Shown: positions 1 to 57,686 of the stretch, one piece after another
Layout of the letters: each line of letters opens with the position of its first letter
How positions within the stretch are numbered: the stretch's first letter is position 1
Virus record (IMG/VR): IMGVR_UViG_3300037245_000940
Location: 1-57,686 of that record
DNA from: a virus
Reading direction: 5' to 3' (one strand)
DNA: 57,686 nucleotides
The notes under the pieces: model-generated
What the model was told of the DNA's origin: nothing
Database searches by the model: none
Seen by the model: only the letters and a program-made list of their open reading frames with translations
Made by a program: the position numbers and the translations under genes

Positions 1-112
1 TGCATTTGGACTTGAATTAAAAGATGCTGAAATGGTTGCTGATAGGTTCTTTAGAATTTCACAATTAGCACAAACCTCTGTACCTCAAATAGCGCAGGCA
101 ATGAGAGAAGCA
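1..112. repeat. Direct repeat, copy 2 (identical to 57288-57399)
   Basis: These 112 bases recur without a mismatch at 57288-57399. Beyond base 112 the two copies stay clearly related but diverge (MREASIVAKDMGISL here, MREAAVVANDMNISL there). Both copies lie in the tape-measure gene. Either the protein contains two homologous segments in tandem across the join, or two sequence variants were brought together in assembly. Confidence 0.9.
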
Positions 113-1714
113 TCAATAGTAGCTAAAGATATGGGCATATCTTTAGAAGACACTCTAGCTATATTAGGTACATTTGCAAAGGCTGGTGTTAAAGGTGCAA
201 TAGCTGGTACATCGTTTAGGCAGGTTTTTGTTAAACTAGCTAAACCTACTGATGAAGCACAGAAAGCACTTAATAAATATAAGATTAAACTGTTTGATAA
301 TAATGGTGAAATGAAAAATGCAGTAGATATTATTGATATACTTAGAGTTAAAACAAAGGACTTAACAAAAGAGCAACAAATAAGTTTTCAAAAGCTAGTA
401 GTAGGCGAAGAAGCATATACTAAGTTAGGATTATTATTAAAGGCTGATACAAAGGTAATTAGAGAATGGTCTAAAGCTGTTTCTGAAAGCGATAAAGTTA
501 TGTTCAAGGCGTTTGATGTTCGCATATCAAGTGGCATTGAAAAACTTAACCTTATAAAGACTAGAATAGTTAATACAGCTTCAGAGATATCGTTAACATT
601 TATTCCTAAAATAAAAGAAATGGGCGAATCGTTTGATAAATGGATGACTAAAAATAAAGATAGTATAAAGGAATTCGGTACAGCCTTTTTAGAGAATATG
701 GGATGGATAATAGAAAAGATAGTTGAATATAAAGATGTTCTTATATTGGCAGGTGAAGCAGCAGCAGGATTATGGGTAGCTGGGAAAGTTATTGCTTATG
801 CAGAAGGAATAAGATTAGCCAACAGAGAGATGGCGAAATTAATAGCATTAACACTTGCTATTGGAGAAGGTAAAGCTGGTGGTGCATTTCTTCGTAAATT
901 AGGCCCTTTAGTTGCTGGCGTATTGGCAACTATAGGGCTCCCTGCTGTTGTGGTAACAGCCGTAGGTGCAGCAGCTATAGAAGGTACTTCTTTTGCTGCT
1001 GGTAAAATAATAGACGAAAAGCTAAAAAACGAGCTAGCTACAACAGACAAAAAAAAGAGGGTTGAACTTGAACATCAAGCTTTTAAAATAATATCTGATA
1101 TATTCAGTGCAAGTATAGGACAAACCTTAGGTGGTTCTAAATTTTCAGTATCAGAGAGAACAGAACAGTTAAAAGGATTAAGTCCTAAAAATAAAAAATT
1201 GATAGAATCATTTATTTTTGGTGGTGAAGAATTTAAAACATTGGGATTTAGTAGCAGGTTCACGAGTCAAGAGATAGATGATTTAGTAATAGCATATGCT
1301 GAAGCAAATGAAAAGCTAGTTAAAGTATCAAAGGACACAGGCAAAACAGCAGGCTCCGAATTTGCAAAATCATTCGGTAAATCGTTAAAAGATAACTTAG
1401 CATTCTTACATCCTGGTTTTGACAAAGCAGTATTAAGTAACTTCCAAAAGTTCTTAACAGGACAGTTAAACACAACTGCTAATCCAACAGGTGCGCTTGC
1501 ATCTATCCTTGGTAGAAAATCTATCTTAGAAAGCACAGGGGAAACAACAGGTGTTAATAATATAAATCAAGGTGGTAATAACGTACAAGTAACAAAAAAC
1601 TATAATATACAATCGAATGATCCTATAGGTCTTATAAAAGGCATAGAGGATATGGAAAAAGAATTAGCTTTTGATTTAGCCACTAGTCAACTAGCTACAG
1701 ACTTTGGGCAATAA
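2..1714 (+). CDS. Tail tape measure protein, C-terminal part (partial at window start)
   Basis: This determines tail length and is threaded through the tail tube. The reading frame is open from base 2 with no start of its own and gives 571 codons to the stop at 1714. The first ~140 residues match the TP901-type tape-measure core (AFGLELKDAEMVADRFF, then a VGEEAY stretch). A strongly hydrophobic Ala/Gly-rich stretch follows at roughly residues 250-330, as is usual in tape measures. The gene begins at 56794: base 1 completes the codon started at 57685-57686 (TTT), so the two parts join in frame to about 868 residues. The next gene follows after 2 bases. Confidence 0.88.
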   Translation, partial: AFGLELKDAEMVADRFFRISQLAQTSVPQIAQAMREASIVAKDMGISLEDTLAILGTFAKAGVKGAIAGTSFRQVFVKLAKPTDEAQKALNKYKIKLFDNNGEMKNAVDIIDILRVKTKDLTKEQQISFQKLVVGEEAYTKLGLLLKADTKVIREWSKAVSESDKVMFKAFDVRISSGIEKLNLIKTRIVNTASEISLTFIPKIKEMGESFDKWMTKNKDSIKEFGTAFLENMGWIIEKIVEYKDVLILAGEAAAGLWVAGKVIAYAEGIRLANREMAKLIALTLAIGEGKAGGAFLRKLGPLVAGVLATIGLPAVVVTAVGAAAIEGTSFAAGKIIDEKLKNELATTDKKKRVELEHQAFKIISDIFSASIGQTLGGSKFSVSERTEQLKGLSPKNKKLIESFIFGGEEFKTLGFSSRFTSQEIDDLVIAYAEANEKLVKVSKDTGKTAGSEFAKSFGKSLKDNLAFLHPGFDKAVLSNFQKFLTGQLNTTANPTGALASILGRKSILESTGETTGVNNINQGGNNVQVTKNYNIQSNDPIGLIKGIEDMEKELAFDLATSQLATDFGQ

Positions 1715-1716
1715 TA

Positions 1717-2379
1717 ATGTCAGTATCATTATTAATACACGTACCGATAAACGTGCAATTTAAGGAAGCAGGACTTAAGGATAATGCCCCTGGTCCTCTT
1801 GACGCTTTGATAGGTGCGTTTATTCCTGGTGATGCTGAAGGTGTTATTTTACAGCTTGATGCAAGTATCAATGAGAATCATTCGTTTTCAAGTAACATTA
1901 CAGAGCATCCTATAGAAAATAATTCTGTTATTTCCGATCATGTAATACTGCGCCCTCGGCTTCTGCATATCGAGGGTACAGTTACAGATACCCCTGTACA
2001 ATTTCTTTCTGTATTGACTACAGGCTCGCTAGGTAATGTAGGCGGTCAATCGTTATCACCGTCACTACAGAGTTGGCAGACGCTCCTGCACTTGTGGATA
2101 GATCGAATCCCATTTGATGTTGTTACTGGTAAAGATTTTTACAAGAACATGATAATCAGAACAGTCAACAGCCAAGCTAATGCTATGATAGGTAGACAGA
2201 ATAAATTTTCCATAGAATTACAACAGTTACAAATTGTAGAAACCGATGTAGATTTTAACGAGAATAGTATATTAGCAACAGACGCTGAATTAGGATATTT
2301 ATCTAATCAAATTCCTAGTGCTACTGCAATATTGCAAGCTACTGCATTCTTAACGTTAATCGGATTGGATTTAATATAA
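1717..2379 (+). CDS. Dit-like baseplate/tail protein
   Basis: A 220-residue protein resembling the Dit-like N-terminal family found at the tail-baseplate junction of Mu/P2-type phages. The family-like stretch is about residues 55-95, where a segment like NITEHPIENNSVISDHV is followed by PRLLHIEGTVTDTP. It sits directly after the tape measure, the usual position for the first baseplate component, and its stop overlaps the start of the plug gene. The role is inferred from family resemblance and order. Confidence 0.72.
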   Translation: MSVSLLIHVPINVQFKEAGLKDNAPGPLDALIGAFIPGDAEGVILQLDASINENHSFSSNITEHPIENNSVISDHVILRPRLLHIEGTVTDTPVQFLSVLTTGSLGNVGGQSLSPSLQSWQTLLHLWIDRIPFDVVTGKDFYKNMIIRTVNSQANAMIGRQNKFSIELQQLQIVETDVDFNENSILATDAELGYLSNQIPSATAILQATAFLTLIGLDLI

Positions 2380-2708
2380 TGGCTAATGTAGAGCTACCGA
2401 TTAATCCATTAATACCTAAGCAGAATCTTGATGTATTATTAAGTAAAAAAAGATACAAAATAAATGCAAGGTGGAACACTAGAGACGAATCATGGTATAT
2501 GGGATTATCCACAATAGCTAATAAGGTAATATTTCCACCTGTAAAAGTATTACCTGGATGGATACCATTTAGGCAATTATTAAATCCAATAGCACCTATT
2601 GGAAGGTTCTTTGTTACAGATACAATAACCGAAAACGTACCTCCGGGTAAGTTTGATCTTGGTATAGGTGCAAGAGTAAGGATTAATTACATAGATGAAA
2701 CTGTTTGA
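2379..2708 (+). CDS. Baseplate plug protein (Pam3 gp18-like)
   Basis: A 109-residue protein with an RYKINARWNTRDESWYMGL stretch (about residues 25-43), typical of the small plug domain described from the cyanophage Pam3 baseplate. Such proteins close the channel at the tail tip. The start overlaps the preceding stop by one base (TAATG), and the C-terminus overlaps the next gene by 14 bases, indicating translational coupling. Confidence 0.68.
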   Translation: MANVELPINPLIPKQNLDVLLSKKRYKINARWNTRDESWYMGLSTIANKVIFPPVKVLPGWIPFRQLLNPIAPIGRFFVTDTITENVPPGKFDLGIGARVRINYIDETV

Positions 2709-3645
2709 TAGAAAAATAGCAGTAGTAATAGAATCAGAGGTAGGTAACAAAGACGTTGTTATTATGCCTGATACTGTTCGCATATCTTTCACAGTTTCAA
2801 AAACTCCTTTATCTTCGCCTAATAAATTAAACGTTGTAATATATAATCTAAAACCAGACACAAGAAAAAAAATAAAAAAGACAGGTGTTATAGTTACTGT
2901 TCTAGCATCATATAAGGATGAATGCGTTGATAGTAATGGTAATATAGACATTGATAAAATGAAAATTGTTTCAAGGTCTGACGTTGTTAGTATTAGGCAT
3001 ATAAGATCAGGAGTTAACTTTGAGACTAGAATAAATGGCGTAGAAGGATATTATGCTTATAGAGCATCTTTCGTTAATGAATCGTTAAGTCCTGGTGTAA
3101 AAATTCAAGATGTTTTTGATAAGCTTGTACAATCGTTTGCACCTACTCAGATTGATGATAGTGGCAGTTTGATTAACAGAGGATTTGGTATATATTCAGA
3201 AGTTGACAACGTAATAATAAGTAACATTGCAGAAGCTAAAAGTTCTAAGTTATCTAAATTATTAAAAGTTTATAACACTGAGTTTATTAATGGCGTTACA
3301 TTGTCAGGATTAACTTTTGAGATATTAGATGAATTAACATTAAGGCATAATTTAATATGGTTTTTAGATAATAACATATTATACATATTACAAGAAGATG
3401 GATCAATAGAAAACGAACCGTTAACTATAAATAAAAATAACGGTTTAATAGGAAGTCCTGTATTGGGTGAAAATGGAGTACTAGACTTTAATAATTTATT
3501 AGATACTAGATTATCTATATGGTCTATACAAAATTTAGACACTGATATCTATAGTGGTTTCTATAAAATAGGCTCAGTAACAATGGTAGGCGATAATTAT
3601 AGTAATAATTATTATTCTTCATGTAAAGCAATACAGGTTTTATAA
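2695..3645 (+). CDS. Putative baseplate hub protein
   Basis: A 316-residue protein between the plug and the spike, where contractile phages encode the central hub. The N-terminus (KLFDRKIAVVIESEVGNKDVV) and the VRISFTVSKTPLSSPNKLNVVIYNL segment look like the first beta domain of gp27/gp44-type hubs. No decisive motif is visible, so the assignment rests on size, beta-rich look and order. It overlaps both neighbours. Confidence 0.55.
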   Translation: MKLFDRKIAVVIESEVGNKDVVIMPDTVRISFTVSKTPLSSPNKLNVVIYNLKPDTRKKIKKTGVIVTVLASYKDECVDSNGNIDIDKMKIVSRSDVVSIRHIRSGVNFETRINGVEGYYAYRASFVNESLSPGVKIQDVFDKLVQSFAPTQIDDSGSLINRGFGIYSEVDNVIISNIAEAKSSKLSKLLKVYNTEFINGVTLSGLTFEILDELTLRHNLIWFLDNNILYILQEDGSIENEPLTINKNNGLIGSPVLGENGVLDFNNLLDTRLSIWSIQNLDTDIYSGFYKIGSVTMVGDNYSNNYYSSCKAIQVL

Positions 3646-4436
3646 TGAGTAGTTTCACTGATTATTTCAAAAACAACCTAAGTGATCCTATAAAAGATTA
3701 CGTTAATAATAAATTGGCTAGCATGATAGTTATGCAACCTGGAAAGATATTAACATACGATCCTGAAACAAGGTTAGCAAGTATACAATTATTATTAAAA
3801 AATTCTATTAATATAGACAACAAAGAACCTGTAGAAGTTAAACCCCTTGTCAATGTACCAGTTTATCATATGAAAGGTTTAACAACCTTTTTTAAAATAC
3901 CTATAGAAGAAGGCGTAGGGGTTAGTGTTATCTTCTTTGACAAGAGCATTGATAACTGGTTATCTTCTAGCTTTGGCGATGTAATAGATAGTCAGGATAC
4001 AAGGAAGCATAATTTCTCTGATGCCTTCGCTATTCCTGGTTTATATTCAGCGAAAGTTTTAGAACCTGATACAGAGAACGAAGATATCCGAATGGGTGAT
4101 ATTGATGAATTGGCAGGCAAAAATTCGCAGATAAAAATAAAAAAAAATGGCGATATAAACCTTGAACTTTTAGACCCGAATGTGTTAAGATTGGGCAGTG
4201 AAAGTGCTACTATTCCTATTGCTTTAGGTACTGGCACTAAGGCTATGATAGGTCAGATTACAAATACTATTTTATCTGATATTGATACATGGGTAAAGGC
4301 AGCAAATACTATAAGTGGCGGTGGTTTCGATCCTGCTACAATAGCTTTATATACAACGTCTGTACAACCTTTATTGATAGCATGGGCACAATATATGAAT
4401 CAAATAGAATCAGTAAAAGTAAAGGCTGAAAAGTAA
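3645..4436 (+). CDS. Tail spike/puncturing protein, Gp138-like
   Basis: A 263-residue protein with a Gp138-type N-terminal domain. It has an OB-fold-like start (MQPGKILTYDPETRLASIQL) and then the family-like series PLVNVPVYH, EGVGVSVIFFDKSIDNWL and HNFSDAFAIPGLYS at about residues 66-140. These proteins form the trimeric spike under the hub that pierces the outer membrane. The C-terminal ~60 residues are probably helical or trimerising and are less conserved. Starts on the previous stop (TAATG). Confidence 0.75.
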   Translation: MSSFTDYFKNNLSDPIKDYVNNKLASMIVMQPGKILTYDPETRLASIQLLLKNSINIDNKEPVEVKPLVNVPVYHMKGLTTFFKIPIEEGVGVSVIFFDKSIDNWLSSSFGDVIDSQDTRKHNFSDAFAIPGLYSAKVLEPDTENEDIRMGDIDELAGKNSQIKIKKNGDINLELLDPNVLRLGSESATIPIALGTGTKAMIGQITNTILSDIDTWVKAANTISGGGFDPATIALYTTSVQPLLIAWAQYMNQIESVKVKAEK

Positions 4437-4816
4437 TGCCAGCATTAGATATCGATATAAAACTAGAAGCAATAGGATCTATATACGATATAGTTTTTAA
4501 TGGTAGTGATATAGAAATAGCTGAAGATATTGTAGTTACTAATCAACGTTTTTTAATAGAGTTTTCTACGAACATACAAGAGTGGTTTTACGATGTTAAC
4601 TTAGGTTTACCATGGTTGACAGATTTCTTTGGTGAAAGTGCAAACAGGGTGACGTCAAACGCTTTTGTAATTGCAGGTTTAAATTCTATCACAGGTGTTA
4701 ATAGTATTATTTCAGGACCGACTTTTAATCTTGATGATAATAGGCTATCTGATTTGACTGTAGAGGTTGGCACTATATACGGTAGCACTATCTTAGAATT
4801 AGGAGCAATAGAATAA
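4436..4816 (+). CDS. Baseplate wedge protein, gp25-like
   Basis: A 126-residue protein at the gp25 position between spike and J. The NIQEWFYDVNLGLPWLTDFFGES segment (about residues 43-65) matches the conserved region of gp25/GpW-like wedge proteins, which often carries LGxPW. These initiate sheath polymerisation at the baseplate. One-base overlaps on both sides show coupled translation. Confidence 0.72.
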   Translation: MPALDIDIKLEAIGSIYDIVFNGSDIEIAEDIVVTNQRFLIEFSTNIQEWFYDVNLGLPWLTDFFGESANRVTSNAFVIAGLNSITGVNSIISGPTFNLDDNRLSDLTVEVGTIYGSTILELGAIE

Positions 4817-6306
4817 TGGCTTTTGGAATAACACCACAAGGATTTATATTAAAGCAATTCACAGATATACGAGATGAATTGTTAGAAGTTTACAGAGCAA
4901 GTCAAGAATTAGGTCCAGGAACATCATTTGATAGTAATAAAGTATTATCACAAATAGTAATACCTATAGTTGAAGCTGTTGCAAACGTATGGGAGTTGGG
5001 GCAGGGTACTTATAACTCTTTTAATCCTGATAACGCTACTGGTACATCGTTAGATGACAATTGCGCTATCATAGGAATAGAACGAAAACCAGCTACAAAT
5101 ACTACTGTTGTAGACGTAAGGTTGTTTGGTACATATGGAAGTTTAATTGATGCAGGCTCAATAGTATCGAACGATATCAACGGTGAAAACTTTACATTAG
5201 ATACTGATATTACAATAGGTCCAAGTGGCTATGCTGATGGTGATTTTACAGCATCGTCAACAGGACCGATAGAATGTAATTCAGGTACACTTACTATCAT
5301 TAGAAGCCCTACAAGTGGTTGGGACAGTGTTAGTAATCCTGAAGATGGTGTATTAGGTAGCGATATAGAAACAGACCCTGCATTAAGATTAAGACGATTA
5401 CAGAGTTTGCAGTTAGCAGGTAGGTCTACAATAGGAGGTATATTCTCTAACATATTACAGGCTGTAGACAATGTATCTGCTGTTACTGTAATAGAGAACG
5501 ATGGTGACGTATCTGATTCAGACGGTAGACCGCCACACAGTTTTGAAGCGATTGTATTAGGTGGTGAAGATCAAGATATATTAGATAAGATATTAGAGGT
5601 TAAAGCTGCTGGTATCCAAACAGCAGCAACAGGTGATAATCAGGTTACTGGATTAGCTACAGATATACAAGGTATAAATCATACTATTAACTTTAGCAGA
5701 CCTACAGAAAAAGATGTTTATTTTCATATAGAAATAGGTGTAGATACTGCAAACTTTAATGTAGGATCAAAGCAGGATGAAAAAGTAACAGTAGAAAACG
5801 ATACAGAAGTATCGTATACTTCAATAGTAAATGGAGAATCAAGAACGTTTGTTAATGCTGCTAGTACAAAACAAGAGATAGCTGAAGGATTAACAGACGC
5901 TATCAATAATGGGTTATGGTTGCCTGTAACTGCTGTTTACGTACCAGGGAATGAATACTTCAATATCATATCAGACTATGAAGGTAATGTATTTACACTC
6001 TCAGTATCAGACCCTGTTGATTTGACTATAGATCAGATAACTCAGAATACGGGCGATCAGCCTACAATCGAAGATGCTGTATTAGATCAGTCTGAAATTA
6101 TTCAAGGAATCGGTGATAATTTAATATTAACAAAATATTACGGTCCTATAAATAGTGGAAGTCCATACATATTCAATATTACAATAAGAGCATCTGAAAC
6201 ACGGTGGCCTATTAGTGGTCCTACAGGTAGCGAAGTTAATCTTATTGCTAACGCTTCTGATTTATTTGTTTTTGATACTGCTAGAACTACAATTGAGATT
6301 GTATAA
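4816..6306 (+). CDS. Baseplate J-like protein
   Basis: A 496-residue J/gp6-type wedge component. The N-terminus has the usual TPQGFILKQFTDIRDELLEVY, and ATGTSLDDNCAIIGIERKPAT (about residues 73-93) matches the family's core-helix region. DPALRLRRLQSL near residue 190 matches the D-x-x-x-R-x-R region of J proteins. Residues ~310-390 form an inserted beta domain (SYTSIVNGESRTFVNAASTK onward) that resembles segments in the sheath and neck terminator genes of this phage. Confidence 0.85.
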   Translation: MAFGITPQGFILKQFTDIRDELLEVYRASQELGPGTSFDSNKVLSQIVIPIVEAVANVWELGQGTYNSFNPDNATGTSLDDNCAIIGIERKPATNTTVVDVRLFGTYGSLIDAGSIVSNDINGENFTLDTDITIGPSGYADGDFTASSTGPIECNSGTLTIIRSPTSGWDSVSNPEDGVLGSDIETDPALRLRRLQSLQLAGRSTIGGIFSNILQAVDNVSAVTVIENDGDVSDSDGRPPHSFEAIVLGGEDQDILDKILEVKAAGIQTAATGDNQVTGLATDIQGINHTINFSRPTEKDVYFHIEIGVDTANFNVGSKQDEKVTVENDTEVSYTSIVNGESRTFVNAASTKQEIAEGLTDAINNGLWLPVTAVYVPGNEYFNIISDYEGNVFTLSVSDPVDLTIDQITQNTGDQPTIEDAVLDQSEIIQGIGDNLILTKYYGPINSGSPYIFNITIRASETRWPISGPTGSEVNLIANASDLFVFDTARTTIEIV

Positions 6307-6869
6307 TGAGCATAAAGCCAACAGAAAAAGATTATATTGAAAGGGTTACCGATGGTTCTATAGAGCTATTTAGAAATAGTCCTGTTTTCAATACAATAAT
6401 AAATGGGATATTAGATCAAGTAAACGACGCTGAAGAAATGTTTTTCCAGCTACTGGACGAACGATCAATAGATAATGCTACAGGTGCTACGCTTGATATC
6501 ATAGGTATAATATTAGGAAAGCAAAGATACTCACTGCAAACAGACGATTCATATAGATTAGATTTAAAATCATGGATTAGATATTTATTTTCTCAGGGTG
6601 AAATTAACACGTTAATATTTGTGTTAAAAGAATTGACTGATTCAAATACAGTTATATTGCAAGAGTATTTTCCAGGACATGTTATTATGTTATTTGATGG
6701 AACAATTCTTAATGTTGATAATCTTATATCGACTATTAATAAAACTGCTGCTGCTGGTGTTAGAGTTGATATAACTCCTTATACACCTACATCTTTTAGA
6801 TTTGATTCAGGTCCAGGTTACGATCAAGGTTTATATAGTATAACATATTCTGAACACAAATCAGAGTAA
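6306..6869 (+). CDS. DUF2612-type baseplate protein
   Basis: A 187-residue protein after J, the position of Mu gp48-like/DUF2612 proteins. The ATGATLDIIGIILGKQR segment (about residues 60-76) is the family-like signature, and the C-terminus carries a small beta domain ending SGPGYDQGLYS. It probably links wedges to tail fibres. Overlaps the J stop by one base. Confidence 0.75.
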   Translation: MSIKPTEKDYIERVTDGSIELFRNSPVFNTIINGILDQVNDAEEMFFQLLDERSIDNATGATLDIIGIILGKQRYSLQTDDSYRLDLKSWIRYLFSQGEINTLIFVLKELTDSNTVILQEYFPGHVIMLFDGTILNVDNLISTINKTAAAGVRVDITPYTPTSFRFDSGPGYDQGLYSITYSEHKSE

Positions 6870-6881
6870 AGGGAATATAAA

Positions 6882-9005
6882 ATGGGAACTCCTTATGATG
6901 AAGATGATGGAATACCTAATAACACTACAGAGTGGGCGTCTGATGGTTTGCATGTTTTAGAGCCTGCTGCTGGTAAAGAAGTTACAGGTTGGGTATTAAA
7001 CGATGTACCAGGATCTAATAATGAAAACTGGTTAAAGAGAAATATATACCGATGGGAAAAGTATTTCAAACGAGCACCACTTGATATCATTCAACATGGA
7101 GTTTGGGATCCTCCAAGCGTAAGCGTAGCGGGCGGTACAGGCGGTGTTGATCCAACATTCACCATTGGTTCCTTCGTTGTAGTTTCGCAAAGCGGTAAGC
7201 GTTTACCGTTCAGTGGTGGTGATTTTACACCGTCGCCATCGGCAGGGACTGTTGAACCATTGCGTGCCGATGGCGTGTTTTGGAAACTTGATGAAGTATC
7301 GAATGAATGGGAATGGGCTTATATAGAAGATGTATTTGGTGTAGGTTTTTCTTCTGTTACTTCTGAGCATCATCTTCTATTCACTGTATCAGTACAGGAA
7401 GATGCAGTAGACTACGAAATAGCAACCCCTACAGATCTTGCTATAAAGAACGCAAGAAAGTCTTCTATGGTTAAAAATCATCTTTACGTATCAGGTTCTT
7501 ACGACCCTACTAACGGTGAAGAATATGTTGGTATATTTGGCATTCAGCAAGCCATTGATAATCTTGCATCAAGGCAAGGCGGGATTGTAGAAGTCGAAGG
7601 ATCCTGGTTAGGCAAATGGGATTGGCAAGGAATAGATAAGATCAAGGTCAAATCAGGTGTCACTGTAAAAACTGAATCAGGCGCTTTGATTACTACACCT
7701 TCGACTACTTATTCTCAAGATCCTATCGACACAGTTTTTGAAATGGTAGGATACGAAGGAACGATCTATTTCAATTCTGCTACAGAGATTCAGGACGATG
7801 TAGACTTGAATCAAAACTTTGATGACTTCGGAAAACTTTCCATGGTTCAAATTTTATCAGGACCAAACGAAGGGTTTTATTTATTCCAAGATTTCTTAGT
7901 AGTCGGTGGCGATCCTTCAGATCAATTCCGAGGGGCAAAGATGACGACTCTTTATCGTGAACCTGTAGCGTTTACTGATTCTATTTCAGCGCCTTACATT
8001 GTTTGGATTATGAATTCAAATATTTTAGCAATCGGAATTGACGGATCGAAGATGCCGTTATCCGGTGGTGAATCTTTAATCAGGGCAGGATATACTTGGA
8101 ACTGTAAAATCAGAGAGAATAACTTAAGGGCTGAAAATGGTGGTGACATTGATTTTGGAATTGATCTTAGCTATGGCCCAAACCATGGACTAGGACTTGA
8201 CAATAACGAAATCATAGGAACGTTTTCACAGGGGGTAATAACAGATGAGCTACTTGAAAATGAAAGGTGTACGGTAACTGAAAACATTGTAGACCTTTCT
8301 GCATCTATAGGTATCTCCGATGGTATTACATTTAAATCAAGCGGAGCTGGAGATAACCTGATTCATGGGAATAATGTTGATGCTTCAGGTACTAAAGAGA
8401 GTTACGACTCTAGCGCAGGATGGAATGGCTACCCTGCCTTAATTGAGCATAATGAAAATGGTAGTCATAAAGCTAATATTATCGGAGTTGATGAAATTAA
8501 TGCATCGATTGCAGGTGCAGGGCTTATGGGGGGTTCTGGAAGTGCTTTGTCATTAGGCGATCAAGGCCTTTGGCTACTTGCTTCAATGTCAGTATTAGCA
8601 GATGCTTCTGGACCTCAAACAATCCCGCTTCCACCCATGCGAGAAATAGCAAAAGCAAAAGATGGTACGGACGAATCACCTGTTGCTGCTGGATACTTAG
8701 GCACAGGCGCATTTGACGTTTCCGATGGATCATACCCTTGGAATATTAGACTTGTTAGCGGCTCAGGTTCTTTCCAGATAAGGCCGCCATGTACTATGTT
8801 AGCAGGTGTTATTACTCCGAAATATGTCTCTGGAGATGTTGTTGTTAGTTGTGCTTTGATAAACAATTCGTTTATGGGGGTTTATACAATTGATTATGAT
8901 GTTACTGGTGTAGATGAAGAATATTGGCATATAACAACATTTGATATGGCAGGGGTTTCCGATCCAAAGCCATTCCAAATAACCTTCAACAAATCAACGG
9001 TGTAA
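6882..9005 (+). CDS. Tail fibre / receptor-binding protein
   Basis: A 707-residue protein, preceded by a good ribosome binding site (AAAGGGA). The N-terminus (DDGIPNNTTEWASDGLHVLEP and LKRNIYRWEKYFKRAP, residues ~8-70) looks like a baseplate-attachment region shared by fibres of this phage type. The middle (residues ~220-450) has repeated short strands like a beta-helix or pectin-lyase-type fold, and the C-terminus is Gly/Ser-rich. It is richer in GC than its neighbours, as is common for exchanged host-range genes. The sugar cassette follows soon after. Confidence 0.75.
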   Translation: MGTPYDEDDGIPNNTTEWASDGLHVLEPAAGKEVTGWVLNDVPGSNNENWLKRNIYRWEKYFKRAPLDIIQHGVWDPPSVSVAGGTGGVDPTFTIGSFVVVSQSGKRLPFSGGDFTPSPSAGTVEPLRADGVFWKLDEVSNEWEWAYIEDVFGVGFSSVTSEHHLLFTVSVQEDAVDYEIATPTDLAIKNARKSSMVKNHLYVSGSYDPTNGEEYVGIFGIQQAIDNLASRQGGIVEVEGSWLGKWDWQGIDKIKVKSGVTVKTESGALITTPSTTYSQDPIDTVFEMVGYEGTIYFNSATEIQDDVDLNQNFDDFGKLSMVQILSGPNEGFYLFQDFLVVGGDPSDQFRGAKMTTLYREPVAFTDSISAPYIVWIMNSNILAIGIDGSKMPLSGGESLIRAGYTWNCKIRENNLRAENGGDIDFGIDLSYGPNHGLGLDNNEIIGTFSQGVITDELLENERCTVTENIVDLSASIGISDGITFKSSGAGDNLIHGNNVDASGTKESYDSSAGWNGYPALIEHNENGSHKANIIGVDEINASIAGAGLMGGSGSALSLGDQGLWLLASMSVLADASGPQTIPLPPMREIAKAKDGTDESPVAAGYLGTGAFDVSDGSYPWNIRLVSGSGSFQIRPPCTMLAGVITPKYVSGDVVVSCALINNSFMGVYTIDYDVTGVDEEYWHITTFDMAGVSDPKPFQITFNKSTV

Positions 9006-9010
9006 TAACA

Positions 9011-9349
9011 ATGTCCGAACTACAAGCAGTAAAATTTATCTCTGAGTTATTATCTAAAGTTGATCCTGCTTTATCTTACACATTTATAACAGTTGTAGCA
9101 CTAATAGTATTATCATCTAGGTTTAAAAAGTGGCTAGACAAGAACCTAGAAACAAGAGTAGATAGCACTGTATATGAAGTGCTACGTGATAGATGCGCAG
9201 TTGACAGGGTTAATTGCGATGGTAGATTTAAGCTTATACACGATGAAATCAAACAGGTAAAAGATACTGTTATATATCATGCGCCAAATGGTGAACTACA
9301 AAAGATACTAGAAAAAGTTTCGAATATGGAGAAGGCGCTAACTAAATGA
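9011..9349 (+). CDS. Small one-helix membrane protein, possible holin
   Basis: A 112-residue protein with one membrane segment (about residues 21-36, LSYTFITVVALIVLSS), then a basic stretch and a charged helical C-terminus likely to form a coiled coil. Size, topology and place after the fibre fit a phage holin or lysis-related protein, but no specific family is recognised and no endolysin lies beside it. It overlaps the glycosyltransferase gene by 4 bases (ATGA). Confidence 0.5.
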   Translation: MSELQAVKFISELLSKVDPALSYTFITVVALIVLSSRFKKWLDKNLETRVDSTVYEVLRDRCAVDRVNCDGRFKLIHDEIKQVKDTVIYHAPNGELQKILEKVSNMEKALTK

Positions 9350-11778
9350 AAATACTTCACATATTCCCATGGAGTTTTAAAATAGGTGGTCCTCAAAGGT
9401 TTATCCATGATCTTTGTATTGACTCTTTGAAGTATGCTGATGTTTATTTAATGATACCTAAAAGCAAAGAAGGAAGTTTTTTTACTAGTATAAGTGGATT
9501 AAACATTATAGAAACAGAAAATAATTCAGACGCTAAAGCTAGTCTACTTGAAATCAATCCTGATATCATACATCATCATAATATATCAGGTAAATGGCTT
9601 TTGAAGTTTATAGAAAAGGAAATGCCTAATAGACTTATAGCAACACACCATATAAAAGAAAGAAACGTAAACTATAAGTCTAATAAAGACGTTTACTTTT
9701 TCTATGATAACGGCCTTAACTGTATAAAGCACGGTATAGATACTGAGCTTTTCAAGCCTGTAGAAAGAGAAACAAAAAGAAACGTAGTAGGAATAATCGG
9801 TAGACGAACAAAAACCAAAATACCAGATAGTTTCATAGATGAATTATTAACTAATAGTAGGTATCAAAGTTTCGACTTCAAGATAATAGGAAGTCCTATT
9901 AATAAAGAAGATGACGAAATAGAAGAGAAGTTAAGTAAACTTAAAAACGTAGATTTTATTCCAGACTATACACACGAATCAGCAGTAGACGCTTACAATT
10001 CAGTTGACATAGTATTAATACCTACTAAGTCAGATGCAGGGTATACTGCCCTTGAGGCATGCTCGTGTGGAAAACCTGTAATCTATAGAGACTCTCAAGG
10101 GTTAAGCGATGCTATAGGCAGTGTAGGATTTTCATTCAAAGAAGATAGCGATATAATAAACATACTTGATAATTTTAAATTAGACAAGTATGCTTATGAT
10201 ACAGCTTCTGAAGCTTCTAGAGATTTTGTAATTGATAATTATAGCTTGCAACAAATGGTAGATGATTATATAGATGTGTATTCGATGAAAGTTAGAAAAG
10301 ACATAAAGAGGATAAAGAAAATGACCAAGCTTGGTAAAAAAGTATACGTTTTTGTAACTGTTCACAATAGGGTTGAGTGTACTAGAGAATGTATTGAAGC
10401 ACTAAACAAAACAGAAGGCGAGAACATAAAAATATTCTTATTTGAAAATCATTCTGACGTTGATAGAGAAGAGTTATTTAAATTATATAACTATTTTATA
10501 TCAAACAAGATGGTATCTTCTATAATTGTTAATACAAAAGATTCTATATGCGATACTGTGTGGTCAAAGTCTCTTGCATTTAGACAAATGATGAGTTTAA
10601 TAGAAGTTGCTCCAGAAGATAACCCAGAATACATGCTTATGATAGATAATGATAAAGTTGTTTTAGATGGTTGGCTAGAGGCATGTATCAATGTAATCGA
10701 ATCTGATGAAGCTAAAGATGAAAATATAAATGTTGTTTCAGCATGGCATAATAACGCATTAGGATATAACGTAAGCGATAGTATAACTGTAAATGATATA
10801 AATGTAGAAATTCAAAATAGACTAGGCGGTGCATTTTGGTTTTCGCGTTTAAAGTATTGGGAAAAGTTAGGACTTCCTAAATTAGATTTTCATGATGATC
10901 AATTTTTTTGGGATAAGGTAAACGAGTTTAGCGATAAATTCGGAGTTATAAAACCTCTCTTAGTTCGTCACTCAATGAAAGAAACTTATTCTTCCAGGAT
11001 AAAGTTCCTCGGTCGTAATTATAATAAGGATGAATATTCAATGTATGCTAGAAGTATGGACTGTGTTGCTAGTAGGTTTGAATTTTTCCATGATATAGAA
11101 TCATCTATAATTAAAAACACAGAATTGTTAAGAGATGATTATGATTATTATGTAGATAATGTTTCTGAAGCAGGATGGGCAGTTTCAAGGAAAATAGCTT
11201 CGCTATTATACTCAGTATGTGAGTTTACATCTCCTATGAACATACTAGATTTAGGTTCTGGTTTTTCTACATTTGTGTTAGCTAAATATGCAAAAAGCTT
11301 GAGTCATAAAATTAACATTTATTCATACGATTGTGATGACGCATGGCTAAAGAAAACCAAATCATTTTTAAGTAAAAACGGATTATTGGGATTTGTATCA
11401 ATTAAAAATTATAAAAAATTCAAAGGCGGTGAATTCGATTTAATATTTGATGATATAGAATGGGCAAATGGTGTAAGGAAAAGGGATTTAGAGAGTATCG
11501 TTTCTACACTAAGCCAAACAGGCATATTGATATTAGATGATATACATTGGGAAGTATTAGAGAAAAAAGCTAAAGAATTAGATGCAAGTAATAAATGCTG
11601 TTTTTATGATCTTAAAAAATATACACTAGATGGAAATAAAGACAGAAAAGCAGGATTGATATGTGATCCAGACAGCAATAAGCTTACATCAAGATTTTTG
11701 TTTAGGAATACAATCGGTAAAAAGAGAAAGACATCAAGCGATATTAAAAAAATGAAACGCGCAGGTGTAAGATGGTAG
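9346..11778 (+). CDS. Three-domain protein: GT4-like and GT2-like glycosyltransferases plus methyltransferase
   Basis: An 810-residue protein with three enzymatic domains. Residues 1-315 are GT-B (GT4-like): KIGGPQRFIHDL near the N-terminus, IKHGIDTELFKP at 127-138, and GYTALEACSCGKPVIYRD at 231-248, the donor-binding E-x7-E-type region. Residues 332-545 look like GT2 (GT-A): VYVFVTVHNRVECTRECIEAL and an acidic IDND motif at 433-436 for metal and nucleotide sugar. Residues ~615-780 are a class I SAM-dependent methyltransferase: LDLGSGFSTFVLAKYA at 634-649, acidic residue after strand 2 in YSYDCDD, and FDLIFDD. The likely role is to build and methylate a glycan. The substrate is unknown. Overlaps both neighbours. 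Confidence 0.82.
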   Translation: MKILHIFPWSFKIGGPQRFIHDLCIDSLKYADVYLMIPKSKEGSFFTSISGLNIIETENNSDAKASLLEINPDIIHHHNISGKWLLKFIEKEMPNRLIATHHIKERNVNYKSNKDVYFFYDNGLNCIKHGIDTELFKPVERETKRNVVGIIGRRTKTKIPDSFIDELLTNSRYQSFDFKIIGSPINKEDDEIEEKLSKLKNVDFIPDYTHESAVDAYNSVDIVLIPTKSDAGYTALEACSCGKPVIYRDSQGLSDAIGSVGFSFKEDSDIINILDNFKLDKYAYDTASEASRDFVIDNYSLQQMVDDYIDVYSMKVRKDIKRIKKMTKLGKKVYVFVTVHNRVECTRECIEALNKTEGENIKIFLFENHSDVDREELFKLYNYFISNKMVSSIIVNTKDSICDTVWSKSLAFRQMMSLIEVAPEDNPEYMLMIDNDKVVLDGWLEACINVIESDEAKDENINVVSAWHNNALGYNVSDSITVNDINVEIQNRLGGAFWFSRLKYWEKLGLPKLDFHDDQFFWDKVNEFSDKFGVIKPLLVRHSMKETYSSRIKFLGRNYNKDEYSMYARSMDCVASRFEFFHDIESSIIKNTELLRDDYDYYVDNVSEAGWAVSRKIASLLYSVCEFTSPMNILDLGSGFSTFVLAKYAKSLSHKINIYSYDCDDAWLKKTKSFLSKNGLLGFVSIKNYKKFKGGEFDLIFDDIEWANGVRKRDLESIVSTLSQTGILILDDIHWEVLEKKAKELDASNKCCFYDLKKYTLDGNKDRKAGLICDPDSNKLTSRFLFRNTIGKKRKTSSDIKKMKRAGVRW

Positions 11779-12296
11779 GTCAATACTGCGTAATAGAAGA
11801 AAATGTTATAATAGGCAAAGATTGCAAAATAGGTGACTATGTAAAATTGTCAAGCGGTACAGTGATAGGTGATAACTGTATCATAGAAGACTATGTAAGA
11901 ACTACAGGATCATGTTACATAGGAAACAATGCAGTAATAAAAACAGGCTCAATAATATCAAGGGGCGTTGAAATTTGCAATGATGTTTTTATAGGTGCAG
12001 GTGTAGTTACAGGAAGTACTCAACTAATAAAAGGAAAACACAAATTAGTAGTAACTCATATAGGTAGTAACTGCAAGGTCTATTCATCTACTAACATTAT
12101 ACCAGGATCATTCATAGGTAATGATTGCATAATAGGTGCAAGTTCTAACGTATGGGGTAAATACGAACTAGGGTTCATGTATGCTGGAAACCCATGTGTA
12201 AAGAAAAAAAAGCTAGGAAGTTTTATAGATTTAATAGCTATTGATAATATAGGCCATTTATGGAAAAGTGAATCATTTAAAAGACTATGGGAGTAA
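11772..12296 (+). CDS. Hexapeptide-repeat acyltransferase (WbbJ/PglD-like)
   Basis: A 174-residue protein made almost entirely of left-handed beta-helix hexapeptides ([IV]-G-x-x-x, e.g. VIIGKDCKIGDYVKL, VIGDNCIIEDYV), ending MYAGNPCVKKKKLG, the family's typical G-x-P-A/C close. Such enzymes transfer acetyl groups from acetyl-CoA to sugars, often to amino-sugar nucleotides in O-antigen or capsule synthesis. It overlaps the upstream gene by 7 bases. The exact acceptor cannot be read from sequence. Confidence 0.85.
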   Translation: MVGQYCVIEENVIIGKDCKIGDYVKLSSGTVIGDNCIIEDYVRTTGSCYIGNNAVIKTGSIISRGVEICNDVFIGAGVVTGSTQLIKGKHKLVVTHIGSNCKVYSSTNIIPGSFIGNDCIIGASSNVWGKYELGFMYAGNPCVKKKKLGSFIDLIAIDNIGHLWKSESFKRLWE

Positions 12297-12316
12297 TAAG
12301 CAGTGATATACACTAA

Positions 12317-13141
12317 ATGAATACAGCCTATAGTATACAAAAATATCTAAAAGAATTAAAAGTTGAGTCTACAATAGTAGGCGATGGCAATAGCGAATTT
12401 TTAGATATATCTGACTTAGGAAGCTGTAAATTAAGTTCATTAATATTCGTACATAGTCTAGGTTCTAAGGAAAAAGAAAATGAACGATTGAACATTGTAA
12501 ATAAAAAGCAACCTTCGATTGTGATTACTACAAAAGAAATAAGAGAAAAATTATCGGGGTATGGATGTGTAATAGAGGTACACAATCCTAGGTTGGCTTT
12601 TTCATTAATAGCAAAGAAACTAAACAAAGGACTCGAAAACGAAGGTATAGATAGAAACTGCATAATATACGATGACTTTGTTACTATTGGTAAACTAGTT
12701 TCTATAGGTCCATTCTCTGTAATAGGAAATGTAGGGTTAAGCCCTAATAAAGTAGATAGAAACCTAGACAACACTGCACATTTAGGTAAAGTTGAAATAG
12801 GATTTAAGGTTTCTATCGGTTCAAACTGTCACATAGCAAGGGCAGTATTAGGCAAAACGATCATAGGCAATTCAAGTATCATAGCTAACAATGTAACAAT
12901 AGGCCATGGCACAAAGCTGGGTAAGCGTGTGAAGGTTGCCCCTGGTGTTGTCATCAGTGGTAGCTGCGATATAGGCAATGATACCTGGATAGGCCCGAAT
13001 GTATCGATCAAGGAAAATATAACTATCGGTGCTAATTGTTTCATCGGTATCGGCTCTGTAGTATTACAAGATGTACCTGATGATTCTATAGCCTATGGAA
13101 ACCCTGCTAAGGTTCGCAAAGATGCAAGGCAACCATGGTAA
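12317..13141 (+). CDS. LpxD-like N-acyltransferase
   Basis: A 274-residue protein with an LpxD-like plan. A ~100-residue N-terminal domain (ISDLGSCKLSSLIFVHS, HNPRLAFSLIAKKL) resembles the uridine-binding domain of LpxD. A long left-handed beta-helix follows, with IIANNVTIGHGTKLG near residues 190-205, whose His matches the catalytic His of LpxD (AHN/GH context). The C-terminus is YGNPAKVRKD. LpxD N-acylates an amino sugar with acyl-ACP, but this one may use acetyl-CoA or another sugar. The segment from about 12900 is richer in GC than the rest. The start has a weak ribosome binding site. Overlaps the PIG-L gene by 7 bases. Confidence 0.75.
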   Translation: MNTAYSIQKYLKELKVESTIVGDGNSEFLDISDLGSCKLSSLIFVHSLGSKEKENERLNIVNKKQPSIVITTKEIREKLSGYGCVIEVHNPRLAFSLIAKKLNKGLENEGIDRNCIIYDDFVTIGKLVSIGPFSVIGNVGLSPNKVDRNLDNTAHLGKVEIGFKVSIGSNCHIARAVLGKTIIGNSSIIANNVTIGHGTKLGKRVKVAPGVVISGSCDIGNDTWIGPNVSIKENITIGANCFIGIGSVVLQDVPDDSIAYGNPAKVRKDARQPW

Positions 13142-13755
13142 GTATCGACTATAAAAACGCCCGTGTGCTAGCTGTTGGCGCACACGCCGATGATATCGAG
13201 CTGGGCTGTGCAGGTTTCCTTTCAAGGTTCAAGTTCAAGCCGATCCTTGCTGTTGCGGCTTGTGGAAAAAACGATATCAGAAGCAGAGAATCAATGCTAT
13301 CTTGCAAAGTGTTAAAAGCAACCTTTAGACCTATGATGTTACAAGATAAGAACCTAGATATTGTTTTACTTATACAAAAAATAGAAACGTTAATTTCAGA
13401 TATTAAACCTACAATAATATTAACTCATTCAACGAATGATTCACACCAGGACCACAGGACAGTTAACAAGGCTGTTATTAGTGCAGTAAGAAATAAAAAC
13501 TGTACGGTATTATTTTTTAAATCACCTTCTACTTTAGATTTTAAACCGAACGTATTTGTAGAATTAAGTAAGCAAAATATCAATACTAAATTAAGGGCGT
13601 TAAAAGAACATTCCACACAAGCCCACCGTAGGTTTATTGAGCCTACGATAGTCAAATCAGTAGCACGGTATTGGGGAACCACTTATAGAAGTAATAACGA
13701 GTACTGCGAACCGTTTGAACTTTTCAGAATGGTAATTAATGATATACAAGAATAA
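13135..13755 (+). CDS. PIG-L family deacetylase
   Basis: A 206-residue metal-dependent N-deacetylase of the PIG-L/LmbE family. The N-terminal AHADDIELGCAG (residues 16-27) is the AHPDD zinc motif with Pro replaced by Ala. The second metal ligand lies in NDSHQDHRT (residues 101-109, His104/His107). Family members remove the N-acetyl group from GlcNAc-containing substrates, which would expose an amine for the acyltransferases or sulfotransferase next to it. The first ~130 bases are GC-rich, continuing the patch in the previous gene. Overlaps the next gene by 17 bases. Confidence 0.88.
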   Translation: MVSIDYKNARVLAVGAHADDIELGCAGFLSRFKFKPILAVAACGKNDIRSRESMLSCKVLKATFRPMMLQDKNLDIVLLIQKIETLISDIKPTIILTHSTNDSHQDHRTVNKAVISAVRNKNCTVLFFKSPSTLDFKPNVFVELSKQNINTKLRALKEHSTQAHRRFIEPTIVKSVARYWGTTYRSNNEYCEPFELFRMVINDIQE

Positions 13756-14344
13756 GAATCTACTAGTACATATACCGAAAACAGGTGTTACATCGTTCAG
13801 GCATTTGTTATTTTTGCATACAGGTGAAGTTAATAAGTATGATAATATACCGTATAAGCATTTCACTGTCAAGGAAGCACTGACACATGGAGTCGGTGAA
13901 GTAGATAATATTTATACTATATTTAGAAACCCACTAGATAGAATGTTATCGCTATATAGTTTTTATAAACAGATTTATTTCACTCAAGGACTTGAAAAGA
14001 ATCAGCCGGAAGTGTATAAGATCGTTAAACATTGCGGTTTTAATGAGTTTATAAAAGAACTGCAACACTTGCCCGTGCATTACCATTGGGTAGACTATGA
14101 TTACTTTGTTTGCATAGATGGCAAGGTACCGGAAAACTTAACATGGTTATGGTTTGAAGAGTTACAAGATAGCTTCGAATATTTGTTAGAAGTCTTCGGA
14201 GTTGATAGGAACGATGCAAGGAAAATAGAGTTACCGCACATTTTCAAGAGTAAGCACATTGACTATAAAAAAGCATACTCCGAACAGTCAATAGAGATTG
14301 TTCGGAGTATGTTCCCATTTGCTTTTGATGGGATGTATTGTTAG
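13739..14344 (+). CDS. Sulfotransferase, probably PAPS-dependent and carbohydrate-acting
   Basis: A 201-residue protein with both cofactor signatures of the sulfotransferase 2-like family: HIPKTGVTS at residues 11-19 (5'-phosphosulfate loop, usually HIPKTGGTS) and FRNPLDRMLSLY at 62-73 (3'-phosphate-binding Arg/Ser region). It would move sulfate from PAPS to a sugar hydroxyl or amine. It is the last gene of the cassette and meets the minus-strand gene 14341-14637 tail to tail, overlapping by 4 bases. Confidence 0.82.
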   Translation: MIYKNKNLLVHIPKTGVTSFRHLLFLHTGEVNKYDNIPYKHFTVKEALTHGVGEVDNIYTIFRNPLDRMLSLYSFYKQIYFTQGLEKNQPEVYKIVKHCGFNEFIKELQHLPVHYHWVDYDYFVCIDGKVPENLTWLWFEELQDSFEYLLEVFGVDRNDARKIELPHIFKSKHIDYKKAYSEQSIEIVRSMFPFAFDGMYC

Positions 14345-14637
14345 TTATTTACTGCATCAGAAAGAGCCTTGTGTGCAGACCCTTCACCATTATCTCTATC
14401 ATATCCCCATACCGAAATCTCCTTATCTTCAGTAAATCGTATTTTCATAACACGCCCCTCAAGGTAATCAAAATCAGAATGGTCTTTTAATAGTGATAAA
14501 GCTTCTGATTCAGTCATAACATGCGAAGGTACATAATGGAGTGCTCCCATCCCCTGTGTTTTTGCATTGTTAAAAAGAGATGCTAAGATTTTTTCAGGCG
14601 TCGATTCGATGGTTCCGATAAAGTACGTTGCTCTCAT
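14341..14637 (-). CDS. Hypothetical protein, 98 aa
   Basis: Starts with a clear ribosome binding site (GGAG, spacing about 6) before ATG at 14637. No family is recognised. The sequence is acidic and looks alpha/beta (TYFIGTIESTPEKILASLF; RVMKIRFTEDKEISVWGYD). It lies behind a 13-bp hairpin and the gene 14709-14930, and is probably transcribed from the minus-strand promoter at 14974-15002. Confidence 0.68.
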   Translation of the reverse strand: MRATYFIGTIESTPEKILASLFNNAKTQGMGALHYVPSHVMTESEALSLLKDHSDFDYLEGRVMKIRFTEDKEISVWGYDRDNGEGSAHKALSDAVNN

Positions 14638-14673
14638 TCTGTTCTCCTTCAGTGTTTAGGTTCTTTGATTCAA

Positions 14674-14700
14674 TACTCACCGCTCAATGAGCGGTGAGTA
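14674..14700 (-). terminator. Perfect 13-bp inverted repeat between minus-strand genes
   Basis: TACTCACCGCTCA at 14674-14686 is complementary to 14688-14700, so the hairpin has a very short loop once the tip opens. No clear U-run follows on the minus strand, so it could be a partial terminator or RNA-stabilising hairpin. A similar arrangement lies at 41844-41874. Confidence 0.55.
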
Positions 14701-14708
14701 TGTTTGTG

Positions 14709-14930
14709 TTAAAACTTTATAACTCTGAAAGCAAAATACTTGCTTACAAATCTAAAGCCATCTTCAAAAGAATTTTGAAAACATTCTGTATCAAGAATAT
14801 AGTCGCCTAAATCATAGCATTGACTTATCGTCAACCCATATGTTTCGCCACTGGGTAGCCAATGAACCACTCTAAATTTTTTATCATTTAGGTCTTTTAT
14901 CTCTTGCCTCATTGTAAACTTTTTCGCCAT
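14709..14930 (-). CDS. Hypothetical protein, 73 aa
   Basis: ATG at 14930 (MAKKFTMRQEIKDL) is chosen over the upstream ATG at 15005, because the longer frame would read through the promoter at 14974-15002 and is preceded by no ribosome binding site. AGAGGG precedes the chosen start. No family recognised. Confidence 0.62.
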   Translation of the reverse strand: MAKKFTMRQEIKDLNDKKFRVVHWLPSGETYGLTISQCYDLGDYILDTECFQNSFEDGFRFVSKYFAFRVIKF

Positions 14931-14973
14931 TGCATTACCCTCTTGTGTTGCGTTTCTCAATTCCATAATCAGT

Positions 14974-15002
14974 AATCTATCAGACCCAAAACGCCTTGTC
15001 AA
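14974..15002 (-). promoter_or_regulatory. Sigma70-type promoter, minus strand
   Basis: TTGACA (complement of 14997-15002), 17-bp spacer, TAGATT (complement of 14974-14979). The sequence around it (GTGTTGACAAG upstream, CTGATTATGGAA downstream) is nearly the same as in the minus-strand promoter at 42147-42175. Confidence 0.75.
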
Positions 15003-15264
15003 CACTTATTTTTATTATTTTAAAAAGAATTTTTAACCCAACAAAATCAAGCACTTACAAACGCTCCCATTCTAAACAACATAGCTATAACGCTATACAA
15101 AGCACAGCGATCAAGGATCGTTCTTACGCCTCTATATAATGGGGAGTACCAGGACAAGGCGGTACCCTGGTACTCTAAGCGGTGCCAAACCTCACAAGGC
15201 GAAATTTGACAGAAACACGTATAGACCTTTAATAAAGAAAAATTACTAAATGTGAAAAAACATC
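15003..15264. other. Non-coding region with hairpins
   Basis: No convincing gene. It contains an inverted repeat GAGTACCAGG (15144-15153) with its complement at 15166-15175 and a perfect TATAAT at 15135-15140 with no good -35 box. It also holds a possible promoter TTGACA (15206-15211)/TTAATA (15229-15234). It may encode a small RNA or simply regulate the flanking divergent transcripts. Confidence 0.45.
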
Positions 15265-15293
15265 TTGACAAAAGTTTCTAAATCGATTATGTT
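15265..15293 (+). promoter_or_regulatory. Sigma70-type promoter with nearby palindrome
   Basis: TTGACA at 15265-15270, 17-bp spacer, TATGTT at 15288-15293. A GTTCAATTTTGAAC palindrome at 15303-15316 falls at the expected start of transcription and could be a repressor site or a 5' hairpin. Drives the single gene 15348-15722. Confidence 0.75.
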
Positions 15294-15347
15294 CTTTTCG
15301 TTGTTCAATTTTGAACTATCTTTTAAACTCATTCAAGGAGAAATGTC

Positions 15348-15722
15348 ATGGCTATGGGAACAGAAGTTGATACCGCTACAGTGATTAAGATTGTCGATGA
15401 CTTTAAATTGACGCCCGATGTTAATGGTAGCAAGACCTTTACAGCTACTGTTACTGGAAAGAATCTTAAAGAGCAACAGGCTAAAGCAGAAGCACAGGCA
15501 TTTGCGAGTGGTTGGGGTAAAATTGTTTATCACAGTGATGAACATCCTAAGGGTGTTACATTGTTTGGTAACTTTCAGTCTATGAAGGGTTTTAGACTTC
15601 GTTGTGATCCAACTGATGACTATGTAGAAGGTCAGCGCAAAAAGGGTATTACCCTTAAACGCAAAGCAGCAGAACGTAAAGCAGCTAAGGCAGCAGCAGC
15701 TAATCAAGCTCCTAATGCGTAA
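15348..15722 (+). CDS. Hypothetical basic protein, 124 aa, own transcription unit
   Basis: A single gene between its own promoter (15265-15293) and a strong terminator (15737-15765), with a strong AAGGAG ribosome binding site, so it is likely made in large amounts. The first ~95 residues look beta-rich (KTFTATVTGKNLKEQQAKAEA; GVTLFGNFQSMKGFRLRCDP). The C-terminus is a Lys/Arg/Ala-rich tail (residues ~96-124) suited to nucleic-acid binding. It uses more GC-rich, abundant-tRNA-type codons than its neighbours. No family recognised. Confidence 0.75.
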   Translation: MAMGTEVDTATVIKIVDDFKLTPDVNGSKTFTATVTGKNLKEQQAKAEAQAFASGWGKIVYHSDEHPKGVTLFGNFQSMKGFRLRCDPTDDYVEGQRKKGITLKRKAAERKAAKAAAANQAPNA

Positions 15723-15736
15723 TTTAGTATAAGGAT

Positions 15737-15765
15737 AACCCCTGGTATTCAGGGGTTATTTTTTT
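15737..15765 (+). terminator. Intrinsic terminator
   Basis: AACCCCTG (15737-15744), loop GTATT, CAGGGGTT (15750-15757), then ATTTTTTT. A perfect 8-bp stem with a U-run ends the transcript of 15348-15722. Confidence 0.93.
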
Positions 15766-15802
15766 GCTTAAAGAGAATCAACATAAAAATAAAAAAAAGT
15801 AC

Positions 15803-15831
15803 TTGACAAAGATAAAAAAATATGAGACAAT
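15803..15831 (+). promoter_or_regulatory. Sigma70-type promoter
   Basis: TTGACA at 15803-15808, 17-bp spacer, GACAAT at 15826-15831. It starts the unit of small genes and tRNAs from 15864. Confidence 0.72.
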
Positions 15832-15863
15832 CCTAATCATCGAATGACATACAGGGGTACATA

Positions 15864-15965
15864 ATGATTCAAACTGCAATGTTTTTAATATTTTTTATAA
15901 CATATCTTTTGATTGCTGATTTTGTATATAGCATTTTTAGAAAGGTTAAGGGCTTAGATGTATAA
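15864..15965 (+). CDS. Small membrane protein, 33 aa
   Basis: Short gene MIQTAMFLIFFITYLLIADF followed by a basic tail, with an AGGGG ribosome binding site and one hydrophobic segment (residues ~5-26). It overlaps the next start (ATG at 15958), supporting coupled translation. Function unknown. Confidence 0.6.
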   Translation: MIQTAMFLIFFITYLLIADFVYSIFRKVKGLDV

Positions 15966-16269
15966 GCTTTGCTTTGAATGTTATAACTGTAAGCTATCGC
16001 CTAAAGTCACAAGCTTTGATAGACTTGCATCGTGCAAAGCTGGTAAATTTAAATACTTAGACTTGATTGATGTACCTTCGCTAGAACATTGTGTTAGATC
16101 CAATCTTGATATAGACTTTATTAAAAAGCGTAAAAAAATAGATGGTAAATTAATCATAAAAGGTAATTATATAAATTTAGGACATGATATTCCAAAACCT
16201 TTACTTAAGGCAATTCATAAGTATATAATTGGTCCTGGTATGGTATATATGCCATCTGAAAACACATAA
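15958..16269 (+). CDS. Hypothetical Cys-rich protein, 103 aa
   Basis: Cysteines at C5, C8 and C11 (LCFECYNCKLS), C26 and C46 may bind metal. No family recognised. It ends one base before the tRNA-Leu gene. Confidence 0.62.
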   Translation: MYKLCFECYNCKLSPKVTSFDRLASCKAGKFKYLDLIDVPSLEHCVRSNLDIDFIKKRKKIDGKLIIKGNYINLGHDIPKPLLKAIHKYIIGPGMVYMPSENT

Positions 16270-16357
16270 GCTAGTTTGGTGAAATTGGTAGACACAAGGG
16301 ACTTAAAATCCCTCGGTATTAAATACTGTATCGGTTCAAGTCCGATAACTAGCACCA
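16270..16357 (+). tRNA. tRNA-Leu (anticodon UAA), CCA encoded
   Basis: Acceptor stem GCTAGTT pairs with AACTAGC. The anticodon stem AGGGA/TCCCT has loop CTTAAAA (anticodon TAA). A long variable arm (CGGTATTAAATACTG) is typical of Leu, the T-arm is TCGGTTCAAGTCCGA, and ACCA closes it. It decodes UUA, a frequent codon in this AT-rich genome. Confidence 0.95.
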
Positions 16358-16381
16358 TAACATTCATAAGGAGAAACGATA

Positions 16382-16711
16382 ATGGCAAGACTTAGCACCC
16401 CGTTTAAAACATTGTTAAGGCATACTAACAACAGAGTTAGTAACCATTTGAATGCAGTTCCTGATTGGATTAAGGAATCTGTTATCACCGCAAGTGGGGA
16501 CTTCTTTGATGGTGAAGATAGCTTGGGAAAATCCAAGGAGATCAAAGCAGGCGGTTTGTTACACCTTCAGGTTGTTAATGGTTGGCTTAATGCTAATACA
16601 CCTGCACCTAAAAGGTTTCCTGAAGCATATTCAGACTTGCTTGATAATACAAGTGCGTTTATGAATTCTGATTATGAAAAGTGGGAAGCTAAACAAGCTC
16701 CAAAGTTATAA
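16382..16711 (+). CDS. Hypothetical protein, 109 aa
   Basis: Lies between the two tRNA genes with a strong AAGGAGA ribosome binding site. It appears mostly helical (LSTPFKTLLRHTNNRVSNHL; FPEAYSDLLDNTSAFMNSDY). No family recognised. The position suggests high expression together with the tRNAs. Confidence 0.68.
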   Translation: MARLSTPFKTLLRHTNNRVSNHLNAVPDWIKESVITASGDFFDGEDSLGKSKEIKAGGLLHLQVVNGWLNANTPAPKRFPEAYSDLLDNTSAFMNSDYEKWEAKQAPKL

Positions 16712-16720
16712 TGATAGTAT

Positions 16721-16797
16721 GCCCTTGTAACTCAGTTGGTTAGAGTCCTCGCCCTATAAGCGAGTTGTCGATTGTTCAAGTCAATCCAGGGGTACCA
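16721..16797 (+). tRNA. tRNA-Ile (anticodon UAU), CCA encoded
   Basis: Acceptor GCCCTTG pairs with CAGGGGT, D-arm ACTC/GAGT, anticodon stem CTCGC/GCGAG with loop CCTATAA (anticodon TAT), T-arm GATTG-TTCAAGT-CAATC, then ACCA. It decodes AUA. The base before the anticodon is C rather than the near-universal U33. Flanking sequences 16713-16720 and 16822-16829 can pair around the tRNA. Confidence 0.9.
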
Positions 16798-16950
16798 TGG
16801 CGTGATAGCTTAACAACAATAATACTATCGCTACTTTTCTAGTATTAGAGTAAAGCGTTATGTATAGGCGGTACATAAAGATGTAGGTAACAATGCTTCT
16901 GCACTAGGCTAGCTGAATCCTACAAGCGCCGACAATTTAATACGAGTGAG
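16798..16950 (+). ncRNA. Structured non-coding stretch after tRNA-Ile
   Basis: No gene fits here. ATACTATC (16822-16829) can pair with GATAGTAT (16713-16720) around the tRNA, or AATACT (16821-16826) with AGTATT (16841-16846). A hairpin TATGTA-TAGGCGG-TACATA lies at 16859-16877, and TGTAGG (16882-16887) pairs with CCTACA (16919-16924). This looks like a tRNA-processing region or an independent small RNA. Confidence 0.45.
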
Positions 16951-16956
16951 GATACA

Positions 16957-17157
16957 ATGGTATACAACATTTACATGGCTTCATGGTTAGTATGGTTCGT
17001 AGCTGCTGGTTTTAGTTTATTCTTTGTCATAAAATTGTTAAGCTATATAATCATTAAAGGCAATCCTCTTAACGTAGAGCCTGAATCTACAAATAAACTT
17101 ATGTGGATTACAATAGCTTTTATGTGGGCACATTTTGGCGTAAGGATGTTATTATAA
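16957..17157 (+). CDS. Small membrane protein, 66 aa, two membrane segments
   Basis: Two hydrophobic segments (residues ~8-32 and ~48-65) joined by a short polar loop. GAGGA ribosome binding site. Overlaps the next start (TAATG). Function unknown. Confidence 0.62.
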   Translation: MVYNIYMASWLVWFVAAGFSLFFVIKLLSYIIIKGNPLNVEPESTNKLMWITIAFMWAHFGVRMLL

Positions 17158-17633
17158 TGGCCATAAAGATCAACTTCAAAGGCATGAACCATAGCGGCAT
17201 GATGATCCCTGTTCGATACTATGTTGCACCAGGGCAATCATTGAAGAAGGATACGCTTTGTTCATTGAAACAAATAAAAGTAGACGAAGAATTTTTAGAT
17301 AATATTCCCAATCCTGACGAAACTGTATTAGAAATTGGAAACTTATATACTGCATTATGTCAATATGATCCAGGCCTAAAAGCGCATAGAGTAATATCTA
17401 ATGATGCTGATGAATATGAGATAGGGTTAACTTACCCAGATTACTCTTTATTCACATTTGACTTTTCATCAAAGCAGATATATTCAATGGAAATAGGTGA
17501 CTGCATTACATTCCTTTTAGATGGCAGTTTACGCGATAGAAAACACAAAGAGACATACGAATATAGCTATTTCAAAGTCATAATAAACGACTACACAATA
17601 CCAGAAAGGGTTATTCTTGAGCTACACAATTAA
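17157..17633 (+). CDS. Hypothetical protein, 158 aa
   Basis: ATG at 17157 (MAIKINFKGMNHSGMMIPV) overlaps the preceding stop and is preferred over the ATG at 17103 inside the upstream gene. Soluble and acidic, with no family recognised. Its last four codons form the left arm of a 23-bp inverted repeat (17623-17645), so translation termination and RNA folding may influence each other. Confidence 0.66.
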   Translation: MAIKINFKGMNHSGMMIPVRYYVAPGQSLKKDTLCSLKQIKVDEEFLDNIPNPDETVLEIGNLYTALCQYDPGLKAHRVISNDADEYEIGLTYPDYSLFTFDFSSKQIYSMEIGDCITFLLDGSLRDRKHKETYEYSYFKVIINDYTIPERVILELHN

Positions 17634-17729
17634 CAGGCTACCATGTTCCCCGAGCTAACCTCTTAGAACATGTCGTCAAGCAAAACGCCTAAACTGCTAC
17701 TTATAGCATGGTAGCCTGTTAATTGTGTA
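17623..17729 (+). ncRNA. Structured RNA element with perfect 23-bp closing stem
   Basis: Bases 17623-17645 are perfectly complementary to 17707-17729. The 61-base interior can form another hairpin: CATGTTC (17642-17648) with GAACATG (17666-17672), which competes with the top of the long stem. The stem has no following U-run, so it is not a standard terminator. Confidence 0.6.
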
Positions 17730-17734
17730 ACCTA

Positions 17735-17852
17735 GTGCGCTAGTACATTGCTAGTTATGATTCGATTATAGGTAAGAGCGAATTTGAAATACCCGCCTTC
17801 TTACCTTCTATTAGTTTGGTTATAGCTACTGAATAACTTTGTACTAGCGCAC
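17735..17852 (+). ncRNA. Second structured RNA element, nested helices
   Basis: GTGCGCTAGTACA (17735-17747) pairs perfectly with 17840-17852. Inside, AGTTAT (17753-17758) pairs with ATAACT (17833-17838), and GGTAAGA (17771-17777) with TCTTACC (17799-17805). Three co-linear nested helices in 118 bases without an open gene are good evidence for a folded RNA. Function unknown. Confidence 0.6.
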
Positions 17853-17878
17853 GTTTAATTTAATATTGAGGAAAGAAA

Positions 17879-18013
17879 ATGAGAAAAAGACTGTTTAAAA
17901 AGTTATTCAAAATGTTCGCTAAAGTATTAAAGGAACAACAACGAAAAGGTAAGTTTATAGTATTACCAGTTGATAAAACACTTAGTAAAGAAAATAACAT
18001 TGATAACCTATAA
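17879..18013 (+). CDS. Small basic protein, 44 aa
   Basis: MRKRLFKKLFKMFAKVLKEQ followed by a neutral tail, with a GAGGAAAG ribosome binding site. The N-terminal half is an amphipathic, strongly basic helix. It overlaps the helicase start region by 44 bases. Function unknown. Confidence 0.6.
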   Translation: MRKRLFKKLFKMFAKVLKEQQRKGKFIVLPVDKTLSKENNIDNL

Positions 18014-19736
18014 ACACAGAAAAATCAACAACACCATTCGAGTTTTCGGAATAAACTATAAAGACTTATTCCAAAAGCAGATGATGGCTAATATACCAGG
18101 ATCGAAGTATATACCACCACCTGTTCACGGTTCACAAATACCTAATTCACCATTCACTATTCATCGATTACACAGCCTTATATTAAACCTAGGGCTTGAT
18201 TTTCAAATGTGCGATGTTACCAGAGACACTTTAGCACAGTACGATAAAATAACGAATGTTATACCTGAAGTCATGGCTAGCGATAATGCAGAAATTAGGG
18301 CTAGGATAGCTAAGTTTAGTAAATTTGAACCATGGGACCACCAGCTTAAAGCGGTCGCTATTGTGGAAAAGCTAGAAGCTTCATACATGGCTCTTGATAT
18401 GGGTTGCGGTAAAACTAAGGTAGGATATGATTCGATAGGGCTTGATGTTAATAATCAAACAACATTCAATAGAACTTATTTAGTTATCTGCCCTAAATAT
18501 ATTATTGATGTTTGGAAAAATGAATCATTTAAGCATTCTACTATTCCTTTTGTGATAACTATCAAAGCTGATGGACTGATTGATAACCGTATAGAACACA
18601 TAAAAAATATGAAAAGGTATTCTGAAAAATCTGATAACCCATTATTTATAATTATAAACTACGACTGTATTGCTAATGAGAATATGCAAAAGCTTTTGCT
18701 ATCAATGGAATACAATACTTGTATATTAGACGAAGCGCACAGAATAAAATCAAGCAAAGGTAAGATAGCAAAGTTTATACGTGCAAAGCTTAGTAAGAAA
18801 TGTAAAAAAAGAATATGTTTATCTGGTACCCCCATTGCAAACTTGCCCAATGATTTATGGAGTCAATATTATTTTCTTGATAAGGATATCTTTGGTACAT
18901 CGTATTATAAGTTTTTAAACAAGTTCTTTTTATTAAACGATTATAATCAACCAATCAAAGTTATTAATGAAGAAGAACTTAAACGATTAATGTTTAGTAT
19001 ATGTTATCAAGTAGACTCAGATGACGTACAAGACTTGCCTGAATATACAGACATAGAAATTACAGGCAGTCTATCTAGTAAAGAATTAGCTATCTATAAT
19101 CAAATGGAAGTTTTATTATATTCAGAGATAAATGATAACATCGTTACTGCTGCAAATGCTGCTGTTAAATCTGTCAGGTTGCGTCAAATCACTTCAGGGT
19201 TTTTACCCGATGAGGATAGCGATAGGATTGAAATAGCTAATAATGTTAAGCCTAACTTGCTCAAAGAATTACTAAAAGATATTCCACAAGACGAACAAAT
19301 AGTAATCTTTTGCTTTTTCCATTATGATATGGATATAATAAAAAAGACTTGTGATAGTATGGATATTACTAACTGTGAAATATCGGGTAGAATCAAAAGT
19401 TCACACGATGCACTAAGGGCATTTGGTAGTCCAACTGTCTGTTTAAACAACGAAAAACCAACTGCTAGGGTTTTGATTGGTCAATCATCTTCGGCTAGTG
19501 AAGGGGTTGATTATACCAATTCAAGAACATGTATATTCTATACCCCGATCTATTTGCCAAAGGACTATAAGCAATGTAGGAAACGCCTACTAAGGCATGG
19601 CCAAAAGCGTAGCGTTATCTACTATCACCTAGTCGTTAAGCGCACAATAGACAGGGTAGTGTATAATTCCCTAACAAGGAAAATCAAGATAGGCGATTCA
19701 ATTTTAAGTTATTTCAAGGAAAAATATCAGAGTTAA
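17970..19736 (+). CDS. SNF2-type DEAH helicase/ATPase
   Basis: A superfamily 2 DNA translocase with Walker A LDMGCGKTK (residues 142-150), DEAH at 254-257 (CILDEAHRIKS), motif III LSGTPIANLP at 284-293, VRLRQITSGF, and a second RecA domain with VIFCFF and SASEGVDYTNS...RLLRHGQ as motifs V/VI. Phage members of this family act in replication or recombination. The start is uncertain: TTG at 17970 gives 588 residues, and later TTG or ATG codons (e.g. near 18081) are possible, none with a strong ribosome binding site. Ends just before the promoter at 19754. Confidence 0.88.
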   Translation: MIKHLVKKITLITYKHRKINNTIRVFGINYKDLFQKQMMANIPGSKYIPPPVHGSQIPNSPFTIHRLHSLILNLGLDFQMCDVTRDTLAQYDKITNVIPEVMASDNAEIRARIAKFSKFEPWDHQLKAVAIVEKLEASYMALDMGCGKTKVGYDSIGLDVNNQTTFNRTYLVICPKYIIDVWKNESFKHSTIPFVITIKADGLIDNRIEHIKNMKRYSEKSDNPLFIIINYDCIANENMQKLLLSMEYNTCILDEAHRIKSSKGKIAKFIRAKLSKKCKKRICLSGTPIANLPNDLWSQYYFLDKDIFGTSYYKFLNKFFLLNDYNQPIKVINEEELKRLMFSICYQVDSDDVQDLPEYTDIEITGSLSSKELAIYNQMEVLLYSEINDNIVTAANAAVKSVRLRQITSGFLPDEDSDRIEIANNVKPNLLKELLKDIPQDEQIVIFCFFHYDMDIIKKTCDSMDITNCEISGRIKSSHDALRAFGSPTVCLNNEKPTARVLIGQSSSASEGVDYTNSRTCIFYTPIYLPKDYKQCRKRLLRHGQKRSVIYYHLVVKRTIDRVVYNSLTRKIKIGDSILSYFKEKYQS

Positions 19737-19753
19737 TTATTTTTTTATTTTAC

Positions 19754-19782
19754 TTGACAAATCTTTTTTATTTTTGTAAAAT
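19754..19782 (+). promoter_or_regulatory. Sigma70-type promoter
   Basis: TTGACA at 19754-19759, 17-bp spacer, TAAAAT at 19777-19782. It places the start of transcription near 19788 and excludes the ATG at 19783 as the start of the next gene. Heads the primase operon. Confidence 0.82.
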
Positions 19783-19806
19783 GTGAAAAATCATAAAGGA
19801 CCAAAA

Positions 19807-20049
19807 ATGTCAGAATTTAGTTCGAAAGAAACCGCTCTATGTTTAGATTTATCCGAAACCCAGTTATCTAACTATCGCTTAGATGATGAGGATACTACCG
19901 GACCTAAGTTTACGAAGGATGGAGGTAAATATAAATACGATGTTGAAAGCATATTCGAGTTCATTGATACAAAAGAGAAGCTTGCTATTAAGTTAGCTGC
20001 CGATTGTAGGGATTTAGTTAAGCTTAAACTGAAGCAAAAAGGGGAATAG
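19807..20049 (+). CDS. Small protein, 80 aa, possible DNA-binding
   Basis: ATG at 19807 follows AAAGGA. SSKETALCLDLSETQLSNYRLDDED resembles the helix-turn-helix of MerR/terminase-small-like DNA-binding domains (KETA-x-x-L-x-L-S-x-x-Q-L-x-x-Y/W), followed by KYDVESIFEFI. First gene of the replication operon. The helix-turn-helix reading is inferred by eye. Confidence 0.65.
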   Translation: MSEFSSKETALCLDLSETQLSNYRLDDEDTTGPKFTKDGGKYKYDVESIFEFIDTKEKLAIKLAADCRDLVKLKLKQKGE

Positions 20050-20054
20050 TAACA

Positions 20055-20750
20055 ATGCAAAAAGAAGAAATGACAATTGACCAAAAGAAATTTATTATAG
20101 AACGATCCGATAACGCAACAGCTATCATAGGTATACAGTTAACAGCTAACTTAATTAATGAATCTTTTGAGCTTGTTATATGTGAAACTATTATAAGTAA
20201 TGCTACGTCAAGGATTAACTACGAAAAATCAATAGCAATACTACAAAACATCGAAGACTACCCAGAAGAAGACCGACACAAACTATCAGTAGAGCATTAC
20301 ATAATCTGCAAAAAGTACTCGAAGCAATTAGAAAAAGAAGCAGAGTTAATCAAGAAGACAGTAAACAAAAGCAATGAATACTTGTTAAACTATATGAAAG
20401 ATAATAATCATATATCATTAACTGTTAAAGGTAAAGGTACATTATACCTTAAGTTCCAAATATGGTCAAAGAAGCTAGGCGAAGATGCCAGCAAAGAAGA
20501 GACTGATAGAAGGTTCATAGCAGCTATAGAAGCTGCTGGTTATGGTGAATACGTGAATCAATCTGTAAACATTTTATCATTTTCTTCTAAACTTCGTAGC
20601 CTTGACCCTGATGATAAAGACTTAGAAGTGATATTAGAAAAGATTCCTGATGTAGAGTTTGAATATACTAACGATCAAGGAAAGAAGGTCAAAGGCAAAA
20701 CGAAAGAGACAATCGGAGCAAGCGAAGTTATTACATTAATGGTTAGATAA
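20055..20750 (+). CDS. Hypothetical replication-operon protein, 231 aa
   Basis: Helical, charged protein (residues ~55-120 likely coiled coil), then a beta-containing half (HISLTVKGKGTLYLKFQIW; VEFEYTNDQGKKVKGKTKET). It lies before the candidate ssDNA-binding gene and the primase, so a role in replication or recombination is inferred from position only. Confidence 0.7.
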   Translation: MQKEEMTIDQKKFIIERSDNATAIIGIQLTANLINESFELVICETIISNATSRINYEKSIAILQNIEDYPEEDRHKLSVEHYIICKKYSKQLEKEAELIKKTVNKSNEYLLNYMKDNNHISLTVKGKGTLYLKFQIWSKKLGEDASKEETDRRFIAAIEAAGYGEYVNQSVNILSFSSKLRSLDPDDKDLEVILEKIPDVEFEYTNDQGKKVKGKTKETIGASEVITLMVR

Positions 20751-20762
20751 GGAGTATTGATA

Positions 20763-21530
20763 ATGGCAAAGAAAGCAGAATTAGTTAAGTTTAATAGCAC
20801 AGCGTACCCTGTACTTACAGAAGGTATGGGCGATATTGCAGAATTGTTTTCTGTTAACCTTGGCACTGAGGGCTTGAGTCCTTTCGATCTTGGAAGGGCA
20901 TGTTTGTCTGGTGGTAAGACACCAGGATTTGTTATCGAAGATGGCGATGGTGAACCAGAGACAGTTACTACAATTGATGCGCTAATTGTAGGTCAACAGG
21001 ATACACGCCAAATGTATCTTACATCTGATGCCAATGGTGAACCGCCTGATTGTTATTCAATCGACAATATTACAGGCAATGGTAAGCGTTCTAAGGATCA
21101 AAGCGTAGCGTCTGCTTTAAACTGTTGTGATTGCGAGTTGTCTAAATTCGGATCAGCAGTAAAAGGTAATGGTCAATTTTGTTCGGCGCGTTGTTTAGTT
21201 TTCTACCTTTCCGAAAACTCATCTATTCCTGATATGATATCATTAACTCCTACATCATTAAAAAACTGGAAACAATATAAGGTTCGTTTGCTTAAAAAGC
21301 GCATTCCTCTTTTCGGAACTATTACGCAATTATCAACTGAATCTGATAAAAGTGTCGATGGCGTTATTTATCAAAAAACAAAGTTTAAATCAACACTTAT
21401 TCTTGATCCTCCTAGCTTGGCTGGTGCTCGTAGCTACTTCAAAATGTTTAGCAAAGTGATTAAAACAACTGCTAATGCAGTATCAGATGCACCTGCAAAT
21501 CCAGAAGCAGACACCGATACACCTGAATAA
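20763..21530 (+). CDS. Zinc-containing, candidate ssDNA-binding protein
   Basis: 255 residues from ATG 20763 (AAGGAG ribosome binding site). Middle part: PPDCYSIDN, then CCDCELSKFGSAVKGNGQFC...RCLVFYL, a four-Cys zinc-site arrangement seen in phage proteins that replace ssDNA-binding proteins next to primases. An acidic C-terminal tail (NPEADTDTPE) is typical of SSB-like proteins. Codon usage is richer than neighbours, which fits high expression. Family assignment by pattern only. Confidence 0.6.
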   Translation: MAKKAELVKFNSTAYPVLTEGMGDIAELFSVNLGTEGLSPFDLGRACLSGGKTPGFVIEDGDGEPETVTTIDALIVGQQDTRQMYLTSDANGEPPDCYSIDNITGNGKRSKDQSVASALNCCDCELSKFGSAVKGNGQFCSARCLVFYLSENSSIPDMISLTPTSLKNWKQYKVRLLKKRIPLFGTITQLSTESDKSVDGVIYQKTKFKSTLILDPPSLAGARSYFKMFSKVIKTTANAVSDAPANPEADTDTPE

Positions 21531-21557
21531 CAAAGCCTGAAAATTGGTGTTTAATTT

Positions 21558-23285
21558 ATGTCAATTGAATTATCGACTCGGTTTATCGAACTATTATATG
21601 GTGATAAACCGAGTCAGAAATATATCCTAGTATGGTCAATGCAAGGTAGAATATCCAAGTGGTTTCGATCTATTGATTATGCTATTAAGTACATAGACAG
21701 CGTAAACAAGAGGAAAATAAATGGAAAACTAGATACCAACAGAGATTTATACTTAGGTTGCTGCTTATCGTCAAAAGATTTTGGACCCAATAGAAGGTGT
21801 TTGGCCAATGATGTAACTGCTATAGGTGGGCTTTGGATTGATATCGATGTAGAAGGTACCAATCACAAAGGAAAGAAAAGGTATCCTAAGACTATGCAAG
21901 AAGCTATTAAAATAGCAAACAGCCTACCTTTAAAGCCTAGTGTGATATTAAATACAGGTGGTGGCATTCACGCATGGTGGAAACTTGCAGAGATACAAGA
22001 AATAGATTCTACAGAGATGCTCGATTATGTAACGAAGACTGTTGCACAATGGCAGTTGACTTTGCAGTATCATGCCTCTTTAAAGAAATACGATATAGAT
22101 TCTACACATGATCTAGCTAGGGTTATGAGGATACCAGGAACATATAACTGCAAAGGCAAAGAACCTAAACTAATAACTATCATTGAAGAAAACGATAACG
22201 CTTTTGAGTTAGAAGACTTTGAACAATACTTTCCTAAAGAAATGGAAAAGCAATTTAAGGAAGTAACTGAAGTTAAGGCAAGAAAGAAAGACGGTCTACC
22301 GAATGTTGTCATAGATATCAATGCAGGACTAGACCCCGAAAAATGGTCTTTAGCTGTGCAATCGTTTCCTAAACTACAATCATTGTTCGACCATGAAAAA
22401 CACGCTGTTAAACACTTTAAAGACAATTCATTATCTAGTATTGATCTTAGCTTGGCTTCTACCCTTGTTAACATAGGATGGAACGATCAAGATATAGCTA
22501 ATGTTATAACAGCGCACAGGTTAAAATATGATCCTAACGATCATAAAATTCGTAGTGGTAGAATTGACTATCTACAATACACTATCCAAAGGGCACATGT
22601 TAAGTTAGTAAAGAACAATGCACAGGATAGAATCAATGATATGTCAGACTTTGGCGATAAGCCAACCACTAAAGAAGAAATAGTAGTTTATAGGAATACT
22701 ATATTAAAAAACTTATCAGATAGATTTGGAGTAGAGTTTACGGATATTATAGAGTTTAGATCCGATCCACCTGAATATAGAATATGTTTTAAAGGTAATA
22801 GGTTCGTTCAATTTCATTCAATAGACGAACTATTGCGACCTATTAAGTTTAGAAACGCTATAGCACAGGGCGTTAAGATAGTTATCAACGTACCTGATGG
22901 TAAGAACTGGCTCAATATAAGCCAACAGATACTAGATGCTTCTAGGGAAATGGATGTAGGCGCAGAGTCTACTGAAGCAGGTGCTATCAAAACGTGGGTA
23001 ATTGGCTACCTAAGCTCCAAACGGATTAACGATGACCCTGGTGACGCTGTACGAAGAAAAAGCCCTTTCCACAAGAGCATAGGCGGTACAGAGTATATTT
23101 GCATGTTCGGTGAGGATTTCAAGGAATGGCTCTTCAGAATCAGAGGCGAGCGAGTATCAAGTAGACGTATAGGTATAATGCTATCTAACGTCTTGATGGC
23201 TACGAATGGATCAGTGAGGATTTCCGGTGATAAGGTCGCCTCTGTGTGGAAAATTCCTAAAGCTAATCTATCTGGAGTCGAATAA
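21558..23285 (+). CDS. Primase, archaeo-eukaryotic prim-pol type
   Basis: 575 residues. The N-terminal domain has the prim-pol catalytic features: GLWIDIDVEG (acidic D95-x-D97) and NTGGGIHAWWKL (residues 132-143, substrate-binding His), followed by DLARVMRIPGTYNCKGKEP, typical of RepB-like/phage primases. The C-terminal ~200 residues probably include winged-helix DNA-binding parts. I see no Walker A, so helicase activity must come from the separate SNF2 or UvrD-like proteins. Ends at the non-coding repeat region 23286-23482. Confidence 0.82.
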   Translation: MSIELSTRFIELLYGDKPSQKYILVWSMQGRISKWFRSIDYAIKYIDSVNKRKINGKLDTNRDLYLGCCLSSKDFGPNRRCLANDVTAIGGLWIDIDVEGTNHKGKKRYPKTMQEAIKIANSLPLKPSVILNTGGGIHAWWKLAEIQEIDSTEMLDYVTKTVAQWQLTLQYHASLKKYDIDSTHDLARVMRIPGTYNCKGKEPKLITIIEENDNAFELEDFEQYFPKEMEKQFKEVTEVKARKKDGLPNVVIDINAGLDPEKWSLAVQSFPKLQSLFDHEKHAVKHFKDNSLSSIDLSLASTLVNIGWNDQDIANVITAHRLKYDPNDHKIRSGRIDYLQYTIQRAHVKLVKNNAQDRINDMSDFGDKPTTKEEIVVYRNTILKNLSDRFGVEFTDIIEFRSDPPEYRICFKGNRFVQFHSIDELLRPIKFRNAIAQGVKIVINVPDGKNWLNISQQILDASREMDVGAESTEAGAIKTWVIGYLSSKRINDDPGDAVRRKSPFHKSIGGTEYICMFGEDFKEWLFRIRGERVSSRRIGIMLSNVLMATNGSVRISGDKVASVWKIPKANLSGVE

Positions 23286-23310
23286 TGGAATCTGTAACCT
23301 GTACGCTTGT

Positions 23311-23434
23311 AATAGGACTTTTTTTGAAAAAACTTTTTAAGTTCAACATCTCAACTTACAACCTTACAACACTAAAATACTTAGTATATATAGTAACTTG
23401 CGATGTAGGAAGCAAGGTCAAATGTAAGCCCACA
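23311..23434 (+). repeat. Dispersed non-coding repeat, copy A
   Basis: Parallels 42625-42747 through the same blocks: a poly-T/poly-A imperfect palindrome (23320-23340), CAACTTACAACCTTACAAC, AGTATATA, and GATGTAGGAAGCAAGGTCAA. The last 12 bases (TGTAAGCCCACA, 23423-23434) are the exact reverse complement of the corresponding block in copy B (TGTGGGCTTACA, 42736-42747). Lies between the primase and the next gene. Confidence 0.8.
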
Positions 23435-23482
23435 TTTTACACATTTATAACTGCACATTGAGATTTGTAAGGAGTTAGCGTT

Positions 23483-23761
23483 TTGAAGAAGAAATTTGAC
23501 ATAGGTGAATTTACCCGAATCGGTGAGGTATTCTTAAAGCATAACCCTTGGATTTTGCCGATACTGAATGAGTTAAAAACCCAAGGTCATCAAATGATGG
23601 GCATACCCTTTACAATGAGAACACCTATAGAAATGAAAGAGCTTGCTGTATTAGCTGGTTATATGTGCTTTGAATATAATGTTGATCCTTTGAAGGATAC
23701 TAATTTTGGGGATGTTCATAAGAAGAATAAGAAGAGGAAGAAGAAGAAAGGAAGGCGATAA
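23483..23761 (+). CDS. Hypothetical protein, 92 aa
   Basis: TTG start at 23483 after AAGGAG. Helical start (FDIGEFTRIGEVFLKHNPWILPILNEL) and a Lys/Arg-rich C-terminus (KKNKKRKKKKGRR) suggest nucleic-acid contact. No family recognised. Confidence 0.65.
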   Translation: MKKKFDIGEFTRIGEVFLKHNPWILPILNELKTQGHQMMGIPFTMRTPIEMKELAVLAGYMCFEYNVDPLKDTNFGDVHKKNKKRKKKKGRR

Positions 23762-24045
23762 TGGATATATTAACCAAAGAGGATTGGTGGGAAGTCGTTG
23801 CAGATAATACTGAAGCAATCTTAGATATGCTTTTTATGTTTCAACAGGATCATAGAATTGTTTTTGATCCATATGTTAAGTCCAAAGACTGGGAAAAGCT
23901 TCATGAACTTTTTGAAAAGATTTGGCATAATATTCCTAATGGTTCGGCACAAAACATAAAAGGGTTTTATTCTCTTTGTGATTTATGTTCCGAAACTTGG
24001 GTATTTGATGACGACAATGACGATATACCTGAAGAGTCATTATGA
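23761..24045 (+). CDS. Hypothetical acidic protein, 94 aa
   Basis: Acidic protein (C-terminus WVFDDDNDDIPEESL) with a CDLCSETW pair of Cys. Overlaps the previous stop by one base and the next start by 4. The strongly acidic end after a strongly basic neighbour hints at partners. Function unknown. Confidence 0.65.
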   Translation: MDILTKEDWWEVVADNTEAILDMLFMFQQDHRIVFDPYVKSKDWEKLHELFEKIWHNIPNGSAQNIKGFYSLCDLCSETWVFDDDNDDIPEESL

Positions 24046-24116
24046 TGGAAATCAGCATTATAATTGTAATCCTTGGCCTTATATTTGGAATGTTTCTTAG
24101 TGAGGTTTTAAGGTAA
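24042..24116 (+). CDS. Very small membrane peptide, 24 aa
   Basis: MMEISIIIVILGLIFGMFLS then EVLR. One membrane segment. Both ends overlap the neighbouring genes (ATGA at 24042, TAATG at 24114-24118), which supports real translation. Function unknown. Confidence 0.5.
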   Translation: MMEISIIIVILGLIFGMFLSEVLR

Positions 24117-25831
24117 TGGAATTAAGACTCTGTGGACCTCCTGGTACTGGGAAAACGACCGAATTAAGCAAGGTACGTATACCAAGAGCCGTAGCCAAAT
24201 ACGGTGCTGAAAACGTCATAGTAGCAAGCCATACCAGGGCAGCAGCAAGGGAAATCGGTTCACGTAATGCACAGCTACCTAAGAACAACGTAGGTACGTT
24301 ACACGCTATCTGTTACAGGGCTTTAGGTCATCCTACTATGACTCAAAATCATTTGGATGAATGGAACGAATACACTAAAGATTACAAGTTTACATTGTTC
24401 GGAAAGAAGCAATCTTTAGATGATCCATTTGATGATGCTGCTACCGATCAAACTGAAGGTGATTTATTATCAGGTGAGTTAACAATTGCCAGAGCTAAGA
24501 TGATACCCAAAGAAAAATGGAGCGAACAGCTAAACCATTTTTCAGACGAATGGAGCAAATGGAAAGTCTTAAATGACTATACAGACTTTACAGACTTGAT
24601 TGATTTGTGCTATAAAGATTTAGAATGCTTAGAAGGAAATCCAAAAGTAGGCATCATGGATGAATCACAGGATTTTACTAACTTGCAACTATCTTTAGTT
24701 AGAAAATGGTTTAACGGTGAAGGTAAACATTTATTAATAGCTGGTGACGATGACCAAAATCTATACACTTTCGCTGGTACGTCTAGCGATGCTTTTCTTA
24801 ACCCACCTATTGATAAGAAGTTTATGCAGATACTTACGCAATCTTATCGAGTGCCTAAGACGGTACATAAATTAGCTAATAAATGGATTAAGCAAAATAA
24901 AACAAGGGTTAAAAAGGATTACCTACCAACAGACAAAGAAGGCTTTGTAGAAAATTCCGGTGCATCATTCGATGAACCTGAATATTTCTTAGATACTATC
25001 AAAGAGAACATTAAGAACGATGAAAGCACAATGATCCTTGCATCATGTTCGTATATGCTTAAAAAGTTTCTCAAGGTACTGAGAGAAGAGGGTATACCAT
25101 TCTGTAATCCATATAGAAAAAATCGTCGTGATTGGAATCCATTATCGAAAGGTAGAAAGAACAGTGTATCAATGATCGATAGAATATTATCGTTCTTATT
25201 ACCAGAGCATTCTTTTCCACCTGTATGGAATTATATACAGTTGAGTCGGTTCGTTGATATCTTAGATGCTAAATCCTGCTTAAAGCATGGAGCAAAGGTT
25301 AAGTTGTCAAGGTTAGCTAAGAATAAATTAGCTAACTACGAACTTGATGAAATACTAAAAGCAGAAACTAGTCATCAATACGATGCTTTTAGCAACCTTC
25401 ATAAAATGAAGCTAGACAACCGATTGAATTCGTACTATACAGTACTATCTGAATTTTTTCAAGACAGTGTAGCAGAGAAACTTGTAGAGTTTTTAAACAA
25501 AGGTGATATAGATTATAACTTCTTATCTACTAACATAATGAAAGGTAAATATAAACTAGCAGAGTTTTTATTCAGTACCTATAAACAAGGTGGTGTAGAG
25601 GCTTTAACAGAGACACCGAAAGTGATAGTAGGTACAATTCACTCTGTAAAAGGTGGTGAAGCAGAGAACGTTATTCTATCGCCTGATTTGTCTAATGCAG
25701 GGTATCGGAATTTTCAAGACTATGATATGATAGATACTGTTATAAGGATGTTCTATGTTGCAATGACTAGGACTAGCAATAAACTTTTAATAGCACAGCC
25801 AAGTAGCTGGTGCGTAGAATTGGGGATATGA
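24116..25831 (+). CDS. UvrD/Rep-like superfamily 1 helicase
   Basis: 571 residues with the full motif set: I GPPGTGKTTE (residues 7-16), Ia VASHTRAAAREIGSR (36-50), II MDESQD (181-186), III GDDDQNLYTFAG, IV TQSYRVPKTVH, V VGTIHSVKGGEAENVIL, VI RMFYVAMTRTSNKL. A 3'-5' DNA helicase for replication or recombination. The middle 2B-like region is short compared with UvrD. Confidence 0.92.
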   Translation: MELRLCGPPGTGKTTELSKVRIPRAVAKYGAENVIVASHTRAAAREIGSRNAQLPKNNVGTLHAICYRALGHPTMTQNHLDEWNEYTKDYKFTLFGKKQSLDDPFDDAATDQTEGDLLSGELTIARAKMIPKEKWSEQLNHFSDEWSKWKVLNDYTDFTDLIDLCYKDLECLEGNPKVGIMDESQDFTNLQLSLVRKWFNGEGKHLLIAGDDDQNLYTFAGTSSDAFLNPPIDKKFMQILTQSYRVPKTVHKLANKWIKQNKTRVKKDYLPTDKEGFVENSGASFDEPEYFLDTIKENIKNDESTMILASCSYMLKKFLKVLREEGIPFCNPYRKNRRDWNPLSKGRKNSVSMIDRILSFLLPEHSFPPVWNYIQLSRFVDILDAKSCLKHGAKVKLSRLAKNKLANYELDEILKAETSHQYDAFSNLHKMKLDNRLNSYYTVLSEFFQDSVAEKLVEFLNKGDIDYNFLSTNIMKGKYKLAEFLFSTYKQGGVEALTETPKVIVGTIHSVKGGEAENVILSPDLSNAGYRNFQDYDMIDTVIRMFYVAMTRTSNKLLIAQPSSWCVELGI

Positions 25832-26247
25832 TGAAACGCAAAAAAGAACCGTTTAAGGATTGCGTAAAAGCAGTAAAGCAATTAGAGGCTAATAATCAAA
25901 CAGAAGAAGATGTATTTGTAGAAGGACTACAAAAACGTATCGAGGAGCTAGAAAAACAAAAGGAAGCAAAACCATTCAGGTATGAAGAAGATATAAAATA
26001 TATTCACTTCTGTACCATGAATGATGCAGGTGAAAAAATCGTACAATATAAAAGGGCTCCAAGAGATGGTGAAGAATTTGTAAATAGGGATGTTGTGACT
26101 TTCGCACTTAACGCATTTAGTGATAATTCAAAAATTATAATGCAAAGAGTTACAAATATTCTAGGGCATACTGTAGATGTTTATATAAGGTTTGGCGAAT
26201 TATTCAGTGTAGAATTAGTAAGAAAAGGAATCAAAGATGAACATTAA
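25828..26247 (+). CDS. Hypothetical protein, 139 aa
   Basis: ATG at 25828 overlaps the helicase stop (ATGA); ATG 25831 is an alternative. Charged coiled-coil N-terminal half (KQLEANNQTEEDVFVEGLQKRIEEL) and a beta-rich C-terminal half. No family recognised. Confidence 0.62.
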   Translation: MMKRKKEPFKDCVKAVKQLEANNQTEEDVFVEGLQKRIEELEKQKEAKPFRYEEDIKYIHFCTMNDAGEKIVQYKRAPRDGEEFVNRDVVTFALNAFSDNSKIIMQRVTNILGHTVDVYIRFGELFSVELVRKGIKDEH

Positions 26248-26740
26248 ATGCGCCTACGACGATACGTTTTTACAAAGCTTAATAACTAAGCTTATAAATA
26301 CTAATAAGAAATTCAAGCTGAATAAAGAAGTAGACGATTTCAAGATTAGTGATTACAATACACTAGGAACAGCGGTTAGGGCAGCACGGCAAAGGTACGA
26401 CGGTCTTAATATGACTAAGGTTCAAAAAGCTATATACGTTAAAGAAGGTACTTTAATATCCTATCAGTATCTAGCTTTAATAGAACGTGATGAAAAGGTA
26501 TCACCGAATACTGAGGTTATTATACAGCTTGCTTATCTTTATGATATCGATCAATTTGAATTGATACGACTTGCAAAGAAAGCTGATTCAAGGCTTATTA
26601 AAATGATGTACACTGTACAAGGGTGTATGGAGCTATTACATACGTTGGCTAATACATGTGCTGATGGTAAAGTTGATATGTCAGAATGGTTTGATGAACA
26701 ACTACAAGTGCTTAATGAGATTGGGGGTAGTGATGAATAA
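26237..26740 (+). CDS. HTH (XRE-like) DNA-binding protein, 167 aa
   Basis: Residues ~38-95 look like a lambda-repressor-type domain: LGTAVRAARQRYDGLNMTKVQKAI, then ISYQYLALIERDEKVSPNTEVIIQLAYLYDI (recognition helix and the family-like IE-x-G/D turn). The C-terminus is helical. In the middle of an overlapping operon it may act as a transcription switch or a co-regulator. Confidence 0.65.
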   Translation: MNIKCAYDDTFLQSLITKLINTNKKFKLNKEVDDFKISDYNTLGTAVRAARQRYDGLNMTKVQKAIYVKEGTLISYQYLALIERDEKVSPNTEVIIQLAYLYDIDQFELIRLAKKADSRLIKMMYTVQGCMELLHTLANTCADGKVDMSEWFDEQLQVLNEIGGSDE

Positions 26741-26993
26741 ATCAATGAAATGGACTCAAAAAGAAGGCAACAAAAAGTCTTTATCAGATTTCAATAAAGG
26801 TGAATGGTTTATTGATTCTTCTAGTGACTTGGGATTTAAACTTAAAAATGCTAAGATTAATGATACAACTAAAGTAGAATTTGAATGTGTTATATTCTCT
26901 AGTGAAAGCCTCCTTCCAAGGCATTCAGTTGAAAACGGTGAGATACAATTAACACCGGTAGATGTAGAAATAATAACAAGTGAAAAAGTATAA
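26733..26993 (+). CDS. Hypothetical protein, 86 aa
   Basis: ATG 26733 overlaps the previous stop and follows GGGGG. Short beta-rich protein (TKVEFECVIFSSESLLPRH; IQLTPVDVEIIT). Stop overlaps the VRR-NUC start. Unknown. Confidence 0.58.
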   Translation: MNKSMKWTQKEGNKKSLSDFNKGEWFIDSSSDLGFKLKNAKINDTTKVEFECVIFSSESLLPRHSVENGEIQLTPVDVEIITSEKV

Positions 26994-27289
26994 TGAAATC
27001 TGAAAAAACAATCCAGGACTCCATCATAAGGTATCTTAAAACAGTGCCCAACCTTTGGTTTACAAAGGTAGTAGCTGCGCCTAGAGCTATGGGGCGTAAA
27101 GGGATACCGGATATACTGTGCTGCTATCATGCGTACTTTCTTGCTTTTGAAATTAAGACAGAAAAAGGCAAACTGTCTATGCACCAGTCAATAGAAATAA
27201 CAAAAATTGGCAAAGCAAATGGATTAGCTTATATTGTTCGTAGTAAGGAAGAAGTTGTAGATATTATAACTCACATACAGGCGGAATAA
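26993..27289 (+). CDS. VRR-NUC domain nuclease
   Basis: 98 residues, all VRR-NUC: N-terminal SEKTIQDSIIRYL, RKGIPDILCC (Asp40), FEIKTEKGKLSMHQ (E53-x-K55 and Gln65). This is the PD-(D/E)XK variant found as a stand-alone nuclease in many phages, where it acts as a structure-specific nuclease in recombination or resolution. Confidence 0.9.
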   Translation: MKSEKTIQDSIIRYLKTVPNLWFTKVVAAPRAMGRKGIPDILCCYHAYFLAFEIKTEKGKLSMHQSIEITKIGKANGLAYIVRSKEEVVDIITHIQAE

Positions 27290-27483
27290 TGAAAGATAAC
27301 ATAGTAAACTGCACAAGCTGTGATAAAGAATTTCCAAGGTACAAGATGCAGGTTTGTGATGGTTGCGGGGAGCTTGTTTGTTATAGCTGTCTTGAAACTA
27401 TTCAGTTTACTGTGCTTTGTATTGAATGTGTATTATCCGTGTCTGATGAAATGAATGAGAGACTTGAACAAGGGGGAGAATGA
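27289..27483 (+). CDS. Small zinc-ribbon protein, 64 aa
   Basis: CTSCDKEF...CDGCGEL...CYSCLET...CIECVLS: four C-x2-C pairs that could hold two zinc ions. Starts on the VRR-NUC stop. Function unknown. Confidence 0.65.
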   Translation: MKDNIVNCTSCDKEFPRYKMQVCDGCGELVCYSCLETIQFTVLCIECVLSVSDEMNERLEQGGE

Positions 27484-27656
27484 TGAAAGAAATAAAGTAT
27501 GATGATGACCGATTTGATAGAATAGCTGAAGGAGAGAAAGCTATTATTAAACTGCGTGAAATTAAAAATCATATAGGTGTATTCCATTTTGTAAATATAG
27601 ATAGTAATAAAGATTTGCTAATTGAAAATATAGAAAAGATTATCGATCATGAATAA
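27483..27656 (+). CDS. Hypothetical protein, 57 aa
   Basis: ATG at 27483 overlaps the previous stop (ATGA), and the end overlaps the next start at 27649. Charged alpha/beta sequence (FDRIAEGEKAIIKLREIKNH; LIENIEKIIDHE). No family. Confidence 0.58.
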   Translation: MKEIKYDDDRFDRIAEGEKAIIKLREIKNHIGVFHFVNIDSNKDLLIENIEKIIDHE

Positions 27657-27939
27657 ACACTACAAACGACCAGGGCAAGCAAAACCGCCTAAGGTCAATA
27701 GTGATATACCGTTAAAGAATTTCTACAAGCAGATAACCTTCGATCCTATTATGGATAACATGGTAAGAGCAGAACAGCTTCGAGGTAAGAAATATACACC
27801 GAATCAGCGAACAAAAAACCTGGATAACCGCTTCGTGGCGCTCTCTTGTGGACATGAACTATATATCAATCATCATGATGTTAAATCAACTATCTGTTAT
27901 CAATGCGCACTTGATTATCAACGCGAAATTGAGATGTAA
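27649..27939 (+). CDS. Hypothetical zinc-binding protein, 96 aa
   Basis: Basic N-terminus; C-terminal SCGHELYINHHDVKSTICYQC with Cys/His ligands like a treble-clef or ribbon. No family recognised. Confidence 0.6.
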   Translation: MNKHYKRPGQAKPPKVNSDIPLKNFYKQITFDPIMDNMVRAEQLRGKKYTPNQRTKNLDNRFVALSCGHELYINHHDVKSTICYQCALDYQREIEM

Positions 27940-27941
27940 TA

Positions 27942-28676
27942 ATGGGTTCAACAGGTTCCAACACAGGTTTTCACACAAGTATCGAAGTCAAAACGCTCGA
28001 TGAACTTCACTACGAAGTACTAAGAAGACTTTTAGCTAATCATAATCTTAATGACAAACGACGATTCCATGAATATAAAATACAAAAAGGTAGCTTCGAA
28101 GGAACTAATAGCAGGATAGAATTTAATTCTTTATCCTTGGTTGTCGAGTTTCCACAAGAGCGACCTCTAGCGCCTAGTATTAGTAATCCTAGTGTAACTC
28201 CCCCTGCTACCGATGAAATGATAGAGAAATACTTTCACGAGTATATACTTGGTACTGATGTCAGTAAAAATGAAACTTATACCTATGGGAGTTTTATTGG
28301 TCCTGAAGTCGATCGGATAGCTGCAATGATTAAGGTAAGACCTCATACTAATCATGCTTATATTGATATCGGTGGGTTAATTTGGACTTGGGTGGATAAC
28401 GGAACTAATACATTAGACGTTGACAAATCAGACCACCCGCCATGCCTACGCCACTTACAATGGCGCGTAATAGACAGCATTCAACACCTATTCTGTCACT
28501 TTAGATCATGGGATTTATGGGCTGGTATGCCTGTCAACCTTGGAGGTTTACAGCTTCTTAATGAATATGTAGCAGAGATGACAGGATATAAAACAGGTAA
28601 GTTAATTGCTTATTCTGAAGGTGCTCATATTTACGATTATCAACTTGAAATGGTGAAAGCGAGGTTAGGGAAATGA
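27942..28676 (+). CDS. Thymidylate synthase family protein, archaeal-type ThyA
   Basis: 244 residues. TYTYGSFIGPEVDRI (113-127) and PPCLRHLQWRV (166-176) contain the catalytic Cys168 of the ThyA family. FRSWDLWAGMPVNLGGLQLL (187-206) carries the R-S-x-D and P-x-N nucleotide-binding residues, and EGAHIYDY (226-233) the His/Tyr that binds the sugar. The RSWDLWxGxPxNLGGxQLL pattern is closer to archaeal ThyA than to E. coli ThyA. It could make dTMP from dUMP or, like some phage relatives, a hydroxymethylated pyrimidine nucleotide, and sequence alone does not settle this. Confidence 0.82.
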   Translation: MGSTGSNTGFHTSIEVKTLDELHYEVLRRLLANHNLNDKRRFHEYKIQKGSFEGTNSRIEFNSLSLVVEFPQERPLAPSISNPSVTPPATDEMIEKYFHEYILGTDVSKNETYTYGSFIGPEVDRIAAMIKVRPHTNHAYIDIGGLIWTWVDNGTNTLDVDKSDHPPCLRHLQWRVIDSIQHLFCHFRSWDLWAGMPVNLGGLQLLNEYVAEMTGYKTGKLIAYSEGAHIYDYQLEMVKARLGK

Positions 28677-28867
28677 GAAACTTTTTATTAACTTGGTTCT
28701 TTCTTTTTCTTATGTTTATGGTTGGATCTTTAGTTAGCGATTATCAAAATGAATCTAAATATCACACATTAGAAAAAAATATGAACAAACTACAATACAC
28801 CATAGACCTTATGAAAGCAAACTGTGATTGTAAAGCTATAATCTTTGTAGAAGGAGAAGGAAAATGA
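28673..28867 (+). CDS. Small membrane-anchored protein, 64 aa
   Basis: N-terminal hydrophobic segment (residues ~4-22) followed by a coiled-coil-like stretch and a CDCKAII tail. Overlaps both neighbours by 4 bases. Single-span inner-membrane protein of unknown role. Confidence 0.58.
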   Translation: MRNFLLTWFFLFLMFMVGSLVSDYQNESKYHTLEKNMNKLQYTIDLMKANCDCKAIIFVEGEGK

Positions 28868-29556
28868 AAAGGAATATAATACAGACATATTATGAGAATT
28901 TAACTATCTTCAAAGGATCAGGCAATATTAGCTCTAGGATAGATATAGTACAAATAGAAGATAGTGATAAATATTTGTTCACAGTAGATGATTTAAATAT
29001 TGCTTTTGAAATTGACTTTGGAACAGCCGAAACAGGAACAGGATTTATGAATAAAAGTCTTGGACAAAATTATCTTATGAAAATGAATGATTATTTGGCT
29101 ATATTGTATGATTTTAAGACAAGCTTTTTAGGAAGAGTAGGCATTAAACCAGTAGAGGACAACTCCAAATTCAACCAAACAGTAATAGACATCTTCACAC
29201 ACACATCTATGCTGCTAAAAGATTCTCACACAATGCTCAAGGATCTAATCAAAGCTGGTAAGGTTAATCTTAGCAAGGTTAATGATAGGAATATTATTGT
29301 TTTTCAGTATAATTCTTCTCTTACTAATCGAGACTTAACTTCTTTTATGTTGTATACTAAGGATATGCTATATAAAGAGCTTGACAACTGTATGCCGTTC
29401 TTTATTCCTGATGCAATGTCGATTGATACAATGAACGAAGTTGAACTACAAGAGCATCTTGATATTATTACTAATCAAATGAAAAGTATTATTGAAAGTA
29501 AGAAGGAAGCTGCTAAATCCGAATATAACAAAAAACAAATGGAGTTTGACGCATGA
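28864..29556 (+). CDS. Hypothetical protein, 230 aa
   Basis: Beta-rich N-terminal ~60 residues, then long helices, ending in a Lys/Glu-rich coiled coil (ESKKEAAKSEYNKKQMEF). GGAG ribosome binding site. No family recognised. Confidence 0.65.
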   Translation: MKRNIIQTYYENLTIFKGSGNISSRIDIVQIEDSDKYLFTVDDLNIAFEIDFGTAETGTGFMNKSLGQNYLMKMNDYLAILYDFKTSFLGRVGIKPVEDNSKFNQTVIDIFTHTSMLLKDSHTMLKDLIKAGKVNLSKVNDRNIIVFQYNSSLTNRDLTSFMLYTKDMLYKELDNCMPFFIPDAMSIDTMNEVELQEHLDIITNQMKSIIESKKEAAKSEYNKKQMEFDA

Positions 29557-29831
29557 AATATGAAGCAGACTTTACAGTACTTAAAGACAGTACTCATTTT
29601 GATAAACTACTTGACTACGTATTAACAAGGAAGCCTTGCGGACCATTCACAGTTACAGGTAAAAATGACGAAGATATATTAAGTGAGTGTAAAACAAAAG
29701 GGCTATTGTATATATTCTATGAAACTGATATGCACACTGTATTTACTTTTATATCTGAAACAGCATATATCTCAGGAAATATAAAAGTGAACGGAGTCTT
29801 TAAAGAGGTAGAATATAATGAAAAAATCTAA
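29553..29831 (+). CDS. Hypothetical protein, 92 aa
   Basis: Alpha/beta small protein (FTVLKDSTHFDKLLDYVLTRKPCGPFTVTGKND). 4-base overlap at its start, 14 bases at its end. Unknown. Confidence 0.6.
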   Translation: MKYEADFTVLKDSTHFDKLLDYVLTRKPCGPFTVTGKNDEDILSECKTKGLLYIFYETDMHTVFTFISETAYISGNIKVNGVFKEVEYNEKI

Positions 29832-30351
29832 CCTATACACACTGAAGCATTCAGTCAAGCTAGGCAAAAACTGCACTAGCGGTGAACTATGCACAAGGCT
29901 CGGATTAGCTACCGAATTAGCTGTACTAGAAAAGCTACGAAGTAGAAACAATCTAGCTAAATTGTGCAAAAAGAAAGTAGGAACGATCCGTCCTGATATT
30001 CAGACGAATACTAAAAGCTTTCTAGAAGTCAAAAGTGCAATGTTTAGGAATGGTATATCTATAAAATTAGATCAGCATGAAAAGATGAAAGTGCAAAGAT
30101 ATCTTATAGACTATGTTTTTGTTATTCATCCTACAGGAACATTCGATAATGTAAGAACAAAAGACTTTGTTAAGACTTGCCTAGCTCATTCTGAATTTAT
30201 GTTCTTTAGCCTTAGAACTATTACTAAGGTACTTAATGAATTACAAGGTACAAAGAAAGTAAAGTCTAGTTGGAGAAAAGAGCAACACTTCAAGATACCT
30301 ATTAAGAGGTTTAAGGAAAGTGTTTTTTGGAAAGAAGGGGTAGCATTATGA
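29818..30351 (+). CDS. PD-(D/E)XK-like nuclease
   Basis: 177 residues. Glu33 in LGLATELAVLEKL, IRPD60 and FLEVKS (E70-x-K72) follow the order of PD-(D/E)XK catalytic residues, similar to phage endonucleases and resolvases. It lies next to a DNA methylase, so a restriction or processing role is possible. The assignment is by motif only. Confidence 0.55.
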   Translation: MKKSNLYTLKHSVKLGKNCTSGELCTRLGLATELAVLEKLRSRNNLAKLCKKKVGTIRPDIQTNTKSFLEVKSAMFRNGISIKLDQHEKMKVQRYLIDYVFVIHPTGTFDNVRTKDFVKTCLAHSEFMFFSLRTITKVLNELQGTKKVKSSWRKEQHFKIPIKRFKESVFWKEGVAL

Positions 30352-31067
30352 AATACATGGGTAGTAAAGCTAGAATAGCAAAATATATTTTACCGATAAT
30401 ACTAAAAGGCAGACGGGGAAAACAAATTTATATAGAACCTTTTGCCGGAGGTATGAACACAATTTGCGAAGTAAGCGGTAAGCGAATAGCTAATGATATA
30501 AATCCATACTTAATAGCTATGTGGGAAGCTTTAATAGAAGGATGGATACCATTTGAAATTACAAAAGAAAAATATTATGATATTAAAAATAATAAAAATG
30601 AATATTTACCTTCTGTTATAGGATGGTGCGGTTTTAATTGTAGCTATTCCGGTAAATGGTTTGGAGGTTTTGCAGGAAAAACTAAAACTAAAATAGGAAC
30701 AATCAGGGACTACCAAAAAGAGGCTATTAATAATGTTTCAAAACAAATAAAAAAGATGCAAGGTGTTATTTTTTCAAATGAGTCTTATAATGATATGAAA
30801 ATACCATTGAACAGCATAATATATTGTGATATACCATATAAAAATACAACAAAATACAAAGATGACTTTAACCATGTAGATTTTTGGGAATGGGCTAGAT
30901 ATTATACTTTCCAGGGTGTAAGCGTTTTTGTGAGTGAATATAACGCACCTGATGATTTTGTATCTATTTGGGGAAAAGAAGTTAAATCATCATTATCTGC
31001 AAATGGGAAAAGTGGATGTAGCAAAAATAGTGTAGAGAAACTTTTTATCCATAAGGATTTAGCATGA
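30348..31067 (+). CDS. DNA adenine methyltransferase, D12 (Dam) class
   Basis: 239 residues from ATG 30348, which overlaps the previous stop. MKYMGSKARIAKYI (motif X), YIEPFAGGMNTIC (motif I, 28-40), RIANDINPYLIAMW, and a DIPY at 161-164 in place of the usual DPPY. It methylates adenine N6 in DNA, likely to guard phage DNA or mark replication. The Pro-to-Ile change in the catalytic tetrad is unusual. The protein is shorter than E. coli Dam. Confidence 0.8.
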   Translation: MKYMGSKARIAKYILPIILKGRRGKQIYIEPFAGGMNTICEVSGKRIANDINPYLIAMWEALIEGWIPFEITKEKYYDIKNNKNEYLPSVIGWCGFNCSYSGKWFGGFAGKTKTKIGTIRDYQKEAINNVSKQIKKMQGVIFSNESYNDMKIPLNSIIYCDIPYKNTTKYKDDFNHVDFWEWARYYTFQGVSVFVSEYNAPDDFVSIWGKEVKSSLSANGKSGCSKNSVEKLFIHKDLA

Positions 31068-31606
31068 AACCTAAACAAACGATAGAAAAATGGCGCAAAG
31101 ATATGAAGGACTACGTTGATAAGGGTGGTAATATAAATCCACTAAACAACTACCAATCAGACCAAAGAAGCACAATCCCATCAGAAGACGATGACGCTAT
31201 CAAATTAGTAGGCATCATTTTTCCTGAGCTAAAAGGATGGATCAAAAAACATCTTAGGAATAATTCAGCAGGCAGAGATAAAGCTAAATGGAGACAGATA
31301 TTTGCAGGTAATGTTTTTGAAATTATTACTGCATTAAAAGTAGAAAACAAATCGGTAGATGAATCTAAATGTTGGCGTAACGAAGTTGAATCAGCCATAG
31401 GTCAATCTTTTTGGTGCCTTGTAGCATTGTGCGATGTATTCAATTTCGACCTAGGGGATTGTATTATCAATGGTGCTAGAGACTTTAGACTATTTAGAGA
31501 AGAACGTTATGGCACTAATAATATTGAAAAGTTAAGACAAGCCATTCTTGATGATATGCGTACAACGAAGACTAAAGGGAGTTATAGGAGCAAGATAACG
31601 AAATGA
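31064..31606 (+). CDS. Hypothetical helical protein, 180 aa
   Basis: Contains EVESAIGQSFWCLVALCDVFNFDLGDCI (about residues 108-135), reminiscent of the second helix pair of MazG-like pyrophosphatases but without clear metal ligands. Otherwise unknown. 4-base overlaps on both sides. Confidence 0.6.
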   Translation: MKPKQTIEKWRKDMKDYVDKGGNINPLNNYQSDQRSTIPSEDDDAIKLVGIIFPELKGWIKKHLRNNSAGRDKAKWRQIFAGNVFEIITALKVENKSVDESKCWRNEVESAIGQSFWCLVALCDVFNFDLGDCIINGARDFRLFREERYGTNNIEKLRQAILDDMRTTKTKGSYRSKITK

Positions 31607-31899
31607 AGTATGAACACAGAAACGACATATACGAAAGAGCTGTTAAATACTTTAAAGATAAATCAGGGTGTAATAGTCTTAATTTCTTTGAGCGAATATA
31701 CTTTAAGATATATTATCACTTTTGGTGGCTATTAAACAGAAAAAGAATTTCGAAAAATATTAATGATTCAATAACAAAAAGCATTGCTAATGGATCAGTG
31801 TCTAAGGTTGGCTTTGGTAAACCATTTAAGCTTGGAGATATTGAAACAGCTAAGAGTGTTGTTAATTTATATGTTATTGATAGGAATGATAAGGAATGA
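31603..31899 (+). CDS. Hypothetical protein, 98 aa
   Basis: Aromatic-rich helical segment (FFERIYFKIYYHFWWLLNRK) that may lie at the membrane. Overlaps neighbours by 4 bases. Unknown. Confidence 0.58.
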   Translation: MKYEHRNDIYERAVKYFKDKSGCNSLNFFERIYFKIYYHFWWLLNRKRISKNINDSITKSIANGSVSKVGFGKPFKLGDIETAKSVVNLYVIDRNDKE

Positions 31900-32189
31900 A
31901 AGAACTTGGAATACATGGATACATTGCATATTCTGATTATGCAACAGCACAAAACATATTTGAAAACAATTCAACTTTAATGTTGATAGGACTATCATTA
32001 AAACCGCCATTTATACACAGAGGTGTAATGGATGTAAAAATAAATTTAGTAGAATTCGAATACATAGAATCCACAAACCCGGACCACCCATGGGGCGATA
32101 TCTACAAAATCGTAACGCACAAAGTTCTGAGAACTCTGAAAGCGTGGTATGATATAAAACGTTTTAGAATGAAAGGGATATGGAAATGA
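31896..32189 (+). CDS. Hypothetical protein, 97 aa
   Basis: Possible substrate-loop-like DHPWGDIYKIVTHKVLRTL segment near the C-terminus. No family recognised. Overlaps both neighbours. Confidence 0.58.
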   Translation: MKELGIHGYIAYSDYATAQNIFENNSTLMLIGLSLKPPFIHRGVMDVKINLVEFEYIESTNPDHPWGDIYKIVTHKVLRTLKAWYDIKRFRMKGIWK

Positions 32190-32458
32190 AGAAAGTTCTA
32201 ATAGACTACATTAAATTTTTAGATAAGTGTCTCGATTTCATATGTGACTGTATACTATTTTCACCTTTTGCACTTATAGTTGCTGTATTCTATACAGGTG
32301 TAAGTGCCCTTATTGCAGCGCTTGTAGTTGCACTACCTTTTTCTATATACATATATTTAACATACAACGAACCACTTGTTTTAATCCCTGGTGCAGTACT
32401 TACTATTCCTAGTGTGCTGTTTATTATTAAGAAGATTAGAGAGAAATTGAATAAATGA
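32186..32458 (+). CDS. Membrane protein, 90 aa
   Basis: ATG 32186 overlaps the previous stop (ATGA) and is preferred over 32180. Two or three hydrophobic segments at roughly residues 18-75 (LFSPFALIVAVFYTGVSALIAALVVALP; VLIPGAVLTIPSVLFII). Holin-like in size, but its early-operon location argues against a lysis role. Confidence 0.58.
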   Translation: MKKVLIDYIKFLDKCLDFICDCILFSPFALIVAVFYTGVSALIAALVVALPFSIYIYLTYNEPLVLIPGAVLTIPSVLFIIKKIREKLNK

Positions 32459-32613
32459 ACTGCAAAAATATTCTAATAGAAAAATACATAGTAATGCAAA
32501 AAGAACTTACATCCATTAAATTAGCTAAACTTAATGTTTATAAAAAAATAGTAAATGGCGGTAAATATTTCACCGACTTGTACAATAAAGGAAAGAAACG
32601 TACTACAAAGTAG
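32455..32613 (+). CDS. Hypothetical basic protein, 52 aa
   Basis: Starts in the previous stop (ATGA). Lys-rich (NKGKKRTTK end). Directly precedes the repeat array before the small terminase. Unknown. Confidence 0.5.
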   Translation: MNCKNILIEKYIVMQKELTSIKLAKLNVYKKIVNGGKYFTDLYNKGKKRTTK

Positions 32614-32618
32614 TACAA

Positions 32619-32730
32619 AGTGTACAGTAATTGTGTACAACAATTGCCGAACAGTGTACAGTAATTAGCAGAAGTGTGCAGTAATTGTGTGCAGTAATTC
32701 ACTAAATGCCCCTAAAAGTGTCCAACAATT
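32619..32730 (+). repeat. Six imperfect 13-14-bp repeats before the terminase gene
   Basis: Copies of (A)GTGT[AG]CAGTAATT at 32619-32632, 32633-32645 (ACAACAATT), 32653-32666, 32673-32686, 32687-32699 and 32717-32730 (CCAACAATT). Start-to-start distances of about 13, 21, 20, 13 and 31 give partial helical phasing. They stand 18 bases before the small terminase gene, as a packaging (pac/cos) recognition or operator array would. Confidence 0.8.
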
Positions 32731-32748
32731 ATTTAAGAGAGTTTCGAT

Positions 32749-33462
32749 ATGAAACAACCAATAGAAGAAAGTCAACGAAAACCCTGGGATAGACTTAACG
32801 AAGAATCAGAGATTGCTTTTTCGTATTTCCTGCAATACTTGAACCAAAAGCCAGAAGAGGGGCCTAGACAGACAGGTGTAGTTGCTAAAGCAATGAATAA
32901 ATCTCATGGTAATATCTCTCATTTTGCAAAGAAATTCAATTGGGTTGAAAGAGTTATTGAGCATGATGTTCACTTTCAAGATATCAGGGATAAGAACAAA
33001 CTAATAGCTATAAAGATGGTTGAAGCTAGACATGCAAGGAATTCAGGTAAGTTGCAGAAACTATTAATGAAACCTGTCGAAATAATACTTAAAGAAATAG
33101 AGAATAATCCAGCGTTTAGCGAAGCAATGAGAATGCGCTTTACCAATACAATGAAAATTGAAGAAGTGTTTAGATTGATAGAGCGCATGACTTCGGGTTA
33201 TGAAAAGATGGCTAAACTTGAACGGCTATCATTTGGCGCTGAAACAGAGATCAGTAAAGTAAGGAGCAATGTAACGCAGACAAGTTTAGTTGCTTTTGCT
33301 AATACCAAGGATTTGCAAGTTATAATGTCAGATGAAAAGGGGTTGCAATGTTTAGAGTATTTAGCTAAGTTAACGAGTGGTATTAAAGATGATCCAGCGT
33401 ATGAAGAAGACACTTTTAATGTTAAGCTGTTAGAGGGTGGTGGCGATGAATCAAAAAAATAA
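32749..33462 (+). CDS. terS: Terminase small subunit
   Basis: 237 residues. SEIAFSYFLQYLNQKPEEGPRQTGVVAKAMNKSHGNISHFAKKFNWVERVIEHD (first ~70 residues) is the DNA-binding region typical of phage terminase small subunits, with a helix-turn-helix and the W-x-x-R-x-x-x-x-D turn. A helical oligomerisation part follows. It recognises the packaging site, perhaps the repeats just upstream. Unusually it is separated from the large subunit by about 5 kb of small genes. Confidence 0.75.
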   Translation: MKQPIEESQRKPWDRLNEESEIAFSYFLQYLNQKPEEGPRQTGVVAKAMNKSHGNISHFAKKFNWVERVIEHDVHFQDIRDKNKLIAIKMVEARHARNSGKLQKLLMKPVEIILKEIENNPAFSEAMRMRFTNTMKIEEVFRLIERMTSGYEKMAKLERLSFGAETEISKVRSNVTQTSLVAFANTKDLQVIMSDEKGLQCLEYLAKLTSGIKDDPAYEEDTFNVKLLEGGGDESKK

Positions 33463-33649
33463 TACAGGCGTGTTTATAACAAGAGTAGTGCCAAGGGATA
33501 AAGTGGTACCAGGATATAGGCTACTTGATATTAAATGTATTAAGTGTTGTATGGTTAGTACTTATGATATGAGCCACGTTACAGACTATACCGATTTAAA
33601 ATGTAGGTGTAGACACTGTGATTATTGGATGGATACAAACGGACACTAA
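33446..33649 (+). CDS. Small zinc-ribbon protein, 67 aa
   Basis: ATG 33446 overlaps terS and has a GAGGG site. CIKCC...CRCRHCDYW gives two Cys pairs for one zinc. Function unknown. Confidence 0.6.
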   Translation: MNQKNNTGVFITRVVPRDKVVPGYRLLDIKCIKCCMVSTYDMSHVTDYTDLKCRCRHCDYWMDTNGH

Positions 33650-33667
33650 CCACTATGCAACATTCAC

Positions 33668-33706
33668 GCCAACATATTTTTTAAAAAAAGTGTTGACAAA
33701 TGTTTT
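33668..33706 (+). repeat. 39-bp direct repeat spanning a promoter, copy 1
   Basis: Identical to 35379-35417. The repeat covers the AT-rich upstream element and -35 box of the promoters at 33693 and 35404, so the promoter itself has been duplicated. Confidence 0.9.
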
Positions 33707-33721
33707 AATTTAGTTTATGAT
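33693..33721 (+). promoter_or_regulatory. Sigma70-type promoter
   Basis: TTGACA at 33693-33698, 17-bp spacer, TATGAT at 33716-33721, with an A/T-rich UP-like element in front. Heads the small-gene block from 33752. Confidence 0.82.
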
Positions 33722-33751
33722 CGGGGTTCACAATTTATAAAGGAACGAACA

Positions 33752-33823
33752 ATGCTTAACGTAATGACTCTGGATCAAATCAAAATTCTTATCACAGTAT
33801 GGCTATGCTTTGGGATGTTTTAA
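33752..33823 (+). CDS. Very small peptide, 23 aa
   Basis: MLNVMTLDQIKILITVWLCF and a short tail, with AAAGGA before the ATG and one hydrophobic stretch. First open frame after the promoter. May be a leader peptide for the next frame, which it overlaps. Confidence 0.42.
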   Translation: MLNVMTLDQIKILITVWLCFGMF

Positions 33824-34044
33824 AGCTGTTGTGGTATATTCCTTGGAGCCATTGGAAAAGGTCTGGAGAGAACGCCCGAACAATTACTAACTACTGGTGT
33901 TTTATGGTTAGTTATAAGGATAGTTTTTTGTATTTGCTTGTTTTGGAAAATAGGCGTTCAACCGTAACGATTAACCGTAAACGTTTTACTGGTCAAGTCC
34001 CAGTATGTAATCGTTTTACTGGTTTAAGGGGAAAATGGGAGTGA
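33799..34044 (+). CDS. Hypothetical protein, 81 aa
   Basis: Trp-rich start (MAMLWDVLKLLWYIPWSHW) and basic end (TINRKRFTGQVPVCNRFTGLRGKWE). No ribosome binding site is seen; translation may be coupled to the 23-aa peptide it overlaps by 25 bases. Kept with low certainty because it fills the gap between neighbours. Confidence 0.42.
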   Translation: MAMLWDVLKLLWYIPWSHWKRSGENARTITNYWCFMVSYKDSFLYLLVLENRRSTVTINRKRFTGQVPVCNRFTGLRGKWE

Positions 34045-34047
34045 ATA

Positions 34048-34422
34048 ATGAACAAAAATCAATGCGACAGTTGCGATAGCACTAATACAAGGTCAACAGT
34101 TATAGATAATGTACTTAGACCCTATTACAAAGTATTATGCTTAGATTGTTTTCATAAGTTTGAAATACTCTTAACACCTGAAGATATAATATCATTCAAT
34201 GGTGATATAGGTTTAAAAGCTGTTAAAATAATAAAAATGGCTAAAAGTGGATTCAGGTTTATTCTTTATAAATTATTATTTATTTCCTTACTTGTTGCAT
34301 TTTCTTACGGATTACTCGGGCAGAATTTAAGCCTATCGTTTATTCTAGGCTTGGTTGTTATTTTAATTGTTTCCGATTTAATAGTTTTCGTTTTTAAAGA
34401 CGTATTTAAGCCGAAAAGGTAA
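34048..34422 (+). CDS. Zinc-ribbon membrane protein, 124 aa
   Basis: N-terminal CDSCDST...CLDCFHK zinc ribbon (residues ~6-38), then two hydrophobic segments (residues ~72-115). GGGAG ribosome binding site. Function unknown; the same plan of zinc ribbon plus membrane part is unusual for a phage accessory gene. Confidence 0.62.
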   Translation: MNKNQCDSCDSTNTRSTVIDNVLRPYYKVLCLDCFHKFEILLTPEDIISFNGDIGLKAVKIIKMAKSGFRFILYKLLFISLLVAFSYGLLGQNLSLSFILGLVVILIVSDLIVFVFKDVFKPKR

Positions 34423-34446
34423 AAGCAATATCGATGGGAGTAGCTA

Positions 34447-34620
34447 ATGAGTAAAGGACTAATACATATAGCCTTAAAAGTTGTTATTAGAAAACGTATA
34501 GTAAGTCTTTTAACCAGATTAAAAAACTTCCTATGCACACCAATGGTGGCATATAGGGTTATTATGTTAATAACTGCTTCAATGTTTTTTACTATTATGT
34601 TGATAAAAATCCATGCCTAA
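34447..34620 (+). CDS. Small membrane protein, 57 aa
   Basis: ATG at 34447 after GGGAG. Basic N-terminal half, hydrophobic C-terminal segment (residues ~36-54). Overlaps the next gene by 8 bases. Confidence 0.52.
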   Translation: MSKGLIHIALKVVIRKRIVSLLTRLKNFLCTPMVAYRVIMLITASMFFTIMLIKIHA

Positions 34621-34807
34621 CCCTATTCAATGCCCAAAGTGCAATGGGTATAATACAAAGGTACTAGCTAAACAGGATTTAAAGCATAGTGTTAGATACT
34701 CGATAGAATGTTATGATTGTAGAATCTTTGTCATAGTTGAGTACTTTAGAGGCACTGTTAGAGGTACAACAATAGCTGTTATAATAAAGGGAGAAATAGA
34801 AGTATGA
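34613..34807 (+). CDS. Small zinc-ribbon protein, 64 aa
   Basis: IQCPKCNGYNT...IECYDCRIF is a canonical two-pair zinc ribbon, similar to phage Lar/transcription-type small ribbons. Overlaps both neighbours. Confidence 0.62.
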   Translation: MPNPIQCPKCNGYNTKVLAKQDLKHSVRYSIECYDCRIFVIVEYFRGTVRGTTIAVIIKGEIEV

Positions 34808-35115
34808 CACTAACCAAAGGCAACACAGAAAACGATATTGCATTGTGCGATGTTAATAATCCAGGGTGTGAGACTTGTGAGTATATAAACCACAGTGTTG
34901 AGTGTGTAAGTAAGGGTAACTCTGGAACATATAACAATCATTTAGGTGTTTTTATAACTGCTTCATATGCAGTACATTTTAATAATAACCTTCAATGCAA
35001 GTTTTATAAACTACATATAGTTAATACCAACCGTTCATACCTATCTAAGCTATGGTCGTTTATCACTTTTCGAGGAACGTTACATGCACATGAAAGGGAT
35101 AGTAAGTTATTATGA
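34804..35115 (+). CDS. Hypothetical Cys-containing protein, 103 aa
   Basis: CDVNNPGCETCEY...CVSKG and a later CKFY may bind metal. No family recognised. 4-base overlaps. Confidence 0.58.
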   Translation: MTLTKGNTENDIALCDVNNPGCETCEYINHSVECVSKGNSGTYNNHLGVFITASYAVHFNNNLQCKFYKLHIVNTNRSYLSKLWSFITFRGTLHAHERDSKLL

Positions 35116-35378
35116 TTTTACTAAGCAAGTCATATTCAAGCAAATACGTCAAGGAGTTATTAAATACATCTGTAGGCGTTAGTCATTCAGTAGAAGAGAT
35201 ATTAATAAACACAGAAGAAACAACAGAAAGGTACCTATTAGATTGTTTATGTAAAGTTTGCAATCAAAACAGAGTAATTAGAACAATTAAGAAAGCATCC
35301 ATAAACAGCGTATCAGAAGGCTTTGAATCAGAAACAACAGAAGAGATATCAACCAAGTGCGACCATTGCAATAATTAG
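35112..35378 (+). CDS. Hypothetical zinc-binding protein, 88 aa
   Basis: CLCKVCNQN and a terminal CDHCNN give two Cys pairs around a helical middle. Ends at the second copy of the promoter repeat. Confidence 0.58.
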   Translation: MILLSKSYSSKYVKELLNTSVGVSHSVEEILINTEETTERYLLDCLCKVCNQNRVIRTIKKASINSVSEGFESETTEEISTKCDHCNN

Positions 35379-35417
35379 GCCAACATATTTTTTAAAAAAA
35401 GTGTTGACAAATGTTTT
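35379..35417 (+). repeat. 39-bp direct repeat spanning a promoter, copy 2
   Basis: Identical to 33668-33706. It begins at the stop of the upstream gene. Confidence 0.9.
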
Positions 35418-35432
35418 TGGATCGGGTATAGT
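35404..35432 (+). promoter_or_regulatory. Sigma70-type promoter
   Basis: TTGACA at 35404-35409, 17-bp spacer, TATAGT at 35427-35432. Transcribes the structured leader 35433-35723. Confidence 0.8.
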
Positions 35433-35723
35433 TGGGGTTCAATTCATGGTTCATTGTAAATGGTTAGAGCGGTAGAGTTAAAGAGACTTAGTTTTAATTT
35501 CTCATGAGTAGGGCGGGTATATGTATAGTCGGGTCTGATATAGCCTTTAGGTTGAACGTTGTCTGCTAAATGGATTACCGGTTCACCCATGGCGCAACCT
35601 AAAGAGAATAGCTGAGATATAGATTATGAATACTTTTAACTTTTGTTGATCCATTCTTGGAATAAGCCTGATTGTATGAAACACATATAGTTACGGCTTA
35701 TTTTCAGAATCAAAAGGAGGTAC
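35433..35723 (+). ncRNA. Long structured leader or non-coding RNA
   Basis: About 290 bases with no gene between a strong promoter and the GTG start at 35727. CTTTAGGTTG (35545-35554) pairs with 35595-35604, and AATAAGCC (35661-35668) with GGCTTATT (35695-35702). The long distance from promoter to start and the two perfect helices suggest a regulated leader or a separate RNA. Confidence 0.5.
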
Positions 35724-35726
35724 ATT

Positions 35727-36101
35727 GTGAAAGTCTATACCGGGCACCATGGAGCTGAAGAGGGTGAAGTATTTGTTTCTACCATAGGTGAGCCATTTAA
35801 ATTAGATGTTAAATGGAAAACAGTAAGATTTGGCGAACCCTACGAAAACTTTTACGGTCATAGTATTTGTGATTTCTTTGTTGAACTGTCTGAGGTTAAT
35901 GAACAGCAACAAGAAGTAGTTCTATCTGATATAAGTAAGCAAAAAGATAGCCTTACATATTATGATCGTAATGAGCTATTCTATCTTTGTCATAAGACTT
36001 ATGATGAACAAGATGATGATCCTAATTCAGACAGTAAGCGTTATTTATTGAAACAGATTAGACGTGAAATTAAACGTCGTGACGATGAAAATGATTGGTA
36101 A
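35727..36101 (+). CDS. Hypothetical protein, 124 aa
   Basis: GTG start after a near-perfect AAAGGAGGT. Acidic, with SDISKQKDSLTYYDRNELFYLCHKTYDEQ and a basic RRE-type end (KQIRREIKRRDDENDW). No family recognised. Confidence 0.65.
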   Translation: MKVYTGHHGAEEGEVFVSTIGEPFKLDVKWKTVRFGEPYENFYGHSICDFFVELSEVNEQQQEVVLSDISKQKDSLTYYDRNELFYLCHKTYDEQDDDPNSDSKRYLLKQIRREIKRRDDENDW

Positions 36102-36114
36102 AGGAGGTTACACA

Positions 36115-36129
36115 ATGCGCCGCACTTGA
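36115..36129 (+). promoter_or_regulatory. Possible four-codon leader peptide (M-R-R-T)
   Basis: A perfect AAGGAGG at 36101-36107 precedes ATG-CGC-CGC-ACT-TGA. Four bases later begins the hairpin 36134-36173. The arrangement resembles an attenuation leader with rare-type Arg codons, but could also be a decayed gene start. Confidence 0.35.
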
Positions 36130-36133
36130 ATTT

Positions 36134-36173
36134 AGCTTAACTACATACAACCCACACTGTATGTAGTTAGGCT
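36134..36173 (+). terminator. 16-bp intergenic hairpin
   Basis: AGCTTAACTACATACA (36134-36149), loop of 8, and its complement at 36158-36173 with one G-U pair. No U-run follows at once (TGCTTTAAG), so it may be a weak terminator or attenuator hairpin. Confidence 0.55.
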
Positions 36174-36194
36174 TGCTTTAAGAAGGAGGAAGAT

Positions 36195-36551
36195 GTGAGT
36201 GGTTATAGTGTTGTGAAGGTAGAATGGAGAACATCGGTAATTGAATGTTGCGATGGTATATATGGATACATTGGTGATTATTTATTTTTTACTATTGATA
36301 AACCTATTCTTAATCTTAATAATAAATCGCATTTCTTATCTTCGAATCTACCTGGTCATAGGTGGGCTGGTGATACCGTTAGTAGCAACAGCATCAAAGA
36401 ACTCCAATCAAAAGCCCAAGAGCTATTTGATAAGTTCATTAAGAGTATGATTGTGATTGAAGTTGATATTAATCTTGATGTTCCAGAAAGAAGCGATGAA
36501 GAGATAATAAAAGACTATAATGAGGTAATGGAGATTTTAAATGAAACCTAA
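36195..36551 (+). CDS. Hypothetical protein, 118 aa
   Basis: GTG start with AAGGAGGAAGAT before it. Alpha/beta protein with LQSKAQELFDKFIKSMIVIEVDINLDVPERSDEEIIKDYNE at its end. No family recognised. Confidence 0.62.
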   Translation: MSGYSVVKVEWRTSVIECCDGIYGYIGDYLFFTIDKPILNLNNKSHFLSSNLPGHRWAGDTVSSNSIKELQSKAQELFDKFIKSMIVIEVDINLDVPERSDEEIIKDYNEVMEILNET

Positions 36552-36738
36552 ACACAGCAACAAGAGCTTTGATGTTAGTGCTACGAAGGAAAATAGAACT
36601 ACTCAGTGCCCCTCGTGCTTTATACAACATAACTATGTAGCAAACTTCACAGACTTTAAAGAAAATATAATGTTTCATCTTGAAGAATGTTATATATGTA
36701 AACGTCAATGGATTCAAAAAGATATTAAGAGGAAATAA
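36541..36738 (+). CDS. Small zinc-finger-like protein, 65 aa
   Basis: CPSCFIQHNY...FHLEECYICKRQW: two Cys pairs and His. Overlaps the previous gene by 11 bases. Unknown. Confidence 0.58.
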   Translation: MKPKHSNKSFDVSATKENRTTQCPSCFIQHNYVANFTDFKENIMFHLEECYICKRQWIQKDIKRK

Positions 36739-36739
36739 C

Positions 36740-36964
36740 ATGGACCTATCATCAAAAACAAAAAGAAAACCATTCCATCCTCAAGATACACAGGACTTCT
36801 TTCTGAATAGCATAGCATTAGCTAAGAAGCTTAAGGTGCATTGCGGATTTAAACCTATTGTATCTATGAGCGCCGATTCATTGTACACTGTTCGGTGTAC
36901 TGTTTGCGGTAAACAGATATCAGGGAAAGATGAGAAGGAGATTGTTAGGTTATGGAACAAGTAG
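36740..36964 (+). CDS. Lar-like zinc-ribbon protein, 74 aa
   Basis: ATG 36740 after AGAGGAAA. The C-terminal VRCTVCGKQISGKDEKEIVRLWNK has the Lar (restriction alleviation) family look: a VRC-x2-CG pair followed by a helix ending WN. A second Cys (HCGFKP) lies upstream. The anti-restriction role is only inferred from that family. Confidence 0.55.
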   Translation: MDLSSKTKRKPFHPQDTQDFFLNSIALAKKLKVHCGFKPIVSMSADSLYTVRCTVCGKQISGKDEKEIVRLWNK

Positions 36965-37218
36965 TATATGCAGGAAAATCAGCTATTAGAGAAGAGCTAT
37001 TAATTAAACATAAAGAGATACATGATGTAAAAATAGTTTCTCCTTTTGATCCAAGCAGAGATACTAAATTTATAATATACGTAACTCAATACGAAGAATA
37101 CATTAGGTACAATATATTGCAAACATTAAGAGACTTATTACCTGTTGGGATACATCCTAGGTTATTGTTCTATACATGTATCGTAGATCACACTCCTAGC
37201 CGTGATTGGAGAATGTAG
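36952..37218 (+). CDS. Hypothetical protein, 88 aa
   Basis: Alpha/beta, with YVTQYEEYIRYNILQTLRDLLP in the middle. Overlaps the Lar-like gene by 13 bases. Unknown. Confidence 0.58.
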   Translation: MEQVVYAGKSAIREELLIKHKEIHDVKIVSPFDPSRDTKFIIYVTQYEEYIRYNILQTLRDLLPVGIHPRLLFYTCIVDHTPSRDWRM

Positions 37219-37278
37219 TATTGATACTAAGAAACCTTAAAAACGGTGCAACGTTCGGTGTATGTGAAAGGATAATAA

Positions 37279-37656
37279 ATGATTAACGGAAATTATGGAA
37301 AAGAATTAATACTAGACTTACATGATTGTGATATCACAAAATTTAATCGCAAAAGTCTTGATGAATATTTTAAAAAGATATGTAAAGAAATTAAGATGGT
37401 TCAGTGTGAAAGATATTTTTGGGATGATATAGGTGTACCAGTAGAAGAACAGCAAACATCAGCACATACGAAGGGCACATCTGCTGTTCAGTTTATATTA
37501 ACAAGCTCTATTGTAATACATACTCTTGAATTAATGAATGCTGCTTATATTAATATTTTTTCATGTAAAGACTTCGATGCTAAATTAGCAGAGAAATTAA
37601 CATGTAAATGGTTCAACTCTAGTAGTTGTAAATCAACTATAGTTGAAAGGGTTTAA
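37279..37656 (+). CDS. S-adenosylmethionine decarboxylase-like (SpeD family) protein
   Basis: 125 residues, the size of prokaryotic SpeD. KELILDLHDCD near the N-terminus is the first SpeD strand. GTSAVQFILTSSIVIHT (66-82) aligns with the SpeD self-cleavage and active-site region, placing Ser76 at the pyruvoyl-forming Ser, His81 at the proton donor and FSC (Cys96) at the catalytic Cys. The Glu normally before the Ser is Thr75 and the His after it is Ser77, so substrate may differ; SpeD relatives acting on ornithine or arginine are known. It is followed directly by the DUF3326 gene. Confidence 0.72.
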   Translation: MINGNYGKELILDLHDCDITKFNRKSLDEYFKKICKEIKMVQCERYFWDDIGVPVEEQQTSAHTKGTSAVQFILTSSIVIHTLELMNAAYINIFSCKDFDAKLAEKLTCKWFNSSSCKSTIVERV

Positions 37657-38646
37657 ATGTTAGGAATCTTTATTATACCAACTGGTATAGGTTCTGAAAT
37701 AGGTGGACATGCAGGAGATGCTAGCCCTTCTGCGAAACTTATATCATCTGCATGTTCTAAGCTAATAGTAAACCCTAACGTTGTCAATGCTTCGGATATC
37801 AACGAAATGGCAGATAACATGCTATATGTTGAGGGATCTATGATAGATAGATTCTTAAAGCTAGAAATCAATCTAAAAGAATCATATCAAAATAAAATAT
37901 TAGTAGTAGCAAATGGTCCGTTGACAAGTGATACTGTCAATGCTGTCAATGCTGCACGTTCAACAATAGGAATTGAGGTTTCTGTATTAGAACTTAAAAC
38001 ACCCTTAGTAATGAATGCTAATATAGAAAACATAGCTACAGGTAATGTTAGTGGTGTAGATTCATTAATTGAACAAGTTAATAAATATGAATTCGATGCA
38101 CTTGCTATTCATACTCCAATAACTGTTGATAGAAATGTAGCTCTAAATTATTTCAGAAACGGAGGTATCAACCCATGGGGAGGTATAGAAGCAATTGTAT
38201 CTAAAATGATTACAAGCAGACTAGATAAGCCAGTAGCACATGCGCCTATTGAAAGTATTAATATTGATGACAAAGAGTTATACTTTTTTAATGATACAGT
38301 AGATCCTAGAATAGCTCCTGAAGCGATATCTAATTGTTTTTTACATTGTGTTCTAAAAGGGCTTCACAAGGCACCTAAAATTGGTGGCATAATGTGCGCA
38401 CATGATGTAAAGTTCTTAATATCACCATATGGTTGTTTCGGTGAACCCCATAGAGCATGCGGAAGATTAGGAATACCTATAATAATGGTTAAGGAAAATA
38501 AAACAGTGTTAAATGACACTATGCCAAAAGATGGAATAATTTTTGTTGAAAATTACCATGAAGCTGCTGGTATTGTTCTTTCATTTAAATCTGGTATTAG
38601 TATTGAATCAGTAAGGCGTCCTATTAAGCAATTAGATGTTTTATAA
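37657..38646 (+). CDS. DUF3326 family protein
   Basis: 329 residues. The start IPTGIGSEIGGHAGDASPSAKLI, then NPNVVNASDINEMADNMLYVEG, NAVNAARSTIGIEV, INPWGGIEAI and VLKGLHKAPKIG match the full-length pattern of DUF3326, a family of unknown function known mainly from cyanobacteria and other cellular organisms. The conserved G-x-G and NPWGG stretches suggest ligand binding. The ATG directly follows the SpeD-like stop, so the two are co-translated. I know of no established role in phages. Confidence 0.78.
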   Translation: MLGIFIIPTGIGSEIGGHAGDASPSAKLISSACSKLIVNPNVVNASDINEMADNMLYVEGSMIDRFLKLEINLKESYQNKILVVANGPLTSDTVNAVNAARSTIGIEVSVLELKTPLVMNANIENIATGNVSGVDSLIEQVNKYEFDALAIHTPITVDRNVALNYFRNGGINPWGGIEAIVSKMITSRLDKPVAHAPIESINIDDKELYFFNDTVDPRIAPEAISNCFLHCVLKGLHKAPKIGGIMCAHDVKFLISPYGCFGEPHRACGRLGIPIIMVKENKTVLNDTMPKDGIIFVENYHEAAGIVLSFKSGISIESVRRPIKQLDVL

Positions 38647-38652
38647 AGTAAC

Positions 38653-40071
38653 ATGATATACAAAAAAACAATATCCTCTGAATCATGGCGCGCAACCCCA
38701 TCAACATACATATATAAAATCTTCGGTGGTCGATGGAAGCCCTACAAGCACTTAGTAGGTCCATTAGATTATGTAGGTCAGAAAGTATTAGAAGGTGGTG
38801 CAAGGATCATCATCAATATGCCTGCACAGTATGGCAAGAGCTATACTTTCTCAGTAGGCTTTACTTTATGGTACCTTGAGCACTTCCCAGAGCACCAAAT
38901 AGTACATACATCTTATGAAAGCACATTAAGTAGACGATTCAGCGCACAAGCTAGAGATGAGGCTATTAATAATGATCTTATTAATTTAACAATTAGCAGA
39001 GATAATAGATCGTCTTCAGATTGGCGTACTGCAATACCTAATGAAAAAGGAATATTAATAGATAGTGGTGGTTTTCGTTCAACTGGTATGGGTGGTGCTA
39101 TTTCTGGTATTGGTAGTAACCTAACTATAGTCGATGATCCGTTAAAAGGTATGCAAGAGGCATTATCAGATACCTATAGCGAAAATAATAAGTTGTTCCA
39201 CGAAGGGACGCTTGAGAAACGTTGTCGTAAGGGTGGCTCGATAATAGTAATCTGCACTAGATGGAGTGAAAAGGATTATTGCGAGTATTTAATAAAAGAA
39301 AATAGCGATGATTGGACAGTTATTAAGATCAAGGAGAAAGCAGAAGAGAACGATATATTAGGGCGCAAGGTAGGTGAATGTCTATGTCCTGATTTGCATA
39401 GTCAAGCCCGTGTGGATAAGCGTGACGATGGTTCGATAGTCTGGGTATCGATGAGCCAACAAGAGCCTACATCATTAGATGGTAACATATTTAAGCGTGA
39501 TAAGTTCCAAAGGTGGTTACGATTACCTGAATTCGATTTTACATTTATCAGTTGGGATATGAACTTCGGTAATCAAACTGATATGAGCGCCACTGATAGC
39601 GTAGTAGGTCAATACTGGGGTTATAAAGGCGCTGATAAGTATTTAATAGACAGGGTTAACTTAGTAATAGACTTTGCACAAACACTTCATATTGTAAAAG
39701 ATTTTAACATGAAGCATACTAAGGCTAGTATGAACTTGATAGAAAATAAGGCTAATGGTCCGGCTGTTATATCAGCATTAACTCGAATAATGAGCGGTCT
39801 AGTACCCTGGAAACCGCAAGGTAAGATGGTACAGGCTATAGCTACACAGCCGCATGTTCAAAGTAGCAATGTGTATATACCTGATTCAATAGAAAGCGAA
39901 TATATAACCGGCAGTGGTAGAAAAACTACGGGTTGTGATTGGGTTAATGAATTCTTAGATCAGGTATGCGGTTTTCCTAATAAGAAGCATGATGATGATG
40001 TTGATGCTTTCACTCAAGCTATATTAAAGATTGAGGAGTTGAAAGAATTCGGACAGATTATGATTGGTTAA
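38653..40071 (+). CDS. terL: Terminase large subunit
   Basis: 472 residues. ATPase: Walker A MPAQYGKSY (56-64), Walker B LTIVDDPLK, ICTRWSEKDY coupling motif. Nuclease: FISWDMNFG (first Asp), LIENKANG, and KKHDDDVDAFTQAI (metal-binding Asp residues). It powers DNA packaging through the portal and cuts the DNA. Meets a minus-strand gene end to end at 40068-40071. Confidence 0.93.
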   Translation: MIYKKTISSESWRATPSTYIYKIFGGRWKPYKHLVGPLDYVGQKVLEGGARIIINMPAQYGKSYTFSVGFTLWYLEHFPEHQIVHTSYESTLSRRFSAQARDEAINNDLINLTISRDNRSSSDWRTAIPNEKGILIDSGGFRSTGMGGAISGIGSNLTIVDDPLKGMQEALSDTYSENNKLFHEGTLEKRCRKGGSIIVICTRWSEKDYCEYLIKENSDDWTVIKIKEKAEENDILGRKVGECLCPDLHSQARVDKRDDGSIVWVSMSQQEPTSLDGNIFKRDKFQRWLRLPEFDFTFISWDMNFGNQTDMSATDSVVGQYWGYKGADKYLIDRVNLVIDFAQTLHIVKDFNMKHTKASMNLIENKANGPAVISALTRIMSGLVPWKPQGKMVQAIATQPHVQSSNVYIPDSIESEYITGSGRKTTGCDWVNEFLDQVCGFPNKKHDDDVDAFTQAILKIEELKEFGQIMIG

Positions 40072-40391
40072 TCCTTTTCTTTTATACCGCCCTTATAAAA
40101 GAATTCTTTCATCTCTTTATTAGCATTCAACTTAGTATCTATGTTTCTTCTCCATTCGCCCCTTGTCTTAACTCTCATTATGGTTATCAGCTCGTTACTA
40201 CCGTTTTCGAACAGAACTCTATATAGTCTGCTTTCATATTTAAGCAACCACCATGATCTATTCCAACTTGCTTGCTCTAAGAATAGAACTTCATTATTTT
40301 CTAATATCATAGATATTATATTGCTGATAAACTTATCTTCATCTTTTACGCCTACTCTTTGTCTTATTCTTTGTCTTAGGTGTTCACTCAT
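40068..40391 (-). CDS. Hypothetical protein, 107 aa
   Basis: LRQRIRQRVGVKDEDKFISNI at the start and WWLLKYESRLYRVLFENGSNELITIM look like a small beta-type toxin or RelE/barnase-like fold, but no catalytic pattern can be confirmed. Last gene of the minus-strand block. Confidence 0.6.
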   Translation of the reverse strand: MSEHLRQRIRQRVGVKDEDKFISNIISMILENNEVLFLEQASWNRSWWLLKYESRLYRVLFENGSNELITIMRVKTRGEWRRNIDTKLNANKEMKEFFYKGGIKEKD

Positions 40392-40408
40392 TATTATGTT
40401 CCTTCATT

Positions 40409-40639
40409 TTACAAGGTATCATTTAGTGCATTTAATGCAAGACTGCTTGCTACTTTATTAGTGCATCTATTCTTCTTTGCAAGCTTATAAGTAGCGCCCA
40501 CTATGGTTGCCTGTGCTATTCTAAGTCCATCACCAAAATTGTCAGTGCCAAAACTCATTTTTAGATAATATCTATCAAGATCAAGCTGTTTTAGAAGAGA
40601 TTCCAAGCTGTATGCTTTATCCGTGGTTATCTTTTTCAT
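40409..40639 (-). CDS. Hypothetical protein, 76 aa
   Basis: ATG 40639 shares its A with the upstream stop (TAATG) and follows GGAAGGG. Alpha-helical (ITTDKAYSLESLLKQLDLDRYYL; RIAQATIVGATYKLAKKNRCTN). Unknown. Confidence 0.58.
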   Translation of the reverse strand: MKKITTDKAYSLESLLKQLDLDRYYLKMSFGTDNFGDGLRIAQATIVGATYKLAKKNRCTNKVASSLALNALNDTL

Positions 40640-40845
40640 TATACCCTTCCCCTTTTCAAGCATTCTTCATGCCCAAATAAATCACTAATAAAAGTCCAAA
40701 ACGTACTGCCATGAAATTCACTTTTATGTTTCTCTGATTTACTTTGCCTAAATACCTCCATAGCGTGCTTATTGCACACGTCACAAGGCCCGAATTTTGT
40801 TGATGAATTGTTCATTGAGGTTAGCTTGTATTTATAGGTTGGCAT
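40639..40845 (-). CDS. Hypothetical Cys-containing protein, 68 aa
   Basis: ATG 40845 after GGGAGG. GPCDVCNKHAMEVFRQ and HEECLKRG resemble a zinc-binding site. Unknown. Confidence 0.56.
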   Translation of the reverse strand: MPTYKYKLTSMNNSSTKFGPCDVCNKHAMEVFRQSKSEKHKSEFHGSTFWTFISDLFGHEECLKRGRV

Positions 40846-40846
40846 T

Positions 40847-40993
40847 TTAAGATACCTCCCATTCATTTTTGCAATGATAATTTAAACACTGCGCTTTTTT
40901 AACAGGCAATCCACTATCAAGATAATAATTATAGTAAACAATGTTAGCGCATTTAGGACAGATAGCTTTTTTGATACCTTTATCCTGTTCCAT
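40847..40993 (-). CDS. Small zinc-ribbon protein, 48 aa
   Basis: AICPKCANIVYYNYY...QCLNYHCKNEW gives a two-pair zinc ribbon. ATG 40993 follows AAGGGG. Ends one base before the next gene's ATG. Confidence 0.6.
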   Translation of the reverse strand: MEQDKGIKKAICPKCANIVYYNYYLDSGLPVKKAQCLNYHCKNEWEVS

Positions 40994-41067
40994 AATGTAC
41001 CCCTTTTCATCGTTCATTAATCACTTAGCAAAGCCCCTGGTTTGCAAGGGTAAGGCTAAGGGGTTAA

Positions 41068-41292
41068 TCAGTTAAGCTTAATAAATGATTCTACAGTTTT
41101 GCTTGTATTGTATGTTTCACCTTCCTTTATAGATAAAAAATATTGATCAATATATACCATATGCTCATGATGGTATATATTTGTTTCAATATAATCATAA
41201 CCAGCGTCGCAAAGTGTTTCTGGAACAATGTAACAAATATTGATTTTAAAATACTGTCCATCGTAACTTACATTCGGATTATTCATATTCAT
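41068..41292 (-). CDS. Hypothetical protein, 74 aa
   Basis: ATG 41292 follows AGGAGC and lies behind the promoter at 41342-41370. Tyr/Ile-rich small alpha/beta protein (FKINICYIVPETLCDAGYDYIET). Unknown. Confidence 0.6.
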   Translation of the reverse strand: MNMNNPNVSYDGQYFKINICYIVPETLCDAGYDYIETNIYHHEHMVYIDQYFLSIKEGETYNTSKTVESFIKLN

Positions 41293-41341
41293 TTCGCTTG
41301 CTCCTCTTTGTGTGTTGTTCGTTTCCTTCATCATGTTTTAT

Positions 41342-41370
41342 AATTTATCACGGTTCTTTGAGCTTGTCAA
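41342..41370 (-). promoter_or_regulatory. Sigma70-type promoter, minus strand
   Basis: TTGACA (complement of 41365-41370), 17-bp spacer, TAAATT (complement of 41342-41347). Belongs to the duplicated promoter family also at 42147 and 14974. Confidence 0.8.
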
Positions 41371-41398
41371 CACTTTTTTTTATTTTATTTTAAATAAA
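41363..41398 (-). repeat. 36-bp direct repeat, copy 1 (promoter upstream part)
   Basis: Identical to 42168-42203, with similarity continuing about 10 bases further (TGTAAGGTG). It covers the -35 box and A/T tract of two minus-strand promoters. Confidence 0.9.
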
Positions 41399-41422
41399 GT
41401 GTAAGGTGCTGAAATTGCTAGG

Positions 41423-41830
41423 TTAAAACTTCTCTTTATATTTCTCCTGAACATCTTTAAGACCATCCCAGAACCCGATTTCATCATAATAAGCTGTCAA
41501 CGTTTTGAGCATTTTTATAGCTAGGCTGTTTGAATATCCGATCTTATCACAGTCTTTGTTCCCATCGTCTTCTTCTAAGCTTATTTGGTCGAGCTTATCT
41601 AGTACCCCTTTAGCTATCTTTTCGCTGTTAAATAGATGTGATACAGCTAACCCAGATTTTAAATGAGTTACATAAAAACCCTTTCTTAGAGTACCTCTTA
41701 TAGAATCTTTGCTATATGGTCTATTAACTGCATAAAATCCCTGGTTAGAAATTAAGCCCTCTACTTTTCCTTTTGTAGTATTTCCATCTTTATCCATCTC
41801 AAGAGCTACGCTTATTATATCTCTTTTCAA
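41423..41830 (-). CDS. Hypothetical protein, 135 aa
   Basis: TTG start at 41830 with GAAAGGG before it; ATG at 41797 is an alternative. KSGLAVSHLFNSEKIAKGVLDKL and an acidic middle. No family recognised. Separated from the upstream gene by a 12-bp hairpin. Confidence 0.58.
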   Translation of the reverse strand: MKRDIISVALEMDKDGNTTKGKVEGLISNQGFYAVNRPYSKDSIRGTLRKGFYVTHLKSGLAVSHLFNSEKIAKGVLDKLDQISLEEDDGNKDCDKIGYSNSLAIKMLKTLTAYYDEIGFWDGLKDVQEKYKEKF

Positions 41831-41843
41831 GGTGCGCCCTTTC

Positions 41844-41874
41844 TACCACCTGCACTTATTCTGTGCAGGTGGTA
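41844..41874 (-). terminator. 12-bp intergenic hairpin, minus-strand block
   Basis: TACCACCTGCAC (41844-41855), loop of 7, complement at 41863-41874. On the minus strand no U-run follows; on the plus strand GTGTTTTTAG does. Similar in placement to the hairpin at 14674-14700. Confidence 0.55.
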
Positions 41875-41881
41875 AGTGTTT

Positions 41882-42097
41882 TTAGATTTCTTCGATGATA
41901 AATAAGCAATTACCTGATGCGCTGATGATTTGACCGTCGTTTTCTATTACAGGATCGTTAGCAAAGCCTAAACGTTCTACTTCAGAAGCAAACCATGATC
42001 CTGATTCATTCCATCGACTGCATACACCACACATTGTTTCCATTGTATCTGATGCGTGATTCAAAAGAGCAGTTTTTAGTGTAATAAATGTATTCAT
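41882..42097 (-). CDS. Hypothetical protein, 71 aa
   Basis: ATG 42097 (MNTFITLKTALLNHASDTME) follows AAGGAG. The longer frame from 42178 is rejected because it translates the promoter. CGVCSRW is a Cys pair. Unknown. Confidence 0.62.
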   Translation of the reverse strand: MNTFITLKTALLNHASDTMETMCGVCSRWNESGSWFASEVERLGFANDPVIENDGQIISASGNCLFIIEEI

Positions 42098-42146
42098 CCT
42101 GTATTCTCCTTCTGTTGCTGTGTTGTTCCCTGTTTCCATAATCAGT

Positions 42147-42175
42147 AATTTATCAGAACCGATTAAACTTGTCAA
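42147..42175 (-). promoter_or_regulatory. Sigma70-type promoter, minus strand
   Basis: TTGACA (complement of 42170-42175), 17-bp spacer, TAAATT (complement of 42147-42152), followed by ACTGATTATGGAA as at the 14974 promoter. Confidence 0.82.
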
Positions 42176-42203
42176 CACTTTTTTTTATTTTATTTTAAAT
42201 AAA
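42168..42203 (-). repeat. 36-bp direct repeat, copy 2 (promoter upstream part)
   Basis: Identical to 41363-41398. Confidence 0.9.
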
Positions 42204-42342
42204 TTGTAAGGTGTTGTAATTATTCAGTTAATTTTGCATTTAAAAATATTCTTTTAATCTTTTGTTAATTTTGCTCATTAATTAACCTAAAAGATTAAAT
42301 AAAGCATAACCCTTCGTTTTTACAGAGAAAATAACTTTTAGA

Positions 42343-42371
42343 TTGACAAACAGGGGGCAATGTGAGATGAT
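42343..42371 (+). promoter_or_regulatory. Sigma70-type promoter of a small RNA
   Basis: TTGACA at 42343-42348, 17-bp spacer, GATGAT at 42366-42371. Only about 70 bases separate it from the terminator. Confidence 0.6.
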
Positions 42372-42377
42372 AAAACC

Positions 42378-42450
42378 TGTTCGGCCACTTACTTTCTTCT
42401 TTTTGTTCGCCCCTAGGTTACCTCCATTACCTAGGGGCGTTTCCTTTTCT
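42378..42450 (+). ncRNA. Candidate small RNA
   Basis: Begins about 7 bases after the -10 box and ends in an 11-bp hairpin (CGCCCCTAGGT, 42408-42418, with 42429-42439) followed by TTTCCTTTTCT. The region before the hairpin is single-stranded and C/U-rich (ACTTTCTTCTTTTTG), like an anti-Shine-Dalgarno-type seed. No start codon falls inside the predicted transcript. Confidence 0.55.
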
Positions 42451-42487
42451 ATACCATGCCAAATCAACAACGATGACCGCTGTGACG

Positions 42488-42548
42488 ATATCGCCCTATA
42501 AGACGATAGCTAGGATGATTGAATCATCGGATCGGTTTAGGGCGATAT
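42488..42548 (+). other. Nested inverted repeats
   Basis: ATATCGCCCTA (42488-42498) pairs with 42538-42548, and GATGATT (42514-42520) with AATCATC (42522-42528) inside it. No gene. Could be an RNA element or protein-binding cruciform. Confidence 0.5.
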
Positions 42549-42624
42549 GAGGCGAATCGATTAACTCTCAAAATAACTTGAATAAGGAGATCCACAAGAC
42601 AAACTTGTACGACCAACTGTAGTA

Positions 42625-42747
42625 TAAGAGGTTTTTTTCAAAAAACTTTTTAACTTCCATTTTTCAACTTACAACCTTACAACCTACAAAAACCTAGTAT
42701 ATAAGCAGGGTTAGAATGTAGGGAGCAAGGTCAAGTGTGGGCTTACA
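42625..42747 (+). repeat. Dispersed non-coding repeat, copy B
   Basis: Shares ordered blocks with 23311-23434: the poly-T/poly-A palindrome, CAACTTACAACCTTACAAC, AGTATATA and AATGTAGGGAGCAAGGTCAA. Its last 33 bases (42715-42747) form an inverted repeat with 42946-42978 with one mismatch. Confidence 0.85.
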
Positions 42748-42945
42748 AGTCTTATCTGGACTGCATAAAATATTAAGTTGGAGGTATCTTCGAGTAACCA
42801 CCTGTTGTTGCTCTGCTCTCTTGTGGAAATTATGCACCAAAGTATCTCAAAATAACTTAAAAATCGTCATAAGTACTTGATATAGTTGAAGATTTTTTTC
42901 GGCTCGTTTTGACCAACATAAAAATAAAAAAATATATGTAGGAAA

Positions 42946-42978
42946 TGTAAGCCCACACTCGACCTTGCTCCCTACATT
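42946..42978 (-). repeat. Inverted copy C of the 33-bp repeat core
   Basis: Reverse complement of 42715-42747 with one mismatch. The two copies face each other across about 200 bases. Confidence 0.9.
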
Positions 42979-43056
42979 TCGGCCTACATTCAGTTACATC
43001 TATATAGCCTTAAAACTCCATGATTCTAAAGGGTTTAAAAAAAATAAAAAAAAGTG

Positions 43057-43085
43057 TTGACAAATTTGTAAGGACTTTGTAAGAT
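43057..43085 (+). promoter_or_regulatory. Sigma70-type promoter
   Basis: TTGACA at 43057-43062, 17-bp spacer, TAAGAT at 43080-43085. It has the AAAAAAAGTGTTGACAAAT context common to this phage's promoters. Starts the 43130-45061 unit. Confidence 0.82.
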
Positions 43086-43129
43086 GTTGGGCATACAGGG
43101 TCTTATTTTTACAAAGAAGGGGTTAAACG

Positions 43130-43345
43130 ATGTATGATGTACAAATTCACTTTAAGTATGGATTTATTCTTGAGGCGTTTGATTTGAATAACGAAGATAC
43201 AGATAATTTGCTTAGAAAGTACAAACAATTCATAGGAGTTGCATCACAAGTACATGCAGTTGACACAGACCATTACTCATTTTGCATTGGTGATGGCTTA
43301 TTTGATTTCTGTAACGTAATCCTAATCACATACGTCAAGAGGTAA
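43130..43345 (+). CDS. Hypothetical protein, 71 aa
   Basis: AAGGGG before ATG. Small alpha/beta protein (YDVQIHFKYGFILEAFDLNNED). Unknown. Confidence 0.6.
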   Translation: MYDVQIHFKYGFILEAFDLNNEDTDNLLRKYKQFIGVASQVHAVDTDHYSFCIGDGLFDFCNVILITYVKR

Positions 43346-43349
43346 TACA

Positions 43350-43610
43350 ATGAACGACGCACTAAAAACAGTACAGCCGAATACAATCAAACCAGGGTAT
43401 AAGGTTCCTAAACAAAAACCACTCATTAATTTGCTTATAGAATTTAAACAACAGCTAAAAATTTGCGTAAACCTAAAAAGTGAAAATGAAAAGATACCTA
43501 ATCTGCCAAGAAATGAATATTTAGAAGGAAGATTAGACGCTCTAAAATATGTCATAGGTGAACTTAGTGAATGTTCACCAATCGGCGATCCGAGTGAAAC
43601 GTTAGCATAA
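43350..43610 (+). CDS. Hypothetical protein, 86 aa
   Basis: LEGRLDALKYVIGELSE near the C-terminus, helical. AAGAGG ribosome binding site. Unknown. Confidence 0.6.
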   Translation: MNDALKTVQPNTIKPGYKVPKQKPLINLLIEFKQQLKICVNLKSENEKIPNLPRNEYLEGRLDALKYVIGELSECSPIGDPSETLA

Positions 43611-43627
43611 TATAAGGAGTGGGTATA

Positions 43628-43852
43628 ATGGCAGTAAAAAGAGTTCCATTAAGCGAAATTAGCAGTGAACTTTGGAATACAATATCTGAAGCTTTGATTG
43701 GCGAAACAGAACCCAAAGTATATGCTGTATTAATGGCATCATTTGAAATGGTAATGATGACATTTACACAAGACATAATGCCAAACTATAATCAGTCTCG
43801 TATTATTCAGATTGGTTATAACTTTGCTTGTAAAAAGTTATCTAAACATTAA
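43628..43852 (+). CDS. Hypothetical protein, 74 aa
   Basis: ATG 43628 after AAGGAG, helical (LSEISSELWNTISEALIGETEPKVY). Unknown. Confidence 0.6.
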   Translation: MAVKRVPLSEISSELWNTISEALIGETEPKVYAVLMASFEMVMMTFTQDIMPNYNQSRIIQIGYNFACKKLSKH

Positions 43853-43883
43853 TGCAATGCACTAACCCAAGGAGAAAAGCACA

Positions 43884-44129
43884 ATGAAACTCTACACAAT
43901 AGAATACAATGCCAATTATCAATGGTTCGTATCATGCGACGGACAAAAAGTATCTGAATGCCAAGGGGGGTTTCAATACTCACCTGATTCAGAAACAATG
44001 ACAGACTCATTTGCAAACGATAGCAGTGCATCGTTCGCTGCTAAACAGTTAGCTTATGATTATTCAACTAGCAAGGTTGACAGTGTAGGTATGTATGATG
44101 GAACAGAGCTTATTAATGGGTTGATGTAG
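43884..44129 (+). CDS. Hypothetical protein, 81 aa
   Basis: AAGGAGA ribosome binding site. Beta start (KLYTIEYNANYQWFVSCDGQKV) and acidic Ser-rich middle. Unknown. Confidence 0.6.
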   Translation: MKLYTIEYNANYQWFVSCDGQKVSECQGGFQYSPDSETMTDSFANDSSASFAAKQLAYDYSTSKVDSVGMYDGTELINGLM

Positions 44130-44140
44130 GAGGTATTATA

Positions 44141-45061
44141 ATGCCAAGAATAGCATTCAGAAAAAATAATATCAGAAATTCAACCTTGCAGTTAGTAAGC
44201 CTGATTACTGATATTATAAGCAGCTATGATAAATTAGAAATAACTTTAACATTAAGACAGCTATATTATCAGCTTGTATCTCGTAACATAATTGCAAATA
44301 CAGATAAAGAATATCATAGATTGTCTGTATTAGTAACTAAAGCTAGATATAATGGGTACATTGATTGGGATAGCATAGAAGACAGAACAAGAAAACCAAT
44401 TATACCGAATGAGTTTAATAATCTTGATGAATTTTTATCATATACTAAATACTGGTATGAATTAGATTATTGGAAAGGGCAATCCTTTAGACCTGAAATA
44501 TGGGTAGAAAAAGAAGCACTATCTAATATCTGTTTGAAGGCAGTTGAAGGCTTACACGTACCTGTATGCGTTAATAAAGGCTATTGTTCTGCTTCTACAA
44601 TGTATAATAATGCAATGAGGATAAAGGAGCACTTACAAAACTGCGAAGATGTAACCATCTTTTATCTAGGCGATCATGATCCTAGTGGATTGCATATGGT
44701 AGAGGATATTCGTAATAGGATGACAGAATTTTTATCTAGGATTAGCGGTGAGGATTATAACTTTGATAAGTATAGAAACTTTAAAGTTATACCCTTAGCA
44801 TTGAATATGGATCAAGTTAACGAGTTTTCATTGCCTGAAAATCCTACTAAGCTATCAGATACAAGGGCACAAAAATATATAGATGAATTTGGTTATAGTA
44901 GTTGGGAATTAGACGCTCTAAGTCCTGAATACATGATAGAGTTAATAAAAACATCTATAGAAGCTGAAATTAACGATATAGATGCTTGGAATGATATGAA
45001 GGCTAAAGAAAAGCATGATATTACTAAGCTTGTTGATTTTGCTAATAATGCAAGTGAATAA
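44141..45061 (+). CDS. Spo11/topoisomerase VI A-like protein with TOPRIM domain
   Basis: 306 residues. LTLRQLYYQLVSRN (36-49) resembles the winged-helix region of Spo11/Top6A that carries the DNA-cleaving Tyr (here Tyr42 or Tyr43 after the conserved Arg39). The TOPRIM part follows: EIWVEKEALSNI with Glu123, and FYLGDHDPSGLHM with Asp178-x-Asp180, the metal-binding DxD. Top6A makes double-strand breaks with a GHKL partner, and no Top6B is visible here. Could act in DNA processing, recombination or topology. It runs up to the MuF gene, which comes from the other strand. Confidence 0.65.
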   Translation: MPRIAFRKNNIRNSTLQLVSLITDIISSYDKLEITLTLRQLYYQLVSRNIIANTDKEYHRLSVLVTKARYNGYIDWDSIEDRTRKPIIPNEFNNLDEFLSYTKYWYELDYWKGQSFRPEIWVEKEALSNICLKAVEGLHVPVCVNKGYCSASTMYNNAMRIKEHLQNCEDVTIFYLGDHDPSGLHMVEDIRNRMTEFLSRISGEDYNFDKYRNFKVIPLALNMDQVNEFSLPENPTKLSDTRAQKYIDEFGYSSWELDALSPEYMIELIKTSIEAEINDIDAWNDMKAKEKHDITKLVDFANNASE

Positions 45062-45063
45062 TA

Positions 45064-46296
45064 TTAATAATTCCGAAAAGCAAGCAGAGCCTTAACCTTA
45101 CCATCAGGAGAAAGTACAACATAGATAATAGTACATCGACAATTAGGGTGCACAGGTGGTACCAATACATTAGGTACCCTGTTAGTTAAACCAGGAAAGG
45201 TTTGATCTACACCTACTGATTTATTATTAAGTGGACCGCAAAAAGGGCACACTCTTTCATCTTCGGCTGTTCTAAATACCTTGATAATAGGATCAGTGAT
45301 TAACCCTTGCTCTTGATATTGCTTAATACCTTCAAGGCTACCATGATTATACGCAAAGCTTGTCTCTGTTCTAGCTATTCTTAATGATCTTGCTCGATTA
45401 AGCCTAGCAGAATAGTTCTGTACTTGACGTTCAATGTGCTTATCACTTTTACCTGCATCTATTAAGCGTTGTCTTAATTTAGCAACTGCACCTTCTTCTT
45501 TTTCAGTTAATCCGATAATAGGTCTTAAATATCTACCCATTTCTGTCGGCCCCATGCCTTCACCGATACCTAGCCTTTTTATGACATTTTTAACTGCTTT
45601 GGTTTGCTCTAATGATAGATTGACAGTTAATTCAGCACCTCTAGTAGCTACCCATGATTCGAGCCTAGCGGCTGTCTCTGGAAACTTAATGGGTATTCCG
45701 AATGATGCTGTTACTTCCTCAGAAACAATCGTCATGCCCTTACGATGTAATTCTCTCCATTCAGGTTCTAACTCATTATTAATAAGCTTAGAATAGTCTT
45801 CTTTCCAATCGTCCATCCATTTTTGAGATATCTGCCCTGTTGATATACTGTTTCGTATCTCTTCAAACTTAATAGCATCTCTTTGTGCATTCCAAGTACT
45901 AACTAAGAATCTTTGTATTTTCTTTTCAGGTCCCTTAACAGCGTTTACTAATACCTTTTCAACGTCCCTGGTATTAATTGGGATAGGTTTTAAATAAGAT
46001 GGATAACCTACAGGTACTTTAGGTTTAGCAGTGCGCTGCAATCCCTGTGTAGGGTTTCTTATATTAGGGCGCTCTAAAGGACTTACTAAGTCCCTACCAT
46101 ATGGGTCTGCTTTTGGTATTATATCAAGGATATCTTTTGAGTCTATGTCAAGTTCTGTAATCAATGTACCATGTGTTAAAGACAACTCTCTTACTATAGA
46201 TCCATCTTTTAACAATAAAGATATTTTTTCAGACGTTATATCTTGATATAGATTGTATTTTTCTACTAGATGTTCTTCTACTTTAATAACTCTCAT
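45064..46296 (-). CDS. MuF / SPP1 gp7-like head morphogenesis protein
   Basis: 410 residues. The C-terminal region LRIARTETSFAYNHGSLEGIKQY...DERVCPFCGPLNNKSV...VPPVHPNCRCTIIYVV is the MuF signature (R-x-E-T, C-x2-C and P-P-x-HPNCRC). A minor head protein bound to the portal and possibly ejected. It follows the portal with a one-base overlap. Both are on the opposite strand to terminase and capsid. Confidence 0.9.
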   Translation of the reverse strand: MRVIKVEEHLVEKYNLYQDITSEKISLLLKDGSIVRELSLTHGTLITELDIDSKDILDIIPKADPYGRDLVSPLERPNIRNPTQGLQRTAKPKVPVGYPSYLKPIPINTRDVEKVLVNAVKGPEKKIQRFLVSTWNAQRDAIKFEEIRNSISTGQISQKWMDDWKEDYSKLINNELEPEWRELHRKGMTIVSEEVTASFGIPIKFPETAARLESWVATRGAELTVNLSLEQTKAVKNVIKRLGIGEGMGPTEMGRYLRPIIGLTEKEEGAVAKLRQRLIDAGKSDKHIERQVQNYSARLNRARSLRIARTETSFAYNHGSLEGIKQYQEQGLITDPIIKVFRTAEDERVCPFCGPLNNKSVGVDQTFPGLTNRVPNVLVPPVHPNCRCTIIYVVLSPDGKVKALLAFRNY

Positions 46297-47606
46297 TAAA
46301 GCTCTGTACTATCTGGATCTAATCCCTGAATGATAGACTCTGTAGTAGCATTACTATTCGGCATGAAAGAAATATCGTCACCATTAAATCGTTCGATATT
46401 GAGATTTAACAATTGATTAATAAGATTAAATGGTACACCTACATTGCTTAATGCTGTCATTTGCTTTAGCTTTTCGGTAAAAGCAGCTCGAAGTGCAGGG
46501 ATATTAGTAAGCTCATACTCGATTCGAAAAGGTTCTGCAAAGTCTAAATTAAAAGAGTGTTGATATCCATCTCTAATACTGTCAAGATAGGGTATAATTA
46601 AATCTTCCCAATATGTTAATCGTACAGTGTCCATTTTAAAGTTACTAGTATCATCAAGACCAACTAAGGCAGGATGCACATTAAACACTGAGCAAATTCT
46701 TTTACCACTCCATTTTTGAGTTTCTACGAAGTCTAATTCTTTCATACTACTTGTAAAGTTTTCGTATGTTGCGTCACTACCCATAATAATAGGCAATCCT
46801 GCATTATCAGGACCAGATACAGAATCTCTCAACATTGCCTTAGCAATATCAAATTGACTTTTAGACATATCATTTTTAAAACTTAACATTCCATCAGGTA
46901 ACGTTTTATTAGTAATTGCATTTCGATTAAACAAAATACTATCAACATCGGTATCAGTTAGCAGAGATGCTGCTTTAAGTGGCGATGTTCCCCATGTAGG
47001 TTCATTAGGATCAGGGAACATAAAATGGATTACATCGTTTACAGGTAATGTAACAACACTATCACCTACAGTGAATTCATAACCTGATATATATTTAGTA
47101 GAATCTAATACAGGTTTAACGTTATCAGGTCTAAATATCCATAATTGCAAAGGTTCTTGAACACGTTCGCCTAACACATTGGTTATAATATCACCTGCTC
47201 TTACTTTATATATAAGAGCGTTTCCACCTAAGTTTAAATAAGCAGCATTAAATTCTTGTTGTAAAGCCCATGTTTGAAACTCATTAGGAGATAATAAAAG
47301 CTTATTTAATGGATGTTCTGGGTTAACTATCCATGAATCACCTTGCAAGGTCTTAACATTCCACTTAACACTAGCAGCACTTGTCATAATAGATTTAATG
47401 CAAGCATAAACGAATGTACTTGAATTAAATCCATTAGTAACAGCATCTTCAGTAGACCAATCGGACACAATAGCTTTGCCACTATCGGCAGAAGGAACAT
47501 ACCCTATACCTGTAGGAAACTCCTTTATCCATTTAGGATCTTCTCTTTTATCACTAACATTATCATTATTGTTACCAGTTGTAATATTTAATCCCCAAAT
47601 TTTCAT
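46296..47606 (-). CDS. Portal protein, HK97 family
   Basis: 436 residues. VYACIKSIMTSAASVKWNV, LLLSPNEFQTWALQQEFNAAYLNLGGNALIYKVR, DVIHFMFPDPNEPTWGTSPLKAASL and FNVHPALVGLDDTSNFK...YWEDLIIPYLDSIRDGYQH are the usual HK97-type portal segments. Forms the dodecameric DNA channel. Located on the minus strand, unlike terL and the protease. Confidence 0.93.
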   Translation of the reverse strand: MKIWGLNITTGNNNDNVSDKREDPKWIKEFPTGIGYVPSADSGKAIVSDWSTEDAVTNGFNSSTFVYACIKSIMTSAASVKWNVKTLQGDSWIVNPEHPLNKLLLSPNEFQTWALQQEFNAAYLNLGGNALIYKVRAGDIITNVLGERVQEPLQLWIFRPDNVKPVLDSTKYISGYEFTVGDSVVTLPVNDVIHFMFPDPNEPTWGTSPLKAASLLTDTDVDSILFNRNAITNKTLPDGMLSFKNDMSKSQFDIAKAMLRDSVSGPDNAGLPIIMGSDATYENFTSSMKELDFVETQKWSGKRICSVFNVHPALVGLDDTSNFKMDTVRLTYWEDLIIPYLDSIRDGYQHSFNLDFAEPFRIEYELTNIPALRAAFTEKLKQMTALSNVGVPFNLINQLLNLNIERFNGDDISFMPNSNATTESIIQGLDPDSTEL

Positions 47607-47653
47607 AGCCTACCCTAAGAAGTTATAAAAACATAATAACATAAAAAAAATAG

Positions 47654-47682
47654 TTGACAAGTGTTTTCTTATATGAAAGAAT
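47654..47682 (+). promoter_or_regulatory. Sigma70-type promoter, start of the virion operon
   Basis: TTGACA at 47654-47659, 17-bp spacer, AAGAAT at 47677-47682. Stands between the divergent portal gene and the protease gene. The -10 box is weak, so an activator is possible. Confidence 0.62.
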
Positions 47683-47708
47683 AAAAAAACAAATAGCAAG
47701 GAATAGAA

Positions 47709-48866
47709 ATGTTTCATAAAGCGATAAAGAATGTAGAAACTAAATTAGATAATAATGGTAGAGAGCTTACAGCTTATGCTAGTACGTTTGGTAATGTTGA
47801 TAGAGCTAATGATAGAGTAATCAAAGGCGCATTTAGTAAGACAATCGCTGAAGGTTTCGATGCTCCTATAAAGAATGGTAGACCTTCAAAGATTAAAGTA
47901 TTATGGCAGCATGATTCACGTATGCCGTTTGGTATTCCGAAACATATAGAAGAAGATTCAACAGGATTATTAACTGTTACAACTATTAGTAATACACAAG
48001 AGAATAAAGATAGAATAGAATATATTAAAGATGGTGTAGTTTCTCAAATGTCAATAGGATATACTCCGATAAAATCTAAACAAGCAGAAGATTTAGATAA
48101 TGTTTACGATTTAACAGAATTAGAATTACATGAATACAGTGCAGTTACATTTGCTTGCAACGAAGCAGCAGATATATTAGGCATTAAACGATACAAAGCG
48201 ATCAAGGACCAACTACACAAAACAGGTGAAGCAAATCCAGATATCTTAGATATGTTATTAAACATATTAACTAAAGCAAACAGTATTCAGTTTGATACTA
48301 AAGACGTTATAAAGTACCAGGATTTAAAGTTAGCTGATAGAGATAGCGATTTTGATCCTACTGAAGCTATAAAACACGTTGATGAATGGGCCGATGTATT
48401 AGTTAAAGGACCAGAGGAGAAATACTTTGAAGCATTCTTATATTTTAATACTGATTCGAGCGATAACAAAAGCGCTTACAAAATCCAGATAGGTGATATC
48501 GTAAACGAGAAATTATTAGCAATCCCAAAGGCTATCTTTGAAGCTGCTAATATAATCAATGAAAATAGATTAGAATTGTCTGAAAAAGATATAAACGATT
48601 TAAAGAAGCATTTGTCTAAGTATTATAAGAAAATGCGTAAACAGTTTGATGATGATACTATATTAGAACCTTGGAAGGAAAAAACTGAAGAGTTAGACTT
48701 TGCAAGTTTAAATGATATGGTATTTAAGTGTAATGGTATGTTAGAATCACTCATTGAGAAAACAAAGCCGGGTAAAACCACTTTGAAGAACGATGAGCCG
48801 ATAGGCATAATCGAATTAAATGATTATAACGAAAAAACCAAAAGCTTAGTTGATAAACTAGGTTAA
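47709..48866 (+). CDS. Prohead protease with C-terminal scaffold-like extension
   Basis: 385 residues. Residues 1-~160 are the caudoviral HK97-type protease: TAYASTFGNVDRANDRVIKGAF, VLWQHD with His68, and VSQMSIGYTP with the catalytic Ser (112 or 115), then ELHEYSAVTFACN. Residues ~175-385 are long charged helices, suitable for an internal scaffold that is degraded during maturation. Followed by the capsid gene. Confidence 0.88.
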   Translation: MFHKAIKNVETKLDNNGRELTAYASTFGNVDRANDRVIKGAFSKTIAEGFDAPIKNGRPSKIKVLWQHDSRMPFGIPKHIEEDSTGLLTVTTISNTQENKDRIEYIKDGVVSQMSIGYTPIKSKQAEDLDNVYDLTELELHEYSAVTFACNEAADILGIKRYKAIKDQLHKTGEANPDILDMLLNILTKANSIQFDTKDVIKYQDLKLADRDSDFDPTEAIKHVDEWADVLVKGPEEKYFEAFLYFNTDSSDNKSAYKIQIGDIVNEKLLAIPKAIFEAANIINENRLELSEKDINDLKKHLSKYYKKMRKQFDDDTILEPWKEKTEELDFASLNDMVFKCNGMLESLIEKTKPGKTTLKNDEPIGIIELNDYNEKTKSLVDKLG

Positions 48867-48878
48867 GGAGCAATCACA

Positions 48879-50369
48879 ATGAGCACTGAAACTGAAAAAG
48901 TATTAAAAGAGACGGCTGAAACTATTGAAAAATTAGTTAAGGCTGTTGCTGATAGAGATGAAACCATGAAAGCTAATGGTGAAGCTACTACTGAGCAGGG
49001 TACATTAATAGCTAAATTAAGTACTAAGATAAAAGAGCTTGAAGGAACTTCGCTTGAAGAAACTAAAAAACTTCTAGAACGCTTAGAAAACATGGAAAAG
49101 AAAGTTAACAATCCTCTTTTACATGCAGGTGTAAAAGACTTTACTAGTGCAGGCGATCAGTTTATTAATAGCGATGACTATAAGAACATGCTAGACGCTA
49201 ACGGTAACGCTAAAATGTTCGTGTCGAACAAAGTTTTAGTTAAGGGCTTGTTCGATAATGTACGAAGGAAACAAGTTACATCCGATCCTACTAGTGCCGG
49301 TGCGTTGATTGTTCCTTTCCGCGATCCTGACATTATCACTGCACCTAAGCGCCAAATGGTTGTTCGTGATTTGCTTGGTAGTGGAAATACTACAAGTCCT
49401 ACTATTCAGTATGTGCAGCAAACAGGGTATGCACCGTTATATGCTACCTTGGACGGTGTCCACGCTGGTGGTACTAAAACATTAACACTGTTGTTAGATA
49501 CTACACACACTGGTAATGCTGGTTTCTATGCTGGTTTAGTATTTAATGTCAACGGTGAAGACCACGAAATTGATACTGTAAGCACTGATGGAGTCACTGT
49601 TACGCTTAAAAACTATGGGTTGCAATCTGAAGCTCCTGATGGTGCAGAAGTTGTAGCTAATTACTTTACAGCTACTGTTGAAACGAAACTTAAACCCCGT
49701 GCCAACATTAAGTTTGTCTTAAAGGAAATCACAGCTAAAACATTAGCTACTTGGTTGCCTGCTGCTAAGCAAATATTAAACGATGCGCCTAGACTTGCTG
49801 GTATGATTAACGATGAATTATCGTTCGCATTAATGCAGGTAGAAGAACAGCAAATGCTGTACGGCGATGGCTTAGGTGAAAACCTTTTAGGCTTGTTTAG
49901 CGATCCTTTATCTCAAAGTTACTTATGGTCTAGCGGTACGTTTGGCGATACTAAAATCGATGCTATTAGACGCTCAATGAACCTTACACGTTTAGCTGAA
50001 TACATGGCTACTGGTATCGTATTACATCCGACCGACTGGACTGATATCCAGTTAACAAAAGGCTCCGATGAACATTACATTTGGATAAATGTTAATACCG
50101 GCGGTGTTCCTCAGTTATGGCAATTGCCGGTGGTTGATACTACTGCTGTAGCAGTTGGCCAAGCTGGTGTAGGTGCATTCAAGTTGGCAGCTAAGGTTTA
50201 TGACCTTCAACAGAAGACCATTGAAGTAGGTACTCAACATGCTGATTACTTCACTCGTAACATGGTTGCTATCTTAGCAGAAGAGCGAATTGCAATGCAA
50301 AATAGTCGCCCAGAAGCTTTTGTTAATGTAACATTTGATAGTGCACCTGTTGATCCAGATGCAGCTTAA
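48879..50369 (+). CDS. Major capsid protein, HK97 fold
   Basis: 496 residues with AAGGAG before ATG. Residues ~1-90 are a coiled-coil delta domain likely cut off by the protease. TSAGALIVPFRDPDIITAPKRQMVVRDLL and NDELSFALMQVEEQQMLYGDG match HK97-type capsids. Residues ~190-270 (TKTLTLLLDTTHTGNAGFYAG...FNVNGEDHEIDTVSTDGVTVTL) look like an inserted beta domain absent from plain HK97 capsids and likely exposed on the capsid surface. Confidence 0.9.
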   Translation: MSTETEKVLKETAETIEKLVKAVADRDETMKANGEATTEQGTLIAKLSTKIKELEGTSLEETKKLLERLENMEKKVNNPLLHAGVKDFTSAGDQFINSDDYKNMLDANGNAKMFVSNKVLVKGLFDNVRRKQVTSDPTSAGALIVPFRDPDIITAPKRQMVVRDLLGSGNTTSPTIQYVQQTGYAPLYATLDGVHAGGTKTLTLLLDTTHTGNAGFYAGLVFNVNGEDHEIDTVSTDGVTVTLKNYGLQSEAPDGAEVVANYFTATVETKLKPRANIKFVLKEITAKTLATWLPAAKQILNDAPRLAGMINDELSFALMQVEEQQMLYGDGLGENLLGLFSDPLSQSYLWSSGTFGDTKIDAIRRSMNLTRLAEYMATGIVLHPTDWTDIQLTKGSDEHYIWINVNTGGVPQLWQLPVVDTTAVAVGQAGVGAFKLAAKVYDLQQKTIEVGTQHADYFTRNMVAILAEERIAMQNSRPEAFVNVTFDSAPVDPDAA

Positions 50370-50391
50370 AACTAAATCCTGAATAAATAAC

Positions 50392-50423
50392 GGTAGCACA
50401 TACATTGATTTGTATGTGCTACC
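50392..50423 (+). terminator. 13-bp hairpin after the capsid gene
   Basis: GGTAGCACATACA (50392-50404), loop TTGATT, complement at 50411-50423. No U-run follows, so it may protect the abundant capsid mRNA or act as a partial terminator. Confidence 0.6.
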
Positions 50424-50445
50424 AATTATCTAGTTAGGGTAAACA

Positions 50446-50853
50446 ATGACCACTGCAATACAAGACAGATTAGATATTAGCGTTTCTGATGCTGAAAGTT
50501 GGATGAATATTCCTGTGCAATCAGGTGGTCAACTCACTAAGCTAGAATTAATAATATCAGGATCGAAGCAAATCTCTGATGAATACTGTAACAATCCTTT
50601 TGAAGATGCTGATGGTGTAGAGTTAGATATTCCAGACGCTGTTAAGATAGGCGTTCTACAAGTCATAACAGATACCTGGAATAGTAGTGGAACTGCATCG
50701 ACCTTATTAGGCAAGATTAAAAAACAAAAAGCTGATGATTTAGAAGAAGAGTACGCGCAAGAAAGCATTGCAGATACATTAAAGGTAACCTCTATCAGTG
50801 TTATGGCTCAACATTATCTCATTCAATATAGACTAATTCCAGGTGGTGCATAA
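50446..50853 (+). CDS. Head-tail connector (gp6-like)
   Basis: 135 residues. IQDRLDISVSDAESWMNIP, then EYCNNPFED and DIPDAVKIGVLQVITDTW, give the helical pattern of gp6/gp15-type adaptors that extend the portal. Position right after the capsid fits. Confidence 0.7.
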   Translation: MTTAIQDRLDISVSDAESWMNIPVQSGGQLTKLELIISGSKQISDEYCNNPFEDADGVELDIPDAVKIGVLQVITDTWNSSGTASTLLGKIKKQKADDLEEEYAQESIADTLKVTSISVMAQHYLIQYRLIPGGA

Positions 50854-52457
50854 TGACAGTATTAAAATGGGATAATGAATTTTATTTCTTAGGTAAGGGG
50901 ACGTTTGTACCTACTCCTGGAGCAGAGCCAGCAGCTATAAATGATAGAATATTCTTAGCTAACTCAGAAGCAGAACAAATATTAATTGATGGCAAACAAG
51001 GTGATATCTGTCTAAGGGAAGATTTATCTTTATCATTTAAGCTATCTAACGATGATGCTTCTATCTTTGCTAATTGGGATGAATTGATATCTTCTGGTTT
51101 TGATGGATATAATGACAATGATGCAAGAGCGGCTATTGGAGATATATTTGGTGCTGATGGTAAGGCTGACAAAGACATTAATCTTGACGAAAATGATTTA
51201 GCAAATATTGAATGTGCTAAGTTCAATACAAGTCCAGGAGCAGTTTCAGATATTGAAGGTACGATGTGCTGGGATCCAACAGATAAGACTCTGAATATTA
51301 TTCCTGGTATTGCAGGTGTTAAGAATCAAGTAGGTCAAGAAAATTGGATACTTGTAAATAATAGAACAGGCGACAAGACAAATGGACAAGTTGTTTATAT
51401 TGATGGTTCGCAGGGTAACCGTGTAACGATTGACCTTGCCGATGCTTCAAGCCATTCAATTGCCAAAGGTACAATAGCAGTTCTTACTCAAAATATTGAT
51501 GATCTTCAGGAGGGGTTTGCTACTTCTTTTGGCCTTGTTAGAAACATTAATACTAATGGTCTTATTGAAGGGGCACCTGTTTACTTATCAGATACGGTTC
51601 CAGGTGCTTTTCAACAAACTCCCCCTGATTCACCAAATGATACAGTTCAAATTGGAATAGTAGCAAGAGCGCATTCTGATGAAGGTATACTATTTGTAAG
51701 TGTAGTAGTAAATCCTATTTTAAATGAAATCAACGATGTAAAAATAACAAATATACAAGACTTGGATTTATTGCAATGGGATAATGCTGCTGGATATTGG
51801 AAAAATATCACAGGGATTACTGCTTATGGTGAATTTAAAATAGCTGAAAATACTAATGCTACAGTTATTCGTGGCACTAATCAATGGCAAGCGATAACAA
51901 CCAATGTAGTAACAGGTTTATTGAGTGTGTTTTCATATGATTCAGGTGGTATTGGTACAGTCTCATCTATAGCCGATGTAGGTGGTGGAATAGTCTCTGT
52001 AACTGCAGGTGCAGCACACGGTCTTGCACCAGATGATATTATAACCATAAATGGTACAACTAACTATAATGAAATTTATAAAGTCCTATCTACTCCATCG
52101 GCAGATGTGTTTACAGTTACATCAGCATACGTAAGCGATCAATCGGGATTTTGGCAACAGGGATCAACATTAACTGTATTATCCGGTGGTGAAGGCGTTT
52201 ATAAGGGAACATGGGCTTCATCTGGAATCTCTGAAATCAATGCACACGTTTTCGACTTTACACCTGTAGTTAATACAGTAATAGCAACAGCAGCAACAGC
52301 AAGAAGAAAGTTTAGCGTTGCAGATTTTGGATCATTTAGCGGTACAGAGTTAGTTAACTTATCAGTTGGTGATAAGATAACGTTTGCTGTGAGAAACATA
52401 ACAGCTACTAACGATGTTACAATTAGGACTTTAGATTTGAATCTGCACAGGATGTAA
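50853..52457 (+). CDS. Putative head or neck fibre/decoration protein
   Basis: 534 residues, beta-rich. Residues ~170-290 (ILVNNRTGDKTNGQVVYIDGSQGNRVTI...AVLTQNIDDLQEGFATSFGLVRNINTNGLIEGAPVYLSDTVPG...VQIGIVARAHSDEGILFVSV) match a domain recurrent in phage fibres and decoration proteins. Its location between two head-tail connectors suggests a fibre at the neck or capsid rather than at the baseplate. Confidence 0.6.
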   Translation: MTVLKWDNEFYFLGKGTFVPTPGAEPAAINDRIFLANSEAEQILIDGKQGDICLREDLSLSFKLSNDDASIFANWDELISSGFDGYNDNDARAAIGDIFGADGKADKDINLDENDLANIECAKFNTSPGAVSDIEGTMCWDPTDKTLNIIPGIAGVKNQVGQENWILVNNRTGDKTNGQVVYIDGSQGNRVTIDLADASSHSIAKGTIAVLTQNIDDLQEGFATSFGLVRNINTNGLIEGAPVYLSDTVPGAFQQTPPDSPNDTVQIGIVARAHSDEGILFVSVVVNPILNEINDVKITNIQDLDLLQWDNAAGYWKNITGITAYGEFKIAENTNATVIRGTNQWQAITTNVVTGLLSVFSYDSGGIGTVSSIADVGGGIVSVTAGAAHGLAPDDIITINGTTNYNEIYKVLSTPSADVFTVTSAYVSDQSGFWQQGSTLTVLSGGEGVYKGTWASSGISEINAHVFDFTPVVNTVIATAATARRKFSVADFGSFSGTELVNLSVGDKITFAVRNITATNDVTIRTLDLNLHRM

Positions 52458-52458
52458 T

Positions 52459-52908
52459 GTGTCTACTATAGAAAAAACAAATGATTACATAAAAATAATA
52501 GAAGCAGCAGAAGACTTGGATGGTTCTAGTATTGAAGTTGGAATATTCGGTGGTAAGAATAAGATAACTAAAAAGAGTATAGCTTTTTATATGATGATGA
52601 GCGAAATAGGAACAAAAGAAATACCAGAAAGGTCGTTTATGAGATCTACTATAGACGAAAACGAAATTAAATATGATGAACTGATAGAAAAGCAAATAAA
52701 TAGAATAGTTGATTGGAAACAGATTGCAAGTGGTTTGCTAATTACATTAGCACTTCAAATTGAGGGTGACGTTAAAAATAAAATAACATCATTAAGAATA
52801 CCTCCTAATGCTCCTAGTACAATAGAACAGAAGGGTTCTTCTAATCCGCTAATAGATACAGGTGCAGGTAGAAACGCAGTAACGCACAAGATTGATTTTA
52901 AAGCATGA
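52459..52908 (+). CDS. Head-tail joining / neck protein (HK97 gp10-like)
   Basis: 149 residues, GTG start. SSIEVGIFGG...AFYMMMSEIGTKEIPERSFMRSTIDENE is the family pattern of G-F-x-G, then E-x-G-T and PERSFMR. It probably completes the tail or seals the connector. Confidence 0.72.
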   Translation: MSTIEKTNDYIKIIEAAEDLDGSSIEVGIFGGKNKITKKSIAFYMMMSEIGTKEIPERSFMRSTIDENEIKYDELIEKQINRIVDWKQIASGLLITLALQIEGDVKNKITSLRIPPNAPSTIEQKGSSNPLIDTGAGRNAVTHKIDFKA

Positions 52909-53270
52909 GCGCACTGTCAATAATAACAAGGTTCGGAAAAACGCGAACAGTCAAACGCGCTATATTACCTGTTGTAATAACTAGAGGCATTACTCAACCT
53001 ATCTTAAGATCAGATGTTGATTTCTTTTGCGTAGTAGTACCGATGACAGGTAAGAAGCTTGATACATTGCCTGAAGGCATGAGAGACAAAGACACAATAA
53101 AGATAATGTCAATAGAGCAATTAGTAACAGGTGATAGAGAAACTAACACACCACCAGACCAGATTATTTATAATAGTAAAACATACTTAATCACCATGAC
53201 AGCAACACTAGACGCTGATATACTTGACCATTATGTATATATAGCACAGGTTGAACAAGATGCCGTTTAA
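52905..53270 (+). CDS. Putative stopper/adaptor protein
   Basis: 121 residues, beta-rich (FFCVVVPMTGKKLDTLPEGMRDKDTIKIM; QIIYNSKTYLITMTATLDADILDHYVYI). Position and size match stopper-type connectors. Overlaps both neighbours. Confidence 0.58.
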   Translation: MSALSIITRFGKTRTVKRAILPVVITRGITQPILRSDVDFFCVVVPMTGKKLDTLPEGMRDKDTIKIMSIEQLVTGDRETNTPPDQIIYNSKTYLITMTATLDADILDHYVYIAQVEQDAV

Positions 53271-54060
53271 TAAAGAAGAATTTAAAGAAGACTTTTATGA
53301 TGCTATTTTTTATATTGTGCATTATAAGAAAGCAACAGATTATAAAATAATATGGGCGTCTGAAAATACAAATGATAACACAATGAAACCGACCGGTGAA
53401 CATATATTATTATCAATAATATCAGGCCCATCGGGAGTTGGTCGAGGTGAGTTTATACCACCACCTACAAAAGATAGTGAACAAACGGACATAGTAGGTG
53501 TAAAAAATCTTACTGTAAGCATGAAGGTTTTCTATGATAACTATTCTGATATAGTTGATAAGATTAAGCTAGGTCAAGAATTACCTAACTACCTTGCATT
53601 GTTACATAGAAAGAAGAATACACTATTCACAATAGATACGCTAGCTGTAGGTTTTGAATATGTAGTAACGATCCAAGGTAATCCATTTAAGTACACAGCA
53701 TTAGCGGCAGACACAAAGCAAGATGTGGCAGATAATCTATCGATATTAATATCCGAAGCTACATTTTATAAGTTCACAATAGAAAATGGGGTAGACTCTT
53801 TTAATGTTCTGTCTTCAAATGATTATACATACAGTAGCAGTAATAATATAATAGATAATTTATCTCAAAGATATGTTGACATTTCGATTCGGCGTATGCT
53901 AGACTTGACGGACAGTTCAGCTGTTGTGGAAAGTAGTACACAAAGAAGCGGAATTATTGACTTTCAGATAAGTACGACCACAAGGTTGCATGATGTAATA
54001 GAACATTACATAGAGCACGTAACTATGAATTATAATGGAAAAGAAATAGAAGTTTCTTAG
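53260..54060 (+). CDS. Neck/tail terminator protein
   Basis: 266 residues from ATG 53260 inside the previous gene's end. GEHILLSIISGPSGVGRGEF near residue 45 looks like the terminator family of sheathed phages. Residues ~125-190 (FEYVVTIQGNPFKYTALAADTKQDVADNLSILI) carry a small domain also present in the sheath and J proteins. Caps the tail tube and sheath. Confidence 0.65.
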   Translation: MPFNKEEFKEDFYDAIFYIVHYKKATDYKIIWASENTNDNTMKPTGEHILLSIISGPSGVGRGEFIPPPTKDSEQTDIVGVKNLTVSMKVFYDNYSDIVDKIKLGQELPNYLALLHRKKNTLFTIDTLAVGFEYVVTIQGNPFKYTALAADTKQDVADNLSILISEATFYKFTIENGVDSFNVLSSNDYTYSSSNNIIDNLSQRYVDISIRRMLDLTDSSAVVESSTQRSGIIDFQISTTTRLHDVIEHYIEHVTMNYNGKEIEVS

Positions 54061-54073
54061 TAGGAGATAAAGT

Positions 54074-55690
54074 ATGTCTGATGATATTAATGATATCGTT
54101 GAAGTTCAAATAACATTAAGTGGAAGTGGCGTCAGTCAGGCTGGTTTTGGTACTATGCTTGAAGTTGGTATTACTAACTCAATTGATGACTTACTTAGTT
54201 TTTATTCTAGTCCTACTGGAATGTTAGATGCAGGTTTTACTACAGACGAACCATTGTATAAATCTGCTGTTAAGTATTTCTTACAGAAACCTAAACCTAA
54301 TCTAATTGCAGTTGGTAATATTCAGTTAAACACTGTTGCATTCTTTATCGATAGTGTATTAGCAAATGAGACTTACACTGCTACAGTAGACGGTGTTGAC
54401 TTTGAATACGAATCAATCTATGCAAGTTTATCTGAAATAGTTATTGGATTGTCTACAGAGATAGATAACGCTACAGGGTATAGCTCTGTTTATGATGTAG
54501 CCAACGGTATCATCTTGGTCATCAAGGACGGTTCTGCTAGCTATGTAACTTTGCAGCTTGATTCTAAAATGTCAGCTTCAAGTTTCTTTAGCAGGGTTTC
54601 AGTAGATGCTTCTGTAGCTGGTCTTTATTCTTTGGATATTAACAGTGAAACATTCGAATATTTAAACGTAGCAAGTACAGTTGATGAGATAGCCACTGCA
54701 TTATCTGATGACATTAATACAAGTACTACTGATATATTTGTTTCGTTTACAGTAGACAGCGTTATCGTTATAGTTGGACTTCCATCTACTTCTTATTTTG
54801 AAGTATCAACAGACTCTGATGATATGACGATTGCAGAATTGTATGATAATACAGAAATCATTACAGGACTATTAGAAGAGTCTGACGCTTGGTACGGGTT
54901 TATGAGTACATTGAAAGACATAGACCAAGTAGAAACATGGGCAGCATGGGCAGAAGTTAATGACACTAGGTTACTTGGTTATAGATCAAGTGATACTGAT
55001 ATCATTAATACACTTCCTGCTAATGATACATCTACTGTTCCTGCAATATTAAAGACACTAGGATATAGCAATGTATTCGGTATTTATCATAGCATAGATG
55101 ATGGCGGCGCTGATGACGAATATATAACTGCTGCATTGTTCGGAGCAAGATTAACGTTTGATCTTGATAACAACACTCATCCTAATTGGATGTTTGCACA
55201 GTTAATCGGAATTACACCGGATAAGCTTACTACACAACAAAGGCTTAATGCCTGCGGCTCTAAGGAAGCGCCTACTAGTGGTAAAAATATTAACGTGTTT
55301 ACTAGAACAAAAGGTGCAAACTTCATTAAACGAGGTATGTGTGCAAGTGGTGTATATATTGATACTACAGTTGGTAAGCATTGGTTTGTAGCACGATTGC
55401 AAGAAGAAGATTTATCATTAGATTTAGCTAACCCTGGTATTCCGTTTGATGATGGCGGGTTATTGCAACATGCTAATGTCCTTAAAGCTAGAATTTTAAA
55501 ATCAATGGATGTACAGTTTGCTACTAAGGATTATGTAACCTACGGTGAAAAAGGTTATTTCTTAGAATATGGCAAACGAGAAGATTACAGTGCTGCGCAA
55601 ATAACAAACAGGCTAGCTAATAAGTATGACTTCGAATTTGCCTTAGCAGGTAAAATTAACGGTACAGTCTTCAAGGGTACAGCAGTATAA
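54074..55690 (+). CDS. Tail sheath protein, DUF3383-like
   Basis: 538 residues. QAGFGTMLEVGITN start, C-terminal ARLTFDLDNNTHPNWMFAQLIGITPDKLTTQQRLNACGSKEA and GANFIKRGMCASGVYIDTTVGKHW match DUF3383 sheath proteins. Two copies of a ~40-residue beta insertion (residues ~96-135 and ~172-212) resemble domains in the J and terminator proteins. The sheath contracts during infection. Confidence 0.85.
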   Translation: MSDDINDIVEVQITLSGSGVSQAGFGTMLEVGITNSIDDLLSFYSSPTGMLDAGFTTDEPLYKSAVKYFLQKPKPNLIAVGNIQLNTVAFFIDSVLANETYTATVDGVDFEYESIYASLSEIVIGLSTEIDNATGYSSVYDVANGIILVIKDGSASYVTLQLDSKMSASSFFSRVSVDASVAGLYSLDINSETFEYLNVASTVDEIATALSDDINTSTTDIFVSFTVDSVIVIVGLPSTSYFEVSTDSDDMTIAELYDNTEIITGLLEESDAWYGFMSTLKDIDQVETWAAWAEVNDTRLLGYRSSDTDIINTLPANDTSTVPAILKTLGYSNVFGIYHSIDDGGADDEYITAALFGARLTFDLDNNTHPNWMFAQLIGITPDKLTTQQRLNACGSKEAPTSGKNINVFTRTKGANFIKRGMCASGVYIDTTVGKHWFVARLQEEDLSLDLANPGIPFDDGGLLQHANVLKARILKSMDVQFATKDYVTYGEKGYFLEYGKREDYSAAQITNRLANKYDFEFALAGKINGTVFKGTAV

Positions 55691-55705
55691 TAAGGAGCAA
55701 TTAAG

Positions 55706-56137
55706 ATGCCTACGTTTGCAATGTCAAAACTGATAACAACTATCGGACCATTAACACTTAAAGGTGAGGCTCCTGGTGATGGCGTTATAGCTATCGCACG
55801 TAATCAGGATATATGGAACTATGCTAAGGGATCAACAGGCGAAGATTCTAGATCAGAGATAGGTGATAAGTCTGGTACTGCTTTTCTTAAGCTATTACGT
55901 GCATCGAGGTTTAATGCTGAATTATCTGCTTTAATATTGGCTGATGAAACAACTAAGATAGGCATTTTTCCGTTTTTCATAGAAGACTTATTAGGTTTTG
56001 ATAAACATGGCGGTATAGATTGCTCTTTCAAAGGGTACCCCAAAGATGGTGCTTATGGTGAAGGTGCAGACAATCAGTTAACGTATGAAATATATATACC
56101 TAACTACGATTTATTCTTCGGGGGTAATAGCTCCTAA
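55706..56137 (+). CDS. Tail tube protein, DUF3277-like
   Basis: 143 residues. ITTIGPLTLKGEAPGDGVIAIARNQDIWNYAKGSTGEDSRSEIGDKSGTAFLKLLRAS is the family pattern. AAGGAG ribosome binding site. Forms the inner tube under the sheath. Confidence 0.85.
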   Translation: MPTFAMSKLITTIGPLTLKGEAPGDGVIAIARNQDIWNYAKGSTGEDSRSEIGDKSGTAFLKLLRASRFNAELSALILADETTKIGIFPFFIEDLLGFDKHGGIDCSFKGYPKDGAYGEGADNQLTYEIYIPNYDLFFGGNSS

Positions 56138-56592
56138 TGAGAAAAGAAAAGAAGAAAGGCTTCACAATTGGACAGACTACTTTTGAAGTTACTATCACTG
56201 ATATGGGCGCAGAAGATGCGCTTATAACAGGGCAACCTATATTAGAAATAATAGGCGATAATTTCCACAAGATAATGGAAAAAGAAGAAGTAGTAGCTAT
56301 TGCAGAAATGTTAGCTGAATTAGCTAAGAAGATGGTATTAGTTAAGCTGTACAAAGAGTTATTACAAAACAGTCTTTGCGTGGTTGACGGTAAAACAATT
56401 ATATTTGATGATACTGACAAGAGCGGTGATTATCATTTTAATAACTTTTTTAGTGGTTTAAAACTTGAGCTATTATCAGGGATAGCTGTTTTTATTGTTA
56501 AGGAGAACTTTATCCCTTTTTTCGTAGGTCTAAAGAATCAGATAGTAAGCCAGATTCCGAAAAAAGACGAGGAATCTGGGCAGCAGAAATAA
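56137..56592 (+). CDS. Tail assembly chaperone (short product)
   Basis: 151 residues starting on the tube stop (TAATG). Between tube and tape measure this is the normal place for the tail assembly chaperone. GFTIGQTTFEVTITDMGAEDALITGQPIL is reminiscent of such proteins. The reading frame continues by a likely -1 shift at 56560-56565. Confidence 0.75.
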   Translation: MRKEKKKGFTIGQTTFEVTITDMGAEDALITGQPILEIIGDNFHKIMEKEEVVAIAEMLAELAKKMVLVKLYKELLQNSLCVVDGKTIIFDDTDKSGDYHFNNFFSGLKLELLSGIAVFIVKENFIPFFVGLKNQIVSQIPKKDEESGQQK

Positions 56593-56807
56593 CTGATACA
56601 TTCGAGCTAGCTAAACTTAACAATTCTTTAGACGTCAAAATTCCAGAAACATTAAAAGATAAATGGATAATTTGGTCCATATGGCTAACCGGCAAAGAAA
56701 CTTTATATGACCTTTGCAATAAGTGGACATTGACAGACTTAATAGACGCCAATGATGCCCTATTATTACAGTCTATAGCACAGGATAGAAGTCATGCCAA
56801 TAGTTAG
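56560..56807 (+). CDS. Frameshift extension of the tail assembly chaperone
   Basis: In the -1 frame after the six-A run (56560-56565, in CCG-AAA-AAA-GAC) an open frame of 80 codons runs to TAG at 56805-56807. It has no early start codon, so it can only be made as an extension of the gene above, as in many tailed phages. It reads ITDTFELAKLNNSLDV and IIWSIWLTGKETLYD, and overlaps the tape-measure start at 56794 by 14 bases. Confidence 0.72.
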
Positions 56808-57686
56808 AGAGTTAATAACAAAATGGGGATTCCAGGTTGAAACGAATAAAGTAAAAACGTTTCATAAAGCTATAACATCTGCAAAGAAAAGTGTAAAAGA
56901 AATCGGTAGAAACTTAGGTCCGATGGTTGCTGATATTAAAAAGTTCGGACTAGCATTAGCTGGTTTTGCTACTGCATTTTCTGCTGCTGTTATCTTACCA
57001 GGATTAAAATTAGAAGATTCGATCAAAGAAACCTTGACATTAGTAAACGTTTCAGGTAAAGAGTTTTTAGAATTAGAAGAGAAAATGATAAAGAAGGCTG
57101 TAGAGCTTTCTAACGCTACGGGTGTACAGGCTACAGAGATTAACAAAGGTTTCTATCAAGTCCTTTCAGCAGGCGCAGAAGCACTATCAGAAGACTTTAA
57201 TAAACTATCCGAAGTATCTATTAAACTAGCCAAAACGGTTGGATTACCAATCAACGATGCTATCGAGAAATTAGCAGATACAATAGGTGCATTTGGACTT
57301 GAATTAAAAGATGCTGAAATGGTTGCTGATAGGTTCTTTAGAATTTCACAATTAGCACAAACCTCTGTACCTCAAATAGCGCAGGCAATGAGAGAAGCAG
57401 CTGTAGTAGCTAACGATATGAATATATCGTTAGAAGATACATTATCTATATTAGCAGAGTTTGCAAAGGCTGGTGTTAAAGGTTCACAAGCTGGTACTGC
57501 ATTTAGACAAGTATTTGTTAAGCTGGGCAAACCTACCGATGAAGCACAAAAGTCATTAGATAAATATGGTATCAAACTGTTTGATGCTAATGGTGAAATG
57601 AAAAATGCAATAGATATTATTGATATATTAAGAAATAAAACTAAACAGTTGACCAATGAACAGAAAATCAGTTTCTCTAAAGTATT
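56794..57686 (+). CDS. Tail tape measure protein, N-terminal part (partial at window end)
   Basis: ATG at 56794 gives 297 complete codons plus two bases. LGPMVADIKKFGLALAGFATAFSAAVILPG (residues ~45-75) and ELSNATGVQATEINKGFYQVLSAGAEAL are TP901-type tape-measure features. The remainder of the gene lies at the window start (2-1714), joined in frame. The part from 57288 is homologous to the beginning of the window. Confidence 0.85.
   Translation, partial: MPIVRELITKWGFQVETNKVKTFHKAITSAKKSVKEIGRNLGPMVADIKKFGLALAGFATAFSAAVILPGLKLEDSIKETLTLVNVSGKEFLELEEKMIKKAVELSNATGVQATEINKGFYQVLSAGAEALSEDFNKLSEVSIKLAKTVGLPINDAIEKLADTIGAFGLELKDAEMVADRFFRISQLAQTSVPQIAQAMREAAVVANDMNISLEDTLSILAEFAKAGVKGSQAGTAFRQVFVKLGKPTDEAQKSLDKYGIKLFDANGEMKNAIDIIDILRNKTKQLTNEQKISFSKV
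57288..57399. repeat. Direct repeat, copy 1 (identical to 1-112)
   Basis: Exact match to bases 1-112 in the same frame. From 57288 to the window end is 399 bases, i.e. exactly 133 codons, so going around the join gives a 399-bp repeat unit in frame. Confidence 0.9.

Follow-up and report, generated by a model that had tools for sequence, protein, structure and literature searches.

What does a phage do with five sugar-building and sugar-modifying genes that lie directly behind its tail fibre? We examined this question in a window comprising a whole virus record (57,686 nucleotides) from an uncultivated tailed phage; joined to a sister contig, whose cassette is identical, the record forms a closed circle. 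The cassette (9346-14344) closes an uninterrupted virion operon at its 3' end, and the gene run leading up to it continues from the far end of the window, where the sheath and tape-measure genes lie. An earlier, sequence-only reading had proposed a coherent set of sugar-transferring and sugar-modifying genes in the virion operon, directly 3' of the tail fibre, and this was borne out. The open reading frame listing gave the five intact frames of that reading, unchanged in position; its description of them as overlapping holds for three of the four junctions and fails at 12296/12317, where a 20-nt gap separates the genes. The cassette and its neighbors are as follows.

6882..9005, plus strand: tail fibre, preceded by baseplate J and a DUF2612-like gene; both ends are homologous to the tail fibre of a distant relative (locus L018)
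9011..9349, plus strand: small protein predicted to have a single membrane segment, its hydropathy peaking at 1.80 (residue 17)
9346..11778, plus strand: GT4, GT2 and class I methyltransferase (Pfam, NCBIfam)
11772..12296, plus strand: left-handed beta-helix (LbH, hexapeptide) acyl/acetyltransferase (Hexapep, 2.3e-26, Pfam)
12317..13141, plus strand: LpxD-like acyltransferase, core gene (Hexapep, 1.5e-20, Pfam; NCBIfam LpxD models)
13135..13755, plus strand: PIG-L/LmbE-type N-deacetylase, core gene (PIG-L, 6.6e-15, Pfam)
13739..14344, plus strand: PAPS-type sulfotransferase (Sulfotransfer_2, 2.3e-8, Pfam; phrog_3347, 1.5e-7)
14341..14637, minus strand: convergent gene that bounds the cassette, overlapping its end by 4 nt

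The small protein encoded at 9011..9349 is holin/spanin-like as judged by position, with no convincing family match found for it.

Pfam confirmed the families assigned earlier (GT4, GT2 and methyltransferase in one polypeptide, two hexapeptide acyltransferases, PIG-L and a sulfotransferase), with GT2 and the methyltransferase barely reaching their cut-offs, and every motif quoted in that reading is present. In the tri-domain protein, GT4 occupies about residues 1-313 (Glycos_transf_1, 4.7e-11, residues 134-259) and scores above the Pfam cut-offs for PF00534 (43 bits) and PF13692 (39.9 bits). It has DX6E, the first E of the EX7E motif being missing; since this motif varies within GT4, the fold assignment stands. 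The GT2 part (about residues 330-560) contains DND and HDDQFF motifs and matches PF00535 (Glycos_transf_2, 6.7e-5) at 23.3 bits, exactly the Pfam cut-off; its predicted structure (pLDDT 41) is too poor for confirmation. The class I methyltransferase (about residues 630-735, motif LDLGSG) reaches 26.9 bits for Methyltransf_24 (9.7e-6), whose cut-off is 26.3.

Among the tailoring enzymes, the first LbH protein (11772..12296) is nearest in the PDB to LpxA-like and sugar N-acetyltransferase sequences. The second (12317..13141) combines an LpxD-type N-terminal domain with a hexapeptide helix, its residues 15-137 aligning to 16-130 of LpxD 4e75, and scores below the curated NCBIfam LpxD cut-offs (103.5 bits against 242.5, and 115.8 against 207). 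The deacetylase scores 56.2 bits to PF02585 (cut-off 28.2) and keeps the HxDD/HxxH zinc/catalytic residues as AHADD and HQDH; H17, D19, D20, H104, D106 and H107 are invariant among phage relatives in two alignments. MT837438, the best tblastn match for PIG-L, looks like bacterial DNA and was rejected as a phage relative. The sulfotransferase scores 34.9 bits to PF03567 (cut-off 22) and has both PAPS motifs, PKTGVTS and FRNP; a single-sequence structure model was unusable (pLDDT 33.5). No membrane segment was predicted in any of the five proteins.

A distant relative, IMGVR_UViG_3300041809_000248 (G002, locus L018), is collinear with the window from terminase to tail fibre at about 21-45% protein identity (TerL 32%, portal 32%, MuF 45%, MCP 37%, J 33%, fibre about 21-23%), with a GC content of 61% versus about 35% in the window. 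Beginning 5 nt 3' of its tail fibre are GT4, LpxD-like and PIG-L genes at about 30-32% identity to those of the window. The GT4 part is homologous to L018:4135-5217 (27%, E 3e-18; 30% is also given), where EX7E is intact, the LpxD-like protein matches L018:5204-6007 at 31-32%, and the two deacetylases (L018:6001-6603) are 32% identical and joined at 94/97 in the PIG-L tree. The relative's contig stops 34 nt 3' of PIG-L, so only this core can be compared. A GT4/LpxD-like/PIG-L core thus recurs behind a homologous tail fibre, and judging from the sequences the core appears to have been inherited together with the tail module.

The GT2, methyltransferase, first LbH acyltransferase and sulfotransferase are extras found in the window phage only; the sulfation, methylation and second glycosyltransferase of the sequence-only reading are therefore present here and lie outside the conserved core. 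Because these extras are unique to this phage, and because codon usage in the cassette is least phage-like in the sulfotransferase and PIG-L genes (and least of all in the former), the extras may have been acquired recently, with another role. L066, a relative by its baseplate genes, has no cassette, which indicates that the cassette is dispensable in the wider group.

That the core lies at the equivalent position in so remote a relative suggests that the phage decorates its own particle. The most likely reading, to which we assign not quite an even chance, is that cytosolic enzymes make and tailor a deacetylated, re-acylated and sulfated glycan on a virion protein. We infer the substrate, step order, timing and target as follows. 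Soluble cytosolic enzymes, expressed late, would produce a short glycan, most likely covalently attached to the tail fibre, a candidate acceptor, or to another tail or baseplate protein. GT4 would attach an N-acetylated amino sugar, PIG-L would then strip the N-acetyl group, and the LpxD-like enzyme would then acylate the exposed amine anew, with a different group. In the window phage only, GT2 may attach a further sugar, the other LbH enzyme may O- or N-acetylate, the methyltransferase may cap the glycan, and the sulfotransferase may add sulfate with host PAPS as donor. More tentatively, and as a possibility rather than an expectation, the virion would bear its own sulfated N-acylated amino-sugar glycan and the GT4, PIG-L and LpxD-type core would be a recurring, inherited virion-decorating system. 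If true, phages would remodel the sugars of their particles and not merely add them, with a transferable core that swaps the acetyl group, and such remodelling could affect adsorption, stability or recognition.

Few cases of phage virion glycosylation are known. Virions with covalent glycans from phage glycosyltransferases have been described (Freeman et al. 2023, cited by PMC11256854 and PMC12619734), and in mycobacteriophages Che8 and Rita, as here proposed, phage glycosyltransferases decorate structural proteins. The accounts of Che8 and Rita consulted here describe no set of N-deacetylase, LpxD-like acyltransferase and sulfotransferase, whereas the window cassette has one, with a putative target.

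Four more phage contigs have sugar-gene sets containing PIG-L or an LpxD-like gene inside head/tail operons.

L019: TerL, portal, MuF, then PIG-L, LbH, methyltransferase, a GT-like ORF and GT4
L037: major head protein, then GT, PIG-L, LpxD-like, a further GT-like ORF and tail
L040: Mu-type portal, then PIG-L and GT
L056: portal, MCP, then LpxD-like, dehydrogenase and a GT-like ORF

The earlier statement that no described phage cassette has this exact set agrees with our searches: at the sensitivity used, 50,697 annotated phage records yielded no matching set, and literature searches found no paper describing one. Those records held no match for the tri-domain protein or the sulfotransferase; the sister contig gave the only match for the former across phages, viral contigs and bacterial genomes, and for the latter across phages and viral contigs. 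PIG-L and LpxD-like matches shared no record among the best 40 of 69 LpxD-like records. A search of bacterial genomes with the LpxD-like pair returned 54 loci; PIG-L had no match close to any of them, and no bacterial source cluster for the cassette was found. In both of the two loci inspected, a second LbH gene adjoins the LpxD-type gene.

The main rival, which we regard as possible though unlikely, is that, late in infection, the cassette alters LPS, capsule or some other glycan of the host envelope, keeping progeny or competing phages off cells and debris. The enzyme classes are those of bacterial polysaccharide loci, and phage PIG-L genes at L022, L026 and L031 occur with WbqC-like, GT and sugar-synthesis genes, and that at L020 with epimerase-like genes (all named from sequence). 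In a PIG-L-bearing jumbo phage contig (G018), a sulfotransferase neighbors genes resembling those for sugar nucleotidyltransferases, kinases and phosphatases. Cyanophage clusters of similar sort, which also combine glycosyltransferases with sugar-tailoring enzymes, have been interpreted as modifying outer polysaccharide (PMC7824862). However, such cyanophage and jumbo-phage clusters have nucleotide-sugar synthesis genes and another genome position (PMC7824862), whereas the cassette block has no such genes, and neither Pfam nor membrane-segment prediction placed a membrane enzyme, flippase, polymerase or lipid-linked sugar step within it. Nor do its five proteins have a GtrA, GtrB or Gtr Pfam match, which, with their lack of membrane segments, sets them apart from Gtr seroconversion cassettes. 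The core is also inherited with the tail fibre and not inside a sugar-synthesis cluster. The sequence names no acceptor, and late genes can act on the host envelope too. It is compatible with virion and host surface alike, and the virion is a candidate target.

DNA hypermodification is weaker than the host-surface explanation, because the window phage lacks TET and TAGT, and we consider it improbable. It would have GT4 and GT2 glycosylate a hydroxymethylated base, with PIG-L, the acyltransferases and the sulfotransferase tailoring the DNA-linked sugar against restriction. Phage PIG-L genes do often accompany TET-associated glycosyltransferases: Acadian-type gp3 is a TAGT (6.5e-38), the PIG-L partner in Arthrobacter Klevey phages has a weak TAGT match, weak TET/JBP matches occur nearby, and 10 of 25 other PIG-L contigs have a TAGT match. 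Acinetobacter phage vB_AbaM_3098 has two GT4 genes and PIG-L near gyrase genes, and a thymidylate-synthase-like gene lies at 27942 in the window. However, TAGT and TET/JBP genes are absent from the window and from L018, L019, L037 and L056 (all partial contigs except the window), and the cassette lies in the tail operon, distant from the thymidylate-synthase-like and replication genes. In the PIG-L tree, the window protein falls with that of L018 and not within the supported clade of TAGT-linked PIG-L. Acadian-type and Klevey clusters likewise place a glycosyltransferase beside PIG-L, but theirs is TAGT-type with a TET/JBP-like partner, in contrast to the GT4, acyltransferase and tail-operon position seen here. 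Three settings in which phages have PIG-L can be told apart: with DNA-glycosylation genes, in clusters of the polysaccharide type, and inside virion operons.

That the cassette is accidental or decaying host cargo without function is very unlikely. The extras known only from this phage and the sulfotransferase's codon usage would fit such an origin, but all frames and key motifs are intact, the sister contig is identical across the cassette, and the core is retained at about 30% identity behind a homologous fibre in a distant phage. The degraded, single-contig host fragment that the sequence-only reading had named as its counter-case was therefore not found and is rejected.

In the mycothiol, bacillithiol and GPI pathways, a GT4 enzyme adds GlcNAc and a PIG-L-family enzyme takes off the acetyl group. 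We give least credence to a free amino-sugar conjugate made by GT4 and PIG-L in the mycothiol or bacillithiol manner and then acylated and sulfated: the two enzymes are the common core of those pathways and the best weak NCBIfam matches are MshA (31.8 bits, cut-off 462.5) and BshB1 (46.8 bits, cut-off 182.5), but these scores, like that for BshA (21 bits, cut-off 273.7), fall far below the cut-offs, neither a Cys ligase nor a thiol step was seen, and the location 3' of the tail fibre speaks against it. The cassette thus has the enzyme pair of GPI (PIG-A/PIG-L), mycothiol (MshA/MshB) and bacillithiol (BshA/BshB) synthesis with weak sequence matches only, and its later steps differ.

Lipid A synthesis by LpxC and LpxD also N-deacetylates and then N-acylates glucosamine, and the cassette has an LpxD-like helix and N-terminal domain, but it uses PIG-L in place of LpxC and its LpxD-like score is below the family cut-off. 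The parallel drawn earlier with rhizobial Nod factors holds as far as the types of reaction go (chain building, deacetylation, acylation, methylation, sulfation) and is not supported further. NodB is a CE4 deacetylase, and the Nod deacetylase and sulfotransferase belong to families other than those of the cassette. Homologues of NodA, NodB, NodC and NodH were absent from the Pfam and NCBIfam matches of the cassette proteins; none of PIG-L, Sulfotransfer_2 and the LpxD-like protein is a Nod enzyme, and Nod homology was rejected. "Nod-like" would therefore describe an analogy of chemistry only, the GT4 and PIG-L pair having more in common with the pathways to mycothiol, bacillithiol and GPI.

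All five genes that the sequence-only reading placed at 9346-14344 proved intact and correctly located, and the names it gave them were consistent with matches in Pfam, NCBIfam and PHROGs. They encode GT4+GT2+methyltransferase, a left-handed beta-helix (LbH) acyltransferase, an LpxD-like acyltransferase, a PIG-L N-deacetylase and a Sulfotransfer_2 sulfotransferase; scores for GT2 and for the methyltransferase barely reach the cut-offs. Active-site motifs were found in the PIG-L, sulfotransferase, GT2 and methyltransferase, and the GT4 carries an EX7E motif lacking its first E; none of the five proteins has a membrane segment. The 3' end of the cassette overlaps a convergent gene by 4 nt. We infer co-transcription with the tail genes solely from gene spacing and overlap, since a sigma-70-like scan of the cassette region found promoter-like sites no commoner than in shuffled sequence.

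The window is the entire virus record (57,686 bases) and encodes a contractile-tail phage, with TerL, MuF, portal, protease and major head protein, and with sheath, tape measure (735 aa when intact), baseplate hub, baseplate J, DUF2612-like and tail fibre genes. Over 17.7 kb the window shares 99.99% identity with a 26-kb sister contig, IMGVR_UViG_3300043172_000236, which spans the junction joining the window's two ends, indicating a circular genome of about 57.3 kb. Positions 1-394 and 57288-57682 differ by 60 substitutions and one gap (84.5% identity), and the sister contig reads across; the final ~400 bases seem to derive from a divergent strain. At the DNA level, the first 25 kb matched public phage records over only 42 bases, a tRNA.

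Scanning a PIG-L alignment against IMG/VR gave 37 loci; such searches rely on brief conserved patterns and overlook remote relatives. Several of the contigs compared are fragments. The key locus, L018, is the terminus of a 29.9-kb contig of 61% GC (IMGVR_UViG_3300041809_000248). When all larger window proteins were compared with this contig, the genes between terminase and tail fibre proved to follow the order of the window, with protein identities of ~21-45%. Pairwise comparisons and gene lists give the order baseplate J, DUF2612-like, fibre, GT4 (30% identity to the window protein), then overlapping LpxD-like (31%) and PIG-L (32%) genes; the GT4 begins five bases past the fibre stop codon, and the contig, and with it the comparison, ends 34 nt past PIG-L. 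Divergence of the cassette proteins is similar to that of the adjoining baseplate proteins, consistent with descent alongside the tail module rather than with a recent acquisition. L018 thereby holds the GT4/LpxD-like/PIG-L core, and no other complete example appeared among about 100 additional loci retrieved with baseplate J or the DUF2612-like protein; of these, L079 carries an LbH gene, whereas the cassette is entirely absent from L066. In a PIG-L tree with weak deep branches, window and L018 paired (support 94/97) outside a supported clade linked to TET-associated glycosyltransferases (TAGT) that contains mycobacteriophage and Klevey proteins.

Judged by gene neighbourhood, phage PIG-L genes occupy three settings. 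PIG-L beside TAGT, with weak TET/JBP matches, is the DNA-glycosylation setting, seen in Acadian-type mycobacteriophages and, weakly, Arthrobacter phage Klevey; 10 of 25 other PIG-L contigs had a TAGT match. Polysaccharide-type clusters (L020, L022, L026, L031) hold WbqC-like, epimerase-like and GT genes, named from reading the sequences. In virion operons, PIG-L lies in the window and L018, and downstream of TerL, portal and MuF (L019), major head protein (L037) or a Mu-type portal (L040). In L056, which lacks PIG-L, portal and MCP are followed by an LpxD-like gene, a dehydrogenase and then a GT-like ORF.

There is precedent for virion glycans made by phages (Freeman et al. 2023, cited in PMC11256854 and PMC12619734), and cyanophages and jumbo phages are known to carry clusters for polysaccharide modification (PMC7824862). 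Among the matches listed for the collection searched, no isolated phage has the core. One isolate, Acinetobacter phage vB_AbaM_3098, combines two GT4 genes with a PIG-L, but this set adjoins gyrase genes.

GPI, mycothiol and bacillithiol synthesis all start with a GT4 and a PIG-L-family deacetylase, and lipid A synthesis follows deacetylation with LpxD-type acylation. By the proposed mechanism, the GT4 would add an N-acetylated amino sugar, PIG-L would remove the acetyl and the LpxD-like enzyme would install a different acyl group; the remaining enzymes would extend the glycan and add acetyl, methyl and sulfate groups as caps. The suggested Nod factor parallel holds as an analogy of chemistries and nothing beyond. 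Because all the enzymes are soluble, and given the tail-module tie in the distant relative and head-module ties in others, the likeliest acceptor would be a virion protein assembled in the cytosol. The strongest rival target is the host surface. Phage DNA is a weaker candidate because the phage lacks TAGT and TET/JBP genes, although the window has a thymidylate-synthase-like gene at 27942, whose product could be a thymidylate synthase or hydroxymethylase. This and other window features are:

27942-28676: thymidylate-synthase-like protein, similarity confined to the family's C-terminal part
37279-38646: S-adenosylmethionine decarboxylase-like gene (PF02675, 1.1e-12), then DUF3326 gene (PF11805, 4.2e-67)
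33688, 35399, 42163 (minus strand), 43052, 47649: repeated AAGTGTTGACAAATGTTT motif, 5 observed against 0.7 expected
42715-42978: 40-nt inverted repeat, 90% complementary, arms 184 nt apart, in a gene-poor stretch

The decarboxylase-like/DUF3326 pair, unusual cargo for a phage, lies directly upstream of TerL. The AAGTGTTGACAAATGTTT repeats are probably phage promoters; one copy sits immediately upstream of the prohead protease gene. The comparison contigs contain:

L019:4609-5973: MuF-like head gene interrupted by a long insertion that resembles an intein with a reverse ORF nested in it
L019:7445-8554: ParB-like N-terminal part joined to a methyltransferase in one protein, within the PIG-L cassette
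L040:1332-3830: Mu-type portal that seems to carry a fused topoisomerase IB-like catalytic core
L079:7915-10513: LbH acyltransferase, then methylmalonyl-CoA mutase-like gene (PF01642, 7.9e-164) and small ORF

The small ORF of L079 resembles a B12-binding protein, and its contig is phage-like, with tail genes.
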